From assembly GCA_024663395.1 (NCBI GenBank), contig JANFAH010000110.1, forward strand, positions 1 through 64,000: 64,000 nucleotides of DNA, written 5' to 3'. The translations under genes and the position numbers were made by a program. The notes beneath the pieces were generated by a model. That model was not told where the DNA came from. It did no database searches and was given only the letters and a program-made list of their open reading frames with translations. Shown piece after piece: positions 1-64,000 of the stretch. The stretch is from Pisolithus tinctorius (lineage: Eukaryota; Basidiomycota; Agaricomycetes; Boletales; Pisolithaceae). How positions within the stretch are numbered: the first letter of the stretch is position 1; the number at the start of each line of letters is the position of its first letter.

Positions 1-1181
1 ATGAAGCATATGGATCGTTCCTTCCTGCTCCCTGCACTGTCTTTATTCCAGTCTCGTCCGTCATTCTTCCTGCATTGCGACAGCTGCAGTATAATCTACT
101 GTCCTCCAGCCTCCCTGATCGCATTCATGACGAGTATGACATGCATCTTGCCTTCTTACTGCAAGATCCAGCAGAAGACGTCCCCCCTTCTCCTCCTCCT
201 CCATCAGAACCCCGTCCATGAAGTTTTTGTTAACTTCACTGAGAGGATGGAAGGGTGGGAGACGCGATCGCGTATGCTCTCATTGCCCCACAGACCCCCA
301 ATGCCCTAGCCCCCTTTGACACCTGACTCATGCCCTTCAATTCTGGAATTAATACTTCCCTATCTGGAAACACCGTCCATCTGTCATGCCATCTTTGGAT
401 CTAGAGATGTCTCCACCGAGATCTAACTTGCATCGCCACCCCCTAATGTGATATCAGTGCGCTTACTCAGTTTCTGATTCTATTTGACTCATTCTGTGAT
501 ATTTTGACTATCCTTGACTCGTTCATTGCCAATACTTACCAATCTTCTTTGCTTGCTTACTTTTCATTTCTCGCTTACTCATCATGATTACTCAGTCCTT
601 ACTCATTACTTACCAAGTGTTTGTGCCTTGTTTGTCACAAGCTGTGCTCCCCCCATAGTATATAAACCCCCATGTACTTAGCTACTCAGAATCAATCAAG
701 AAGTCACTCAGAAGTCAGCTCAGCTCAGCATATCTTGTCGTCGACAGTTGAGGCTCATTTGGAAGAGTCTATCTGTCTTCATTCATATCATTGGTAGTTG
801 AGGCTCCATCAAGGGTCTATCTACCTTCATCTGAAGTATCATCTGTGCTCTGTCAGCACACCTGCTTAGTCATCCATTCACTCCTGCGTAACTCGTCATC
901 AACTTGCGCCAGGAGCATATTCTATCAAAAGTCCATTACCCCCAAGTACTTTCGGCTGAACACCTTCACTCTGTTCAGCATCCCCTTCCCAATCATTGTC
1001 CATTCGTCTTCTCCTGCGTAACTCGTCAACGACTTGCGCCAGGAGCACCTCCACTTGAAGTCTTCCCCACTTTAGGTTTCTCTGCCCTCCAGGTTCCGCA
1101 GAGGTAAACCACCACTCGCACATATTTGTCTTTTGTGTTGGTTTGGTTGGTTTATACTGCCTTTCCACACTTTGACTCACA
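1..1181 (+). repeat. LTR-A copy 1, left part outside window
   Basis: This is the same sequence as the complete LTR-A copies at 10393-12326, 16355-18219 and 27024-28900. It ends in the LTR-A terminus TTTGACTCACA at 1181. Compared with 12606-14446, about 660 bp of the left side is missing outside the window. It contains the LTR-A TATA region (tatataaacccccatgtac near 659). It lies inside the 5' LTR of element 1, and the 3' LTR of that element carries the same insertion. ORFs read through it are low-complexity by-products. Confidence 0.85.
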
Positions 1182-1953
1182 CCGTGCCACTGCTCAGCCA
1201 CATCACCAGTCATCCATGCCACTTACCTCAAAAAAAACTCCAGTTTCCCCTGTCGCCCTAAATTCTGCAAGCTGGACTTCGTGCCAGTACTCTACACTCT
1301 GCCCTCCTGTGCCACTCAGCCCCACCTCCCACTTGTATGCATGCTCTCGTTCTGTTGGAAGATACCCCTTACTGTTGTCCAGTTCTTACTCTTGTCTACT
1401 ACCCACCGGTCTATTTCACGTGCATCTGTATTTTGCTGACATCTGATGTCCCTTCCTTTATTTTCCAGTCTTTTAGTTTTCCCACCCCACCTTACTCCAA
1501 CTCGTACCTACTTTCCCTGTACTATATAATTCTGCCATGAAGTCAGAAATATACCACCCACCTTTGGAGTCACTATCTGTGTGTGTTCTGTGAGTTTGAG
1601 AGTTTCTTGAGTCTAAGTGTGTATATAGAGTCTACAGCATCTTCAGTGTCCCCAGAGGTCTTTGTGTCTCCTGTATCCTCCAGTCCTGCACACCTAATCC
1701 CATATCCCTTTTGCTTCAAATTCACTCCTCTTGATGCATAGTGACCTCTCAGAATTTCATATACCCATCTTGCTGTTCCTCATGCATCTACACCTGTCCA
1801 GAATTAAATTCCGCAGCTCTTGCTCGTATTTCCCCACTACTTCTAAGACCTTCCTCGACTTCTCCTTCCACACAGCACCCCTTGGGACGATCCTAGGGAG
1901 TTCTCCCTTCGCCCTTCCTCTAGTCACATGCTTCCCAGAAGTCATGTCCCACA
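1182..1953 (+). repeat. 3' portion of the 5' LTR of element 1 (LTR-E)
   Basis: Homologous to 14447-15173. It ends TCATGTCCCACA, which pairs imperfectly with the other LTR-E end TGTAGGGA (12370). A primer-binding site follows 6 nt later, which fixes this as the LTR end. The 3' LTR copy lacks about 8 bp at the junction with LTR-A. Confidence 0.8.
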
Positions 1954-1959
1954 AAGTTT

Positions 1960-1977
1960 TGGAGCCCACTGCGAGGG
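1960..1977 (+). other. Primer-binding site of element 1
   Basis: TGGAGCCCACTGCGAGGG begins with TGG, the complement of a tRNA CCA end, and lies six bases past the LTR end. Element 4 has the same site (TGGAGCCCACCGCAAGGG) two bases past its LTR. The two elements therefore probably use the same tRNA primer, which I cannot name from the sequence. Confidence 0.7.
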
Positions 1978-2125
1978 GTCTGTAGATCTGGAAAGGAGAT
2001 CCTTATGACCCACTCGTCAAAGAACTGAACTCAAAGAGCTCCTAGAGCCCTTCTGCAGGCTATCTATTTCTTCATCAGAAATCCTAATCCCAGTAGCTGA
2101 TCCTAGAGATATTTCAGAGCCACAC

Positions 2126-3464
2126 TTGTCAGACTCAGATCTTGGTTTAGACAAGATCTTTCAGAGCCCAGAGTCCCCAGCATTTTACCCAGCATTCCCA
2201 GGAGGTTTCAATCTTGATGAACCTTTTGATCCTCCCTCTGAATGTCAAGAACTTTCACCTCTTTCAGATCTAACTCCTTTGTTGCCCTTGCCATCCAGTG
2301 ATTCAGAACTAGCCACTGAACAGCTTCTCCTTCCTTCCTATTCTCTAATTGCAAATTCCACTATCACCCTTTCTACTCAAATACCTGTTCAGAATACTCT
2401 TGCCTCGACTCTCTCGAATTCCGCTCCCATCATTCCCCAAATTCTGATCCAGATCCCTGCACCACCTCACATAATGTCTGGAGCAAAAGATATGCTGCTC
2501 AGGGGTTCCAACAAAGCCCTGAAGTTTTCTGGGCATACTGAAGATATCACCCACTACCTCAAAGATGTTGAACAACTCTGTCTTGATGCTGGTCTTGTTT
2601 CCAGAAAAGATAAGATCCACTGGGTCATTTGTTATGCTGATCACAACAAAGCAGAATTTTGGTCCACCTTAGATGCTGCAACCGACAGCTTCGATGATTG
2701 GGACACTTTCTCCAAAGAGCTCCTGAACTACTATCCAGGTGCCTCGGTGAAAGATTGTCATTATACCAAAGCCGACCTTGAAACTTTACTCTACCATCAG
2801 GTTCAGAAGCCTATGGAGTCGCTGGAAGATCTTGGGAAATATGTCCAAGAATTCCGATGTATCCTTGGCCTTGTCCAGAAGAAGAAGAAACTCCCTGAGG
2901 ACTACACCAATGAGAAATTCCTTGAGGGTTTCCCCCAAGGTTTCAGAATTCCTTGCTCACATGATTGCAACTCTCTGACCTAGATCATGACATCAACGAA
3001 CCATGGAAGTTCGATACCATCTACAAACATGCCAACTACCTCCTCAGTGGGGCCAAATGGAACCTCCCTCAACCAGACTCGTCAGCACTGTTTCCCCAGA
3101 ATTCTGCTCCATCTTCCTCGCCAGCTGTTCCTACTATCCTGAAGTGAGAGTATGTTCATGTCGCTCAGCAACCTGTTTCTACCCCACCTCCCCAACAAGG
3201 TCAAGAAGGGCAATTCCATTGTTCCTTCAATCCACGGTGTTTCTTCTGTGGAGGAACAGATGGGCACAGAACTGCAGAGTGTGCACTGTGTCACGAATAC
3301 GTACAAGCTGGGAAATGCTCCCTGATTGGAGGGAGAGTTTTCATGCCAGATGGCTCTGATATTCCTAGGACAGCTGCAGGTCGTAATTTCAAGGAAAAGA
3401 TTGATAACTTCCTTGCTATGCATGACTCAATCATTCCCTCAGCAAACCTCATCTCTGTTCAGTG
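2126..3464 (+). pseudogene. Gag of element 1, broken
   Basis: The first frame (2126-2983) has a Ser/Pro-rich N-terminus followed by a Ty3/gypsy capsid segment (KFSGHTEDITHYLKDVEQL onward). The capsid aligns by eye with that of element 4, including the shared ICYAD, YPG and C-terminal FL.GF features. The reading then shifts frame near 2970 and again near 3150. The last piece holds a zinc knuckle at 3238-3282 of the form C-x2-C-x5-H-x4-C (CFFCGGTDGHRTAEC), one residue longer than the canonical spacing. Gag would package the element RNA. Frameshifts and stops make it non-functional. Confidence 0.8.
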
Positions 3465-3525
3465 ACCTGGCCAGCAGTCAACCTCGTCCCACAGGTGTGA
3501 TACTCCTCCCCATCTTGTCAGCACA

Positions 3526-6500
3526 ATGTTCTTCAGCAATGAAGATGCTGCAGAATACCAAGTCAACCTACACCCCTCTTCCTATCTAGTCAACAAAAAC
3601 CTAGAGGAGGATGCTGACGAAGAAGACCATCGTGCCTTAGCAAGGGCTTATGCACAGGTAGAAGAGTTGAAAAATGCTATCAAGAAAAAGAAGACAGCTC
3701 ACTTTGACAGCATAGAGGTCCCAGTTCATCGTCAAAAACCAGCACTAGCAGTCCCAGTGTTGGCCAACACGCCAGTGCCCCCTATCCCAGTCAGTAATTC
3801 TGCTCCAGCTAACCCCACCCCATCTTCGGAAGCCCCAACAGCCAGAAAAACTCTGGTTGCTCCTAATCTTACAGACCTCCAGAAACTTAAGCCATCTACA
3901 AATTCCACACCCCAATTCTGTTACCAAAGCAGTTTCGATGAGGCTGCAGTGACCAAGCAGATTGTAAACCAGGTCTTAGATGCAAAAATGGAAATCTCTA
4001 CTAAAGACCTATTAGCTGTCAGCCCAGAGATTCGCAAGCAGATCAGAGAACTAGCTGCAATGAAGAAGATAACAATTGGGAGTTTAGAAACTGCATCAGA
4101 CACAACTCCCTCGGCTGCTTGGGCATCCTATGAGCAGTACTGGGTCAGAGACACAGAAGGGAAGTGTGTGGGCCTCGCTATGGCTCCCTTACATGCTGTC
4201 GATGGGATCTTGATGGACAAACTCCATGTCAAATGTATTTTGGACAGTGGATGCCAGGTAGTGGCCTTGTGACAGGAGTTGTGGGAAGCCTTAGAGGCCC
4301 CTCTCTGTACTGACATGACCATGACTCTGGAGGCCACTAACCAATCCAAAGAAAGCACGATTGGGGTCATAGAGAATGCCACCTTGCACATAGGAAATGT
4401 CAAGGCTCATCTACAAATCCAGGTCATTGATTGTGTGCCTTTTGACTTACTCCTTGGTCAACCCTTCTTCTGCCTACTTTCCAGCATCCTTCGCAATTTC
4501 CCTGATGGGGAACAGTCTCTAGAAATCTGTGACCCTAATTCTGGGAGACAAGTTTTAATTCTGACACGACCTCACAACAGACTGCAACTCCTTCCACATT
4601 TTGTAAATTCTGAAGATGAAGAAGACTTCTTCGTGTGAAAACAAATGTGTTGCCACATGAATCCACCTGAACAGGTTTTTTAGTATCGGTTGAGGACTCG
4701 TACGATCTGCAAGGAGACCGGGACTGCACTTTCTCCATGTGTTCACTTTATGTTTCTGACCCGCCTTTATACCCTTTGAAGTCTTCCACATTTTTGCCCA
4801 CAGACACTGTCATAAATTCTGCTGCGGCATTTATCCATGACTTACGAGGCAACATTACGCCCCCTGTTGACCCCTTTGACACCAGTTCTGTTTCCCTGAC
4901 TGATCCTTTCTTGTTCTCAACCACTACTACCATTTCTCCACTGACAATTTCTGCCTTATGCTCTACTTATCAGTTCGATCCCATTTATCATGTCTTAAAG
5001 TACAAACCTGTAGCAAGGAAGGTGAGGCCGGTACCAATGTCGATGCCAGCAGAATTCCAGGTAGAACGTTGGGAGGTCGAAGACCCACTCACAGATCTGC
5101 CTGTTTTACCTACTCATCCCCCTCCATTTGTGCCAGGTTCCAGGTTTACTGAGGAAAGAGCTGATGAGCTCGATCTGGACCTGGCAAGGTTCCTTTGGCC
5201 TATGGAGTTAGACCTAGTATGATGGTTGGTCAGGGAGCAAGAGGATGCCTTCGCTTGGGATGCTTCAGAATGAGGGACCTTTTGAGAAGACATGTTCACG
5301 CCCCTGAAGATACTACCTATGCTAGCCCACAAGCCTTTGGTTGAGCAGAATATTCCCATTCCTCCTGCTATTTTCCATGAAGTCATTAATATCATCAAGG
5401 AAAAGATTTCCGTGGGGGTTTATGAACCATCTACTTCGTCTTACCACTCAAAATGGTTCTGTGTAGTCAAGAAGGATGGAAAATCTCTGCACCTTGTACA
5501 TGACTTACAACCTCTAAATGCCATTTCTATCCAGGACTCAGCCATTCCCCCCTTCGTCTTTTCGATTGCTGAAGCCTTCACTTGTCATTTGGTCTATGGA
5601 ATTTTAGATCTTATGGTCAGATATGATCATTGCACCATACACGATGAGTACTGTGACCTCACTACCTTCCAAACTCCTATAGGTACTCTTTGACTCACCA
5701 AACTTCCTATGGGCTACATGAACGCCATCCAAATTTTCCATGGAGATGTCTGTTGGATTTTAAAGGACAAAATTCCAGAAGTCACCATTCCGTTTATTGA
5801 CGACTGTCCCATTAAAGGCCCCAAAACTTGCTACCAGAATCCCGACAGGACCTACAAAATGATTCCACAGAATTCCGGGGTTAGACACTTCATTTGGGAG
5901 CACCTGCAGAACATCAACTGAGTCTTACACCATCTGCACCATGCAGGAGCCACTGTATCAGCAAAGAAATGTGTCATTGCTGCACTGTCTATCATAGTGG
6001 TTGGACACAAGGTGTTGTTCGAGGGTAGAATTCCGGATGAAACTAAAGTCCAGAAAATTAAAGATTGGCCTTACTGCACAAACGTTACTGAAGTACGTGG
6101 ATTTTTAGGTCTCTGCTCTTACTGCAGGATCTTCATCAAAGACTTTGCCAAACATGCCTGTCCCCTTGTCAAACTGACCAAGAAGGACATCCCCTTCGAT
6201 TTCCGCAACGAACATAGGGAAGCCATGGAGTATCTTTGATGGGTGATCGTCTCGTCCCCTGCATTGCGAACTATCAACTATAATTCCGAAAGGAAGGTCA
6301 TCTTAGCAGTCAACACTTCCAACATCACTGTTGGGTACCTCCTCATGCAGGAAGGGGAAGATGGAAAATGCTACCCTGCTAGGTTTGGCTCGATAACCCT
6401 CAATGATCACAAATGCCACTACAGCCAAGCTAAGCTGGAGCTATTTGGACTTTTCCATGCTTTGCATGATGTCTGACTTCATATCTTTGGTGTGCAGAAT

Positions 6501-8329
6501 TTAGTTATCAAGGTGGATGCATGATATATCAAAGGGATGATTAACAATCCTGATCTACAGCCTAACATGACCATAAATTGTTGGATCGCCAGAATTCTCC
6601 TATTCAACTTTGAGCTTGTACATGTTCCAGCACATGAGCACACAGCACTGGATGGACTTTTGAGGAGGCCGAGGGCAGAAGAAGATGAGGAGGGAGACGA
6701 GGACTATGAGGATTGGATAGATGAGGAGGGAGACAAGGACTATGAGGATTGGATAGATGAGTGTGGGGCTTTTGCAGTCGAGCTCTTGAATTGTAGGGAA
6801 GTGCGTTTCGAGTCTTGACCTTACCCCTTGGAAATTCTGAGCATCGTGTCAGACTCATCTCTCCCCCTATCACAGAGTCTAGGAATCTTTACCACCGAAG
6901 AATTGATGGCCAGAGCTCCTGAGCCAGAAATTCCAAGGTCAGTGAAAGTGAAGCAGAGGGAGGAGAGGATGAGAGTGGTGAAAGAGTTTTTGGAGATGAA
7001 GAAAGTGCCAGAAGGATTGGAAGAGGCAGAATTGGAAAGCCTAGTGTGCCTTGCGACTCGGTATTTTGTCAAAGGAGGAGAGCTGTGGAGGAAGGATCCC
7101 CAGGGGTGGCATCAGCTAGTGGTACCCCCACACAAATGCCTTAGAATTCTCCACCAGGCCCATGATGATCTAGGGCACAAGGGTATCTTCTCAACTCACA
7201 TGCATTTGCTGACTCGCTTTTGGTGGCCCATGCTAGAGCAGGACATCCATTGGTATGTTAAATCGTGCCATGAGTGCCAGATCTGCCATTTGGACCGCAT
7301 TCATATCCCGCCAGTCATTGCTATTCCCGATCCCCTGTTTTACAAAGCATACATGGACACATTCTTAATGCCGAAGTTGAACAGCTTTCACTACGTCACC
7401 CAAGCCTGCTGTTCACTCACCAGTTACCCTGAATGGGCCATGCTTCATGCAGAGACAGGCAAGTCCATTGGAAAGTTCATTTTTGAACAGATTCTGTGCC
7501 GTTGGGGTGCCATTGCAGAAATTGTCACAGATAATGGGGGACCATACATCCTCGCTCTTGACTGGCTCTCCAAGACCTTCGGAATTTGTCACATATGCAT
7601 CTCCCCTTATAACTTGCAGGCTAATGGAGTTGTTGAATGTCGGCATTTTGATGTAAGGGAGGCAATGGTAAAAAGTTGTGGTGGGGAAGTGTCAAGGTGG
7701 ACAGAAGTGGCCCCTGCAGTGTTTTGGGCAGAGAGGGTTATGGTCCACAAGGCAACTGGGTTTTCTCATTTCTATATGGCTCATGGTGTTGAACCCAGAC
7801 TCCCTTTTGATCTGGTCAAAGTGATGTTTTTAGCCCCTTTCGAGGCGGAATTTTACTCAACCTCAGATCTTATTGCTCACCATGCTTGCCAACTCCAGAA
7901 ACACCTGGAGGACCTCGCTCGCATCCACAATCTGGTCCTGAAATCCTGCTTTGCCTCAGCCAAAGAATTCATCGACTGTTTTGCATGTTCTATCCAAGAC
8001 TTTAATTTTGAACCAGGATTGCTCATCCTCGTTTGGAATTCCCATATCGAACTAGAACTCGATGGAAAACCAAACCATGCTACCTAGGGCCTATGATTGT
8101 CATCAGACACACTAAAGGCAGCTCATACATACTTGCAGAATTAGATGGAGCTATCTCAAAATTCCACTTTGCTGCCTTTCGCCTATACCCCTATTTCCCA
8201 CAGAATAATGCTCATATCGAAGTCACCCAGCTGACTGGCACTTCCTCACAAGACCTGGATTGTCTTGAAGATGATGCATTCCCAGACCCTACACTCACTG
8301 GCATCCCTTTGGACGAGTCAGATGAGTAG
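3526..8329 (+). pseudogene. Pol (PR-RT-RH-IN) of element 1, broken
   Basis: Protease: ILDSG motif near 4235, with a downstream LLGQPFF flap-like motif near 4455. Reverse transcriptase: 5292-6239, polymerase box FIDD at about 5795, interrupted by stops near 5691, 5919 and 6238. RNase H: about 6243-6630. Integrase: 6828-8087, with the zinc-binding H-H-C-C stretch (HQAHDDLGH ... CHECQIC) and the core motifs DTF, TDNGG and QANGVVE. A last frame (8033-8329) continues to the C-terminus. No chromodomain follows. At least five in-frame stops or frameshifts separate the pieces. The FIDD box in place of YxDD is shared with element 4, so it is a lineage trait and not damage. Confidence 0.85.
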
Positions 8330-8604
8330 CCCGTCCTTCTCTCTACCTCTTTTCTTTTCTTTCTCTCTTCTTTCTTTTCTCAATACCCATTTCATCTCAT
8401 ATATAAATTCCGCACCACTCACATGAAAGAGACAATGTCAAAAAAAAAAAATCTGCACTACTGTTCCTTCTGAAGTCTTACATTTCCTTACTATAGTACT
8501 AATACCAACACATGAAAGACTCTTTCACATTTGGTACATACGAGTACAAAATTCTGCAGGCTCTAGTACACTATTTACAGGTCATGGAGATCATCCTTCA
8601 ACCT
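8330..8604. other. Spacer between convergent pol and antisense gene of element 1
   Basis: Pyrimidine-rich stretch (8338-8380), an A11 run near 8440 and AT-rich sequence. No ORF or recognisable site. It is where the sense and antisense transcription units of element 1 converge. Confidence 0.5.
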
Positions 8605-10199
8605 TCACAGCTCCTCCCATCTGGCCCACACAGTCTCGATCCAATGTGTTACCTGCCTTGCCAACATCTCCAGCAACTGGTAGACCTGCTCCAGCTTGAA
8701 TTCCTTGTCCTTGGCCCTCACCTTGAGCACTTGCAGATGCTCGATGATGTTCGCTGTCAACCGCTCGCATGGGTATTCGACTTCCGGAATTTCTGCAGCC
8801 GATGGAGTGTCGCTCTGGGCTGTCACTTCGATGTCTCCAGGCTGGTCCAGTAAACTGGTTGCCATCGCAAAGAATGGTTCGATCTTGCCTTGCAGTTTGT
8901 CAATTGGAAGTGACACTTGAGGATCATCAACAAGGACTGGAGAGGGCTTGAATGAAGGTCCAGGCATTGGAGTGGCCCTGCAGAAAGAGATAGGGTGTTG
9001 GCAAAGGATCGCAAACTGAAGGGGCTGGATCTGGCGAAGGTGAGCATGTGGGGGTTGGATCAGGCTGCTGTTTTCGAGCCAGAATTTTCAGGGTGAGCTT
9101 CTTGGGAGGATCAGTCGCAGATTCTGCTGGGGTCGGCTTTGAGGTCATAAATGATTTGACTCATTTGTGGGACAGCCCTGCCTCCCCAACAGTACCAGAG
9201 TTCTTTCGCTGAAGGTGGTGTCAACTTGTTCCCTTGCGGAATTTCACCTGTGCAGTACTCACCTTTCTCCCTATGCCTCAAGAGCACGAGCACTTGCGTT
9301 TTGCCTTCCTGCACTGTTTGCAGGATGCCTCTGGCTCCCCAACACACACAAGGTTCACCTGGGCACATGTCTCATAGGGTTCATTGTCCCCAGCTGTGTG
9401 AGGTCCCTTTGTGGATGGACCTGGTTCGCCATTGCCCTCATCATCGTCGACATTGTCAGCCAGTTCGTCCTCCTCACTGGTGGCCTGTGGAATTTTCGTT
9501 GAAGTCAGCACACGTGCTTTGAGTTGTCAAGGACATAGAACACACCTTCTGCTTCCCTTTTCCCTTTCTCATGCTACCAGAGCCCTCCCCCATCAAGTGT
9601 GCAGCTCCTCTTGATGAGTGCCCTTTGGTGTCTTCTGGTCCACATTCTTGGCCCTCACCTCTTGCTGCTTGGCCCCAGGTGTGCATGGACAGTGCCTTAG
9701 CCAATCTCTTGGCCTCCAATCGTGTTCTCTCCTCTACCCACTCCTGGTAGTCCTCGAAAAGATCATCAACATTGAATCTGCACTGCCCTTCTGGCTGCCG
9801 GAGATCCACTATTGCTATTGCCACCAGGATCACCTCATTCTGCCGTATCGCAGATTCCTCAGTCATGTTGTGTAGGTTTGCATCACGCACCTTCGGGATG
9901 GAGACCTTGTTCTTGTTGATGTACTTCCACCACGAGTAGATCCCAGCCTGGGGATTGGTCAGTGCATTGTGTTGCATGGGCTCTAGCGCACTTACCCAAG
10001 TCTGGTCCCAGTCCTCCACCCACTCGTATATCACCTCTAAGCTCTCCTTGGGCTGTGGCACTGTGTCGATTAGCACCCTAACGTGCCTCAATGCTGCTGA
10101 CAGCGAGGTGATGGCCTGGTCCCTCATGCTGAACACAGGTTGTGCATCGCAGATCGAGTAAGCTTGCATGTCAACAGGTGGATGAGATGTTGGGAGCAA
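8605..10199 (-). pseudogene. Antisense accessory gene of element 1 with a Zn2Cys6-like cluster
   Basis: This is read opposite to gag-pol, between integrase and the 3' LTR. The first long exon (10199 to about 9540) encodes a soluble, acidic, partly helical protein ending in a basic Lys/Gly tract. The next exon (about 9500-9278) has Asp/Glu-rich sequence followed by a cysteine cluster, [Y]-x2-C-x6-C-x7-C-x2-C-x6-C. It matches the fungal Zn(II)2Cys6 pattern except that the first Cys is Tyr (TGT to TAT). A Ser/Pro-rich part (about 9148-8970) and a Leu-rich helical C-terminus (8967-8605) follow. The pieces change frame at plausible short introns whose exact ends I could not fix. Elements 2 and 4 have an antisense gene at the same position with the same cluster. 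The function is unknown; DNA binding is an inference from the cluster alone. Confidence 0.6.
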
Positions 10200-10392
10200 G
10201 ATAGGTGAGCAAGGGTGTTGTTGGGGGAGTTTGACAAGCAGTGGGCCACCTTCTGGGTGAGTTTAAATTCCACAGGGCCAGCTCATACAATACGGAATTT
10301 CCCTCTGCACAAGGCAGAATTCTGACCACATGCCATCATTGTTATGTAACATCTGCCAAAGTTCCACTCATCTCTGTTGCATCTCAGTTCGG

Positions 10393-12326
10393 TGTGAGTC
10401 AAAGTGTGGAAAGCTGGTATAAACCAAACAAATCCAACACAAAAGACAAATATGAGCGAGTGGTGGTTTACCTCCATGGAACCTGGAGGGCAGAGAAACA
10501 TAAAGTGGGGGAGACTTCAAGTGGAGGTGCTCCTGGTGCAAGTCATTGACAAGTTATGCAGGAGAGGATGAATGAATGCTGATTGAGAAGGGGATGCTGA
10601 ACAGAGCAGGGGTGTTCAGCTGAAAGGACTTGGGAGTAATGGATTTCAATAGAATATGCTCCTGGTGCAAGTCGATGATGAGTTATGCAGGAGTGGAAGA
10701 ATGACTAAACAAGATTTGCTGACTAAGTGTGGATGGAGCTTCAGATAATGAATGATGGTAGATAGACCCCTTCATAGAGCCTCAACTACCAATGATATGA
10801 ATGAAGACAGATAGACTCTTCTGAATGAGCCTCAGCTGTTGACAACGAGATAGGCACTGAACTGACTTCTGAGTGACTTCTTGATTGCTTGTTTTTTTTT
10901 TTTTAGCTAAGTACATGGGGGTTTATATACTGTGGGGGGAGTGCAGCTTGTGACAAACAAGGCACAAACACTTGGTAAGGAATGAGTAAGGACTGAGTAA
11001 TCATGATGAGTAAGCAAGAAATGAAAAGTAAGCAAGCAAAGAGGATTGGTAAGTATTGGCAATGAACAAGTCAAGGATAGTCAAAATATCACAGAATGAG
11101 TCAAATGGAGTCAGAAACTGAGTAAGCACACTGATATCACATCAGGGGGTGGCGATGCAAGTCAGATCTCGGCAGAGACATCTCTAGATCCAAAGATGGC
11201 ATGAAAGATGGATGGTGTTTCCAGACAAGGAAGTATTAATTCCAGAATTGAAGGGCATGAGTCAGGCATCAGGCGTCAAAGGGGGCTAGGGTGTTGGGGG
11301 TCTGTGGGGCAATGGAAGCATACGCGATCACATCTCCCACCCTTTCGTCCTCTCAGCAAAGTTAACAAAAACTTCATGAACAGGGCTCTGATGGAGGAGG
11401 AGGAGGAGAAGGGGGGACATCTTCTGCTGGATCTTGCAGTAAGAAGGCAAGATGCATGTCATACTCATCATGGATGCGATCAGGAAGGCTAGAGAACAGT
11501 AGACTATGCTGCAGCTGTCACAATGCGGGAAGAATGATGGACGAGATTGGAATAAAGATGGTGCAGGGAGCAGGGAGGAATGATCCATATGCTTCATCAA
11601 GAGGGGAGACCAAAACGACCACATAAGACCTTTCTAACCGAGTGACAGACCTGAGGCGACCAAAGAACATCCTTCTGGAAGTCATACTGACAAGGAGAAC
11701 ACACTGACCAAGCTGCATGGGATGAGATGGGGCTGACAACGACGGGATGAACCAGGGGGCTTCAGGACAGAAGCTGGTGGGAACACCTGGCAGATATATG
11801 TAGCCACTGTCTCTGGCAAATGAGACAAGTGAGACAGAAGCTGGTGGGAACACCTGGCAGATATACGTAGCCACTGTCTCTGGCAAATGAGACAAGTGAG
11901 ATGATCAATGAAGAGGTGGCCATGATTGATGGACTTAGCAAAATGAGCATCTGATGGATGGAGTGCTGTAGAAATGCGTAGGGTGCGAGGATCCTCTCCA
12001 AATTTGGAAGGAAGAATCATGGGGCTGAGCACTTTAAGCGAGTGTGAGAACAGAGTCGATATCTTTGGAAATGGTGGAGATACGATGAAAACTGGAATGC
12101 TGTACACAGGTGCTAAAAACTTTTAATGTGTGCTTAACTCACTTCCTCTTTTCTCTTTAGCACTGACGACTCATTCTTGTGCAAAGGATGACTGCTCACA
12201 TCCAGCAGTCTTTCTATGCATGAGGCCTTCAGTCTTCATCTGCATGCATGGGCATTGTGCACAACTCATTGACAAGTTAGGCAGAGTCAGCTGTAACCAT
12301 GTCCACAACACCTTTGGTGTGTGACA
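10393..12326 (-). repeat. Solo LTR-A, copy 2, complete
   Basis: Read on the minus strand it starts TGTCACACACCAAAGG and ends TTTGACTCACA. It is flanked by a 4-bp target duplication, TCGG (10389-10392) and TTGG (12327-12330), differing by one CpG to TpG change. It has no internal region or coding capacity. It interrupts the 3' untranslated part of element 1. An internal 67-bp tandem duplication makes it longer than the other copies. Confidence 0.9.
11768..11901. repeat. 67-bp tandem duplication inside LTR-A copy 2
   Basis: Two adjacent copies begin cagaagctggtgggaacacc at 11768 and 11835. They differ mainly by one CpG transition (atatatg/atatacg). Copies at 16355-18219, 12606-14446 and 27024-28900 have a single unit, so the duplication arose here. 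Confidence 0.85.
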
Positions 12327-12369
12327 TTGGTCTGACCAAGGACAGTCAGCATTTGAAGTCCCTGGGAGG

Positions 12370-15173
12370 TGTAGGGAGCCATATACTCTCTGAGGCTGGA
12401 ACACGAATCTGTCACTAAATTCCACAGGCCTCTACAACAAACCTGTTTTGGAATTTGTTCCACTCATGTCTTCGTGTTTCCTCCCCACCCCTGTAGCCTT
12501 CGGAGTTTCTACCGACCTTCTGCATGTCGCTCAGTCATCAAAATGCTGATCTGGAAATTCTGCATTCACACAGAGTCATCTGGAATTCAGTAGCCATGCC
12601 ACTGACGTCACACAACAAAGGTGTTGTGGACATGGTTACAGCTGACTCTGCCTAACTCGTTGACAAGTTGTGCACAATGCCCATGCATGCAGATGAAGAC
12701 TAAAGGCCTCATGCATAGAAAGACTGCTGGAAATTAACAGTCATCCTTCGCACAAGAATGAGTTGTCAGTGCTAAAGAGAAAAGAGGAAGCAAGTTAAGT
12801 GTGCATTAAAAGTTTTTAGCGCCCATGTACAGCATTCCGGTTTTTGTCTTATCTCCACCATTTCCAAAGATATTGACTCCTTTTTCACACTCGCTTAAAG
12901 TGCTCAGCCCCACGATTCTTCCTTCCAAATTTGGAGAGGATCCTCGCACCCTGCATGTTTCTACAGCACTCCATCCATCAGACGCTCATTTCACCAAGTC
13001 CATCAATCATGGCCACCTCTTCATTGATCATCTCACTTGTCTCATTTGCCAGAGACAATGGCTACATATATCTGCCAGGTGTTCCCACCAGCTTCTGTCC
13101 TGAAGCCCCCTGGTTCATCCCATCATTGTCAGCCCCATCTCATCCCATGCAGCTTGGTCAGCATGTTCTCCTTGTCAGTATGACTTCCAGAAGGACATTC
13201 TTTGGTTGCCTCAGGTCTGTCACTCGGTTAGAAAGGTCTTATGTGGTCGTTTTGGTCTCCCCTCTTGATGAAGCATATGGATCATTCCTCCCTGCTCCCT
13301 GTACCATCTTTGTTCCAGTCTCATCCATCATTCTTCCCACATTGCGGCAGCTGCAGTATAATCTACTGTTCTCCAGCCTCCCTGATCACATCCATGACAA
13401 GTATGACATGCATCTTCCCTTCTTACTGCAAGATCCAGCTGAAGACATCCCCCCTTCTCCTCCTCCTCCATCAGAGCCCCATTCATGAAGTTTTTGTTAA
13501 CTTTGCTGAGAGGATGAAAGGGTGGGAGACGTGATCATGTATGCTTCCATTGCCCCACAGACCCCCAATGCCCTAGCCCCCTTTGATGCCTGACTCATGC
13601 CCTTCAATTCTGGAATTAATACTTCCCTATCTGGAAACACCATCCATCTGTCATGTCATCTTTGGATCTAGAGATGTCTCCACTGAGATCTGACTTGCAT
13701 TGCCACCCCCTAATGTGATATCAGTGCACTTACTCAGTTCTGACTCCATTTGACTCATTCTGTGATGTTTTGACTATCCTTGACTTGTTCATTGCCAATA
13801 CTTACCAATCCTCCTTGCTTGCTTACTTTTCATTTCTTGCTTACTCATCATGATTACTCAGTCCTTACTCATTACTTACCAAGTGTTTGTGCCTTGTTTG
13901 TCACAAGCTATGCTCCCCCCACAGTATATAAGCCCCCCATGTACTTAGCTACCCACAAGCAATCCAGAAGTCAGCTCAGCTCAGCATATCTCATTGTCGA
14001 CAATTGAGGCTCATTTGGAAGAGTCTATCTGTCTTCATTCAAATCATTGGTAGTTGAGGCTCCATCAAGGGTCTATCTACCTCTATTCATCATCAGCAGT
14101 ATCATCAGTGCTTAGTCAGCAACCTCTTGTTTAGTCATTCTTCCACTCCTGCATAACTCATCATCGACTTGTGCCAGGAGCATATTCTATCAAAATCCAT
14201 TACTCCCAAGTCCTTTTGGCTGAACACCCCTGCTCTGTTCAGCATCCCCTTCTCAATCAGCATTCATTCATCCTCTCCTGCATAACTCATTGATGACTTG
14301 CACCAGGAGCACCTCCACTTGAAGTCTCCCCCACTTTAGATTGCTCTGCCATCCAGGTTCCATGGAGGCAAACCACCACTCGCTCATACTTGTCTTTGGT
14401 GTTGGTTTTGGTTGGTTTTCACCACCTTTCCACACTTTGACTCACACTGCTCAGCCATGTCACCAGTCATCTGTGCCACTTACCTCAAAAAAAAACTCTG
14501 GTTTCCCCTGTTGCCCTAAATTCTGCAAGCTGGACTTCATGCCAGTACTCTACGCTCTGCCCTCCTGTGCTGCTCAGCCCCACCTCCCACTTGTATGCGT
14601 GCTCTCATTCTGTTGGAAGATACCCCTTACTGTTGTCCCATTCTTACTCTTGTCTACTACCCACCGGTCTATTTCACATGCATCTGTATTTCACTGACAT
14701 CTGATGTCCCTTCCTTTATTTTCCAGTCTTTTAATTTTCCTGCCCCACCTTATGCCATGAAGTCAGAAATATACCACCCACCTTTGGAGTCACTATCTGT
14801 GTGTGTTCTGCAAGTTTGAGAGTTTCTTGAGTCTAAGTGCATATATAGAGTCTACAGCATCTTCAGTGTCCCCAGAGGTCTTTGTGTCTCCTGCATCCTC
14901 CAGTCCTGCACACCTAATCCTGTATCCCTTTTGCTTTGAATTCGCTCCTCTTGATGCATAGCAACCTCTCGGAATTTCATATACCCATCTCGCTGTTCCT
15001 CACACATCTACACCTGTCTGGAATTAAATTCTGCAGCTCTCACACGTATTTCCCCACTACTTCTAAGACCTTCCTCGACTTCTCCTTCCACACAGCACCC
15101 CTTGGGATGATCCTAGGGAGTTCTCCCTTTGCCCTTCCTCTAGTCACATGCTTCCCAGAAGTCATGTCCCATA
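12370..15173 (+). repeat. 3' LTR of element 1 (LTR-E), carrying LTR-A
   Basis: Starts TGTAGGGAGCC at 12370, directly after the pre-LTR motif cagtcagcatttgaagtccctgg that element 4 also has before its 3' LTR. It continues to 12605, is interrupted by LTR-A (12606-14446), resumes at 14447 and ends GTCATGTCCCATA at 15173 (5' LTR: GTCATGTCCCACA). Without LTR-A it is about 960 bp. Both LTRs of element 1 contain LTR-A near the same position. Confidence 0.8.
12606..14446 (+). repeat. LTR-A copy inside the 3' LTR of element 1
   Basis: Starts CGTCACACAACAAAGG (first base changed from TG) and ends TTGACTCACA. It carries the A-family TATA region (agtatataagccccccatg near 13922). The flanking tetranucleotides CTGA and CTGC are not a clean duplication, as expected if this copy was inherited with LTR-E and not inserted here independently. 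Confidence 0.85.
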
Positions 15174-15699
15174 GCATGCAGTCAGGTACTCTGCAGCATG
15201 CACACTGCATGGTCCAGCACCTGGACTGTTTCCTTTTCTGGATGTTCTATGTTACCTGTTTGTATGTCCTCCGTCTACCCTTCATTCATCATCTGGGAAG
15301 TTTTACTTGAAAATTTCTGGGTCTCTGTATGTCAGTTCCGATTACGATTACTGTACCTCCATAGTAGTATAAAAGCATGTATCATACTCCACCATTCCTC
15401 AGTACAAATATCAACTTAGTTCCTACTCCTTCTGTCTCTGTCTTCTGTCTGTCAGAGTTACCTCTGACTCTCTCTGTCTGTACTCTCCCTCTGAAATACA
15501 AGGGCTGAGATCATGCAAGGGGGTAGTGCATGAGCTAAACCCGATGCCCTCACTCTGCTCCACCTTTACTTTGGTGGACTTCGTTCCTGCCACTACTCTG
15601 CCAGTCGGAGTTCTGTCCCTTCCTGTCGGCCTTGCTTCTGAACCCTCCTTCAGACCTTGCTTAGTGTCAGAGTTGGTCGGAGTAGGCCCAGACTTGACA
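15174..15699 (+). repeat. 5' LTR of element 2 (LTR-B), missing its first 210 bp
   Basis: Matches 24567-25092 with no net length change. TATAAAAG (near 15369) lies about 31 bp before the predicted transcript start at cAGTACAAATATCAAC (15401). It ends GACTTGACA at 15699. Confidence 0.9.
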
Positions 15700-15700
15700 G

Positions 15701-15716
15701 TATATTCATACTCACA
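15701..15716 (+). other. Self-complementary primer-binding site of element 2
   Basis: Two or more bases after the LTR comes ATTCATACT (15704-15712). Its reverse complement AGTATGAAT matches the predicted RNA start in this LTR (AGTACAAAT, 15401) at 7 of 9 bases. It matches the same place in the related LTR-F (AGTATGAAT, near 31515) at 9 of 9. This is the arrangement of Tf1/sushi elements that prime from their own RNA 5' end. No TGG tRNA-type site is present. Confidence 0.6.
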
Positions 15717-15760
15717 CTTGTATGATCTCATTTTCTGTCCTCTGAAAAACTTACACCATT

Positions 15761-18700
15761 ATGAGAACTCAAGCTCAATCTCAAAGAGAGGTTGCTGAGA
15801 ACCTTGCTGTAGTGCTAGCTAATCTGTGTCGACTCCCTTCCATTGTTGAACAATTCCAATCTTTCTCTGCTCGACGCTGCTCTTGCACTGAGGGCAAAAG
15901 TGCTTTGCAGGCTGGTCGCTCCGACCTCCACCCCACAACCTTCCATACTCCGTCCCCTCATAATCGAGATGATGGACCCGATCCCAACCCTGATTATCCT
16001 GATGATGATCCTGACAGCAGGGGCAGCAGTGACAGGGATATCCCCAAAGACCTGGCTGAGCTGCCAGAGGATCCCCTTGTAGCTCTCACTAGAGTTGTCC
16101 ATGCACTTGCATGGTCTAGTTCGTGCACTGGAGACTCTGCTCCGAAAACCAAAGTCTGTGAGCCTGACACCTTCGATGGCTCTGACCCTAAGAAACTCTG
16201 TGAGTTCCTCATACAATGTGAGTTGAACTTCCAAGACTGCCCCTGCACATTCTGCTCTGACAGAGCCAAGGTCACCTTCGCTCAGTCTTATCTTAAGGGT
16301 ATGGCTCTGGCCTGGTTTGAGCCAGATCTGCTAAACCCTGACAACTATGATTGCTGTGAATCAAAGTGTGGAAAGGCAGTATAAACCAACCAAACCAACA
16401 CCAAAGACAAATAATGTGCGAGTGGTGGTTTGCCTCCACGGAACCTGGAGTGCAGAGAAACCTAAATGTGTGGGGGGGACTTCAAGTAGAGGGCTCCTGG
16501 CACAAGTCATCGACGAGTTACACAGGAGAGGATGAATGAATGCTGATTGAGAAGGGGATGCTGAACAGAGCAGGGGTGTTCAGCCAAAAGGACTTGGGAG
16601 TAATGGATTTTGATAGGACGTGCTCCTGGCGCAAGTTGATGACGAGTTACACAGGAGTGGATGGATGACTAAACAAGAGGTTGCTGACTAAGCACTGATG
16701 ATACTGCTGATGATGAATAGAGGTAGATAGACCCTTGATGGAGCCTCAACTACCAATGATATAAATGAAGACAGATAGACTCTTCCGAATGAGCCTCAAC
16801 TGTCGATGACGAGATATGCTGAGCTGAGCTGACTTCTGGATTGCTTCCTGATTGATTCCTGATTGATTGTGGGTAGCTAAGTACATGGGGGTTTATATAC
16901 TGAGGGGGGAGCACAGCTTGTGGCAAACAGGGCACAAACACTTGGTAAGTAATGAGTAAGGACTGAGTAATCATGATGAGTAAGCGAGAAATGAAAAGTA
17001 AGCAAGCACAGAGGATTGGTAAGTATTGGCAATAAATGAGTCAAGGATAGTCAAAATATCACAAAACGAGTCAAATAGAACCAGAAACTGAGTAAGTGCA
17101 CTGATATCACATTAGGGGGTGGTGATGCAAGTTAGATCTTGGTGGAGACATCTCTAGATCCAAAGATGGCATGACAGATGGACGGTGTTTCCAGATAGGG
17201 AAGTATTAATTCCAGAATTGAAGGGCATGAGTCAGGTGTCAAAGGGGGCTAGGGCATTGGGGGTCTGTGGGGCAATGAGAGCATACATGATTGCATCTCC
17301 CACCCTTTCATCCTCTCAGTGAAGTTAACAAAGACTTCATGAATGGGGCTCTGATGGAGGAGGAGGAGAAGGGGGGACATCTTCTGCTGGATCTTGCAGT
17401 AGGAAGGCAAGATGCATGTCATACTCATCATGAATGCGATCAGGGAGGCTGGCGGACAGTAGACCATACTGCAGCTGTTGCAATGCAGGAAGAATGATGG
17501 ATGAGATTGGAATAAAGACGGTGCAGGGAGCAGGGAGGAACGATCCATATGCTTCATCAACTGGGGAGACTGAAACGACCACATAAGACCTTTCTAACCG
17601 AGTGACAGACCTGAGGTGACCAAAGAACATCCTTCTGGAAGTCATACTGACAAGGAGAACATGCCAACCAAGCTGCATGGGACGAGATGGGGCTGACAAT
17701 GATGGGATGAACCAGGGGGCTTCAGGACAGAAGCTGGTGGGAACGCCTGGCAGATATATGTAGCCACTGTCTCTGGCAAATCAGACAAGCGAGATGATCG
17801 ACGAAGAGGTGGCCATGATTGATGGACTTAGTGAAATGAGCATCTGATGGATGGAGTGCTGTAGAAACATGCAGGGTGCGAGGATCCTCTCCAAATTTGG
17901 AAGGAAGAATCGTGGGGCTGAGCACTTTAAGCGAGCATGGGAACGGAGTCGATATCTTTGGAAATGGTGGAGATATGATGAAAACTGGAATGCCATACAC
18001 GGGTGCTAAAAACCTTTGACGTGCGCTTAACTCGCTTCCTCTTTTCTCTTTAGCACTGATGACTTGTTCTTGTGCAAAGGATGACTGTTAACGTCCAACA
18101 GTCTTTCTACGCATGAGGCCTTTAGTCTTCATCTGCATGCTTGGGCATTGTGCGCAACTCGTCAACGAGTTAGGCAGAGTCAGCTGTAACCATGTCCACA
18201 ACACCTTTGGTGTGTGACACTGCCTGCTCTGGATGGACAACTATCATGAATTCTTACAAGAGCTCACAACTAATTTCGGTCTGCATGATGCCATAGTGGA
18301 TGCTGTCCAACAACTCGAGAACCTCACCATGAAGGATGGTTCTCAAATTACCAAATATGTTGTGGAGTTCAATCACTGGGCTTCACAGGTCAAGGACTAT
18401 GGTGTTGGTGCACTCCACCACTGCTTCTATAGTGGACTTCCAGACTGCATCAAGGATGAGATCGCTCGCATTGGAAAGCCTTCTACCCTCGCACAACTCC
18501 ACAAACTTGCCCAGACCATCAATGTGCACTACTGGGAGTGCAAAGCAGAGATCTCATGCACCACCAAGTCTGCCTCTGACAAGTCACAGTCTTCCAACTC
18601 CGACAACAAAACTAAATCGTCATCCTCTGCCTCCACTCCAAAGTCCAATGCCAAGGGCAAGGGCAAACAGAAAGATCTGCCCAAGTCCAACACATCCAAG

Positions 18701-18913
18701 TCTGATATTGCCCACCTTCTGGGCAAAGATGGCAAGCTCACCTCTGCTGAATGCCAGCACAGGATGAAGAACAACCTCTGCCTCTTCTGTGGTGAGGATG
18801 GCCACTCTGCCAAGGACTGTCCCAAGTCCACCTCTTGTGCAGCCAAAGCCTGTGCAGCTACAGCTGGAACTCTGCCTACTCTGCCCATGGAGCAGGCAGA
18901 GCCAAAAAATTAG
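15761..18913 (+). pseudogene. Gag of element 2, split by LTR-A
   Basis: Part 1 (15761-16354) has a polar N-terminus and the capsid start (EPDTFDGSDPKKLCEFLIQC), matching gag of element 3. It is interrupted at codon level by LTR-A (16355-18219). Part 2 resumes at 18224 and includes the rest of capsid (FITELQ-like region, YVVEFNHWASQV), a Lys/Ser-rich linker and a canonical C-x2-C-x4-H-x4-C zinc knuckle (CLFCGEDGHSAKDC, about 18781-18822). It stops at 18913. Removing LTR-A and one tetranucleotide restores a continuous frame, so gag was intact when LTR-A inserted. Confidence 0.85.
16355..18219 (-). repeat. Solo LTR-A, copy 3, complete
   Basis: On the minus strand it begins TGTCACACACC and ends with the A terminus (TTTGATTCACA, one change). 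The 4-bp duplication is TTGC (16351-16354) and CTGC (18220-18223). It is 1865 bp with no coding capacity. Near 18160 it has the near-palindrome AACTCGT-CA-ACGAGTT. Confidence 0.9.
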
Positions 18914-18960
18914 TCCACTCCTTCAGGGAGCTCGCACAGCCTGGAGGAAGCATTGAACCC

Positions 18961-21900
18961 AACTGTGCGCAACCAGACATCCGACTCAATGTGTCTGCTC
19001 TTTCTAGTCCCAATTCTTTACTTCCATCTGTAACTATTCTTGACTATTCTGATGATACTGTTTCTGCGTTGATCGATTCTGGCTCTTCTCATTGTTTCAT
19101 AGACCCATCTATAATCAAAAAATATGCCATTCCTGTTTCCTCCATTTCTCCACCACTTCTGCTCTGCTTGTCTGATGGTAGTACAAATGCTGTCATTTCC
19201 CAAGAAGTAGATCTTTCCCTCCACTTTCCTTCTGGCGATGTCAACTCTGCTTTGTTTTATGTTACTCCATTGGATTCTTCATGTTTGCTGGTATTAGGAC
19301 ACAACTGGCTCACCTGCTTCAATCTGTTGATTGACTGGGTATTGGGCAGTATATTGTTCAAACCACTGTTACAGGGAATGCCAACACCCCAGGTGCCTTT
19401 GTCACCTTCCACTGCAACCTTTGCTCTGGATCCAACACCCTCTGCTCCGTCTGCAGCTCCATCTGCAACTCTGACTGACTCACTGCGCTCTGCTCTGCTC
19501 ATCTCACTCATCAATGCTGCTGCATATGTCAGAGCCTGTGCTCTCCCTGGCTCTAGACAGTTCTGCTTACAGCTCTCCACTGATGATGTGAAGCTTCATG
19601 TGTCCTCCACTTCCTCTGCGCCTCCTGACCTCTCTTTGGTCCCTCCTGAGTATCATGAGTTTGCTGACGTCTTTAGTAAAGACAAGGCTATGGAACTTCC
19701 ACCACACCGCTCATTCAATCTCAAGATCGACCTCGAGGAAGGAGCTTCTCCACCCATTGGTACAATCTACTCTCTTTCTCCACCAGAGCTTGAAGCTCTC
19801 TGCAACTTCATTGACAAGCACCTTGGCTATGGCTTCATCAAGCAGTCCACATCCACTCACAGTGCCCCTGTCCTCTTCATAAAGAAGGACAGTTCACTAC
19901 ACCTCTGCATAGACTATTGAGGACTCAACAAAATCATGAAAAAAGATCGCTATCCACTGCCACTCATCTCTGACCTACTTGACTCTCCAAGCCATGCTAA
20001 AGTCTACACCAAGATCAACCTCCACCATGCCTATCATCTGGTCCACATCACAGACGGAGATGAATGGAAAATGGCATTCCACACTTGTTATGGTTCTTAT
20101 GAGTGGTGGGTAATGCCATTTGGCCTGACTAATGTGCCTGCAGCCTTCCAGCAATTTGTTAATAGCATCTTTGTGGACATGCTCAATGTCTGCATCATGG
20201 TATACCTCAATGACATCTTAATCTATTCACAGGATATGGAGTTGCATCATGAACACATAAAAGAGGTACTCTGCCACCTTCAAAAGCATGGTCTCTATGC
20301 CAAGCCAGAGAAGTGCAGGTTTCACTCTGACTCCATTGAGTATCTTGGTTACATTCTTTCTCCCTCTGGTCTCACCATGTCTGCTGAGAAGGTTCAGGCA
20401 GTCTGCAACTGGCCTGAGCCATGGAAGGTGCGAGACATCCAATCCTTCCTTGGTTTTGCAAACTTCTACAGATGATTCATTAATAACTACTCCGACATCA
20501 TCGCTCCACTGTAGGGAATGTAATTTCCCTACTAGGGGATTTGTTTTATTTTGTTCATTTTATTTAGTTTTCATTCTAAGTGTTTTTCTGTTAGTGGTAC
20601 TTAGAATTTCGCATTTTGGTTGCTTAGTCAGCCCTACCTAGCATTTGATGTAGTTAGCTTTTTTTAACAATAGACAAGTTACCACAGACGAGAGACAAAA
20701 TCAAGCAGGTCATTTCCCTGCACCCAGACAGCCCTAGAAGCCTTCAGATGACTATCAGGGTCCTTGCCCAGGTTATAGAAGCCCCTTTGGCTTACTCACT
20801 CCCCTCAGATATCCCTGCTTTACTCAGCTACTTCTACACTCCCTCTTAAATCTATTTTCCTACACCGCTCACTCGCCTCATGCGAAAGGGTGCTCCTTGG
20901 AACTTTTCTGAGAAGTGCCACTCCACTTTCCTCCACCTGAAGGATGCCTTCAGCTCTGCTCCTATTCTCACTCATTGGGTTCCTGATGCTCTGCTTACAG
21001 TAGAAACCGATGCCTCTGACTATGCCATTGCTGGTATTCTGTCAATCACCTGCTCCAACGGTGAACTCTGCCCAGTCACTTTCTACTCCTGCACCATGAC
21101 CATGCCAGAACTCAACTATGATACCCATGACAAGGAGCTGTTGGCTATCTTTGAGGCCTTCTGCCATTGGCGGCATTACCTAGAAGGCTCCACCTTACCT
21201 GTCAATGTGGTGATGGACCACAAAAACCTTGAGTACTTTTCCACCTCTAAGGTTCTCACTCGTCGACAGGCCCACTGGTCAGAGTACCTTTCCCAGTTTA
21301 ACCTTTCCATCCACTTCTGCCCTGGCTGCCTAGGAGCCAAACCTGATGCACTTACATGATGTTGGGACATCTACCCAAAAGGGGGGGATAGGGACTACGC
21401 ACAAGTAAATCCTCACAATCTCTGCCCAATGTTTACACAGGAGCAACTCACGTCGTCCCTCCATACCACTACCCTCATGGCACCTGTGCTCTGCACTGCC
21501 ATGGTCTTCAATGTTGAGTGCTTGCACTCTGACATCATCTCCACCCTACCCTCTGACCCAGTCTCCGCCAGCCATCTCCCAACTCTGACTAAGCCTTGGT
21601 GGTCCCTGGACTCTGATGGTCTACTCCACCTTGATGGTCACATCTTTGTCCCTGACATCGATGATCTCCACCTTCGAGTGCTTCAGTTCAAACATGACCA
21701 TCCTCCAGCAGGCCATTTTGGGCAAAACCACACCTTAGAACTTGTCTGCAGGGACTATGTGTGGCCTAACCTCCACTCTGATGTGAAAGGATATGTCAGG
21801 TCTTGCACCGCCTGTGGAAGGAGCAAAACTCCATGACACCACCCCTATGGTCTACTGAAGCAACTCCCCATCCCAGAGAGACCTTGGAACTCCATCTCCA

Positions 21901-22946
21901 TGGACTTCATCAAACACCTCCCCAACTCCAATGGCTACTCTGCCATACTCATGGTGGTGGACTGCCTCTCAAAGCAAGTGGTGTTCATCCCCACCCATGA
22001 CTCTGTCACCTCCACCAAACTCGCTAAGCTCTTCCTTACCCATGTCTTCTCCAAGCATGGAGTACCAGCTAATGTCACCTCCGACAGAGGTCCTGAGTTT
22101 GTCTCACACTTCTTCTGCTCCCTAGGAAAGGCTCTTGATATGCATCTTCACTTCACTTCGGGTTACCACCCAGAAGGTGATGGCCAGACCAAGCGAATGA
22201 ACCAGACTCTCGAGCAATACCTTCATGTCTACTGTGACTACCAACAAGACAATTGGGCTGAGCTGTTACCTCTAGCAGAGTTCACTTTCAACAATGCACC
22301 AAGTGTGACAACTGGAGTTTCTCCCTTCTTCACTAACAAGGGATACCATCCAAACCTGTCTGTGGTCCCTGACCAAGACTTCACCTCTCCAAGGGCTCAT
22401 GACTATGTCATCGAGCTCTCTGCCCTTCATGATTTCCTCTGCTCTGAAATGTCTGCCACTCAACAGTGCTACCAGGGTCCAGCAGATGCCAAATGCATAC
22501 CTCTGCCTGAGTTCAAGGTTGGAGAACAGGCCTACATCAAAGCCAAGTACTTCTGCTCCACTTGTCCTTCAGAAAAACTCTCCGAAAAGTACTTAGGTCT
22601 GTTCACCATCTTGGCCAGGCCAGGTACACACTCCATCACCCTTAAACTCCCTGACTCTATACACTTGGTACATCCAGTCTTCCATGTCTCTCAACTGGAA
22701 GCCACAGCAGCCAATCCTTTCCCAAACCAACAACAACCTCTGCCTCTGCCAGTGGATGTTGATGGTGACCTTGAGTACAAAGTGTTGGAGATACTCAACT
22801 CTAAGGTGGACTGCCACTGCCACCACTGTCAACTCCTGTATCTAGTCCACTGGGCTGGGTATGAGAACACTGATGAAGAAACCTCTTGGTTGCTTGCAAC
22901 TGAGCTAGATCATGCCTCTGACATAGTCTCTGCTTTCCATGAATGA
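18961..22946 (+). pseudogene. Pol of element 2 with chromodomain, split by solo LTR-I
   Basis: Protease: ALIDSGSSHCFID near 19067. Reverse transcriptase: about 19640-20500, with a CGA to TGA stop at 19918 and a polymerase box reading YLND (near 20205) in place of YLDD. The text is interrupted at 20510 by a solo LTR and resumes with RNase H (20880-21359, ETDASDYAIAGIL and NYDTHDKELLAI). Integrase follows: zinc region HFGQNHT ... CTACGRSK, core motifs SMDFIKHLP, TSDRGPEF and PEGDGQTKRMNQTLEQ, complete D-D-E. The C-terminus has the HPVFHVSQL junction and a chromodomain (EYKVLEILNSKVD ... LYLVHWAGYENTDEETSW). Chromodomains direct integration to marked chromatin. Confidence 0.88.
20510..20864 (+). 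repeat. Solo LTR-I in pol of element 2
   Basis: TGTAGGGAAT ... TTTTCCTACA, 355 bp with inverted ends. The 4-bp target duplication is CCAC (20506-20509) and CCGC (20865-20868). The first bases can fold (TGTAGGGAATGTAATTTCCCTA). A second copy is at 33532-33811. Confidence 0.85.
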
Positions 22947-23165
22947 TATCTGCATAAACCAAGCCTGAACCAACCTCTGCCATAATACTCCACCTACATA
23001 ACCTTCCTCCATGGGCCAACTCCACCCCTTACCGAACTACCTTAAGTACTTTAGAATTTTCTCTGCTTATCTGTTTCATTTCTCATAATCACAAACAAAA
23101 TCATAAGTCTATTTCGTAGTAGTACAAAAAAATACAGAAGACAAAAAAAAAAAAATAGAAGAAAA
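22947..23165. other. Spacer after pol of element 2
   Basis: AT-rich non-coding stretch with an A13 run near 23145. It separates convergent pol and the antisense gene. No ORF is credible. Confidence 0.5.
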
Positions 23166-24159
23166 CTACTCTACTCCTCCATTGCCTGCTCTCTGCCATC
23201 CTCCTGCTCCTCTCCACCTTTCTGCCATCCTCTTGAAGGCAGTTGCAGCCCTCTCATGTGCCTCCACATACCTCTCCACAGCCTGCAGCTGCCTTTCCCA
23301 CTCCCACTCTGCCCACCATGAGGAGGTCCCCACTCCTGGGGGTCCCTTGTGCAGTGTCTCTGGTTCCTCCTCGTCTTCTCTGCCTGCCTCCTGCTCGTCG
23401 TCTGCTTCCTCCATCTCTGTCGCTTTCTCTTTTCCCTTCCCTCATAACCTCTTCTTCTTCTCCCCTCGGGAACTTCCTGTCCCTGCTCTCTTCTGCAAGG
23501 GTCCTGCCATGGTGTCCTCCTTCGTCCAACTGCATGTTTTCTTCTTGTTATGGCAGGGCACACAGGCCCTGGTCTTGCCTTGCCCTGGCTCGCACTGCCC
23601 TGCCATCAGACTCACTATGCAGTGAGTGCAGGGGGCTCTCTTGGTTGCAGTAACTACCACAGAGGTCCCAGGGACCCTCTGGGCAGCGTTAACATTGTAC
23701 ACAGCGCCACTTAACCTGAAATGATAAGGTCAGAAAAAAATAAGTCAGCTCCACCTGACTCGCAATACTCTGTCACTCACCTTTGTGCAGCCTCATTCTG
23801 CCTGGCCTGGGCCCTCTGCCTCTGTCTCTCAGCCTCTTCCACTGCTGCTCTCTGCCTTTGCCTCTCGGCCTCTTCCTCTGTGCTTCTTCCTCCTCTCTCT
23901 GTCTCCACTCTGCCTCCAGTCATGCTTCCTCTGCCTTTTGTCATTTGGCCTCCTCTCACTTGGCCTTGCACTCCGCCTCGTGCTCCCTCTCTCTCTTCTC
24001 CGCCTCCTCTTGCCAACAGGCTCTCTCTGCGATCTTCTTGCATTCGGTGTTGGTCAAGTCATCGGTAAGGACGACCAGTGCATTGTCTGCGACTTGGGAG
24101 TAGTCGCAGCAGCGGCCTGGTGTTGGCTGGGGGGTTGTGTTCTCATGCTGGAAGGACAT
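23166..24159 (-). pseudogene. Antisense accessory gene of element 2 with a Zn2Cys6-like cluster
   Basis: Read against pol. The N-terminus (24159 downward, MSFQHENTTPQP...) runs into a Glu/Arg/Ala-rich coiled coil (about 24043-23777). After a probable short intron comes the cluster C-x2-C-x8-C-x9-C-x2-C-x6-C (from about 23632), then a basic GEKKKRL tract and a second Glu/Ala/Arg-rich helix (23414-23166). Frame changes coincide with possible 50-70 nt introns, but I could not fix every junction, and some frames contain stops. Position, orientation, order (acidic/helical, cysteine cluster, basic tract, helix) and spacing match the antisense genes of elements 1 and 4. Confidence 0.55.
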
Positions 24160-24341
24160 GATGATGAGCAAAGAAGGTACAAGGGCTCTGTGCCCTAAAC
24201 ATGTGTTTTTAAGTGGTTCTTCAAACTCTGATGGAGCTCCACTGTGGCTAAACCATCATCCTCGAGGCATCAAAATAATTTCAAATGATCAACTCATGTT
24301 GATCTGGTCCTGTACATGCAGCCTTCAGTGGTTCAGGCCCT

Positions 24342-24356
24342 AAGGGGGGGGGGCAC
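24342..24356 (+). other. Polypurine tract of element 2
   Basis: A run of AAGG followed by G bases ends three bases before the 3' LTR start TGTCATAACC at 24357. This is the expected place for plus-strand priming. Confidence 0.7.
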
Positions 24357-25092
24357 TGTCATAACCGTGCGTTCACTCTGAGTCCCTGCTCACTCTGCAC
24401 CCTCTTCCACTGCTCATTTACTCACTCCACACCAACTCCACCCAACTTCTGTCAGTTGCAGGCCATCTCCGCTCCAACTGCTGTCAGACTTGTGTTGCTC
24501 TCCTACTGGACTGAGCGGACCATTCTCTGAGGGGTCATGTGACTACCTTCAGACTTCTCCCTGACAGCATGCAGTCAGGTACTCCACAGCATGCACACCA
24601 CATGGTCCAGTGCCTGGACTGTTTCCTTTTCTGGATGTTCTATGTTACCTGTTTGCATGTCCTCTGTCTACCCTTCATTCATCATCTAGTAAGTTTTACT
24701 TGAAAATTTCTGGGTCTCTGTATGTCAGTTCCGATTACGATTACTGTACCTCCATAGTAGTATAAAAGCATGTATCATACTCTGCCATTCCTCAGTACAA
24801 ATATCAACTTAGTTCCTACTCCTTCTGTCTCTGTCCTCTGTCTGTCAGAGTTACCTCTGACTCTCTCTGTCTGTACTCTCCCTCTGAAATACAAGGGCTG
24901 AGATCATGCAAGGGGGTAGTGCACAAGCTAAACCCAATGCCCTCACTCTGCTCTGCCTTTACTTCAGCAGACTTCATTCCTGCCACTACTCCACCAGTTG
25001 GAGTTCTGTCCCTTCCTGTTGGACTTGCTTCCGAACCCTCCTTCAGACCTTGCTTAGCATCAGAGTTGGTCGGAGTAGGCCCAGACTTGACA
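24357..25092 (+). repeat. 3' LTR of element 2 (LTR-B), complete, 736 bp
   Basis: TGTCATAACC ... CAGACTTGACA with perfect 5-bp inverted ends (TGTCA/TGACA). TATAAAAG lies about 31 bp before the conserved start region cAGTACAAATATCAACTTAG. The right flank (ACTAC...) is Helitron helicase sequence. Confidence 0.92.
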
Positions 25093-26838
25093 ACTACTGG
25101 AGATGTCTGTTTCAATGCAGTTAGGATTACTGATCACCAGTGTGCATAGCATGTCAACATGACATTCTTGGACTTGACCATAGCATAGGTGCCATAGAAA
25201 ATCATGCCACCCCTCATCCACCACCTGCATTTGCTCCTTTAAGACCACAACTGTTGTGAACTCTTTGTAAATCACACATCCAAGCTGGCTATCATGTGAT
25301 TCATGTTCGAGATTGGATGGGAAGTAGAGAGCTTCAGAGGATCCTGTGGCGATGGGAGGAAACTGAAAGAAATCACCACATATGATTACATTGATTCCAC
25401 CAAAAGAGTGCAGTGGAGCTGTCTCACTGTCTACCATCTTCCCAGTAATAATGTTTCTTGATAGCTTTGCTAGAAAAGCCTTGTCAATCATAGATATCTC
25501 ATCGATGATCAAGTATTCAAGATGCTTCCAAAATCCTTGTAATTTTCCTTTTGTTTTGTTGCTCATTGCCACCTCAGTACAACATGAGATCATGCCAATT
25601 GTGTGAGTGGTCTTCCCATCTATCAACAATGCTGCAACTCCAGTATATGCAGCTTTCAGCAACTTGTGTCTGGCACCTCTCTGTGTGAAGTACTCAGTAA
25701 TGGTTTGAATGACTTTTGACTTCCCAGTCCCCCCCTCACTGTGAATCATCATTCTTAGTGGAGGTGGCTTGTGGCCAGCCAGGGTTTGATCAAGGTGCCA
25801 CATAACAATGTCATATGCATGAAACTGATCATTATACAGCAACAATGGATCCACTGGAGTCAGTGAGGCTTCCAAAGCCTCCATAGGGTCCAGGTACTGC
25901 ACAGTGGCATTGTCACTATGGCCACTGTGGGTTTTGTTTGGGAGCATGAGTTGTGTGACATTGCCTCTATTGTCATTGTCATGGTGTGTCCTTTGTGTTA
26001 CATCCATTCCAGGATTCTGTTGATTGATGTCTTCTGTCATCTGCTGTTTCCACAGCAACAGTTTCCGAAGATCCTCTTCCCCTGCATTCCAGATATTGGG
26101 AAGGTTTGGCTGGTTTCCTGATGAATGTGCTGTACTAGTAGCCCTGGTGTTCTGGGTTTCAGAATAAACATGTTCTGTCCATGGTGCAACTTCATCACGA
26201 TCCTCAAACAAGTTTGCAATCTTGGCAGCCTCAACAGCAAGATGCCCATGTAGTTCTTCTCACCATGGAACTTGAGATGCATTCAGTTGTGTGAGGCCTT
26301 CTTCAGACAATGCAGTTTGCGATCCTGATTCCACCTCATGATCTTCAGGCAGGTCAAGCTCTCCATGTTTGCCCTGATGTACTCCAGCAAATGGCAAGTT
26401 TGAAATACCAGCAGAATGATGAGCAGATGACTCACACTCATGAAAATATTGGATTCCTGAGATAATATTTTTGATCTTTGGGAGTGCAGTAGAGGCAAAT
26501 GTTTCGAATACTGATTCCCAAGTCTCAGTGTTGTCCTTAAGGTCCATGTTGAGATTTCTCCATGGCTTTAAAAGCATCAACATAGATGTGCAGTAGAAAG
26601 GATACTGATCTGGGTCATCATGATGAGGGAAATATTGCCCAATAAAATTAGGTAAATTGTTGTGATGACATGCACAGATGATACATTGCTTTTGTGTGGA
26701 CTTTGGGTGTGAGTTGAGGTAGGGGACTCATTCATGATGTGGTCATCCATGTTGCCTTGGGATGTGACAGCAGTCTGACATGGTGTCATTATCTTTGTTG
26801 CCTCCCACAATGACAGACATGGCTTTCAATTTCTTGTC
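25093..26838 (-). pseudogene. Helitron helicase (PIF1-like) segment, 3' truncated
   Basis: In the long frame starting at 26211 the ATPase motifs are clear. Walker A GGTGKS is at about residues 160-165, Walker B IIDEIS at 235-240, and motif III GDFFQFPP at 279-286. This is the SF1B helicase that unwinds the donor strand in rolling-circle transposition. Upstream frames (26838-26260) hold the preceding Helitron region (KPWRNLN ... ETWESVFETF) with frameshifts. The reading runs into LTR-B at 25092, so motifs IV-VI are lost. Confidence 0.85.
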
Positions 26839-26843
26839 CATAT

Positions 26844-29310
26844 TGTTAAGTCCAGGTCTTCACCAGTCCAAGGCCAGTCTGGAGTCTGGTCAGGGGTCAG
26901 AGGGTAATATGAGATACCAAGGGGTTTGGACTATTGGACTTAGCGACTGTAGGTGCAGTGCTATTCCCTTGCATGGGCCGTAGTCCAGTTGAGAAGCAGA
27001 AGACAGAGAGTCAGGGAGACCGGTGTCACACACCAAAGGTGTCGTGGACATGGTTACAGCTGACTCTGCTGACTCTGCCTAACTCATTGATGAGTTGCGC
27101 ACAGTGCCCATGCATGCAGATGAAGACTAAAGGCCTCATGCATAGAAAGAATAGAAAGACTGCTGGACGTGAGCAGTCATCCTTCACACAAGAACAAGTC
27201 ATCAGTGCTAAAGAGAAAAGAGGAAGCAAGTTAAGCGCACATTAAAGGTTTTTAGCGCCCATGTATGGCATTCCAGTTTTCATCATATCTCTGCCATTTC
27301 CAAAGATATCAACTCAGTTGTCACACTCGCTTAAAGTGCTCAGCCCCATGATTCTTCCTTCCAAGTTTGGAGAGGATCCTTGCACCCTACATGTGTCTAC
27401 AGCACTCCATCCATCAGACACTCATTTTGCTAAGTCCATCAATCATGGCCGCCTCTTCATCGATCATCTCACTTGTCTCATTTGCCAGAGACAATGGCTA
27501 CGTATATCTGCCAGGTGTTCCCACCAGCTTCTGTCCTGAAGCCCCCTGGTTCATCCCATCATTGTCAGCCCCATCTCATCCCATGCAGCTTGGTCAGCAT
27601 GTTCTCCTTGTCAGTATGACTTCCAGAAGGACATTCTTTGGTCACCTCAGGTCTGTCACTCGGTTAGAAAGGTCTTATGTGGTCGTTTTGGTCTCTCCTC
27701 TTGATGAAGCATATGGATCATTCCTCCCCACCGCCCCCTGCACCGTCTTTGTTCCAATCTCATCCATCGTTCTTCCCGCATTGCAACAGCTGCAGTATGG
27801 TCTACTGTCCTCCAGCCTCCCTGATTGCATCTATGACGAGTATGACATGCATCTTGCCTTCTTACTGCAAGATTCAGCAGAAGACGTCCCCCCTTCTCCT
27901 CCTCCTCCATCAGAGCCCCATTCATGAAGTTTTTGTTAACTTCGCTGAGAGGAAGGAAGGGTGGGAGATGTGATCGCATATGCTCCCATTGCCCCACAGA
28001 CCCCCAATGCCCTAGCCCCCTTTGATGCCTGACTCATGCCCTTCAATTCTGGAATTAATACTTCCTTGTCTGGAAACACCATCCATCTGTCATGCCATCT
28101 TTGGATCTAGAGATGTCTCTGCCGAGATCTAACTTGCATCGCCACCCCCTAATGTGATATCAGTGCACTTACTCAGTTTCTGACTCTATTTGACTCATTC
28201 TGTGATATTTTGACTGTCCTTGACTCATTTATTGCCAATACTTACCAATCCTCTTTGCTTGCTTACTTTTCATTTCTTGCTTACTCATCATGATTACTCA
28301 GTCCTTACTCATTACTTACCAAGTGTTTGTGCCTTGTTTGTCACAAGCTATGCTCCCCCCACAGTATATAAACCCCCATGTACTTAGCTACCAAGAAGCA
28401 ATCAGAATCAGTCCAGAAGTCAGCTCAGCTCAGCATATCTTGTCATCGACAGTTGAGGCTCATTCAGAAGAGTCTATCTGTCTTCATTCGAATCATTGGT
28501 AGTTGAGGCTCCATCAAGGGTCTATCTACCTCTATTCATCATCAGCAGTATCATCAGTGCTTAGTCAGCAACCTCTTGTTTAGTCATTCTTCCACTCCTG
28601 CATAACTCGTCATCGACTTACACCAGGAGCATATTCTATCAAAGTCCATTACTCCCAAGTCCTTTTGGCTGAACACCCCTGCTCTGTTCAGCATCCCCTT
28701 CTCAATCAGCATTCATTCATCCTCTCCTGCATAACTCATTGACAACTTGTGCCAGGAGCACCCTCTACTTGAAGTCCCCCCCTTGACATCAGGTTTCTCT
28801 GCCCTCCAGGTTCCACAGAGGCAAACCACCACTCACACATTATTTGTCTTTGGTGTTGGATTTGTTTGGTTTGCACCAGCAGTCCACACTTTGACTCACA
28901 CTGGGTTAAGATGAGAACTAGATTGATTTCAGACTGAGGCTAAACAGAATATCCTACAGCTTAAATACTAGAAGTAACCTAAGTGTAACATAGCACCAGA
29001 GACCAGTCTGCACTGGTACAGTGATGATTGGTAAACAGATTGGTAAGTAGTGTTACAAAGAATCTTATCAAGCAAAGAGTATGAGCATGGTATTACCAGG
29101 AACTGGGGCAGGACTTGTGGCTGGGCCAGGTGTTACACCGGCCCAGTACTAACTGAGGGGACAACTTGACTGGGCACTGCCTTGCAGTGCCAAGTGAGCT
29201 AATACGTTTCTGGGTCGAAGGGTTAAGGCCGGGACTGGGGCAAGGGTTGGATGGGACTGGTCGAGACTGGCATAGAGCTGGTCTAGGGTGGTCTGGACAC
29301 AGTCATGACA
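26844..29310 (-). repeat. Solo LTR-C in the Helitron, split by LTR-A
   Basis: Minus-strand copy of the LTR of element 3. It starts TGTTAAGTCC at 26844 on the plus strand (the complement of the LTR end) and ends at 29310 with the complement of TGTCATGACTG. The perfect 5-bp target duplication is CATAT (26839-26843 and 29311-29315). LTR-A is inserted at 27024-28900. Confidence 0.92.
27024..28900 (+). repeat. Solo LTR-A, copy 4, complete, inside LTR-C
   Basis: TGTCACACACCAAAGG ... CTTTGACTCACA, 1877 bp. The 4-bp duplication is CCGG (27020-27023) and CTGG (28901-28904). TATATAAACCCCCATG near 28366 is a likely promoter. Two 37-bp imperfect repeats with palindromic ends CTCCTG...CAGGAG lie at 28595-28631 and 28724-28760. 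It is the best reference copy of family A. Confidence 0.92.
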
Positions 29311-29315
29311 CATAT

Positions 29316-30089
29316 CAGCTTCATATGAATTGACAAAAAAGTCAATGACATTCCACATTGAAAGTGTGTGGCCTCATAAGCAATAGTCTGTGACTTGACA
29401 AGGCCTTGTAGACACCCTCCCATGCTTATCTGCTTCAAGTGTCACCATCTCACTGTGCATGTCCTATCAATGCTTCAGTCACCAACCCCCCTGCCCAAAG
29501 GACATTTAGTCCATACCTCATCATTGTTTGCTGTTCTCTCAGTGTCTTCCCCCACTGTGACTAAATCCTCTCTAGAATCATGACTGCTATGGATTGCAAC
29601 AATCAGCTTATCTCTGGTTACTGCATCCACAGAGATGACTAACCTCATGTCAAGTCTGTCATCATCTTCCCTTACTTTTCTTCTCTTTAGGTTGGGATAT
29701 ACCTCTAGAATTTTACTGCTAAATGAAGACCAATAAATGGGAGTGTAATGGTGTGACCAGTAAGTGTCACCCCATCCCATGAGATATGAAATAACCATGG
29801 GCACTGCCAGTTCTTGCTCTTGGTTGATGGTGTGAACGAGACAAAAAAGAAGAAGCTGTTGTTGATCATGAAGGCTACCAAGGTATGATGATTGTTGTGA
29901 ATGATATGTGAAGCCCTTTGCTAAAATCACTGACATATTGAAGTTTCTCCCTTGTTTTTTGGTCTGGTAGGCAGTGACATAGAATGATATGTTGTTTGTT
30001 TCCTGTGAGTTTGTCAGTAACTTGATGTCATTGTTGCAATGAACATTGATTGTGACTCCCAGGTTCCAAGCATTCATAAATTTGTACAG
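29316..30089 (-). pseudogene. Helitron Rep-helicase, middle segment
   Basis: Encodes the conserved stretch just after the Rep nuclease (FMNAWNLG ... CNNDIKLLTN ... YQTKKQGR). It joins the Rep segment across LTR-F: deleting LTR-F and one TACAG copy gives the continuous reading GPKQLYKFMNAW. On the other side it joins the helicase segment across LTR-C. It is open for about 215 codons. Confidence 0.85.
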
Positions 30090-30133
30090 TGTCATGACCA
30101 TGACACTGATGTAAGCCCCTAACACCTACTCTG

Positions 30134-30258
30134 CCCTCTTCTGACATGTTCCCATGCTTCTCCACCCTCTTCTGACGTGTTCCCACGCTTCTCCGCCCTC
30201 CTCCGACGTGTTCCCACGCTCCTCTGACCCTCCTGACACATCTCCACACCTCTCCGAG
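30134..30258. repeat. 31-bp tandem repeats in U3 of LTR-F
   Basis: Four imperfect units of the type CCCTCTTCTGACGTGTTCCC plus 11 bases, starting at 30134, 30165, 30196 and about 30228. They lie about 300-400 bp upstream of the TATA box, where LTR enhancer repeats are often found. A regulatory role is inference. Confidence 0.7.
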
Positions 30259-30555
30259 GTCCCCTGTCCATGTTCTGACCAACTCTGCTCAACTCTGCCC
30301 TAAGGTTGCTCATGTGGGCTGTCAGACTTGTGGCCCTGCATTCTAGATAGGGTTCTGCCCTCGTGTCGGTTTTCTCCATTCTTCTGCTCCTTTGGTATTT
30401 ACCCTCTCTTCCTCATTGTAGTAGCTTCCTTGTCTCAGTTAAGGTCCCCATCACCCCTACCCTCTATCCCTTGTGTCAGAGGGACTACTAACCCGTTATA
30501 CACTTATTGGTTTACATTCTGCACTGCACTGCCCTTGGCCTACATTGTATATAAG

Positions 30556-31479
30556 TGTCATATCCATGACTCTCGGACTCAGTCCCAGTCCAGTCCGGAC
30601 CCCTAGCCCCTATCTCCGGTCAAGTCCGGTCCCAGTCCAGCCTAGAAAACCTAGTTCCGGCCTAGAGAACTCAACTCCAGCCCTAGGAAACCCAACTCCG
30701 GTCTAAATAACTTAAGTCCGATGTTTTACCCCTATCTCCGGTCCATTTCGGCCTCCCGGCCTTGCGCTGCTCCACCCCGGTCCTCCCAGGTCTATGTCCG
30801 GGTCACTCGGACATAACTCCGGTCTGTTTCCCTTTGTTTGTACTATATTTAGTCTAGCCCGTTCATCTGACTTTTGCTTACTGTACAAATCCTGTGTCTG
30901 ACCCCGGTATGCCGGTCACCCGGACTTTAGCTATTAGTCTCTGCACAGCCTCTGTGGCTGTCCTCACTCTTGCTAATCATCTTGCTAATAGCTTATTCAC
31001 AAGTCCGGCTTCATGTCCTTTACTCCGGACCGGCCTCATGTATTTAACCCCTGTACATACATCGTAGTACCCTCAGTCAGAATATCAACTTAGTATTACC
31101 CTCAACTCCATGTTACCCCTTGATCTACTCTATAGCTAAGGCCGAGCCTTAAGCTATCCCCGACCCCTGTCCCGGACCTCTCCCCGGCTTGCATAAGGGT
31201 ACAGCACATAAGCTGAGACCAAGGGAGGTAGATCCAACCCCGGACCAGCTTCCCCTTGTGCGCACTCCAAGACCGGTCGGTTTCCCACGCTACCGGCCTT
31301 GTTCCCGCGCTCCCGGCCTTAAGTCCGGTCCTCCGGACTTAGCCCCTAACCTCCGGCCTCGACTCTGGTCCAACCGGACTTGGCCCCTGTCTCTCGGCCT
31401 TAACTTTGGCCACTCGGACTTAGCCCCTGTCACCCGGTCTTGAAGCCTGGTCACTCTGAGGGTAAACCTGTACTTCACA
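30556..31479 (+). repeat. Solo LTR-J nested in LTR-F
   Basis: TGTCATATCCATGACTC ... CTGTACTTCACA, 924 bp. The perfect 5-bp duplication is ATAAG (30551-30555 and 31480-31484). It has its own TATTTAA box (near 31037) about 35 bp before cAGTCAGAATATCAAC. It is dense in TCCGG/CCGGAC motifs from about 30590 to 31450 and keeps its CpG sites, so it is probably the youngest LTR here. Confidence 0.92.
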
Positions 31480-31870
31480 ATAAGGCCACATAGTACTCCA
31501 ATGTAATCAGTATGAATATCGAATAAAGTCCCCACCTTCGACTCCCTCTCAATCCCCTCTGGAGTTTCATCTCCACTTCCTCTGAGTCTGCTCCACCTCT
31601 GAAATACGAGGGCTGAGCTCATGCAAGGGGGCAGTGCACTAGCTGAACCCAACGCCCTCTCATCCAACCTCTGACCTCTGACCTCCAACTCCAACTCTGA
31701 CCTCAGTCTCCAAAACTTTCCTTCATACCCCTCCACTCACTGTTCATCAAATATCTTGCCACCCAGTGGTCAGATTCGCTTTGGACTTTGACCGCTGTAC
31801 TCTGCAGCCCAACCCACTCCAACTCCGCCCTAAGAGGAAGCCAGGGGTGTTGTCCAACTTTGACATACAG

Positions 31871-33531
31871 CTGTTTTGGTCCCCACTCCCCAGTCTTGTG
31901 AATGTAGTCATCCATGGACCTTTTGAATGGTGCATTCCACTTGCAAATAAACCCTCCACCTTGCTTATTTGGGACCAGGCAATGATGATACTTGCAAGTG
32001 TGCAGGTTCTTTGAGCATGCAACCTGCTGCTCAAGATCAGTAACTTTCTTATTGTAGTTCATGGAATATGGTTGAGGTGGACATGAATATGCCACCTCAA
32101 CATTGTTGGGGATGTTCTGGATGGATTCTATTGAGTCAAGACCCAGCAGGTAAGCACAAATATTTGCTTTGATAAATGCTTTCAGTCGTTGCTGGAACTC
32201 ATCATCTTTGAGAAGGTGATCCATCTCCTCTGTCAGTGGCACATCATGGAGCCAAAGTAACATGTGCAAATGGAGACTTCCCCTTCCCTGTGACTCTACA
32301 ACACCAAAGTATGCCACAACATGGCTAAAAATGCCTGGTTTACTTCGAACACTTTGGTTAATACTGATTCCAAATAGTGTCTCAAGGATTCTCTTGATGG
32401 TAAAGTGGAAGTATTTTGCAGCTGCATACAGATAAAGAGCAATGTTCTCTGCCTGGCACTCTTTTGAGGGTCCCAGCATTGCATTGAAGTTGTTGAGATC
32501 AATGTTCTTGTCTGTGAAGACCTGTGCAATAGGATCATGAAGATCACATGGGTTGATGGTAATCCAGAGGCTTGGAGGGTTGAGCATGATAGACATCGCC
32601 CAGATTTGACTGCATAGCTGATAACGAGACTGATCAAAACCAGTTACATGCCCACCAGTAGCATGGATATGGTAGCAGAGTAGGTGAATTGCAGGATCAG
32701 AGATGGGGTGGCTGTGTTCTTCTTCCTCCTGAGCTTGTTGCATCTTCTCAATTGTAATTGTTGACAGAAGGTGCACATCCCTATCAAATGTCTTCCTCTG
32801 CATCTGAAGATGTGCTGAACAAAGGACCTGGTGGCATTGTTGAATTCCAAAGGCAACAAATGGGAATGTCTCATGCTTCCAGAAGTGACGATCATGGTAC
32901 TGAAGTGCCCATTGTATATGCACAGGGAACTCAACTGGAACATCTTGTTTGCCCTCCATACCACCCTTTCCATATGGAAAGAGTGAAGGAAATGCCCTTT
33001 CAAAGAAGTTCAGCATATCACTTTCCACTTCTTGGGATGTTTGGTTGTGTCGGTAGGGTCTTCCAAAATCACTGACAGGCTGCACACTATGTCAGACAGC
33101 ATATCCACCCTCTCTACCTTCCTTCCACAGGTTGGCGAGCCCCCATGCCATCAGCTCATTCGCTGTCAGCATAGACATATCTGTATCAATTGCACCTGAC
33201 ACTTGGAGAGGGATGACATCAGGTTCTATAATAGAACCATTGCTATCAGTGTAAGATGTAAATTAACTCATCTCTACTTACTCTCACCCTCTGAGTCACC
33301 TTCAGGTATCTCACTTGTAGTCCCAGCTCCAGCTTCCACTGCATCTTCACCCACTGTAAGTCAAATTTAGCAACATAACTTCAAGAAATCTAATTACAAT
33401 GCAAACCTTCATTGTCATCCTGAGGAATGTATCCATCACTTTCCTGATCAATAACTCCTACATCATCAGAGTGACATATGATGGACATAATTTCTTCAGG
33501 TACATCATCTTCTGGTAGGCTTTCAATCCAT
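31871..33531 (-). pseudogene. Helitron Rep (HUH nuclease) segment
   Basis: The main frame (33085 downward) holds the Helitron-like N domain. Around residue 272 it has the HUH motif in SQGRGSLHLHMLLW (His272, His274), the metal site of the rolling-circle endonuclease. The reading is colinear until GEWGPKQLY, where LTR-F interrupts it. The upstream part (33531-33086) has short frames only and is damaged. Confidence 0.85.
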
Positions 33532-33811
33532 TGTAGGGAATGTAATTTCCCTACTAGAGCATTTGTTTTATTTTGTTCATTTTATTTAGTTTTCATTTTA
33601 GGTGTTTTTCTGTTAGTGGTACTTAGATTTTCGCTTTTTGGGTTGCTTAGTCAGCCCTACCTAGTACTTGCTGTACTTAGTTTTTTTTTAAAAAAAAACC
33701 TCAGATGTCACCTTCACTCTTCAGTCAGGCTATAGGAGTCCCTCTGGTCTAACTCATTCCTTCAGAATTCTGCTGTTCTCCCCAACATCTCTCTCAAATA
33801 ATAAACCTTCA
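33532..33811 (+). repeat. Solo LTR-I, copy 2
   Basis: TGTAGGGAATGTAATTTCCC ... AACCTTCA, 280 bp. The perfect 4-bp duplication is CCAT (33528-33531 and 33812-33815). It is shorter and more decayed at the right end than the copy at 20510-20864. Confidence 0.85.
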
Positions 33812-33815
33812 CCAT

Positions 33816-34908
33816 GGTGCATTGATCTCAATATCACCATAGTGTTTTGCATTGTGCTCTTTCAGCCAATGTAATGCTTCAAAGACTACATGCTGCTGCA
33901 CCCAGAATGTTGAGTGTATCCAGTTCTTTGGTAAGTCTCCCATCCCAATGAATGGCATGGATATGAGTGATGCCAGGATTACAGGTGGACGTGGCATCAA
34001 CTTCCCTTCAACCATAGCTGCTATGCCATCCATGTCAAGACTGTACATGCTGACATTCCCTTGCATTGCATGCTGACATGTTGATGTATTCAGCACTCCT
34101 CCATGCTGCTTTGGGAAGAGTTTGAAAACATATACATGAGGATATAGGAGAGCAATTAGGAGTTGCTTAGGAAATGTCAACACTCAGAGCTGCCATGGTA
34201 TGCATCCTATCCAGAGTTGGTTTGCAAGTGAACATGGTGGGGGATCAGTACTGTTCTTCTTCAGCTCCTTATGGCAAGATTGACAAACAGAGACGAAGAT
34301 ATCATTTTCGACTGATGTGACACCAGCTGGTTCAAGGAGTTTCCCATCAAAAAGGTCATGTGTGGGATGTTTCTTCTTTGGAACAAGATGTTTGGGATTT
34401 GGAAGGTTTTTGAGAGGTATGCAGGATAGTCCATCGTGAATGATGCTGCACTCACGAGCACAAACACCACAGATAGCAGTCTTGAGGGCAACATTGGAGG
34501 TTGCATGATAGAAGGTGGCATAGCAGGCCTTCAACTCCTCATCTGTTGGTAACATGAGGAATCACAATGAGCTTGATTCACCACTACCACTGATGCTGTC
34601 ATGATTGGCATTGTCATTGAGGTGTCTTGCTGTGTGATGACCAGCATTGCCCTCTGTAGGTTTTCATTACTGTCCCCTATTATCTTTTCCCTTTTGAGCA
34701 CCTTTCCCCCCAACTTCAGATGACCTGCTTCACATAGAAATTCTATGTGTTGCCATGATGCATCCTGCATAACCCAGTCCAAAAGATGTTCTTTGTTCGT
34801 CCTCTGTTCTTGTGTGAAGGTGAGGGTGCCTTTAAGATGGGAAAGTATTTCTCTGACACCCAGCTTTGATATAAGCTCACAATTGCCTGGTTCAAGTCCA
34901 TTGGCCAT
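33816..34908 (-). pseudogene. Helitron N-terminal region
   Basis: Three pieces are read downward. 34908-34550 is a helical N-terminus. After a frameshift, 34555-34184 has cysteine pairs (CGVCARE ... CQSCHKEL) like the zinc-binding start of fungal Helitron proteins. 34183-33816 is the conserved TFPKQLLIALLYPHVYVFKLFPK ... GNVSMYS region that precedes Rep. Frame changes at about 34550 show decay, or an intron at that point. Confidence 0.75.
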
Positions 34909-34964
34909 CAGTTACTGGTGAAGATGACAGCAATGCAGCAAATTTCCTTGCTCTTGCCTCACTG

Positions 34965-35487
34965 TGTCATAGTCATGTCTTGACCCTGGCTGGACTCAGC
35001 CATGTACTCATTCAGTCTGGCCTCAGCCTTTCCAATCCTATATCTCCAGTTAGTCTAGTGTGGTGAACACTGCTTTGCAGTGCCTGTCACTTTGGTTGAA
35101 TCCTGCCTGGTCTTGTCTCTGGTCCACCTGTCCCAGTCTCTGTCATCTTTGACATATCTTACTAATACTTGTCTTACCAATCACCTTAGCAATCTTTGCA
35201 AGACCAGCATTACCGGTCTCTGTACTATAGTTGTCTCTAGTATATAAAGTCTTAGATACTCAGCCTGTACTTCCTCAGTCTGAAATCAACAAAGTTATCC
35301 TGATAACCCCCACTTGGCCTTGGACTCAGACTGAGACCTATGCAAGGGAATAGCACTGTAACCCAGTCACTAAGTCCAATCAGTCCATCCATCTGTACCT
35401 TCATCTCTCCCCCTGATCCTGACTCCTTGGCCTCATGCCTGCTTTGGTCTCCAGTCCAGCCTCAACCCAGACAATCCAAACTTGACA
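34965..35487 (+). repeat. Solo LTR-G
   Basis: TGTCATAGTCATG ... CAAACTTGACA, 523 bp. The perfect 5-bp duplication is CACTG (34960-34964 and 35488-35492). It contains cAGTCTGAAATCAAC (near 35277), the RNA-start motif shared with LTR-C, after a tatataaag box (near 35240). It belongs to the B/C-like group. Confidence 0.92.
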
Positions 35488-35717
35488 CACTGGCACCATA
35501 CCAGGTTTGGATTTCTGCACCTTCCATTTTAACTAAAAAAGCGAAAATGCTCTCATGTTCACACATGGACCACCTCCAAAATAATTTAAACCCATAACCC
35601 TGCCAGTCAGTCTTTCCCCCCAACTCACTCATCTTTTACTTCTCTCACTCATTTCCTTCTCAGCCCTTGTTTTGATCTGCACACTTACCACCTCCTGCCT
35701 CTCATTACCCACTGACC

Positions 35718-36888
35718 ATGTCCACCCCAACAACCCCTCCATGCCCACTCTTGACGCAGCCTACACTCTGTACATTGCCTGTGCACCTCATTGCTGCCCA
35801 CAAAAATTGTCTGGAAACCAGTTTCTACCTTGGTGATAAGTCTGTTCGAAAGAACATCCATTGGGTTCAGGATGGCTGTGCCAACCATTTGGCTATCAAG
35901 CCAACTGGCAGCAGTGATGATGGTTCTTCCAAATATGCCACTCCACCACCTGAGGGCACTGTGGACATTGCACCACTTTGTGCTATTGTTCAAATTTCTG
36001 CTTTGGACTTTTGACTCACTGCAGATGCTGGGTATCACAAGAATTCAAAGATTTGGAAGTCCTTGGCTGATGTCAAGGTGTCCTGTGCTGCTGAACAACC
36101 TGACATTCCACCCATTCAGGACAACTTCTAGACAGCCCTGGAAAATGTTACCTACTTTCAAAGTGCCATTGCAACACCAGGGTATGGTGAAAGTAAGGGA
36201 TTCCTCCTTTGTGGAGGCGAGCATTTTAAAGTTTGTCACACACTGTTTGAGGTACAGATCTCTAATACCTGCATAACATGCATTGTCACATTTTTTCTTT
36301 GCTTCAGCCTCACAGTGCCAACAGTGAATCTGATAATGGCTACTCTGAAACTGTTGCAGATGATCCAGAAGGTAACAATGATGATACAGCCTCAGGTGGG
36401 TATTCAGTCTATTGACCTAACTTTGCAATCTAACTTTTTATGTCTAGACATAGACAGCGAAGCAGGTGGGTGTGGAGTCCTACTGACATGGCTGCACAAT
36501 CTAACTTTTTATGTCTAGATAGTGGAGCATTTTTGATTGACAACTGGCCACTCACCGATGACAAAGTTGAGCCCAAGCTGCAAGAGCTCAAGGCAACACA
36601 CAATGTCATCCCTATCCCAGCTTATGATGTTGAAGGAAAACTTATTAAACCTAATGCTTATTGACATTGTCTTGAAGGTGCCCTTGTCGAGTTATACTTT
36701 GCACTTTCTCATTGGGCCATTGCTGAGAAAAAGGGTAGGACAGCTGCTAACATTTATGGTGCTGAAATTATTATGATCTGAGTCTTAGCACCACCCTGTT
36801 CTACTGTAGCAGGCACTCCCAGGAAGCGAAAACTTAGCCTTTTCATTGACCCTTCCACTAGTCCAACCAAGAAGTTTTGCCAAAATTA
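35718..36888 (+). pseudogene. Decayed multi-exon ORF of unknown function
   Basis: Starts ATG at 35718 and reads about 80 residues. It then continues through short introns: a possible one ending 36034, one from about 36250 to 36306, and two near-duplicates at 36396-36447 and 36466-36518. It ends at TAG 36886-36888 after a basic, NLS-like tail (TPRKRKLSLFIDPSTSP). Three premature stops (TAG near 36129, TGA near 36661 and 36779) each look like C to T changes in CAG or CGA codons. I do not recognise the protein. It is divergent from the Helitron ORF and could be a Helitron-associated or independent host gene; the sequence does not decide this. Confidence 0.55.
36396..36518 (+). repeat. Duplicated intron flanking an 18-nt exon
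   Basis: Two introns of 52 and 53 nt both start GTGGGT and share an identical 3' end (caatctaactttttatgtctag). Between them is an 18-nt in-frame exon (36448-36465). It is the same theme as the microexon array at 55.6-57.2 kb, on a small scale. Confidence 0.65.
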
Positions 36889-37153
36889 GTAATAGTTCTG
36901 TTCTTTGAACATCTCTGTTGACTGCCTTCATACTTAGGTTTCTCTATTGATCATTTCCATACTTTGACAATTGACCATTTTAATACTTTGAACATCTCTG
37001 TTGACCATTTTCATACTCTGGAATCTCATACACTCATTGTTTTTTGCTTTGAACATTTTGCTTACAAGACCACTAACATCTACTAATCACATCTGTAAAA
37101 TATCCTATTGAAATTAAAATTGCATGTTTGTGTTGCATGGAGCTCCATGGACC
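36889..37153. other. AT-rich flank left of element 3
   Basis: No credible long ORF. It contains three partial repeats of ctttgaacatctctgttgac / ttttcatact. A short frame opening at ATG 37138 is continued beyond element 3 (see 54592-54852). Confidence 0.5.
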
Positions 37154-37738
37154 TGTCATGACTGTGTCCAGACCACCCTAGACCAGCTCTATGCCAGTCT
37201 CGACCAGTCCCATCCAACCCTTGCCCTGGTCCCGGCCTTAACCCTTCGACCCAGAAATGTGTTAGCTCACAAGGCACTGCAAGGCAGTGCCCAGTCAAGT
37301 TGTCCCCTCAGTTAGTACCGGGCCAGTGTAACACCTGGCCCAGCACATGTCCTGCCCTGGTTCCTGGTAATCCCTTGTTCATACTCTTTGCTTGATAAGA
37401 TTCTTTGTAACACCACTTACCAATCTGTTTACCAATCATCGCTGTACCAGTGCAGACTGGTCTCTGGCGCTATGTTACACTTAGGATACTTCTAGTATTT
37501 AAGCTGTAGGATATTCTGTTTAGCCTCAGTCTGAATTCAACTTAGTCCCCATCTTAACCCAGCCTCCCTGTTCCTCTGTCTTCTACTTCTCGACCGGACT
37601 ACGGCCCATGCAAGGGAATAGCACTGTGCCTACAGTTGCTAAGTCCAATAGTCCAGACTTCTTGATACCTTGTATTATCCTCTGATCCCCAACCAGACTC
37701 TGGACCAGCCTTGGACCAGTGAAGACCCAGAGTTAACA
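37154..37738 (+). repeat. 5' LTR of element 3 (LTR-C), 585 bp
   Basis: TGTCATGACTG ... GTTAACA. TATTTAAG (near 37496) lies about 30 bp before cAGTCTGAATTC (37528), the predicted RNA start. Copies: 54080-54591 (3' LTR remainder) and 26844-29310 (solo). Confidence 0.92.
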
Positions 37739-37740
37739 GT

Positions 37741-37750
37741 ATTTCAGACT
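37741..37750 (+). other. Self-complementary primer-binding site of element 3
   Basis: ATTTCAGACT, two bases after the LTR. It is the exact complement of AGTCTGAAAT at the predicted RNA start in the 3' LTR (near 54379) and in LTR-G. In the 5' LTR, 8 of 10 bases match before divergence. This fits self-priming. Confidence 0.7.
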
Positions 37751-37805
37751 CACACTTGTGTGGGTCAACACCCTTCTTCTCAATCCTCAGCATCACACTC
37801 TCGGC

Positions 37806-39188
37806 ATGCCTACCCAAACCAGAACCCAAGCAGCACAGGCACATGCTACCAACAACCCAGATTCCACTTCAGCAGTTGACTTGTGCTGTGCCGCTGCCCT
37901 GGTGTCCTTAGGGACAGCCAGAAGGTTGCCCAGTGAAGTCAACAACTTCAGGGGCTTCTCAGCCTGTAAATCCACTACTCCCATCCCTAATTGACCTCTC
38001 ACACCCACTAATGATCTGGATGATGAACTGAACCTGGACAAACCAGATGACTTCAATCCTGGTGGTAATGACCCTAGTGATGATGGTCCTGGCGATGACA
38101 GGCTGGGAGGTGACCTGGACAATGACGATGAAGAACCCCTCCCAGAGGATGATGTCAAGCCTGGTGTAACCGTGCTTGATAACCTTGCCAAAGCCATCGA
38201 GCTCCTCACATGTAATGCTCACACGGGCTCTGAGTCATCCTCCAGAACCAAGTTGCGTGAACCAGACACCTTCGATGGGACAGACCCAAAGAAGCTGCAT
38301 GCATTTCTTATCCAGTGTGAACTCAACTTCCAGGACCGGCCCTGGGCCTTTCAAAGTGATCAAGCCAAGGTCACTTTCATGCAGTCATTTCTTAAAGGGA
38401 TGGCTCTCGAGTGGTTCGAACCGGACCTACTTGGAACTGAAGACCCGGAGGACCAGCCCTACTGGATGGACTCTTGGAAGGAGTTCATCATAGAACTTCA
38501 AACTACTTTCAGACCTCACGACCTGGTGGCTGATGCTGAAAGCCAGCTAGACCACCTCCAGATGAAAGATAATCACCGGGTCAACAAGTATGTGGTTGAG
38601 TTCAACCAGCTTGCCTCACAAGTCCAGGGATATGGTGATGGCGCTCTGCACCACTTCTTCTACACTGGTCTCCCCAACCATATCAAAGATGAGGTCTGCT
38701 GGGTCGGCAAACCAAGAACCCTTCACGAGCTTCGCCACCTAGCACAGGAGATTGATGCATGCTACTGGGAACACAAGGAGGAGGTTCAGTGGTCCAGTAA
38801 GCACCAGGGGTTGTCCCCTGGTAACAAGTCTACTCCCAACTCTGGTCACAACAATCAGTCTAAGCCTGGTCAAGAGAAATCCAAGACTGGCAACAACTCT
38901 GGAAATAGCAACTCCAGTAACCAACCTCAGTCCAAACCTGCCTCAACTGGTCAGACTGGCTCTAACACACCCAAGCCGGACTCAAACAAACTAGGCAAGG
39001 ATGGCAAGTTGACACTGGAGGAGCACAAGTGTCACAGAGACAATAACCTTTGCATGTTCTGTGGGGGAACTGGACATTTCACAGATAAGTGTCCCAAGAA
39101 AGCCAGGAAAGCCAAAGCTTGTGCTGTGGCCACCTCTGAGGCAGCACCAGCCTCAACCTTGGGCTCTACCCCCGAGGCAAAAAAATAG
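37806..39188 (+). pseudogene. Gag of element 3
   Basis: Opens at ATG 37806. One stop (near 37992) interrupts the acidic N-terminal part; from 38172 the frame is open to 39188. It holds the capsid (EPDTFDGTDPKKLHAFLIQC, then DSWKEFIIELQTTF and YVVEFNQLASQV), a Ser/Asn/Lys-rich linker, and a canonical zinc knuckle CMFCGGTGHFTDKC near 39054. It is close to gag of element 2, which lacks the middle of this region only because LTR-A sits there. Confidence 0.85.
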
Positions 39189-39247
39189 GTAGCAGCTCTC
39201 AGGACTCCACACAGACTGGGAGCTGTGTTGACTCCGGCTGTGCACCC

Positions 39248-42200
39248 ATGGAGGCTCGTCTCAACGTGTCCACTCTTTCTAGTCCAAACTCGTTAAGCCC
39301 CCATGTTTCTATTGTCAGTCATGATTTACCCCAGTTTTGTACACTAGTGGACTCCAGTTCCACACATAGCTTCATAGATAAAGACTTTGTTAATCAACAC
39401 TCTTTTGCCCCCTATCCCATGTCCCCTATCCAACTCCGGCTCTTTGATGGGTCGTCAAGTTTCATTATCACCCAAGCAGTAGATCTTTCAGTTCAATTTG
39501 CGACTGGTGATGTCACCCTGGTAACCCTGTTTCTAGCCCTGTTGGATTCTGAATGTAAGATAGTCCTTGGACATGACTGGCTCACCTGCTACAATCCGTC
39601 GATTGATTGGGTATTGAGCAGTCTAACTTTCTGGACATCTACAGGAGGAATGCCAACCCCATCAACACCCCCTGCCACACCAGTCTTAACCAGTCTTCCC
39701 AAACCCAGTCTGCCTGATCAACCCAACCCTGGCCCTGCACCATCTGTACCATCTGTCGACCCACTGGTTCACACCCCCCTGAAAGCTCCCCCTATTGCCC
39801 TGATCAATGCAGCTGCAGATGTACATGCTTGCAAACTAGAGGGATCTACCCAATTCCAACTTCATCTATGCCCATTGGACCGAGTCCTGGCCCAGTCAAC
39901 CTCTACCAGTCCTCCACCAGACCTGGCTGGTGTACCAAAGGACTACTACGACTTTGCTGATGTCTTTAGCAAAGCCAAGGCTTCTACTCTCCCCCCACAC
40001 CGGGAGTACGACCTTAAGATCGAATTGGAAGAGGGTACTACACCACCCATAGGAACCATCTACTTGCTATCCCCGGTCAAGCTGCAAGCTCTCTGGGTGT
40101 TCATCGATGAAAATCTGACTACCGGTTTCATCTGGCCCACCTCTTCCCCCTATGCTGCACCAGTCCTCTTCATAAAGAAGAAGGATGGTTCACTCTGGTT
40201 ATGTGTTGATTTCCAGGGCCTTAACAAGCTCACCAAGAAAGACTGGTATCCCCTACCACTAATATCTGATCTACTCGACTCCCCTGGTCGTGCCAAGATC
40301 TACACCAAGATCGACTTAAGGCATGCATACCACCTTGTCTGGATTGCACCCAGGGATGAGTGGAAAACTGCCTTCAGAATGTGCTATGGGTCTTATGAGT
40401 GGTTGGTGATGCCTTTCAGTCTTACCAATGCCCTGGCTGCCTTCCAGCAGTTTGTCAATTCAATCTTTGCAGATATGCTAGATGTCTGCATCATCATCTA
40501 CCTCAACAACATTTTAATCTACTCCAGAGATGAGTCATCACACAAGCAGCATGTCTGGGAGGTTCTTCGCTGGCTCCGGTTGCATGGCCTGTATGCCAAA
40601 CCAGAGAAGTGCGAATTCCACTCAGACTTTGTGGAATACTTGGGTTACCACTTGTCCCTGGCCAGCCTTACCATGTCTTCAGAGAAGGTCAAAGCTATCT
40701 GCAACTGGCCTGAGCCCTGGAAGGTAAAGGACATTCAGTCCTTCCTGGGCTTCGCCAATTTCTATTGCCAGTTCATTTTTAACTATTTGGACATAGTGGT
40801 ACCTTAACCCGGTTGACACACAAAGGTGCTCCCTGGAACTTTTCTGAGGAGTGCCACCAGTCTTTCAATAAACTCAAGCAGGCCTTCACCACTGCCCTGG
40901 TCCTAACTCACTTTTCCCCAGAAGCCCCTATTACTGTTGAGACTGATGCATCTGACTACACCATAGCCAGTATTCTGTCCATCACCAGTGGTGATGGTCA
41001 AATCTGGCTGGTCACATTCTATTCTTGCACCTTAACAGCCCTGGAGCTAAATTATGACACCCATGATAAGGAATTACTCGCAATCTTTGAGGCATTCCAG
41101 ACATGGTGGCATTACTTGGACAGATCTGCAGTACCGGTTGATGTTGTCACCAATCACAAGAACCTGGAGTACTTCTCCACCTCAAAGGTTTTAACCCAGT
41201 GCCAGGTGTGCTGGTCTGAGTTCTTGTCACAGTTCAATATGGTTATCCAGTTCAGACCTGGTAAACTCGGTGCTAAGCCTGACACCCTAACTAGATGATG
41301 GGATGTCTACCCCAAAGAGGGGGATAGCGACTATGCCCAGGTCAACCCACAGAATCTCAGACTGGTCTTCACACAGGAACAGCTAGCCACCTCCCTGCAT
41401 GCCACCTACCTTGAATACCCAGTCCTACATGCTGTTGCACTAATGGATGTGGAGAAGCTACACAATGATATTCTCTCAGCCCTACCCTCAGACCCAGTCA
41501 CCCAAGCCTGGTTCCCAGACACATCAGATTCCCAGTGGTCAGTTGATGACACTGGCTTCCTCTGCCTAGATGGAAGAGTCTATGTACTGGACTCTAATGA
41601 CCTTTGCCTTCATGTCTTGAGGTTTAAACATGATCATCCCTTGTCTGGCCACTTCGGCCAAAATAGAACTCTAGAGCTCATTCAGCACGAATACACCTGG
41701 CCCAGCCTAAGGACATTTGTCAAAGACTATGTCCATTCTTGTACCACCTGTGCCTGGGCCAAGGTACCCTGCCACCAGCCTTATGGCCTACTCAAACAAC
41801 TCCCAGTTCCAGAGAAGCTGTGGAATTCCATCTTGATGGACTTCATAGAACAACTCCTGGCCTCAACCAGCTTTACTGCCATCCTCATCGTGGTTGACTG
41901 GCTCTCAAAGCAAGCCATCTTCATACCTACTCACGACACCATCACAGCCCCTGAGCTCGCCAAGCTCTTCCCCATGCACGTGTTCTCTAAGCACAGTGTA
42001 CTGGCCCATGTAACCTCAGACTGGGGATCAGAGTTCATATCCCACTTCTTCTGGTCTCTAGGTAAAGCTCTAGACATGCATCTACACTTCACCTCCAGGT
42101 ATCACCCAGAGGGGGATGGTCAGACAGAGCACACCAACCAGACCCTTGAACAGTATCTCCAGGTCTACTGCAACTATCAGCAGGACAACTGGGCCAAGTT

Positions 42201-42912
42201 ACTACTGCTAGCTGAGTTTGCTTACAACAATGCACCCAGCACTACAACCAGGGTATCACCCTTCTTTGCTAATAAGGGCTACCACCCTAATATCTTGGTC
42301 TTCCCTGAGTGTGACCTCACATCTAACCAGGCTTGTGATTATGCAGTCAACTTAGATTCACTGCACCAGTACCTACATGAAGAAATGGCTCTCACCCAGC
42401 AATGCTACCAAGGACTGGCAGATGCTAAGCACATGCCAGCCCTGGACTTCAAAGTGGGCAACAGTGTCTATGTAAAAGCCAAGTATTTCCGGTCGACCTG
42501 GCCCTCCAAGAAACTAATTGAGAAGAACCTTGGGCCCTATCCCATAATAGCCCAGGCTGGCTCTCACTCATTCACCCTGTGTCTACCAGACTCTATGTGT
42601 GCTGTACACCCAGTCTTCCACATATCCCAACTCGAACCAGCCATTCCAAATACCATACCCAACTGGACTCAATCTCCACCCCCACCAGTAGATGTTGACG
42701 GTGACTTAGAGTTCAAAGTAGCAGAGATACTTGATTCAAAGGTCGACTGGTGCAGAAAGTGTCAGTTGCAGTACCTGGTCTGGCGGACCAGTTACAAGGG
42801 AACTGATGAAGAAACCACCTGGGTATTAGCAACAGAGCTGGACAATGCTTCAGAACTCGTCCAGGAGTATCATGACCAGTACCCAGACAAACCCAGTCCT
42901 TTCAAGAAGTAA
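39248..42912 (+). pseudogene. Pol of element 3 with chromodomain
   Basis: Three long frames cover almost the whole protein: 39248-40807 (protease TLVDSSSTHSFID, in which DSG has become DSS, then reverse transcriptase), 40813-41298 (RNase H) and 41443-42912 (integrase and chromodomain). The polymerase box reads YLNN (near 40500) where YLDD is required; both changes are CGAC to CAAC, so the enzyme is dead. Integrase keeps MDFIEQLL, TSDWGSEF and PEGDGQTEHTNQTLEQ, with the D-D-E residues present. The chromodomain (EFKVAEILDSKVD ... LVWRTSYKGTDEETTW) is at the C-terminus. A TGA near 41318 separates RNase H from integrase. Confidence 0.88.
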
Positions 42913-43156
42913 CATAGGACTGGCCTCAAGCTTTCTTTTCTCCTTATCTGTTTCTCCTACCTCATAGTTACTACATCTTGTTTCCTCTTACTTTTCTTAA
43001 TTGTCTTTCTTTCACACCTTAGAACTGGAACTGGGAATCGACATTCACAACTGCACACGTACAAGAAAAAAAGAATGGTACACTATGCACGTGCAACCTC
43101 AGGCTTAGGACCCAGAACTGGCACTGGCCTGGTCACCTGACTCAGACCAGGACCGG

Positions 43157-43603
43157 TGTAGGGAACGAGTTTGGGTTCCCTAGGATCTGCGTCATGAGTT
43201 CAGGGGTGGAGTTTTCTTTTGTTTTTTTTGCATTGTACCACTGGACTTGGTGGCGAGCAGCCGTGTTGCTGACTAAGCACATGTGCTGTGTTTGCGCAAG
43301 TTCAGTTTACCATAGAACAACCAGTACATGTCACAGGCCCTCAGTAGCAGGGTGATTTTGTCTCGCATTTTCGGCGAGTTTTCGAAGTTAGATTTATTAC
43401 TTTGGGGAGTACCCAAGGGGCCAGGAGGACTGGCAAGAGCTATCAGACAGACAGAGTTAAGTATTCCATTTGAGTTCGCATTTTTTTACATTTTTACTAC
43501 ACTTCTTTTTCTTGAAACAGGACCTCCCTTTTGGGTCGAGCACTAAACTCGCCCATTACTGACAATTTCTATTTCTAGGTACCTTATATTACCTATTCCT
43601 ACA
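43157..43603 (+). repeat. Solo LTR-H in element 3
   Basis: TGTAGGGAACG ... CTATTCCTACA, 447 bp. The 4-bp duplication is CCGG (43153-43156) and CTGG (43604-43607). Ends are like LTR-I but the interior differs. The first 25 bases can fold (TGTAGGGAA ... TTCCCTA). Confidence 0.88.
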
Positions 43604-44000
43604 CTGGCTTTCCTCCTCTTCCTCCCTCAGCCCCTCCAACTCATCGTCGAGTCCCTCGACTTCCCTGTCTTCCTCGTCAGTGGTGTCCCAGTCTGAAGGC
43701 ACTTCCAGTGCCAGGAATTCAAAGCGCTCTTTGACGTAGGTTTCATATGACCAGGTGAACTGGTAGAAGTTTCAGGGAACTTCTTTTTGCACTGTCGCAA
43801 GACTGGCCATGTTGTCAGCCATGTGCTCCACCACCTTGATCAGGCACTCCATCTGGTCACCAGTAACAGGACTGGTCCCAGTCTCTTCACCAGCCTTCTT
43901 CGTTGATGGTCCCTTGCCCACATCTTCGTCCTTGTCACCAGTGCCCTCGAGTACTTTGGCAGATGGTCGCCTCAATCTCTTCTTCTTCTCCCCAGCGTGA
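43604..44000 (-). pseudogene. Remnant of the antisense gene of element 3
   Basis: Minus-strand reading from 44000: a basic tract (GEKKKRLRRP, as in the antisense gene of element 2), an acidic/Lys region and a helix (ECLIKVVEHMADNMASL). A TGA near 43772 looks like a CGA decay stop; the frame then continues (NFYQFTWSYETYVKERFEF ...). The upstream part, where the cysteine cluster should be, is cut off by element 4 at 44001, and the downstream end is interrupted by LTR-H. Confidence 0.55.
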
Positions 44001-44657
44001 TGTGAGGAATCTGCATTCCCTGGATGCATAAGCCCCTATCATTAACTGTTCTGTGACTACCGTTACGTCCACTCCCCTCTCGCATTCACCATCGTTCATG
44101 TGCTACCTTCCCACGCCCTTGCTCCCTCTCACGCAATGCTATACCCACGGCCACTGTGCTCCAGTTGTTGTTTTTCCTCGGACTCTTTCTCTTATCACGG
44201 TCTCTATTCCTTTAGTGCTTGTAGTATACCCTCGGCCTCTGTTTTGGCCTGTCTTCTGTGTACGCACTGTCGTGTGGCTTTCCTTTACTGTACCCTGTCT
44301 TACTTAGGTTCTGGGTTTGTCCAGACTATAAAGCCCTGTACTTAGAGGTACAGAATGATACCTTTTGGCACTCAGAAGGTCACCATGAGTTTCTTTCCTG
44401 CTTTGTCTACACCACATGTCTCGCATTCTGCCGCACACGAACTACATATACTGCTCGCACCACTCGCATTGCCAGTACTATTCTGCAGACCACGCCGCAC
44501 AATGCCATGAAACACTACCACTACAAAGCGCTGGGTCTCACCTTCTAGTCTTGACAGTCCAGAATCCCTTGGGACGAACATTTCATTCCCTTCATTTTTA
44601 TTGTTGTTGTCTAAGCCATTTAGCTCGTATTATACAGCTACTTGGACATTTCCTTCA
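44001..44657 (+). repeat. 5' LTR of element 4 (LTR-D), 657 bp
   Basis: TGTGAGGAATC ... CATTTCCTTCA with partly inverted ends. TATAAAG near 44328 is a possible promoter. 53426-54079 is the partner. Confidence 0.92.
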
Positions 44658-44659
44658 AC

Positions 44660-44677
44660 TGGAGCCCACCGCAAGGG
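44660..44677 (+). other. Primer-binding site of element 4
   Basis: TGGAGCCCACCGCAAGGG, two bases past the LTR, starting with the TGG expected from a tRNA CCA end. Same site as in element 1. Confidence 0.75.
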
Positions 44678-44858
44678 ATTCTGCTGTCGCTTCCAGAAGG
44701 TCGCTCAGGTGCACCGCCGAACACACCGAACTAGAAAATTTACACCTGCACTTTCACAATCTCAACCTGTCAGAAGACTCCGACATTTTCCGCCCTGTTT
44801 CACCCGTAACACAGATCATGTGCAATTAACCACTGACATTCCGTGGGTACTACCCATG

Positions 44859-46300
44859 ATCACTCCTCCTGGTATCTTGGCAGATCAGATATCCGTCGTG
44901 TCAGATCACCTAGATCTCACTGCCCCTGATTTTCCCAGTGGCTTTATCCACTCGACTCCCCAAAGGCCCGAAACCCCGCCATCACCTTTAACACCCGTCA
45001 CATCATCTGATTCATCATCACCGACACCCTCTTTTTCCCATCTCTTTGATGCCTCTGAATCTATACCCAGACTCTCAGTTCCATCCGCCACACTGCTGCG
45101 ACCACTCACTCGGTCACAGACCACCCATCAGCCAATTAGTAACCTGCCAACACTTCCACCCACTCGCTCATGCACTATACCAACTGCTTCACACCCACAA
45201 CCAATACCCATTCCACCCATTACCAATCTGGCACTGCCACCACAGGTTAACCCACCAATGGCTAATCCTCAGTTTCAGATGCCACTCCACAGTACACAAA
45301 ACTCACCTAAATTTAGTGGAGATTCTCCCATGCAGCTTCCACACTACCTTGAAGACATCGACTTCCTCAGTACTCTCGCTGCTCTTGATGACCATGGCAA
45401 GATCAGAGCTGCAATCTGCTATGCTGACCTCGAAGAAGCTGAGGTCTGGCAAACACTTCTGGAAGCCACTCCTGCGGCCGACAATTGGGATGCCTTTGTA
45501 GTAGCTGTTAAGGGTTTGTACCCTGGCTGTGAGGGTGACGACTGCTACTGCCATGCAGACTTGCAGTACCTTGTCGAAGAATATCAGTCCAAGCCTATGC
45601 AGAACCAGGATGACCTTGGAGAATACCAGCGGAAATTTGCTAAGATTTCTGCCCTGCTCATTAAAACTAAAAAGCTTGCAGAGACAGAACGGGATTCCAT
45701 GTTCCTGAATGGCTTCCTGAGGGCCATAGCAGACTGAATTCGTCATCGACTCTCCATAGTCCACACCGACCTCCACCCTGACGATCCATACCTGCTCGCA
45801 GAAGTTGTCAAAGCTGCCAAGTTCCTTCTGACAGGATCCGCCCTCTGTAGCGTGGTACCAATGACGGGTACCATGGCCTCGCCAGCTGCACCTCCCTCGT
45901 TGGCTTACATGCCGCAAGTGCCACCTTCTGGTACTGTCATTAAACAGGAATACAACTTCCAGATGCAGCCTCTGCTGCAGCAATGCAGACCCAGCTGTAG
46001 TTTCTGCGCAGACCCCAACCACTGGACAAGGATGTGCACACTCATTGAAGTTTATATCCATGCTGGTAAGATCACGAGAGGTACAGACAACCATCTCTAT
46101 CTGGCAGATGGGAGCCAAATCCCACGTTTCCCTGAATGTAACTCATTGAGAGAGGCTGTTGATTGCATCATGGCTGACAGAGACCAGGCCAGCATGCACG
46201 CTGCGACTGCTGCTGCTCTGTGCAAGGCACTGCTAACCTCTTCTGCGTTGCTCATCCCAAAATTGATGTGCAGTTCGAAATCCAGCCTTCTGCCTTCTTA
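44859..46300 (+). pseudogene. Gag of element 4
   Basis: Pro/Ser/Thr-rich N-terminus, then the capsid (KFSGDSPMQLPHYLEDIDFL ... ICYADLEEAEVW ... LYPGCEGDD) up to a TGA at 45735, which looks like a decayed CGA. The frame continues (IRHRLSIVHTDLHPDD ...) to a canonical zinc knuckle CSFCADPNHWTRMC near 46000. The reading then changes frame near 46230 to a short acidic domain (46220-46498). Confidence 0.82.
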
Positions 46301-46494
46301 AACACCGTCCAAGATGCCGATGAACCTGTTGCAGACTTAGCCAACCCTGACTTCCAAGCATATGTTGCTCAAGCTTGGGCTACCTACCAAGTGGATAAAG
46401 GTAACAAGGGAGCAGTCATTCCCTGCGGAAAGAAAGCCTGCTTCGATGGAGTTGAAATCACAGCTCGACCCGCGGCACGTCCTGCCAACCCTCC

Positions 46495-49400
46495 ATGAGT
46501 CGACCCACGTGCAGCCACTGTCGAAGAGGAAATCATTTCCCCTGGCATTCAAAGTTTGTGTGCCACTCGCCAGGCATCCAATCCCTCTACACCTGCACCA
46601 ACATCCACCACTACGAAATCATATGTTCCTCAACTAGTCCGGCTCCAACGCCTGCGTGCAAGGATCCTGTTCCCACGGCAATTGCTCCATCACAGACACT
46701 GTACCCAGCAGCTCGCAATCAAAACCAGTATTGTTACTCGTTCCCTCTCAAAGACGAAGCCACACCCAAGCATATTGTGGAGCGTGTACTCGAAACCAGT
46801 GTTGCCATGCCAGTCAAAGAATTATTTGCAGTAGCCCCAGAGTTTCACAAACAGTTCAGAGACATCACCATGGCGAAACGTGTCACCACAAACAAGATCG
46901 AGGTAGTTCATAGCGACGATGAAGAAGGAGTACAAGTGAATGAACTGACCGGCCATGATCCTCAAAGAACCGCGCGCAAATACAGAGACCGCATTATCTG
47001 TGGTGATGATGGCTCCATCGTAGCTCACCACACTCTGCCGCTCCGCTGCATCGAAGCCAAGGTCCCTGGGACTGACGTCACAATCAACTGCATACTAGAT
47101 TCTGGTTCAGAAATCGTCGCCATGCCCAGGCACGTTTGGGAAAAGATCGGGCTCCCATTGCGCTGCAATCATCTCATGACTATGACATCTGCTAACATGT
47201 CTAAAGACACTACTGTAGGCATACTAGAGAACCTGAAACTCGACTTCGGTGCTGGGCCAGTCATGCTACAGGTTCAAGTAATTGAATATGCCAACTTCAA
47301 TATGCTCCTTGGACATCTGTTCATTTGCCTTATGAGTGCAGTAATGAACAATTATCCTGACAGCAGACAGTGGATCACTCTCTGAGACCCGAACAACGGC
47401 TGCGAGTACACTTTGCCCATGCGCCTGTGGCGTGAGGGCTGTCCACGCTGTAAGTGCAGCAAGCACTGCCACAGTCACCAAAGTATAGTCGAATGGGGTT
47501 TTTGAAATCAATGATCCACCAAATGGTTGGGGAGAGCCTACTAAGACATCCTGTTTCCTATTTAGCTGCTGTTATCCATTCCTCAGTCCTACAGTCTCAT
47601 CACTAGCCTTCACTTCGACGAACTTCTCTTCACCCATGGCAATCATACCATGGAACATACCCACCGGAATACCCTCGCCTGCTTTCGCTTTCCTCTCTTC
47701 TGCTCAGATGATACTAAACCCCTCTGCTATAGCCACATTCGGCAGCGTTTATCAACTAGATCCCACAGTTCGCACCCTTGTTTACAAGCAGTTGCCAAGA
47801 AGGTTCGGATGGTACCTGCCCGATGGCGGAAGAATACCGCATTGTGTGCAGCCTGCCTGACAACCCGCTCGCTGGTCTCCAACCACTTCTAACCCATCCA
47901 CCAGACTTTGCTCTGGGCATCCACTTCACTGCCGAACAGGCCGCAGAGCTCGACCTTGATCCTGCAAATTGGCTTTGGCCAGAAGAACTTAAACTTGTAA
48001 CTTGGCTCGTTTCGGTCCATGAGCTCACATTTGCTTGGGACATTACAGAGCATGGACACCTAGACGAACACTATTTTCTGCCAGTAAGGATCCCTACAAT
48101 TCTGCACACACCTTGGGTCCAACACAATATCCCTATCCCAAATGCGATACATGCCCAAGTCATAGACATGATTAAAGATCGCATCAAGTCCAGCATGTAT
48201 GAACCTTCTACAGCAGCTTACTGCTCCCACTGGTTCTGCATAGTAGAGAAAGACAGAAAGTCTCTTTGCCTTGTGCATGACTTACAGCCCCTGAATGCAG
48301 TGACCATCCATGATGCATCCGTTCCGCCCTTCGTAGAACACCTCGCAGAATCCTTTGCTGGATACGCAGTGTATGCGATGATGGACCTCTACTCTGGGTA
48401 TGACCAGCACGCACTTCATGTGGATTCCTGCGACCTCACCACTTTTGGTACCCCACTTGGACCACACTGGCTTACTACCCTGCCGCAAGGCCATGCAAAT
48501 GCAGTCCAGGTATACCAGGGAGATACTGCATTTGTTTCTCCAGGATGAGATCCCACATCATACCCTGCCCTTCATAGATGACGTCCCCGTAAAATCCGAG
48601 ACCACCCGCTATCAGCGCACAGACGGGTCCTATGAAACTATCCTGGAGAATCCTGGGATTCGGAAATTTATCTGGAATCACTGTATAGTTGTTAACCGTA
48701 TCCTTCAGCGTTTGCAGAACATTGGAGCCACCGTCTCGGCAAAGAAGTTTGTGCTAGCTGCTCCATCTGCTGTGATCGTTGGCCACAAGTGCACCTTTGA
48801 AGGTCGCATTCCAGAAGAGAGCAAAGTGCAGAAGATCCGCGACTGGCCCGAGTGCTGCAACCTGACACAGGTTTGTGGTTTCCTCAGTGTCTGCGGTGTG
48901 CTACGCATCTTCATCAAAGACTTTGCCAAGATCACATGGCTGCTAGTCGCACTCACATGGAAGACATACCATTCACATGGGACGAGCCACAATGCACTGC
49001 CATGCAATGACTCAAGGACGAAATTGTAAAGTCCCCCACACTCCGAAGAATCGACTACGAGTGCAGTCGTGAAGTAATTCTAGCAGTCAACACATCGGTC
49101 ATCACAGTTGGCTATATCCTCTATCAGCTCGGCGAAGATGGCAGACGGTACCCAAGTCACTTCGGGTCCATCACCCTCAACGAAGTGGAAAGCCGCTACT
49201 CCCAGGCCAAGCTGTGAGTTGTACGGTCTCTTCTGCACAGTACACGTATACATCTTTGGTCTCACTAACTTCACTGTGGAGGTAGATGCGAAGTATATTA
49301 AGGGCATGATAAATAACCCAGATCTACAGCCTAACACAATGATCAATCACTGGATTGCTGGCGTCCTCCTTTTCTCGTTCAAACTCATCCACATTCCGCG

Positions 49401-51050
49401 GACAGGCATGCTGGCCCTGATGGCTTGTCCCACTGTCTGCGGTCAGAGCTTGACCCACCGAGGATGACAACCATGAGGATTGGCTAGACTGTTTTTACTT
49501 CTTTCTCTACACAGGTTGTCAATGACCACCTGCCTCCTATGTCACTTTCCAGTCAAGATCAGCATTCCTTACCGCCACCTGCTTATCATCGGGCAAAGCC
49601 TCCCGCCACCTGCATCCTTTATCTCGCATTTCTCTGCACTGCTGATTGCTAATAACCCTTCCGCTACCCTGACGCCCCTACCATTCCGTGGTCCATGAAA
49701 GCTCGGGCACACGAAGCGAACATAGAAATGATCTGCGCATTTCTCGTGACCCACAAGCGACCCTTCCTGACCTTACTGATGCACAGTACTCATCCTTCTT
49801 CAATTCAGTTAGCTGCTTCTTCCTCCTAGATGGCAACTCTATGGCGTAGAGAACCGCACGGATGGCACCAGCTAGTCGTCGACAAATCCAAGTGGTATCG
49901 TCTCATCAAAGAAGCGCATGACGACCTGGCCACAAGGGTGTCTTCACAGTCTGCACACGCCTTCTCCTTTGCTTCTGGTGGCCTCTTCTTGTTGAGGATG
50001 TGAAGTGGTATGTCCGCACTTGTCATGAATGCCAGATCTGCCAGATGCAGAAGCTTCATATCCCCCCACTGTACCCATGATAGGGGCCTGTTTCATAAAG
50101 CTCACATTGACACGATGCTGATGCCCAAAGCTAGTGGCTACTGCTACATAGTACAGGCTCATTGCACACTCACCTCATATCCCAAATGGCATATGTTGTG
50201 CACGGAAAATAGTACCATGCTTGCATCCGTTCATCTTTGAGGACATCCTATGCTGCTGGGGTCTGCTCACCTGAGATTGTTCACTGACAATGGTCCCACA
50301 TTTGTCCAGCCTTAGATGCCCTAGCTGCGCAATATCATATCCGCCACATCCTGTACTCTCTCCTTACAACTCTCAGGCTAACGGCATTGTAGAGTGCGCC
50401 ACTATGATGTTCGTGAGGCTATCATGAAGAGCTGCAAGAATGAGGATCACCACTGGCACACCATTGTGCACTCCATCTTCTGGGCTGAGCGGGTCACCAT
50501 TCTGAAGTCTATGGGTTTATCCCCTTACTTCATGGTGCATGTTGCTCGAGCTGCCTGTTTCCATTTGACTCTCGCTGAGGCTACCTTCCTCTTACCCCTA
50601 TCCTGCAATGATGCAACCTCCACTGACTACCACAGAACTGATTGCTTGGCATGCAAGCCAAGTCTACAGAAGCAGTCAGGATGACCTAGACCAGGTCCAT
50701 GGCAATGTCCTCTGCGCACGCTTTCAGTCTATCCAGCAGTTCGAAACCACCTTTCAGCATTCATTAAAGACCATAACTTCGCTCCGGCACCCTCATGCTC
50801 ATTCGCAACTCCCGTGTCAAGAAAGAACTGAACCAGAAGACAAATGCTGCAGTACACCAGTCCCATGGTCATCCTTCGTCGGACCACTGGGGGCGCGTAC
50901 CTGCTGGCCGAGTTGGATGGCTCCATCTCAAACTCCACTTCGCTGCATTCTGCTTACTTCCTTACCACCCGTGGTCTCAAACCCCATGCAACCGTGACTT
51001 GCATTATGGGTTGGATGATGAAGAACTGGACCGCTTCTCGAAGAGGCTGA
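46495..51050 (+). pseudogene. Pol of element 4 (PR-RT-RH-IN), broken
   Basis: Protease: INCILDSGSEIVAMP near 47085, with LLGHLF downstream. Reverse transcriptase: 47778-49029, changing frame near 48490, with the FIDD polymerase box near 48575 as in element 1. RNase H: about 49080-49470. Integrase is in several frames from about 49830: the zinc region (KEAHDDL ... CHECQIC), then TDNGPTF-like sequence near 50285 and QANGIVE-like near 50378. The C-terminal part ends near 51050. Many frameshifts make it inactive. Confidence 0.8.
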
Positions 51051-51237
51051 GGATGACCCCACTGATGCTGATGAGGCCTTTGGCTCAGACAGCTGACTAT
51101 CTGTTCTTTCCAGTGTCCACAGTTTCTCCATCACGCTGTCCCCCATACCTCTCTTCTCCCATGATACCCATGCCTCCTTCTGCGGCTTTGCCCCGCCTCC
51201 CCGCGGTTCTTCTGCTGCCCTCGTTCCTTTCTCCTGT

Positions 51238-51256
51238 GCTGACTGGGACAGTCAGC
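51238..51256. other. Hairpin with a copy of the pre-LTR motif, between pol and the antisense gene
   Basis: GCTGACT-GGGAC-AGTCAGC, a perfect 7-bp stem, followed by attcaaagtccc. The same structure with a compensated pair (GCTGACC ... GGTCAGC) lies at 53389-53408, just before the 3' LTR. Confidence 0.7.
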
Positions 51257-51299
51257 ATTCAAAGTCCCAGCAGGGGTGACCCCCATACCACTGCTCCCA

Positions 51300-51994
51300 C
51301 TCCATACCAAATGTGGTTCATTTCTTTTTATCTGTTTTTACCCTGGGTTTCGTCCGGAGACCTCTGTTTCACCCCGGGTTTCGTCTGGCGATCCTACTGA
51401 TAGCTATTCCTCACACAAAAAACATAAAAACCGCTAACAAAAAGTCAAAAACTGTCCAGAAAAATCACAAAACACTGAATAAGTATATAGCTAAAACAAC
51501 ATCTCTCCTATCTCTCTTACTAGACTCGCTGACTGCCATCCCTGGCCACTCTATACCATGGTACTTGCAACTAAGCCACACAATTCACTCTTCGATCACG
51601 CAGTCAGCGTGTTCCCCTTGATCCTCTTTCCTTTCAATCCATTCTCTGTTTCCCTACAATTAATACCAAAAGACTGTCACAGTACCAATAAACAGTCCCT
51701 TCATTCTCTCTTCACCATTCTGGTCACATCCTACCATCAAGATCATTTCACACGGACTTACCGATGAGAGCAGTCAAAAGCCACACGAAGACAGACAAGT
51801 CAGGCAGTACCCATGCACTCTATGATACACTCCAGAGCCGGTGCCTTGCTGAGCAGACTGCAGTCCCCTCGCAATGCCTTACGTCACAACCATGGGAACA
51901 CAGAAGAGACTTGGTATATGTCCGTGCATGGTGCACTGGGATGACAGCTACTGCGGATACAATACAAAATGGGGTCTACATACGGTGCGATCAT
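51300..51994. other. Non-coding stretch of element 4
   Basis: Between pol and the stop codon of the antisense gene. It contains two partial copies of accc(t/c)gggtttcgtc(c/t)gg near 51340-51390 and AT-rich sequence. No ORF I can support. Confidence 0.5.
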
Positions 51995-53118
51995 CTACTC
52001 TACTCCCAGTTTTGCCAGGGCCTCAAACAGCTGCTCGATGCAGACTTGAAGGCGAAGGTTGGCTGCATGCGCAGCCACGGCCTCAGCCCTGACCATCCCG
52101 AGGGCTTGCGAGATATCCGAGGTGGTCTTGCCATCCAACCCGCCACACACTGGTGCCTTACCCTTGCTGTGCGCATGGGTCTCGACCACCTCCACATCGT
52201 CGTCATCATCATCATCATCAAGGGCCCATTTGGAAGGGCCAGCCTTCGGTGCCTTGGTCAAGCGCGCTGCACCTTGTCAACCCTGCACACATCGGAATGC
52301 GGTCGTCACTTACTGATCGATGCGCCAGCCTGCGCCCTTTTTCCCGCCCCCTTGCTGGACTTCTCGCAGCCCTGCTTCATCTTCATGCACCAATCGCATG
52401 TCTTGCCGCTCGGCCTGAAGCATGGTGTTCCCTTGACGGAGCAATGTGCGCAGGGTACCGCATGTAGTACCTGCCCTGGGGGGACGGTTACCTTATGCTT
52501 CCCGTCATTGTCACTCTCGGTGATCATCTGTCGAGATTGCTGTGTGGTCATGGTGTCAATAACACTACACCACACGAGTGCAGGTACTTACCTTACAAGC
52601 CGGCTGCAGGACCTCCACATGCGACATCCTCTCTGTCACTGCTGGCACAGTCGCACCGGTCCCCAGCCCCTCTCCTGCCTCCTGCGCAACCTCCTCCTCC
52701 ATTTGCACATCCTCATCGCCGCCCACATGTGCAGCTGCTGCAACCTCCTCCACAGACCACCTCTCGTACGCCTTGTTGGCCTCTGCAATCACAGGCCCAT
52801 CCGCTGCGTCTATCTTGACATCAATGTCCAGCTCCCACCCACGCTTGACAATGGGGTACACTTCCCCCTGGCAGACAGTCAATGCCGTGGTCCCCAAATG
52901 AACTGTGCACTTACTGTCTTCTCCTCCCATCGGCACATCCACATCACCTTCTCCTCCCACAGCTCTGGCTTGTCATCCAGGAGGCACTTGGCTTCGGCAA
53001 CGAGGGCTGCAGAAGCTGTTGCGAACCTTGCCTTCAGAGTGGCCTTCTCTGCTTCGACTGGGTTGGGGGTCACTGCACGAACGAGCTGGGAGAGATGGGG
53101 GGCACGGTTGGCAGACAT
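51995..53118 (-). CDS. Antisense accessory gene of element 4, Zn2Cys6 protein
   Basis: The best preserved of the antisense genes. It starts at ATG 53118 (MSANRAPHLSQLVRAVTP...). Exon 1 is an Ala/Lys-rich helix (KATLKARFATASAALVAEAK). The next exon (about 52960-52600) is strongly acidic with DEDVQMEEEVAQEAGE. Then comes C-x2-C-x6-C-x7-C-x2-C-x6-C (near 52480-52390), which fits the fungal Zn(II)2Cys6 cluster exactly, with basic residues between the last cysteines (MKMKQG). A Lys-rich tract follows. The last exon (52261-51995) has eight consecutive Asp and a helical end. Introns begin GTAAGT/GTRAGT. Lying in antisense to the element RNA it could act in trans on DNA or in cis by antisense transcription; both are inference. 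Confidence 0.65.
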
Positions 53119-53388
53119 GGAAGTGATAGAAAAGGCAATTGATGAGGGGGAAAGAATCAAATCGATGCGAAGGTTTGAGCCGCACACTAACAATTATATA
53201 CTTAGCAGCCATGAGGCGCTTATGTCATCGGTCTGGATGCCTATACATGGCATTCAACGGTCTCCTCACATTCCTCAGCTCCACGCTTGCTTCGCTTCTA
53301 CACAGAATCATCCAGTATTCTCAAACCCTCAGCACCACACCATTGCCATCACCATGCGGCAAGCTATTTATGTCCTCCGTGCCACGTG

Positions 53389-53408
53389 GCTGACCAGGGA
53401 TGGTCAGC
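53389..53408. other. Conserved hairpin before the 3' LTR of element 4
   Basis: GCTGACC-AGGGAT-GGTCAGC, followed by atctaagtccccacagg and the LTR start. Element 1 has ctgac...gtcagcatttgaagtccc at the same place (12334-12355). Probably part of the plus-strand priming region. Confidence 0.65.
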
Positions 53409-53425
53409 ATCTAAGTCCCCACAGG

Positions 53426-54079
53426 TGTGAGGAATCTGCATTCCCTGGACGCGTAAGCCCCTATCATTAACCGTTCCATGACTACCATTACGTCCACTCC
53501 CCTCTCACGTTCACCATCGTTCATGCACTACCTTCCCACACCCTCACTCCCTCTCGTGCAATGCTATACCTGCAGCCACTGTGCTCTGGTTGTTGTTTTT
53601 CCTCAGACTCTTTCTCTTATCACAGTCTCTATTCCTTTAGTGCTTGTAGTATACCCTCAGCCTCTGTTTTGGCCTGTCTTCTGTGTATGCGCTGTCGTGT
53701 GGCTTTCCTTTACTGTACCCTGTCTTACTTAGGTTCTGGGTTTGTCTGGACTATAAAGCCCTGTACTTAGGTACAGAATGATACCTTTTGGCACTCAGAA
53801 GGTCACCACAAGTTTCTTTCCCACTTTGTCTACACCACATGTCTCGCATTCCACCGCGCATGAACTACGTATACTGCTTGCACCGCTCGCATTGCCAGTA
53901 CTATTCCACGGACCATGCCACGCATGCCACGAAACACTACCACTACAAAGCACTGGGTCTCACCTTCTAGTCTTGACAGTCCAGAATCCCTTGGGACGAA
54001 CATTTCGTTCCCTTCATTTTTATTGTTGTTGTCTAAGCCATTTAGCTCGTATTATACAGCTACTTGGACATTTCCTTCA
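53426..54079 (+). repeat. 3' LTR of element 4 (LTR-D), 654 bp
   Basis: TGTGAGGAATC ... CATTTCCTTCA. Against the 5' LTR it differs chiefly by CG versus TG/CA exchanges in both directions. Confidence 0.92.
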
Positions 54080-54591
54080 CCAGTCCTGGCCTTAACCCTT
54101 CAACCCAGAAACATGTTAGCTCGCAAGGCACTGCAAGGCATGCCCAGTCAAGTTGTCCCCTCAGTTAGTACCGGGCCAGTGTAACACCCAGCCTGGCACA
54201 TGTCCTGCCCCAGTTCCTGGTAATCCCTTGTTCATACTCTTTGCTTGATAAGATTCTTTGTAACACCACTTACCAATCTGTTTACTAATCATCGCTGTAC
54301 CAGCACAGACCAGTCTCCGGTGCTATGTTACACTTAGGATACTTCTAGTATTTAAGCCATAGGATATTCTGTTTAGCCTCAGTCTGAAATCAACTTAGTC
54401 CACATCTTAACCTGGTCTCCCTGTTCCTCTGTCTTCTACTTCTCGACCAGACTACGGCCCATGCAAGGGAATAGCACTGTGCCTACAGTTGCTAAGTCCA
54501 ATAGTCCAGACTTCTTGATACCTCGTATTATCCTCTGATCCCCAACCAGACTCCAGACCAGCCTTGGACCAGTGAAGACCCAGACTTAACA
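54080..54591 (+). repeat. 3' LTR of element 3 (LTR-C), first 71 bp missing
   Basis: Matches 37225-37738. It contains TATTTAAG and cAGTCTGAAATCAAC and ends ACTTAACA, followed by the GGACC target duplication. Confidence 0.92.
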
Positions 54592-54852
54592 GGACCACAG
54601 CCTGAGGACAAGCAATGTTTCCACCGATGCCAGTTGGCATTTCCCAAGTATCTTGCAGCAGGGTTTAAAGCCATTGGGTTGAGTGTGCTTGAGGGTGAAG
54701 TGTTGTTGCAAGCAATGAGCATGACTGGAACAAATATGAAGTTACACCTTATGAAACCTGTACCTGAGTATAGCCATGGCCATGGGTACTTACATGTAGG
54801 AGTATTTACCATTGGTTCAGACACATTCTCTGGTTGGATTCCATATTTTTAA
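54592..54852 (+). pseudogene. 3' part of a short ORF interrupted by element 3
   Basis: If element 3 and one GGACC are removed, an ORF opens at ATG 37138 and continues through 54597-54852 to TAA, giving about 90 codons (its end reads GYLHVGVFTIGSDTFSGW...). I do not recognise it. It may be the last exon of a longer gene whose upstream exons I cannot see, or chance. It faces the GTPase gene tail to tail. Confidence 0.35.
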
Positions 54853-55076
54853 ATCACATCAATGTATGAAAGTAAACACAATGTTTCAAACTTCAATCAT
54901 TCAAATCAGTGAAGAAACAGCAGAGATATGGATTTATGTGTGACAAGCACCAACATCACACTGATGCCAGGTATGTTGCAGTGCAAATTGAATATTGAGC
55001 ATGCCTTACAAATTGATGATAAGAAATAGTCCCCTACCTAGACATGCTACTCTTAATGTTTTGACCATATTCAAAC
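54853..55076. other. Intergenic, convergent
   Basis: AT-rich, no ORF. It lies between the interrupted short ORF (plus) and the stop of the GTPase gene (minus). Confidence 0.5.
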
Positions 55077-58000
55077 TTAATTGGCCTTCAACAGCATGTT
55101 TGCTGAAAACACCTCAGAACAGTAACTCCATAAATAGTGAAAATGTCCACTTACACATGTGATGCTCAGTGGTGATCTTGACAATAGCATCACATAAACC
55201 ATCCATATCACCTTTATGGTCATGAAAAGCTGCCTTGACAGCATTTGAAATGGCAGCTTGTATTTTGGACCTGTTGTATTCCTCCACACTCAATGACAAA
55301 ACCTCCTGCCAAAGATGTTGCCCTTGCTGCATTAAAAAGTAAGAATGCTCAGCAACAAGCAAGCATCCTAGACCAGTGAGTATATCTTGTGTAGGCAATG
55401 GGAAACACTTACCAATGGCATGTTCAGCCATTGACTGGAGACTTGGGAACCTCCCCAACAAAGTGACATCTTTGGGCAGAGCTGGCATTTGGACAGCAGT
55501 ATTGACTTCAAATTTTGACTGGTACTCTGTATGTTTGCCTTAGACAAAAAGGGGTATTAGGCCAATGCTTACAAGCTAAGAGTTTTAATGGCACATGTGT
55601 GACAAATATGGTCAAAGTATACATGGATGAGAAATATAGCCAGTTTTGGCTGCTATAGGTTACACACCTCCTGCCATGGAAGAGGTCATACCAAGGGCAC
55701 CACCACACAACCATGATCAGTATATGCATGCAAAAAAGCATGGAACCACTCACATTCTGCCATAAAAGTGGTTTGGGAGTCCATAAAATGTAGCAAATAT
55801 CAGGGCAACTGAGTAGAAACACTTACAAGCTACAAGTCATGTGGAACCCAAAGTATGGATGTCAAGGGAATCAGGAAAGATCCAACATTGGATTAAATTC
55901 ACATACATTCTGCCATACCATCATGAACAGTGCAAGGGATTGCACTGAGCACATCCAGCTAAACATGCCATCAAATCACTCACCTCCTGTCATGCCACCA
56001 ACATGGAGAGTGCAAGTGAGGCCATTGAGCAGACATCCAGCCAGACATGCCATGAAATCACTCACATGCTGTGCTGCCACCAACATCAAGAGTGCAAGTG
56101 AGGCCATTGAGCAGACATCCAGCTAAACATGCCATCAAATCACTCACACGCTGTGATGCCACCAACATCAAGAGTGCAAGTGAGGCCATTGAGCAGACAT
56201 CCAGCTAAACATGCCATCAAATCACTCACAGGCTGTCATGCCACCAACATCAAGAGTGCAAGTGAGGCCATTGAGCAGACATCCAGCTAAACATGCCATC
56301 AAATCACTCACAAACTGTCATGCCACCAACATCAAGAGTGCAAGTGAGGCCATTGAGCAGACATCCAGCTAAACATGCCATCAAATCACTCACATGCTGT
56401 CATGCCACCAACATCAAGAGTGCAAGTGAGGCCATTGAGCAGACATCCAGCTAAACATGCCATCAAATCACTCACAGGCTGTCATGCCACCAACATCAAG
56501 AGTGCAAGTGAGGCCATTGAGCAGACATCCAGCTAAACATGCCATCAAATCACTCACATACTGCCATGCCACCAACATCAAGAGTGCAAGTGAGGCCATT
56601 GAGCAGACATCCAGCTAAACATGCCATCAAATCACTCACCTCCTGTCATGCCACCAACATCAAGAGTGCAAGTGAGGCCATTGAGCAGACATCCAGCTAA
56701 ACATGCCATCAAATCACTCACCCACTGTGATGCCACCAACATCAAGAGTGCAAGTGAGGCCATTGAGCAGACATCCAGCTAAACATGCCATCAAATCACT
56801 CACAAACTGTCATGCCACCAACATCAAGAGTGCAAGTGAGGCCATTGAGCAGACATCCAGCTAAACATGCCACCAAATCACTCACCCACTGTGATGCCAC
56901 CAACATCAAGAGTGCAAGTGAGACCATTGAGCAGACATCCAGCTAAACATGCCATCAAACCACTCACAAGCTGTCATGCCACCACATCAAAGTGCAAGTG
57001 AGGCCATTGAGCAGACATCCAGCTAAACATGCCATCACAATCACTTCATGTCCACTCGAATGGGGCCAAAAAAAAAAAATCCAAAATTACTGCCATGCCA
57101 CCACATCAAGGGCATGAATGACTCTAGTCAGCAAATCCAGCATGGCCATGCCATTAATTACTCACACCCTGTTAATACATGCAAGGGAACATAAAATGGG
57201 AGTGTCATTCACTCCATATGTTGAAAGAATTTTGACACTTACATCACAATTTGGAAACCATTTCAGCAAGTCACATTCCAATACTTTTGCATCCACCTGC
57301 AATCTTCCCTTGAAACCTAGCTCCATTCTGTTTCTCAATGTCCTTCAGAATATCAGTATCTGCACCAAAACACACTTCCTTACTTACTTGTGCACAGCAT
57401 ATTGAACACATAGTGCAATACTTGACTGCTGTGTTGATATAAGTAACCTTTGTAAACCTTCCTCATTCAACACATTTGCTGTGCACTGCATCAAAGCACT
57501 GCAATCTGCACTGTCTTGATGCATCTCTGCCACCAGAATTTTCTAGTAGCACCATTTCTGAGTGATGAAATACTCACTCTGAAGTGACACATATCCCTTA
57601 GGTGGAAACTTGCACTTGCCAAGCTCCTGTTTTATGTGGTCAAGCCACTTTTCCAACAGTTCTCCCTGCTTTTCTGCTGCCCTTTCCTTTGCCTCAGCTA
57701 TGGCAAAACCTTCATCCAGAAGCCCCCTAAGTGCAGGGAGGTACAAGCATCCACTTTGGTCAATAGCACTATCACAGGAACTATGCAGAAGTTTAGTCAC
57801 ATGCAATCCTATCTGTGGCAGTCTTTTTCTTACCATGACCTGTGTCACATTCATTGAAGAATTTCTGCTCAGCAGCTGTTACTGTCCTGTGGTAGTCTGT
57901 CATGGGGATGCAAAACCTACATTCATTTCTTCACTTAGCCTGTAGTTACTCGCAATGTATTCCTTACCAAATGGCATGGATTCGTTCATTCACCCTCATT

Positions 58001-58736
58001 GTGGCTCCACGTTCAGCCACAAAGCCCCGCATCTGGTCAAACTGCTGGACGGTACCTGCTTCGAACCCACAGGAGTCATGGAAGACAAAGCGCGGGTTAC
58101 TCTGAAACACGACCTCTTGCTCGATATTATGGTAGCCACGCTGAGAGCACTCAGCATTCATATGAATTTCCACGAGTCAACAGGACATCTTACTCCCAAA
58201 GTCCCTTGCACGACAACACCATCCATCTGAAATTGTTAGATAGGTTTCACCAACCTGATAGGACTATACCTTGTTTCCTTTCCCATCGAAGATCTCTGGC
58301 TTTTCTGTAGAGTTGCACACTCTTTGGAGGATGGTGGTTTTACCGGCATTTGCTCTGCCCATGACCAGAATTCGAAAGCGCTCTATGTTTTTCATGTATT
58401 CTTGAGCCATCTCAGAATTGAGACGGTAAGCAAGTCCAGAAGACGCAGTTCCTGCGACTCGGCATTAGACAATTTGGATTTCACGAAGAGCGACAATAAT
58501 ACCTTGTGGAGTAGCTTCAATCTGAGGGGGAACTGGATTCGCCACATCACCAATAAGACCGCTAGCTTCTGTGTTCCGATATTAAGCATGTCATGTTTCG
58601 TAGGCTAGAACAATATCACACCTGCAGCCGCAGCTTCAGTTGCAGCCGGAGCTATATGGCTTGGATCGCTCTGGCTAGCGCGATGCGAATCACTGCCGAG
58701 CGACTTGAGCCACTTCTTGATACGACCAGGAGCCAT
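55077..58736 (-). CDS. P-loop GTPase with codon-by-codon microexon array
   Basis: A G-domain protein of a family common in Agaricomycetes. Exons: 58736-58622, 58568-58503, 58451-58270 (P-loop GRANAGKTT), 58226-58194, 58140-57968 (G3 region FVFHDSCGFEAG), 57916-57834, 57780-57578 (G4 TKVD), 57526-57388, 57327-57243 (ends WFPNCD). The array of 3-nt exons (57168-55668) follows, then the last coding part to TAA at 55077. Introns are 43-74 nt with GT...AG and correct phase at each of these joins, which supports the model. The start is chosen because ATG 58736 opens a basic amphipathic N-terminus (MAPGRIKKWLKSLG) in frame. One base seems missing just after TKVD (near 57741-57746). This shifts the frame and would disable the protein unless it is a sequencing error or an unseen splice. 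The last segment after the array is best read as LPKDVTLLGRFPSLQ ... LLVAEHSYFL; a final 50-nt intron precedes the stop. GTP binding is well supported; cellular role unknown. Confidence 0.8.
55668..57168 (-). repeat. Array of 3-nt microexons separated by introns, 13 triplets at exact 82-bp spacing
   Basis: On the minus strand each unit is a 79-nt intron-like module GTGAGTGATTTGATGG ... GGTGGCATGACAG followed by three variable bases. Triplet positions are 55984 + 82n (n = 0-12). Minus-strand codons from upstream: GGT (57168), then CTT TGG TTT TGG GAG TAT CCT CAT TTT CCT CGT CAT GAG (56970 to 55984), then AAT (55909), CTT (55829), AAT (55756), GAG (55670). The last four are separated by introns of unrelated sequence (GTATGT...TAG, GTAAGT...CAG, GTGAGT...CAG, GTGTGT...AAG). 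Within the 13 units the 79-nt modules differ at only a few positions, while neighbouring triplets nearly always differ. Between GGT and CTT there is a 195-nt gap with two degenerate modules. The final triplet could instead be a 7-nt exon (GAGGTGT, donor GTAACC), which sets the phase for the last exon. Confidence 0.75.
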
Positions 58737-58922
58737 GTGAATGTAAGATACGATTCTGTATACTTCAAAATACGGAGTTTAAGACGTGCGGAGGATCAGC
58801 GTGAAGCCCGTCGTCACGGTATTGAGCAAGTCTTTCGATATCACGGCGCCTATCTTCCCACTTACGCATGTGCTTATGTAACTCTTTAAGTATCGCTTTG
58901 TACCATCATCTGTCCATCTTGG
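58737..58922. promoter_or_regulatory. Shared upstream region of the GTPase and BTB genes
   Basis: 186 bp between divergent start codons. No TATA box is obvious. A bidirectional promoter is inferred from position only. Confidence 0.35.
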
Positions 58923-60301
58923 ATGTCGAGGGGTATGCCATTATCCAATGCAATAGCGATCCGAACTTACCAGCACGCCAAGTACTGGTTCGATGATGGT
59001 TCCGTTATCGTCACCATCCATCAGACACTCAGCAATCGTGCACTGGAGGAAGCCACAGTTCTATTCAAACTACATTCGAGCCTGCTCGCTCGACACTCGA
59101 CATACTTTGGCCGCGTTCTCAAAGGCCCGGGTACAGACGAAGGGGAGTCAGTGGAGTTGGATAACTCCCGAATATTAAAGGTGACGGTCCCGCCTGGACT
59201 TGGCGTGCGGGTGGCAGAATTCGTGTCATTGCTGGAACATCTATACCACGATACGTGAGCGTTTTTCCGTGTCTCCGTTGCAACAACCATGGCTCGATAT
59301 TAGGCACCATATTGACGATTGAACTCCCCCCTTCCTCCTCACAGCTCTCTATCCTCAAAGTCTCCATTCAATCATGTCGCTTCGATCCTCCGCGTGTCAT
59401 CCCCATCCCAACTCGACTTTCCCGGCTTACACGCTCTCGTACGAAGCTACTTAGAAGCGATGTTTCCAAGTGGTCCTTTACCGTTTACGCATCCCGATCA
59501 TCTCGAGGAGGCATTGGCACTGACGACGGCGTATGACATCAGATCGGTAAGTCCGTCTCCGTCGACTCAACCGTTTTTTAAATACCTGTATTCGGACGGA
59601 CTCGTGTCTGGATCGGTCCCATCGCGTGAACAACATGACGTATTCGTACTGGAAAATAATCGTATTCGTCCTCAGATCCGGAAGGGCATTTATTACAGCC
59701 TCGTCACAACAACCGACTTCGAAACAGAAGAGGTAGAGGTAGGTGTGCAGGGACAAGAACTGAACAAAAGAGAAAACAATCTGGCGAATGGTCAAGATGG
59801 CGTCGTCGAAGATTCGAAGACGAGACACGGTGTCCTGTCGCCTGCAGATGTAGAGAGATGCGGGAAGTTGATGGCTGGGATTGTCGATTATTTCACGCCC
59901 ATATTGTTCACACCGGTAGGTGCGATCCTTTGTGGGTGTCTTGTTCGCACCCGAAACCGCCAGTCAGACTGCGGCACGCGATGAATGATTCCCCCTCGCC
60001 CTTCCGGATCGAACGCCTTATTCACTATAACCTTTCGCTCATGTTTAATACTCTTTTTTCCCAGCCCACAACGCCACATATGGCATGCACAGACGTGTTT
60101 GCCGATAAGTGGATGTCACTCGTCATCCCCTCCGCGATCTCAGATGGTGGGGTATACAAACCTCTCGAGACCCTGGAATTCATAAAGCAGCTCGATTGGG
60201 CAGCTGAGGGATTATGTCCTGCCTGTGTGCGGGAGAAAAGGGAGGAGTGGACAGAGGAGCAGGCCGTGGTGTGGGATAAGGTGGACCGTTGGCTTGGCTA
60301 G
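58923..60301 (+). CDS. BTB/POZ domain protein
   Basis: Exons 58923-59254, 59345-59546, 59676-59915 and 60065-60301 (TAG); introns of 90, 129 and 149 nt start GTGAGC, GTAAGT and GTAGGT and end CAG, with phases that fit. The BTB fold is in exon 1: DDGSVIVTI, LFKLHSSLLARHSTYFGRVL, then the acidic GTDEGESVEL loop, and AEFVSLLEHLYHDT. Exons 2-3 (SPSQLDFPGLHALVRSYLEAMFPSGPLPFTHPDHLEEALALTTAYDIRS, then IRKGIYYSLVTTTDFETEE) are the helical C-terminal part seen in many mushroom BTB proteins. The start is uncertain: the first 19 codons could instead contain a 42-nt intron (GTATGC...CCAG) before HAKYWF. These proteins are dimerising adaptors; partner unknown. Confidence 0.8.
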
Positions 60302-61311
60302 TAAGCTGCCCTTGGGACACACCTGACAGCTATCCCATTGTCGTTGTCATCTCCCGGTTGTGGGTATGGTGTCTTTTCATCCGTCATTTGAGGTTCACCG
60401 TCTAGCTTCTGGTAGAACCGTTCCACAGATATATCCAACCGGTAGGGTCTCCAATCCTCTAAAATTGAATAGTTCTGTGCGGTATACGTTTAGATTCAAG
60501 TCGAAATTGTCATCTATCCTCGGTCGCTACCGCTTAAGGTTTCCGCAGGGTGTCCCGCGTCTCCGTGTCATGGTTAGAGTACTTATACCCAAGTCGTCCC
60601 TGTCATGATCACAGACCTACAAATGTACATGTGCTCTCCATACGTGTATTCGAATCAGGCGTCAAGGGTATCTATCAGGCTCGTTCAGTTGATGATTTTT
60701 ATATGTATCCAAGATTATCGTCGGCACATAATCATTATCGATTCATCAACGCAGTAAATTCCTATACGATAGCAACGACAAGATAGCATTGTAGGCATGC
60801 GTGAAAAAATGAAAAAAAAAAGAGTTTGTCAATGGGGTACAGATGTGCAAAGAAACATCAGCATGAATAGTAAGCCGGGAAAAAAGCCAATTGCATATGT
60901 GCAAGTCATAAGGTGCGTGCGTGCGTCGTCATAAGTATTGCTGGCGTGGTGAGTGAATAGGTCGTTGTAGTGGGGTACCACTGTGTGACGTGTGCAGCGC
61001 GTGAACGTGTGTGTGATGGTTGGATTAGAACGTCGTGCTTGAAATCGAACGACGGTGGTATACAAAGAAGTAACGAAGTTCGCGGGGCTAGTTGCAACCG
61101 CGGCGACAAACAAGAGATGCGGGGAGTTTGATGCAGCGGAAAAGATACCGAGTTGATGGGACAATACCAGGAACATGACCATAAGTAGCGGGCGCTGGCA
61201 TCGCCATAGACATTAGGAGGAATGCCACGACACGGGCGGTTGATCGAAGGCGGGCGAGCTAGAATCACTTGGGGCAGGAAGAGATAGGAGGGGAGCAAAT
61301 CACCGTCACCC
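60302..61311. other. Intergenic between convergent BTB and response-regulator genes
   Basis: About 1 kb without a credible gene. ORFs on the minus strand at 60829-61328 have no recognisable domain and lie in the likely 3' UTR of the response regulator. A short A-rich run is at 60806-60821. Confidence 0.5.
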
Positions 61312-64000
61312 TCAATCCAGTACTTCAAACCGTCCCCTCTTCACCTCCCTTATTCCATCCTGCTCCTCTTCCAAACCCCTCTTCTCCCCCATACCCATAC
61401 CACCACTCATCCCTTCACTAAGACCTACACCCACATCGACAATGCCTTCGTCTTCCATCATATCAAAGCTAAACCCCTCCGGCACACCCAAATTATCACC
61501 GTTCACGAGGTCTTTGAGGATCGCTTGATATCGTTCCTCAGTCAGCCCCATCCCAGCAAGCGGATCAATCCGCATGTCAGTCCCAACTCCACTCATGAAC
61601 AACGGACCGTTTCCGTTGCCATCTACACCCTCCGCGTTCGCGGATGCCGATGGTGGGCCAATTCCACCGCCGTCCCCCCCAGAATAAGCCACAGTCGTCC
61701 CCGAGGAGGACGCGGAAGACGTCGATGTGGTGGCAGCAGAAGGGGTGGCTGAAGCGGGTACGAGCGCATCCGTTAACGAATTATCTGTCGAGAGACGCGG
61801 AGCACACGGTATTCTCGGGACTCTCGACATCTCCTGGATGACCTTGAGATGCATGAGGTGCTTCTGTACAACATCATAACTTCGTAAGCCCCATCCTGCC
61901 ACGTCACAAACAACACAAATAGAAAACGCGGTACAGAAAGGATCTCACCTCCAACATATCCAACAACCCTTCCTTGGTGAACGGTTTCGGTAACACATCG
62001 TTCATGCCTGACGAATAATACGTCATGATCTCGCTCGGACGCGAATTACTTGTCATTGAGATGATAGGCGTAACGTGATCAAATTTGCGGATCAACGATG
62101 TGGCCGATATACCGTCCATCTTGGGCATTACAATGTCCTAAAACCCGAAGTGTGTCAACAGCCGGCCCCAACGGGCGCCGCCGCGTAAAGAGATCAACTC
62201 ACCATCAGCACTAAATCATACTTTTCCAAGTTCATCTTATTCACCGCTCCCACTCCATCCACTGCCACGTCAATCGCGCATCCGAATACCTGCAAAAACT
62301 TGCTGCTCAGTCTCCTGCTCACCGCGTCGTCGTCGACAAGAAGTACGCGTGGTGGGACTGCCCATCCTGGGACGAACGTTGACCTCCTGACTCGCAGCTT
62401 CTGTCCGCCGCCAGTCGAAGGCGTCGCGGCTCCGGAAGTCGCTGATGAAGATTCTCGGACGCCGGGGTTCGTGGGCGTAGGTCGCACGACTTCTTCAGCA
62501 CCTGGACTTTCCTCTTTCTCGAACCCCTCCCCTTCACACTCCCCAATTCCACCTACACCGTCTTCATCAGCACATCCATTCCCGCCTCCATTCCCACCCC
62601 CATTCATATTTGGCGTACCAGGTATGTCCCCACCATACGTCCAATTCCCATTCGCATCATCAAGCGCACTCCTCGGAAGCAAATGTCCCAATGTGAACAC
62701 CTGTAATCCCTCGTGAACCGTTTGAACCGTCCCGTCCCAGGATGTATCCGGAGGGATTAGAAAGGGAGCATCACCACTCCGTCATATCCGTCCCCTCCGG
62801 TCTCGTTCCATTTCCCGAACCTGTACCATTACTCGTCACTTCAGCAGACGCCCTAGCCTTTCTCGACATCTCATTCATCTGGGCCAAACTCGCCCTCGCA
62901 ATCGCGGTCGGATCCGGATACCGATGATCCCCAACCAACCCCAGCACGCGATGGGCCTTATGGACGGGTAAAAACTGAACCTGCTGCATGGGTTGCATCG
63001 TTTGCATAGCCGACACCATTTGTTGCATCGATGTCGCTTGCGGTAAGGAAGACATTGATTCCTGCATGGGTGATTGCATAGATGGGATCGTTTGCGAGAG
63101 AGGGATTGTTTCTCGCATGGAAGATATCTGTTCCTGCATAGATGGAATCGATTGAATTAATTGTATCGGTGGCTCAGCAGGTCCTTGCGCCTGACCTTGT
63201 GCTTGTGAAACTGATGGAGACGGGGATTGGGATTGCGCTTGCGCTTGCGCCTGTGCTTGTGCTTGAGCCTGACTTCTTGATAGTGCCCGAAAAAGTGTCG
63301 ATGACGACGCAGACGTAGTGGGCGGTCCATGCGGTCCATGTCCATGTCCATGGGATCCGAGCATGTGTTGCGAATGAGACGCGGTGAGCGGCTGCAAAAA
63401 CGGACATCGCTGCGGCTGTTGCGAAGCCAGCAACGTCGCTGACATCGCAGCCGCCGTGGTCGATATTTTCGTCGACATGCCGAACATGGACGGAGGTGGG
63501 TGCGTGTTGGGAGTCATACTGTGTCCCAGAGACCCTGATCTTGTCGGGGGAGGTATCACAGGTGTATGGGGACCTTGTATTTGCTGGGAGTTATTTGCAA
63601 GGCCAGCTGTAGGTGGTGCTGGTCCGGGTGCGATGGATGTTGCGAGAATGGAATCTTTGTGCTTCGCTGAGGAACAACGATGAGTATGCGAACGTGCATC
63701 GGAGACGCAGGCACAGGGTACACGGGGTAGGGTGCAAGGATCCATTGCACCCGCGACCCAACTCCGATTATCTAGATTCCCTTAACAACCCAACCATTTC
63801 TTTGGTCCAAATAACACGGAACACGAACGAACAGAGCAAGATCCAGACCAAAAAAAAGTAAGCAGACTCGCCGCCTTCCGCACGCAGAAAATATTGCACT
63901 AAACTCTGCATCAAACCACCCTGCCGAGCAAGATTCCTCTGGAAACGAACCATTTCTCCAAGCACGTCCTTGTAACACCTTTCCAAACCTCTCACTCGAT
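61312..64000 (-). CDS. Skn7/Prr1-type response regulator (HSF-type factor with receiver), N-terminus outside window
   Basis: The visible parts from upstream are as follows. 64000 to about 63868: a coiled coil like that after an HSF DNA-binding domain (GLERCYKDVLGEMVRFQRNLARQGGLMQSLVQYFL). 63666 to about 62780: a long Gln/Ser/Pro/Met-rich linker with a Gln-Ala repeat. From about 62700 to 62203: an acidic linker and the first half of a receiver domain (PPRVLLVDDDAVSRRL ... YDLVLM). After a 65-nt intron, 62137-61948: the phospho-acceptor D in DIVMPKMDG, the conserved MTSN and the Lys of LPKPFTKEGL. After an 84-nt intron, 61863-61312: KHLMHLKVIQEM and a Gly/Ser/acidic tail. All catalytic residues are present. 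It should take phosphate from a histidine phosphotransfer protein in osmotic/oxidative stress signalling (family knowledge). Two upstream splice joins (near 63860 and 62780-62700) are not resolved. Confidence 0.85.
63219..63275 (-). repeat. Gln-Ala codon repeat in the response regulator
   Basis: A 6-bp repeat of the type gcttgc/gcctgt on the plus strand encodes about eight Gln-Ala pairs in the linker. Such repeats often vary in length between strains. Confidence 0.75.

Follow-up and report, generated by a model that had tools for sequence, protein, structure and literature searches.

Putative arrays of single-codon exons in GTPase genes of the fungus Pisolithus tinctorius

The GTPase gene of the window and its triplet array

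The window, the whole 64,000-nucleotide stretch of contig JANFAH010000110.1 (C110) that was analysed, comes from the root-symbiotic fungus Pisolithus tinctorius and carries on its minus strand a GTPase gene whose GTPase and tail portions lie in ordinary exons, with introns of ~45-95 nt where the copy is intact (Table 1). Between these portions lies a run of triplets, each placed as an exon of a single codon. The initial annotation had described 13 such triplets at exact 82-bp spacing, each lying between CAG and GTGAGT, and all 13 were found on the minus strand in the order claimed. It had also placed the variation in the triplets themselves: across the 11 core units, triplets carry 1.39 bits per column, compared to 0.04 in the introns, where 6 of 79 columns vary. 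When all 13 units are taken, the last of which enters a diverged intron, 41 of 79 intron columns vary, at 0.23 bits versus 1.42 in the triplets. None of the 13 triplets is a stop codon, again as described. Tandem Repeats Finder assigned this array a period of 82, 13.4 copies and a score of 1936.

The array had been described as 13 triplets following an exon that ends in WFPNCD, in phase 0. The exon end and the phase were borne out; the run is longer than 13, being preceded by GGT and followed by AAT, CTT, AAT, GAG and CTT (55909-55573). The five that follow are flanked by diverged introns, and the window contains 19 readable single-codon exons in all. The tail exon starts with TCA (55518), not directly with LPKDV. 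The residues N-L-N-E-L, with which the window array closes, also close the arrays of C115 (L042), C40:9k and L032.

Table 1. Exons and array features of the GTPase gene in the window
Feature	Position	Strand	Remark
Exon 1 (ATG)	58622..58736	-	matches P0017
Exon 2	58503..58568	-	
Exon 3	58270..58451	-	P-loop GRANAGKT
Exon 4	58194..58226	-	
Exon 5	57968..58140	-	
Exon 6	57834..57916	-	
Exon 7	57578..57780	-	TKVD; one base fewer than C45, breaking the frame near 57747 (assembly error probable)
Exon 8	57388..57526	-	
Exon 9	57243..57342	-	WFPNCD at end, phase 0
Single-codon exon GGT (G)	57166..57168	-	opens array
Disturbed stretch with insertion	57042..57091	-	C45 has single-codon exon TAT (Y) here
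13 single-codon exons, 55984+82n	55984..56970	-	CTT TGG TTT TGG GAG TAT CCT CAT TTT CCT CGT CAT GAG (LWFWEYPHFPRHE); introns 79 nt, near-identical
Single-codon exon AAT (N)	55907..55909	-	
Single-codon exon CTT (L)	55827..55829	-	
Single-codon exon AAT (N)	55754..55756	-	
Single-codon exon GAG (E)	55668..55670	-	
Single-codon exon CTT (L)	55573..55575	-	closes array
Tail exon SKFEVNTAVQMPALPKDVTLLG...	55413..55518	-	homologous to transcript-like P0029 and models P0053, P0175
Second tail exon	55155..55367	-	helical C-terminal part; possibly not last exon

A near-identical copy of the gene, on contig C45, has 20 single-codon exons, the extra one being TAT between GGT and CTT. Over ~4.2 kb, C110 and C45 differ by 10 short indels and one insertion near 57042-57087, with 0 substitutions outside the insertion; one of the C110 indels breaks the reading frame in exon 7, and the insertion spoils the TAT exon. 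Because C45 and the deposited protein P0017 keep the frame, the indels, the break in the frame and the loss of the TAT exon are probably artefacts of assembly. C110 looks like a low-quality duplicate of C45. The C45 gene gives a 491-residue protein with no stop and the loop GYLWFWEYPHFPRHENLNEL, its last exon possibly missing.

The proteins belong to the TRAFAC GTPases (MMR_HSR1 type), with a P-loop GxxxxGKT, a TKxD motif and a Pfam match. MMR_HSR1 scores lie above the cut-off of 21.9 bits for P0029 (22.1) and P0077 (22.8) and below it for P0002 (18.3), whose Arf match of 22.7 bits exceeds the cut-off of 22.3. The GTPase motif residues are invariant or nearly so among 28 sequences. In a structural model of P0029 made with 28 sequences (mean pLDDT 71.9), the G domain and helices are ordered and the C-terminal helices well modelled. 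Residues 366-404, the counterpart of the array (an array being assumed for P0029 itself), fall below a pLDDT of 50 between well-modelled parts, which may only reflect poor alignment there. The likeness of the G domain to immunity-related GTPases (IRG) and to dynamin-like proteins, such as those of bacteria, extends to many other GTPases (the matches are ties in which mainly the G domain is aligned), and a sequence search of PDB structures returned nothing at E <0.7.

A joined sequence and the occurrence of arrays

P0003, a protein of 467 residues, is encoded by an assembled contig of 1,695 nt (source 'lgn', which we take to be the Logan assemblies of public reads) and reads across the gene with no introns. 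It runs from WFPNTK into DLPPYEQPQYQQQEGETREQWYERRYQEEQEQEQQHEQEYQEQQ, and the array on contig C109 matches 43 of these 44 residues in order; in 10,000 shuffles, the order match averaged 9.2 and reached at most 20. The sole mismatch falls at a codon for which C109 has CGA and the C4 copy of that gene has CAA; P0003 comes from the C109 gene or from one very closely related to it. Because the array introns and the ordinary introns are all absent, P0003 appears to be RNA-derived or a copy of RNA, in which case the C109 triplets are joined in mature RNA. One of the 44 joined exons has a GC donor. At position 4224 of L040, the donor after the single-codon exon CAA is of the GC type (gcaagt), yet P0003 retains the residue that this exon encodes.

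P0003 is the only joined sequence that could be matched here to its genomic array. Array-like stretches are also present in P0029, P0077 and P0145. No close own-genome locus of P0029 or P0145 was found among the matches listed; since exon identity there reaches only 81% and 84%, respectively, both are taken to be from other species. No transcript of the window gene occurred among the best 120 of 416 matches listed, nor among 25 of 25 in a further search.

Each triplet counted is a very short exon with splice signals on both sides, AG before it and GT (rarely GC) after it; units were found by the pattern AG-NNN-GT/GC, and the near-100% frequency of AG and GT is therefore partly built in. A branch-point-like CTRAY occurs in 27 of 31 and 38 of 45 units in the arrays scored.

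Arrays were present in all 30 of the best-matching GTPase loci of P0003, which represent 28 distinct places, are partly allele-like pairs, and are the highest-ranking of 191 matches rather than a random sample. A more distant GTPase subfamily had arrays in 3 of 3 loci, with periods of 78 or 80 (L045, L047, L048). In these three loci, as elsewhere, the exon remains 3 nt long while the length of the unit differs among subfamilies. As fetched, arrays contain 10-62 triplets, with periods of 82, 80 or 78. None of 8 loci chosen by a chance occurrence of the pattern had an array, and reversed sequence, used as a control, yielded 3 chains of ≥4 in 428,532 bases. Followed to their ends, arrays contain 20 (C45), 31 (C115), 49 (C1), 51 (C40) and 62 (C109) recognisable codons, the last with one 146-nt gap near its end.

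The 79-nt intron of the window has at least 726 matches in the genome; those listed lie in tandem and adjoin a family GTPase match on 11 of the 12 contigs listed, the twelfth (C197) falling outside the comparison. Beyond this species, P0199 (Pisolithus sp. B1) reads apparent intron repeats in frame, and arrays therefore probably exist in other species. L036 (G000:C4:805390-808926), the C4 copy of the C100 gene, has its array interrupted from ~2918 by an unrelated, possibly transposon-like stretch, and a tail-exon match lies ~10 kb beyond the interruption.

Codons and splice marks within the arrays

Stop codons are absent from 521 triplets in 24 arrays, where 31.6 were expected from position-wise composition; triplets within an array are related, so the cells are not independent and the nominal probability is too small. 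This count omits near-identical second copies (the window, L014, L020, L024, L029, L033, L036, L037 and C4:2502k). Before counting, 15 pre-array matches in 8 loci were dropped, including four stops. Fourteen of the 15 sit upstream of the WFP codons; the remaining one falls in or at the intron donor that follows the WFP exon of L047. With these rows included, there are 4 stops among 536 triplets versus 33.1 expected.

CpG is nearly absent from array introns, with 10 occurrences in 31,915 nt (observed/expected 0.006; 21 arrays); the C45 and L009 genes have a ratio of 0.46 in their ordinary exons. This deficit suggests methylation and decay of the arrays. For the window, the ratio is 0.38, versus 0.006 in array introns. 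Triplets of the form CGN nonetheless make up 35 of 437, or 38 of 521 in the larger count. Codons ending in C, by comparison, number 0 of 521 (18% of 720 in ordinary exons, and 6% when G follows); a C at the end of a triplet would form a CpG with the G of the donor, and its loss is silent. That CpG should be erased where silent and kept where it specifies arginine would be hard to explain if the triplets were not coding. If splicing disfavoured C before the donor, that would account for part of the missing C-ending codons.

Signals that could mislead splicing are also scarce. CAG occurs 4 times in array triplets versus 33 for CAA (18 versus 13 in ordinary exons), as expected if acceptor-like triplets were harmful. 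In the last 40 nt of introns, AG occurs once in L009 versus 51 expected from shuffling, and 6 times in L040 versus 75 expected. Substitutions that create AG in this region number 1 of 160 in L009 and 6 of 172 in L040, compared to 16 of 111 possible ones. L009 has no missing unit among its 49 triplets, with gaps of 64-95 and introns of 78% average pairwise identity. Eighteen of the 24 arrays have no gap >105; the other six, L040 included, have one gap of 139-164, where a unit may lack the AG-NNN-GT/GC pattern.

In a copy of the C109 array on C4 (L043, G000:C4:2503900-2508900), three triplets are TGA, and at two of these sites the C109 array carries the arginine codon CGA. This copy looks decayed, and would illustrate the outcome without selection; relative to C109, it shows 5 changes in 180 triplet bases and 78 in 4,720 intron bases, three of the five being of CpG type.

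Competing explanations, proposed mechanism and precedent

We consider it very probable that the arrays consist of single-codon exons that are spliced in order and add one residue each to a paralogue-variable loop that links the core of a large GTPase to its helical C-terminal region. An ordinary minisatellite contained in a single long intron, with splice-like triplets that are decoys, either skipped or left unspliced, would account for the near-perfect 82-bp tandem structure and for models that jump over the array (P0002) or stop in it (P0001 and P0017), all of them predictions. It is at odds with the ordered joining of the triplets in P0003, which would already rule it out for C109 if P0003 derives from RNA, and offers no reason for the lack of stops, the CpG retained in CGN codons, the avoidance of AG or the focus of variation on the triplets of the window core. 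A non-coding repeat would be expected to vary equally along its whole unit and to lack a coding signature; neither is seen here, and we regard this explanation as highly improbable. Each array exon is a whole codon in phase 0, and any subset would remain in frame; alternative skipping of these frame-neutral 3-nt exons could thus generate many isoforms per gene. The matched joined sequence nevertheless includes 44 consecutive exons and no isoform was present among assembled contigs, from which rare ones would be lost, making such optional use of the exons unlikely.

The two remaining alternatives concern how the codons came to differ. The contrast in variability between triplets and introns of the window core could reflect active hypermutation of the triplets by a targeted diversification system, as could the divergence of the C45 and C115 genes: these paralogues are 4.3% apart from ATG to WFP, 1.4-5.2% apart in the introns flanking the core and 15.4% apart upstream of the ATG (mostly 1-5% in the gene and flanking introns), yet they combine an identical unit consensus with different codons, agreeing only at the array edges (the second residue Y and the final E-N-L-N-E-L). 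A targeted mutator should, however, be apparent between alleles, and the three allele-like pairs that are intact show a difference at 1 of 114 triplet bases, versus 47 of 2,724 array-intron bases. Triplets therefore change no faster than introns between such pairs, the sample being too small to reveal slower codon change (~2 expected, 1 seen). L035/L036 alone gives 1 of 30 triplet bases versus 3 of 698 intron bases; the pairs L014/L015, L019/L020 and L023/L024 (0 or 1 mismatch) and L037/L038 (indels only) are uninformative. Given these counts, targeted hypermutation was rejected as very unlikely, and the CpG-type changes in the decayed C4 copy also weigh against it. Growth by duplication of a codon-plus-intron cassette, followed by point mutation of the codons under strong diversifying selection, fits the repeated codon blocks of C115 (REAARREAAARR, ARHARH), the intron variant linked to its GAG units and a single duplicated block in L009. 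Some linkage of codon identity to intron similarity is seen on the upstream side in L042 (p 0.005) and C40 (p 0.020), and 2 of 14 linkage tests are below 0.05. The other 12 tests gave no significant coupling, and with so few intron substitutions there was little time for many codon changes unless the introns were separately homogenised. Duplication of units does occur, but as the sole process it was rejected on the uncoupled tests, and as the main source of the arrays it seems rather unlikely.

The initial annotation had proposed either that one intron, copied repeatedly, cut a coding sequence codon by codon, or that introns were homogenised while codons were kept. The second proposal accords with the 43 of 44 residues joined in order, the absence of stops, the CpG in arginine codons and the avoidance of AG, and our inference is that selection preserved the codons as the introns became homogenised. 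The first did not fare as well: array length varies among genes, and no uninterrupted paralogue was found, a search of the genome for an uninterrupted copy of the C109 array peptide having given no match (a weak result, as no candidate passed the first filter). Paralogues with unrelated residues at this point had been thought to count against the arrays. The residues do differ, strongly so between most paralogues, but this is no objection because those paralogues carry single-codon arrays of their own.

If the arrays are spliced as single-codon exons, their short introns would be recognised by intron definition, and homogenisation could proceed via gene conversion or unequal exchange, with occasional block duplication adding to it. 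An exchange tract contained within one intron would be harmless; one spanning a triplet would alter the protein and be filtered by selection. Identical 82-bp units would also let an array gain or lose whole residues with the frame intact. D, Y, E, W, G and R are abundant among the array residues; from this composition and the variability of these residues the most likely use of the loop would be as a recognition surface; it may form the binding face of an expanded, possibly immunity-like GTPase family. Going further, the arrays might be an evolved device for editing a recognition loop residue by residue, in which the 82-bp unit is a one-residue cassette, the shared intron supplies homology for exchange and is then spliced out, the frame is never broken whether residues are gained, lost or swapped, the whole immunity-like family uses the system and CpG decay turns arginine codons into those for Trp, Gln and His. 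We offer this as a tentative proposal that may well not hold.

Several known systems share features with these genes. Aphid bicycle genes contain longer, ordinary microexons, and their proteins are unrelated to the Pisolithus GTPases. They form a rapidly evolving family of effector genes for which microexons are named (PMC9168663). Schistosoma mansoni possesses 35 micro-exon genes (MEGs), with exons of 3-81 bp and introns of up to 5 kb (PMC10526429). Like MEGs, the Pisolithus genes combine many short exons with variable proteins; unlike MEGs, their array exons are 3 nt long, stand 10-62 in a row as fetched, are separated by introns that are mostly ~80 nt and alike in tandem, and make up a single stretch of a GTPase gene that also has ordinary exons. 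The window gene does not show short exons amid long introns. Isolated microexons of 1 or 3 nt in Arabidopsis APC11, Fusarium CYP621A and Drosophila homothorax (PMC4674806, PMC12940212, PMC7392893) indicate that exons of 1-3 nt can be spliced, in fungi included; these occur singly, and the abstracts say nothing of exons in tandem runs, of introns being homogenised or of a loop that varies. Fungal introner-like elements are introns that multiply (PMC4457414), a likeness to the at least 726 matches of the window intron; the Pisolithus matches listed differ in lying in tandem by family GTPases (11 of 12 contigs) and not over unrelated genes. A literature search for tandem arrays of single-codon exons or for Pisolithus microexons, with most subscription journals and bioRxiv outside its scope, returned none, and we found no published precedent for such arrays.

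If confirmed, a segment of up to ~60 residues would be spliced codon by codon, far beyond the published isolated exons of 1-3 nt, and the arrays would test the spliceosome on dozens of consecutive 3-nt exons. They would also provide a clean system for studying intron homogenisation, the introns and codons of one array evolving apart, and may allow a binding loop to change without frameshifts. Because the models examined end in the array, skip it or give the tail alone, databases may largely lack a variable portion of this large gene family. Several deposited models (P0175-P0199) present the tail as a separate short protein, and such tail-only models probably arise since annotation misses the array.
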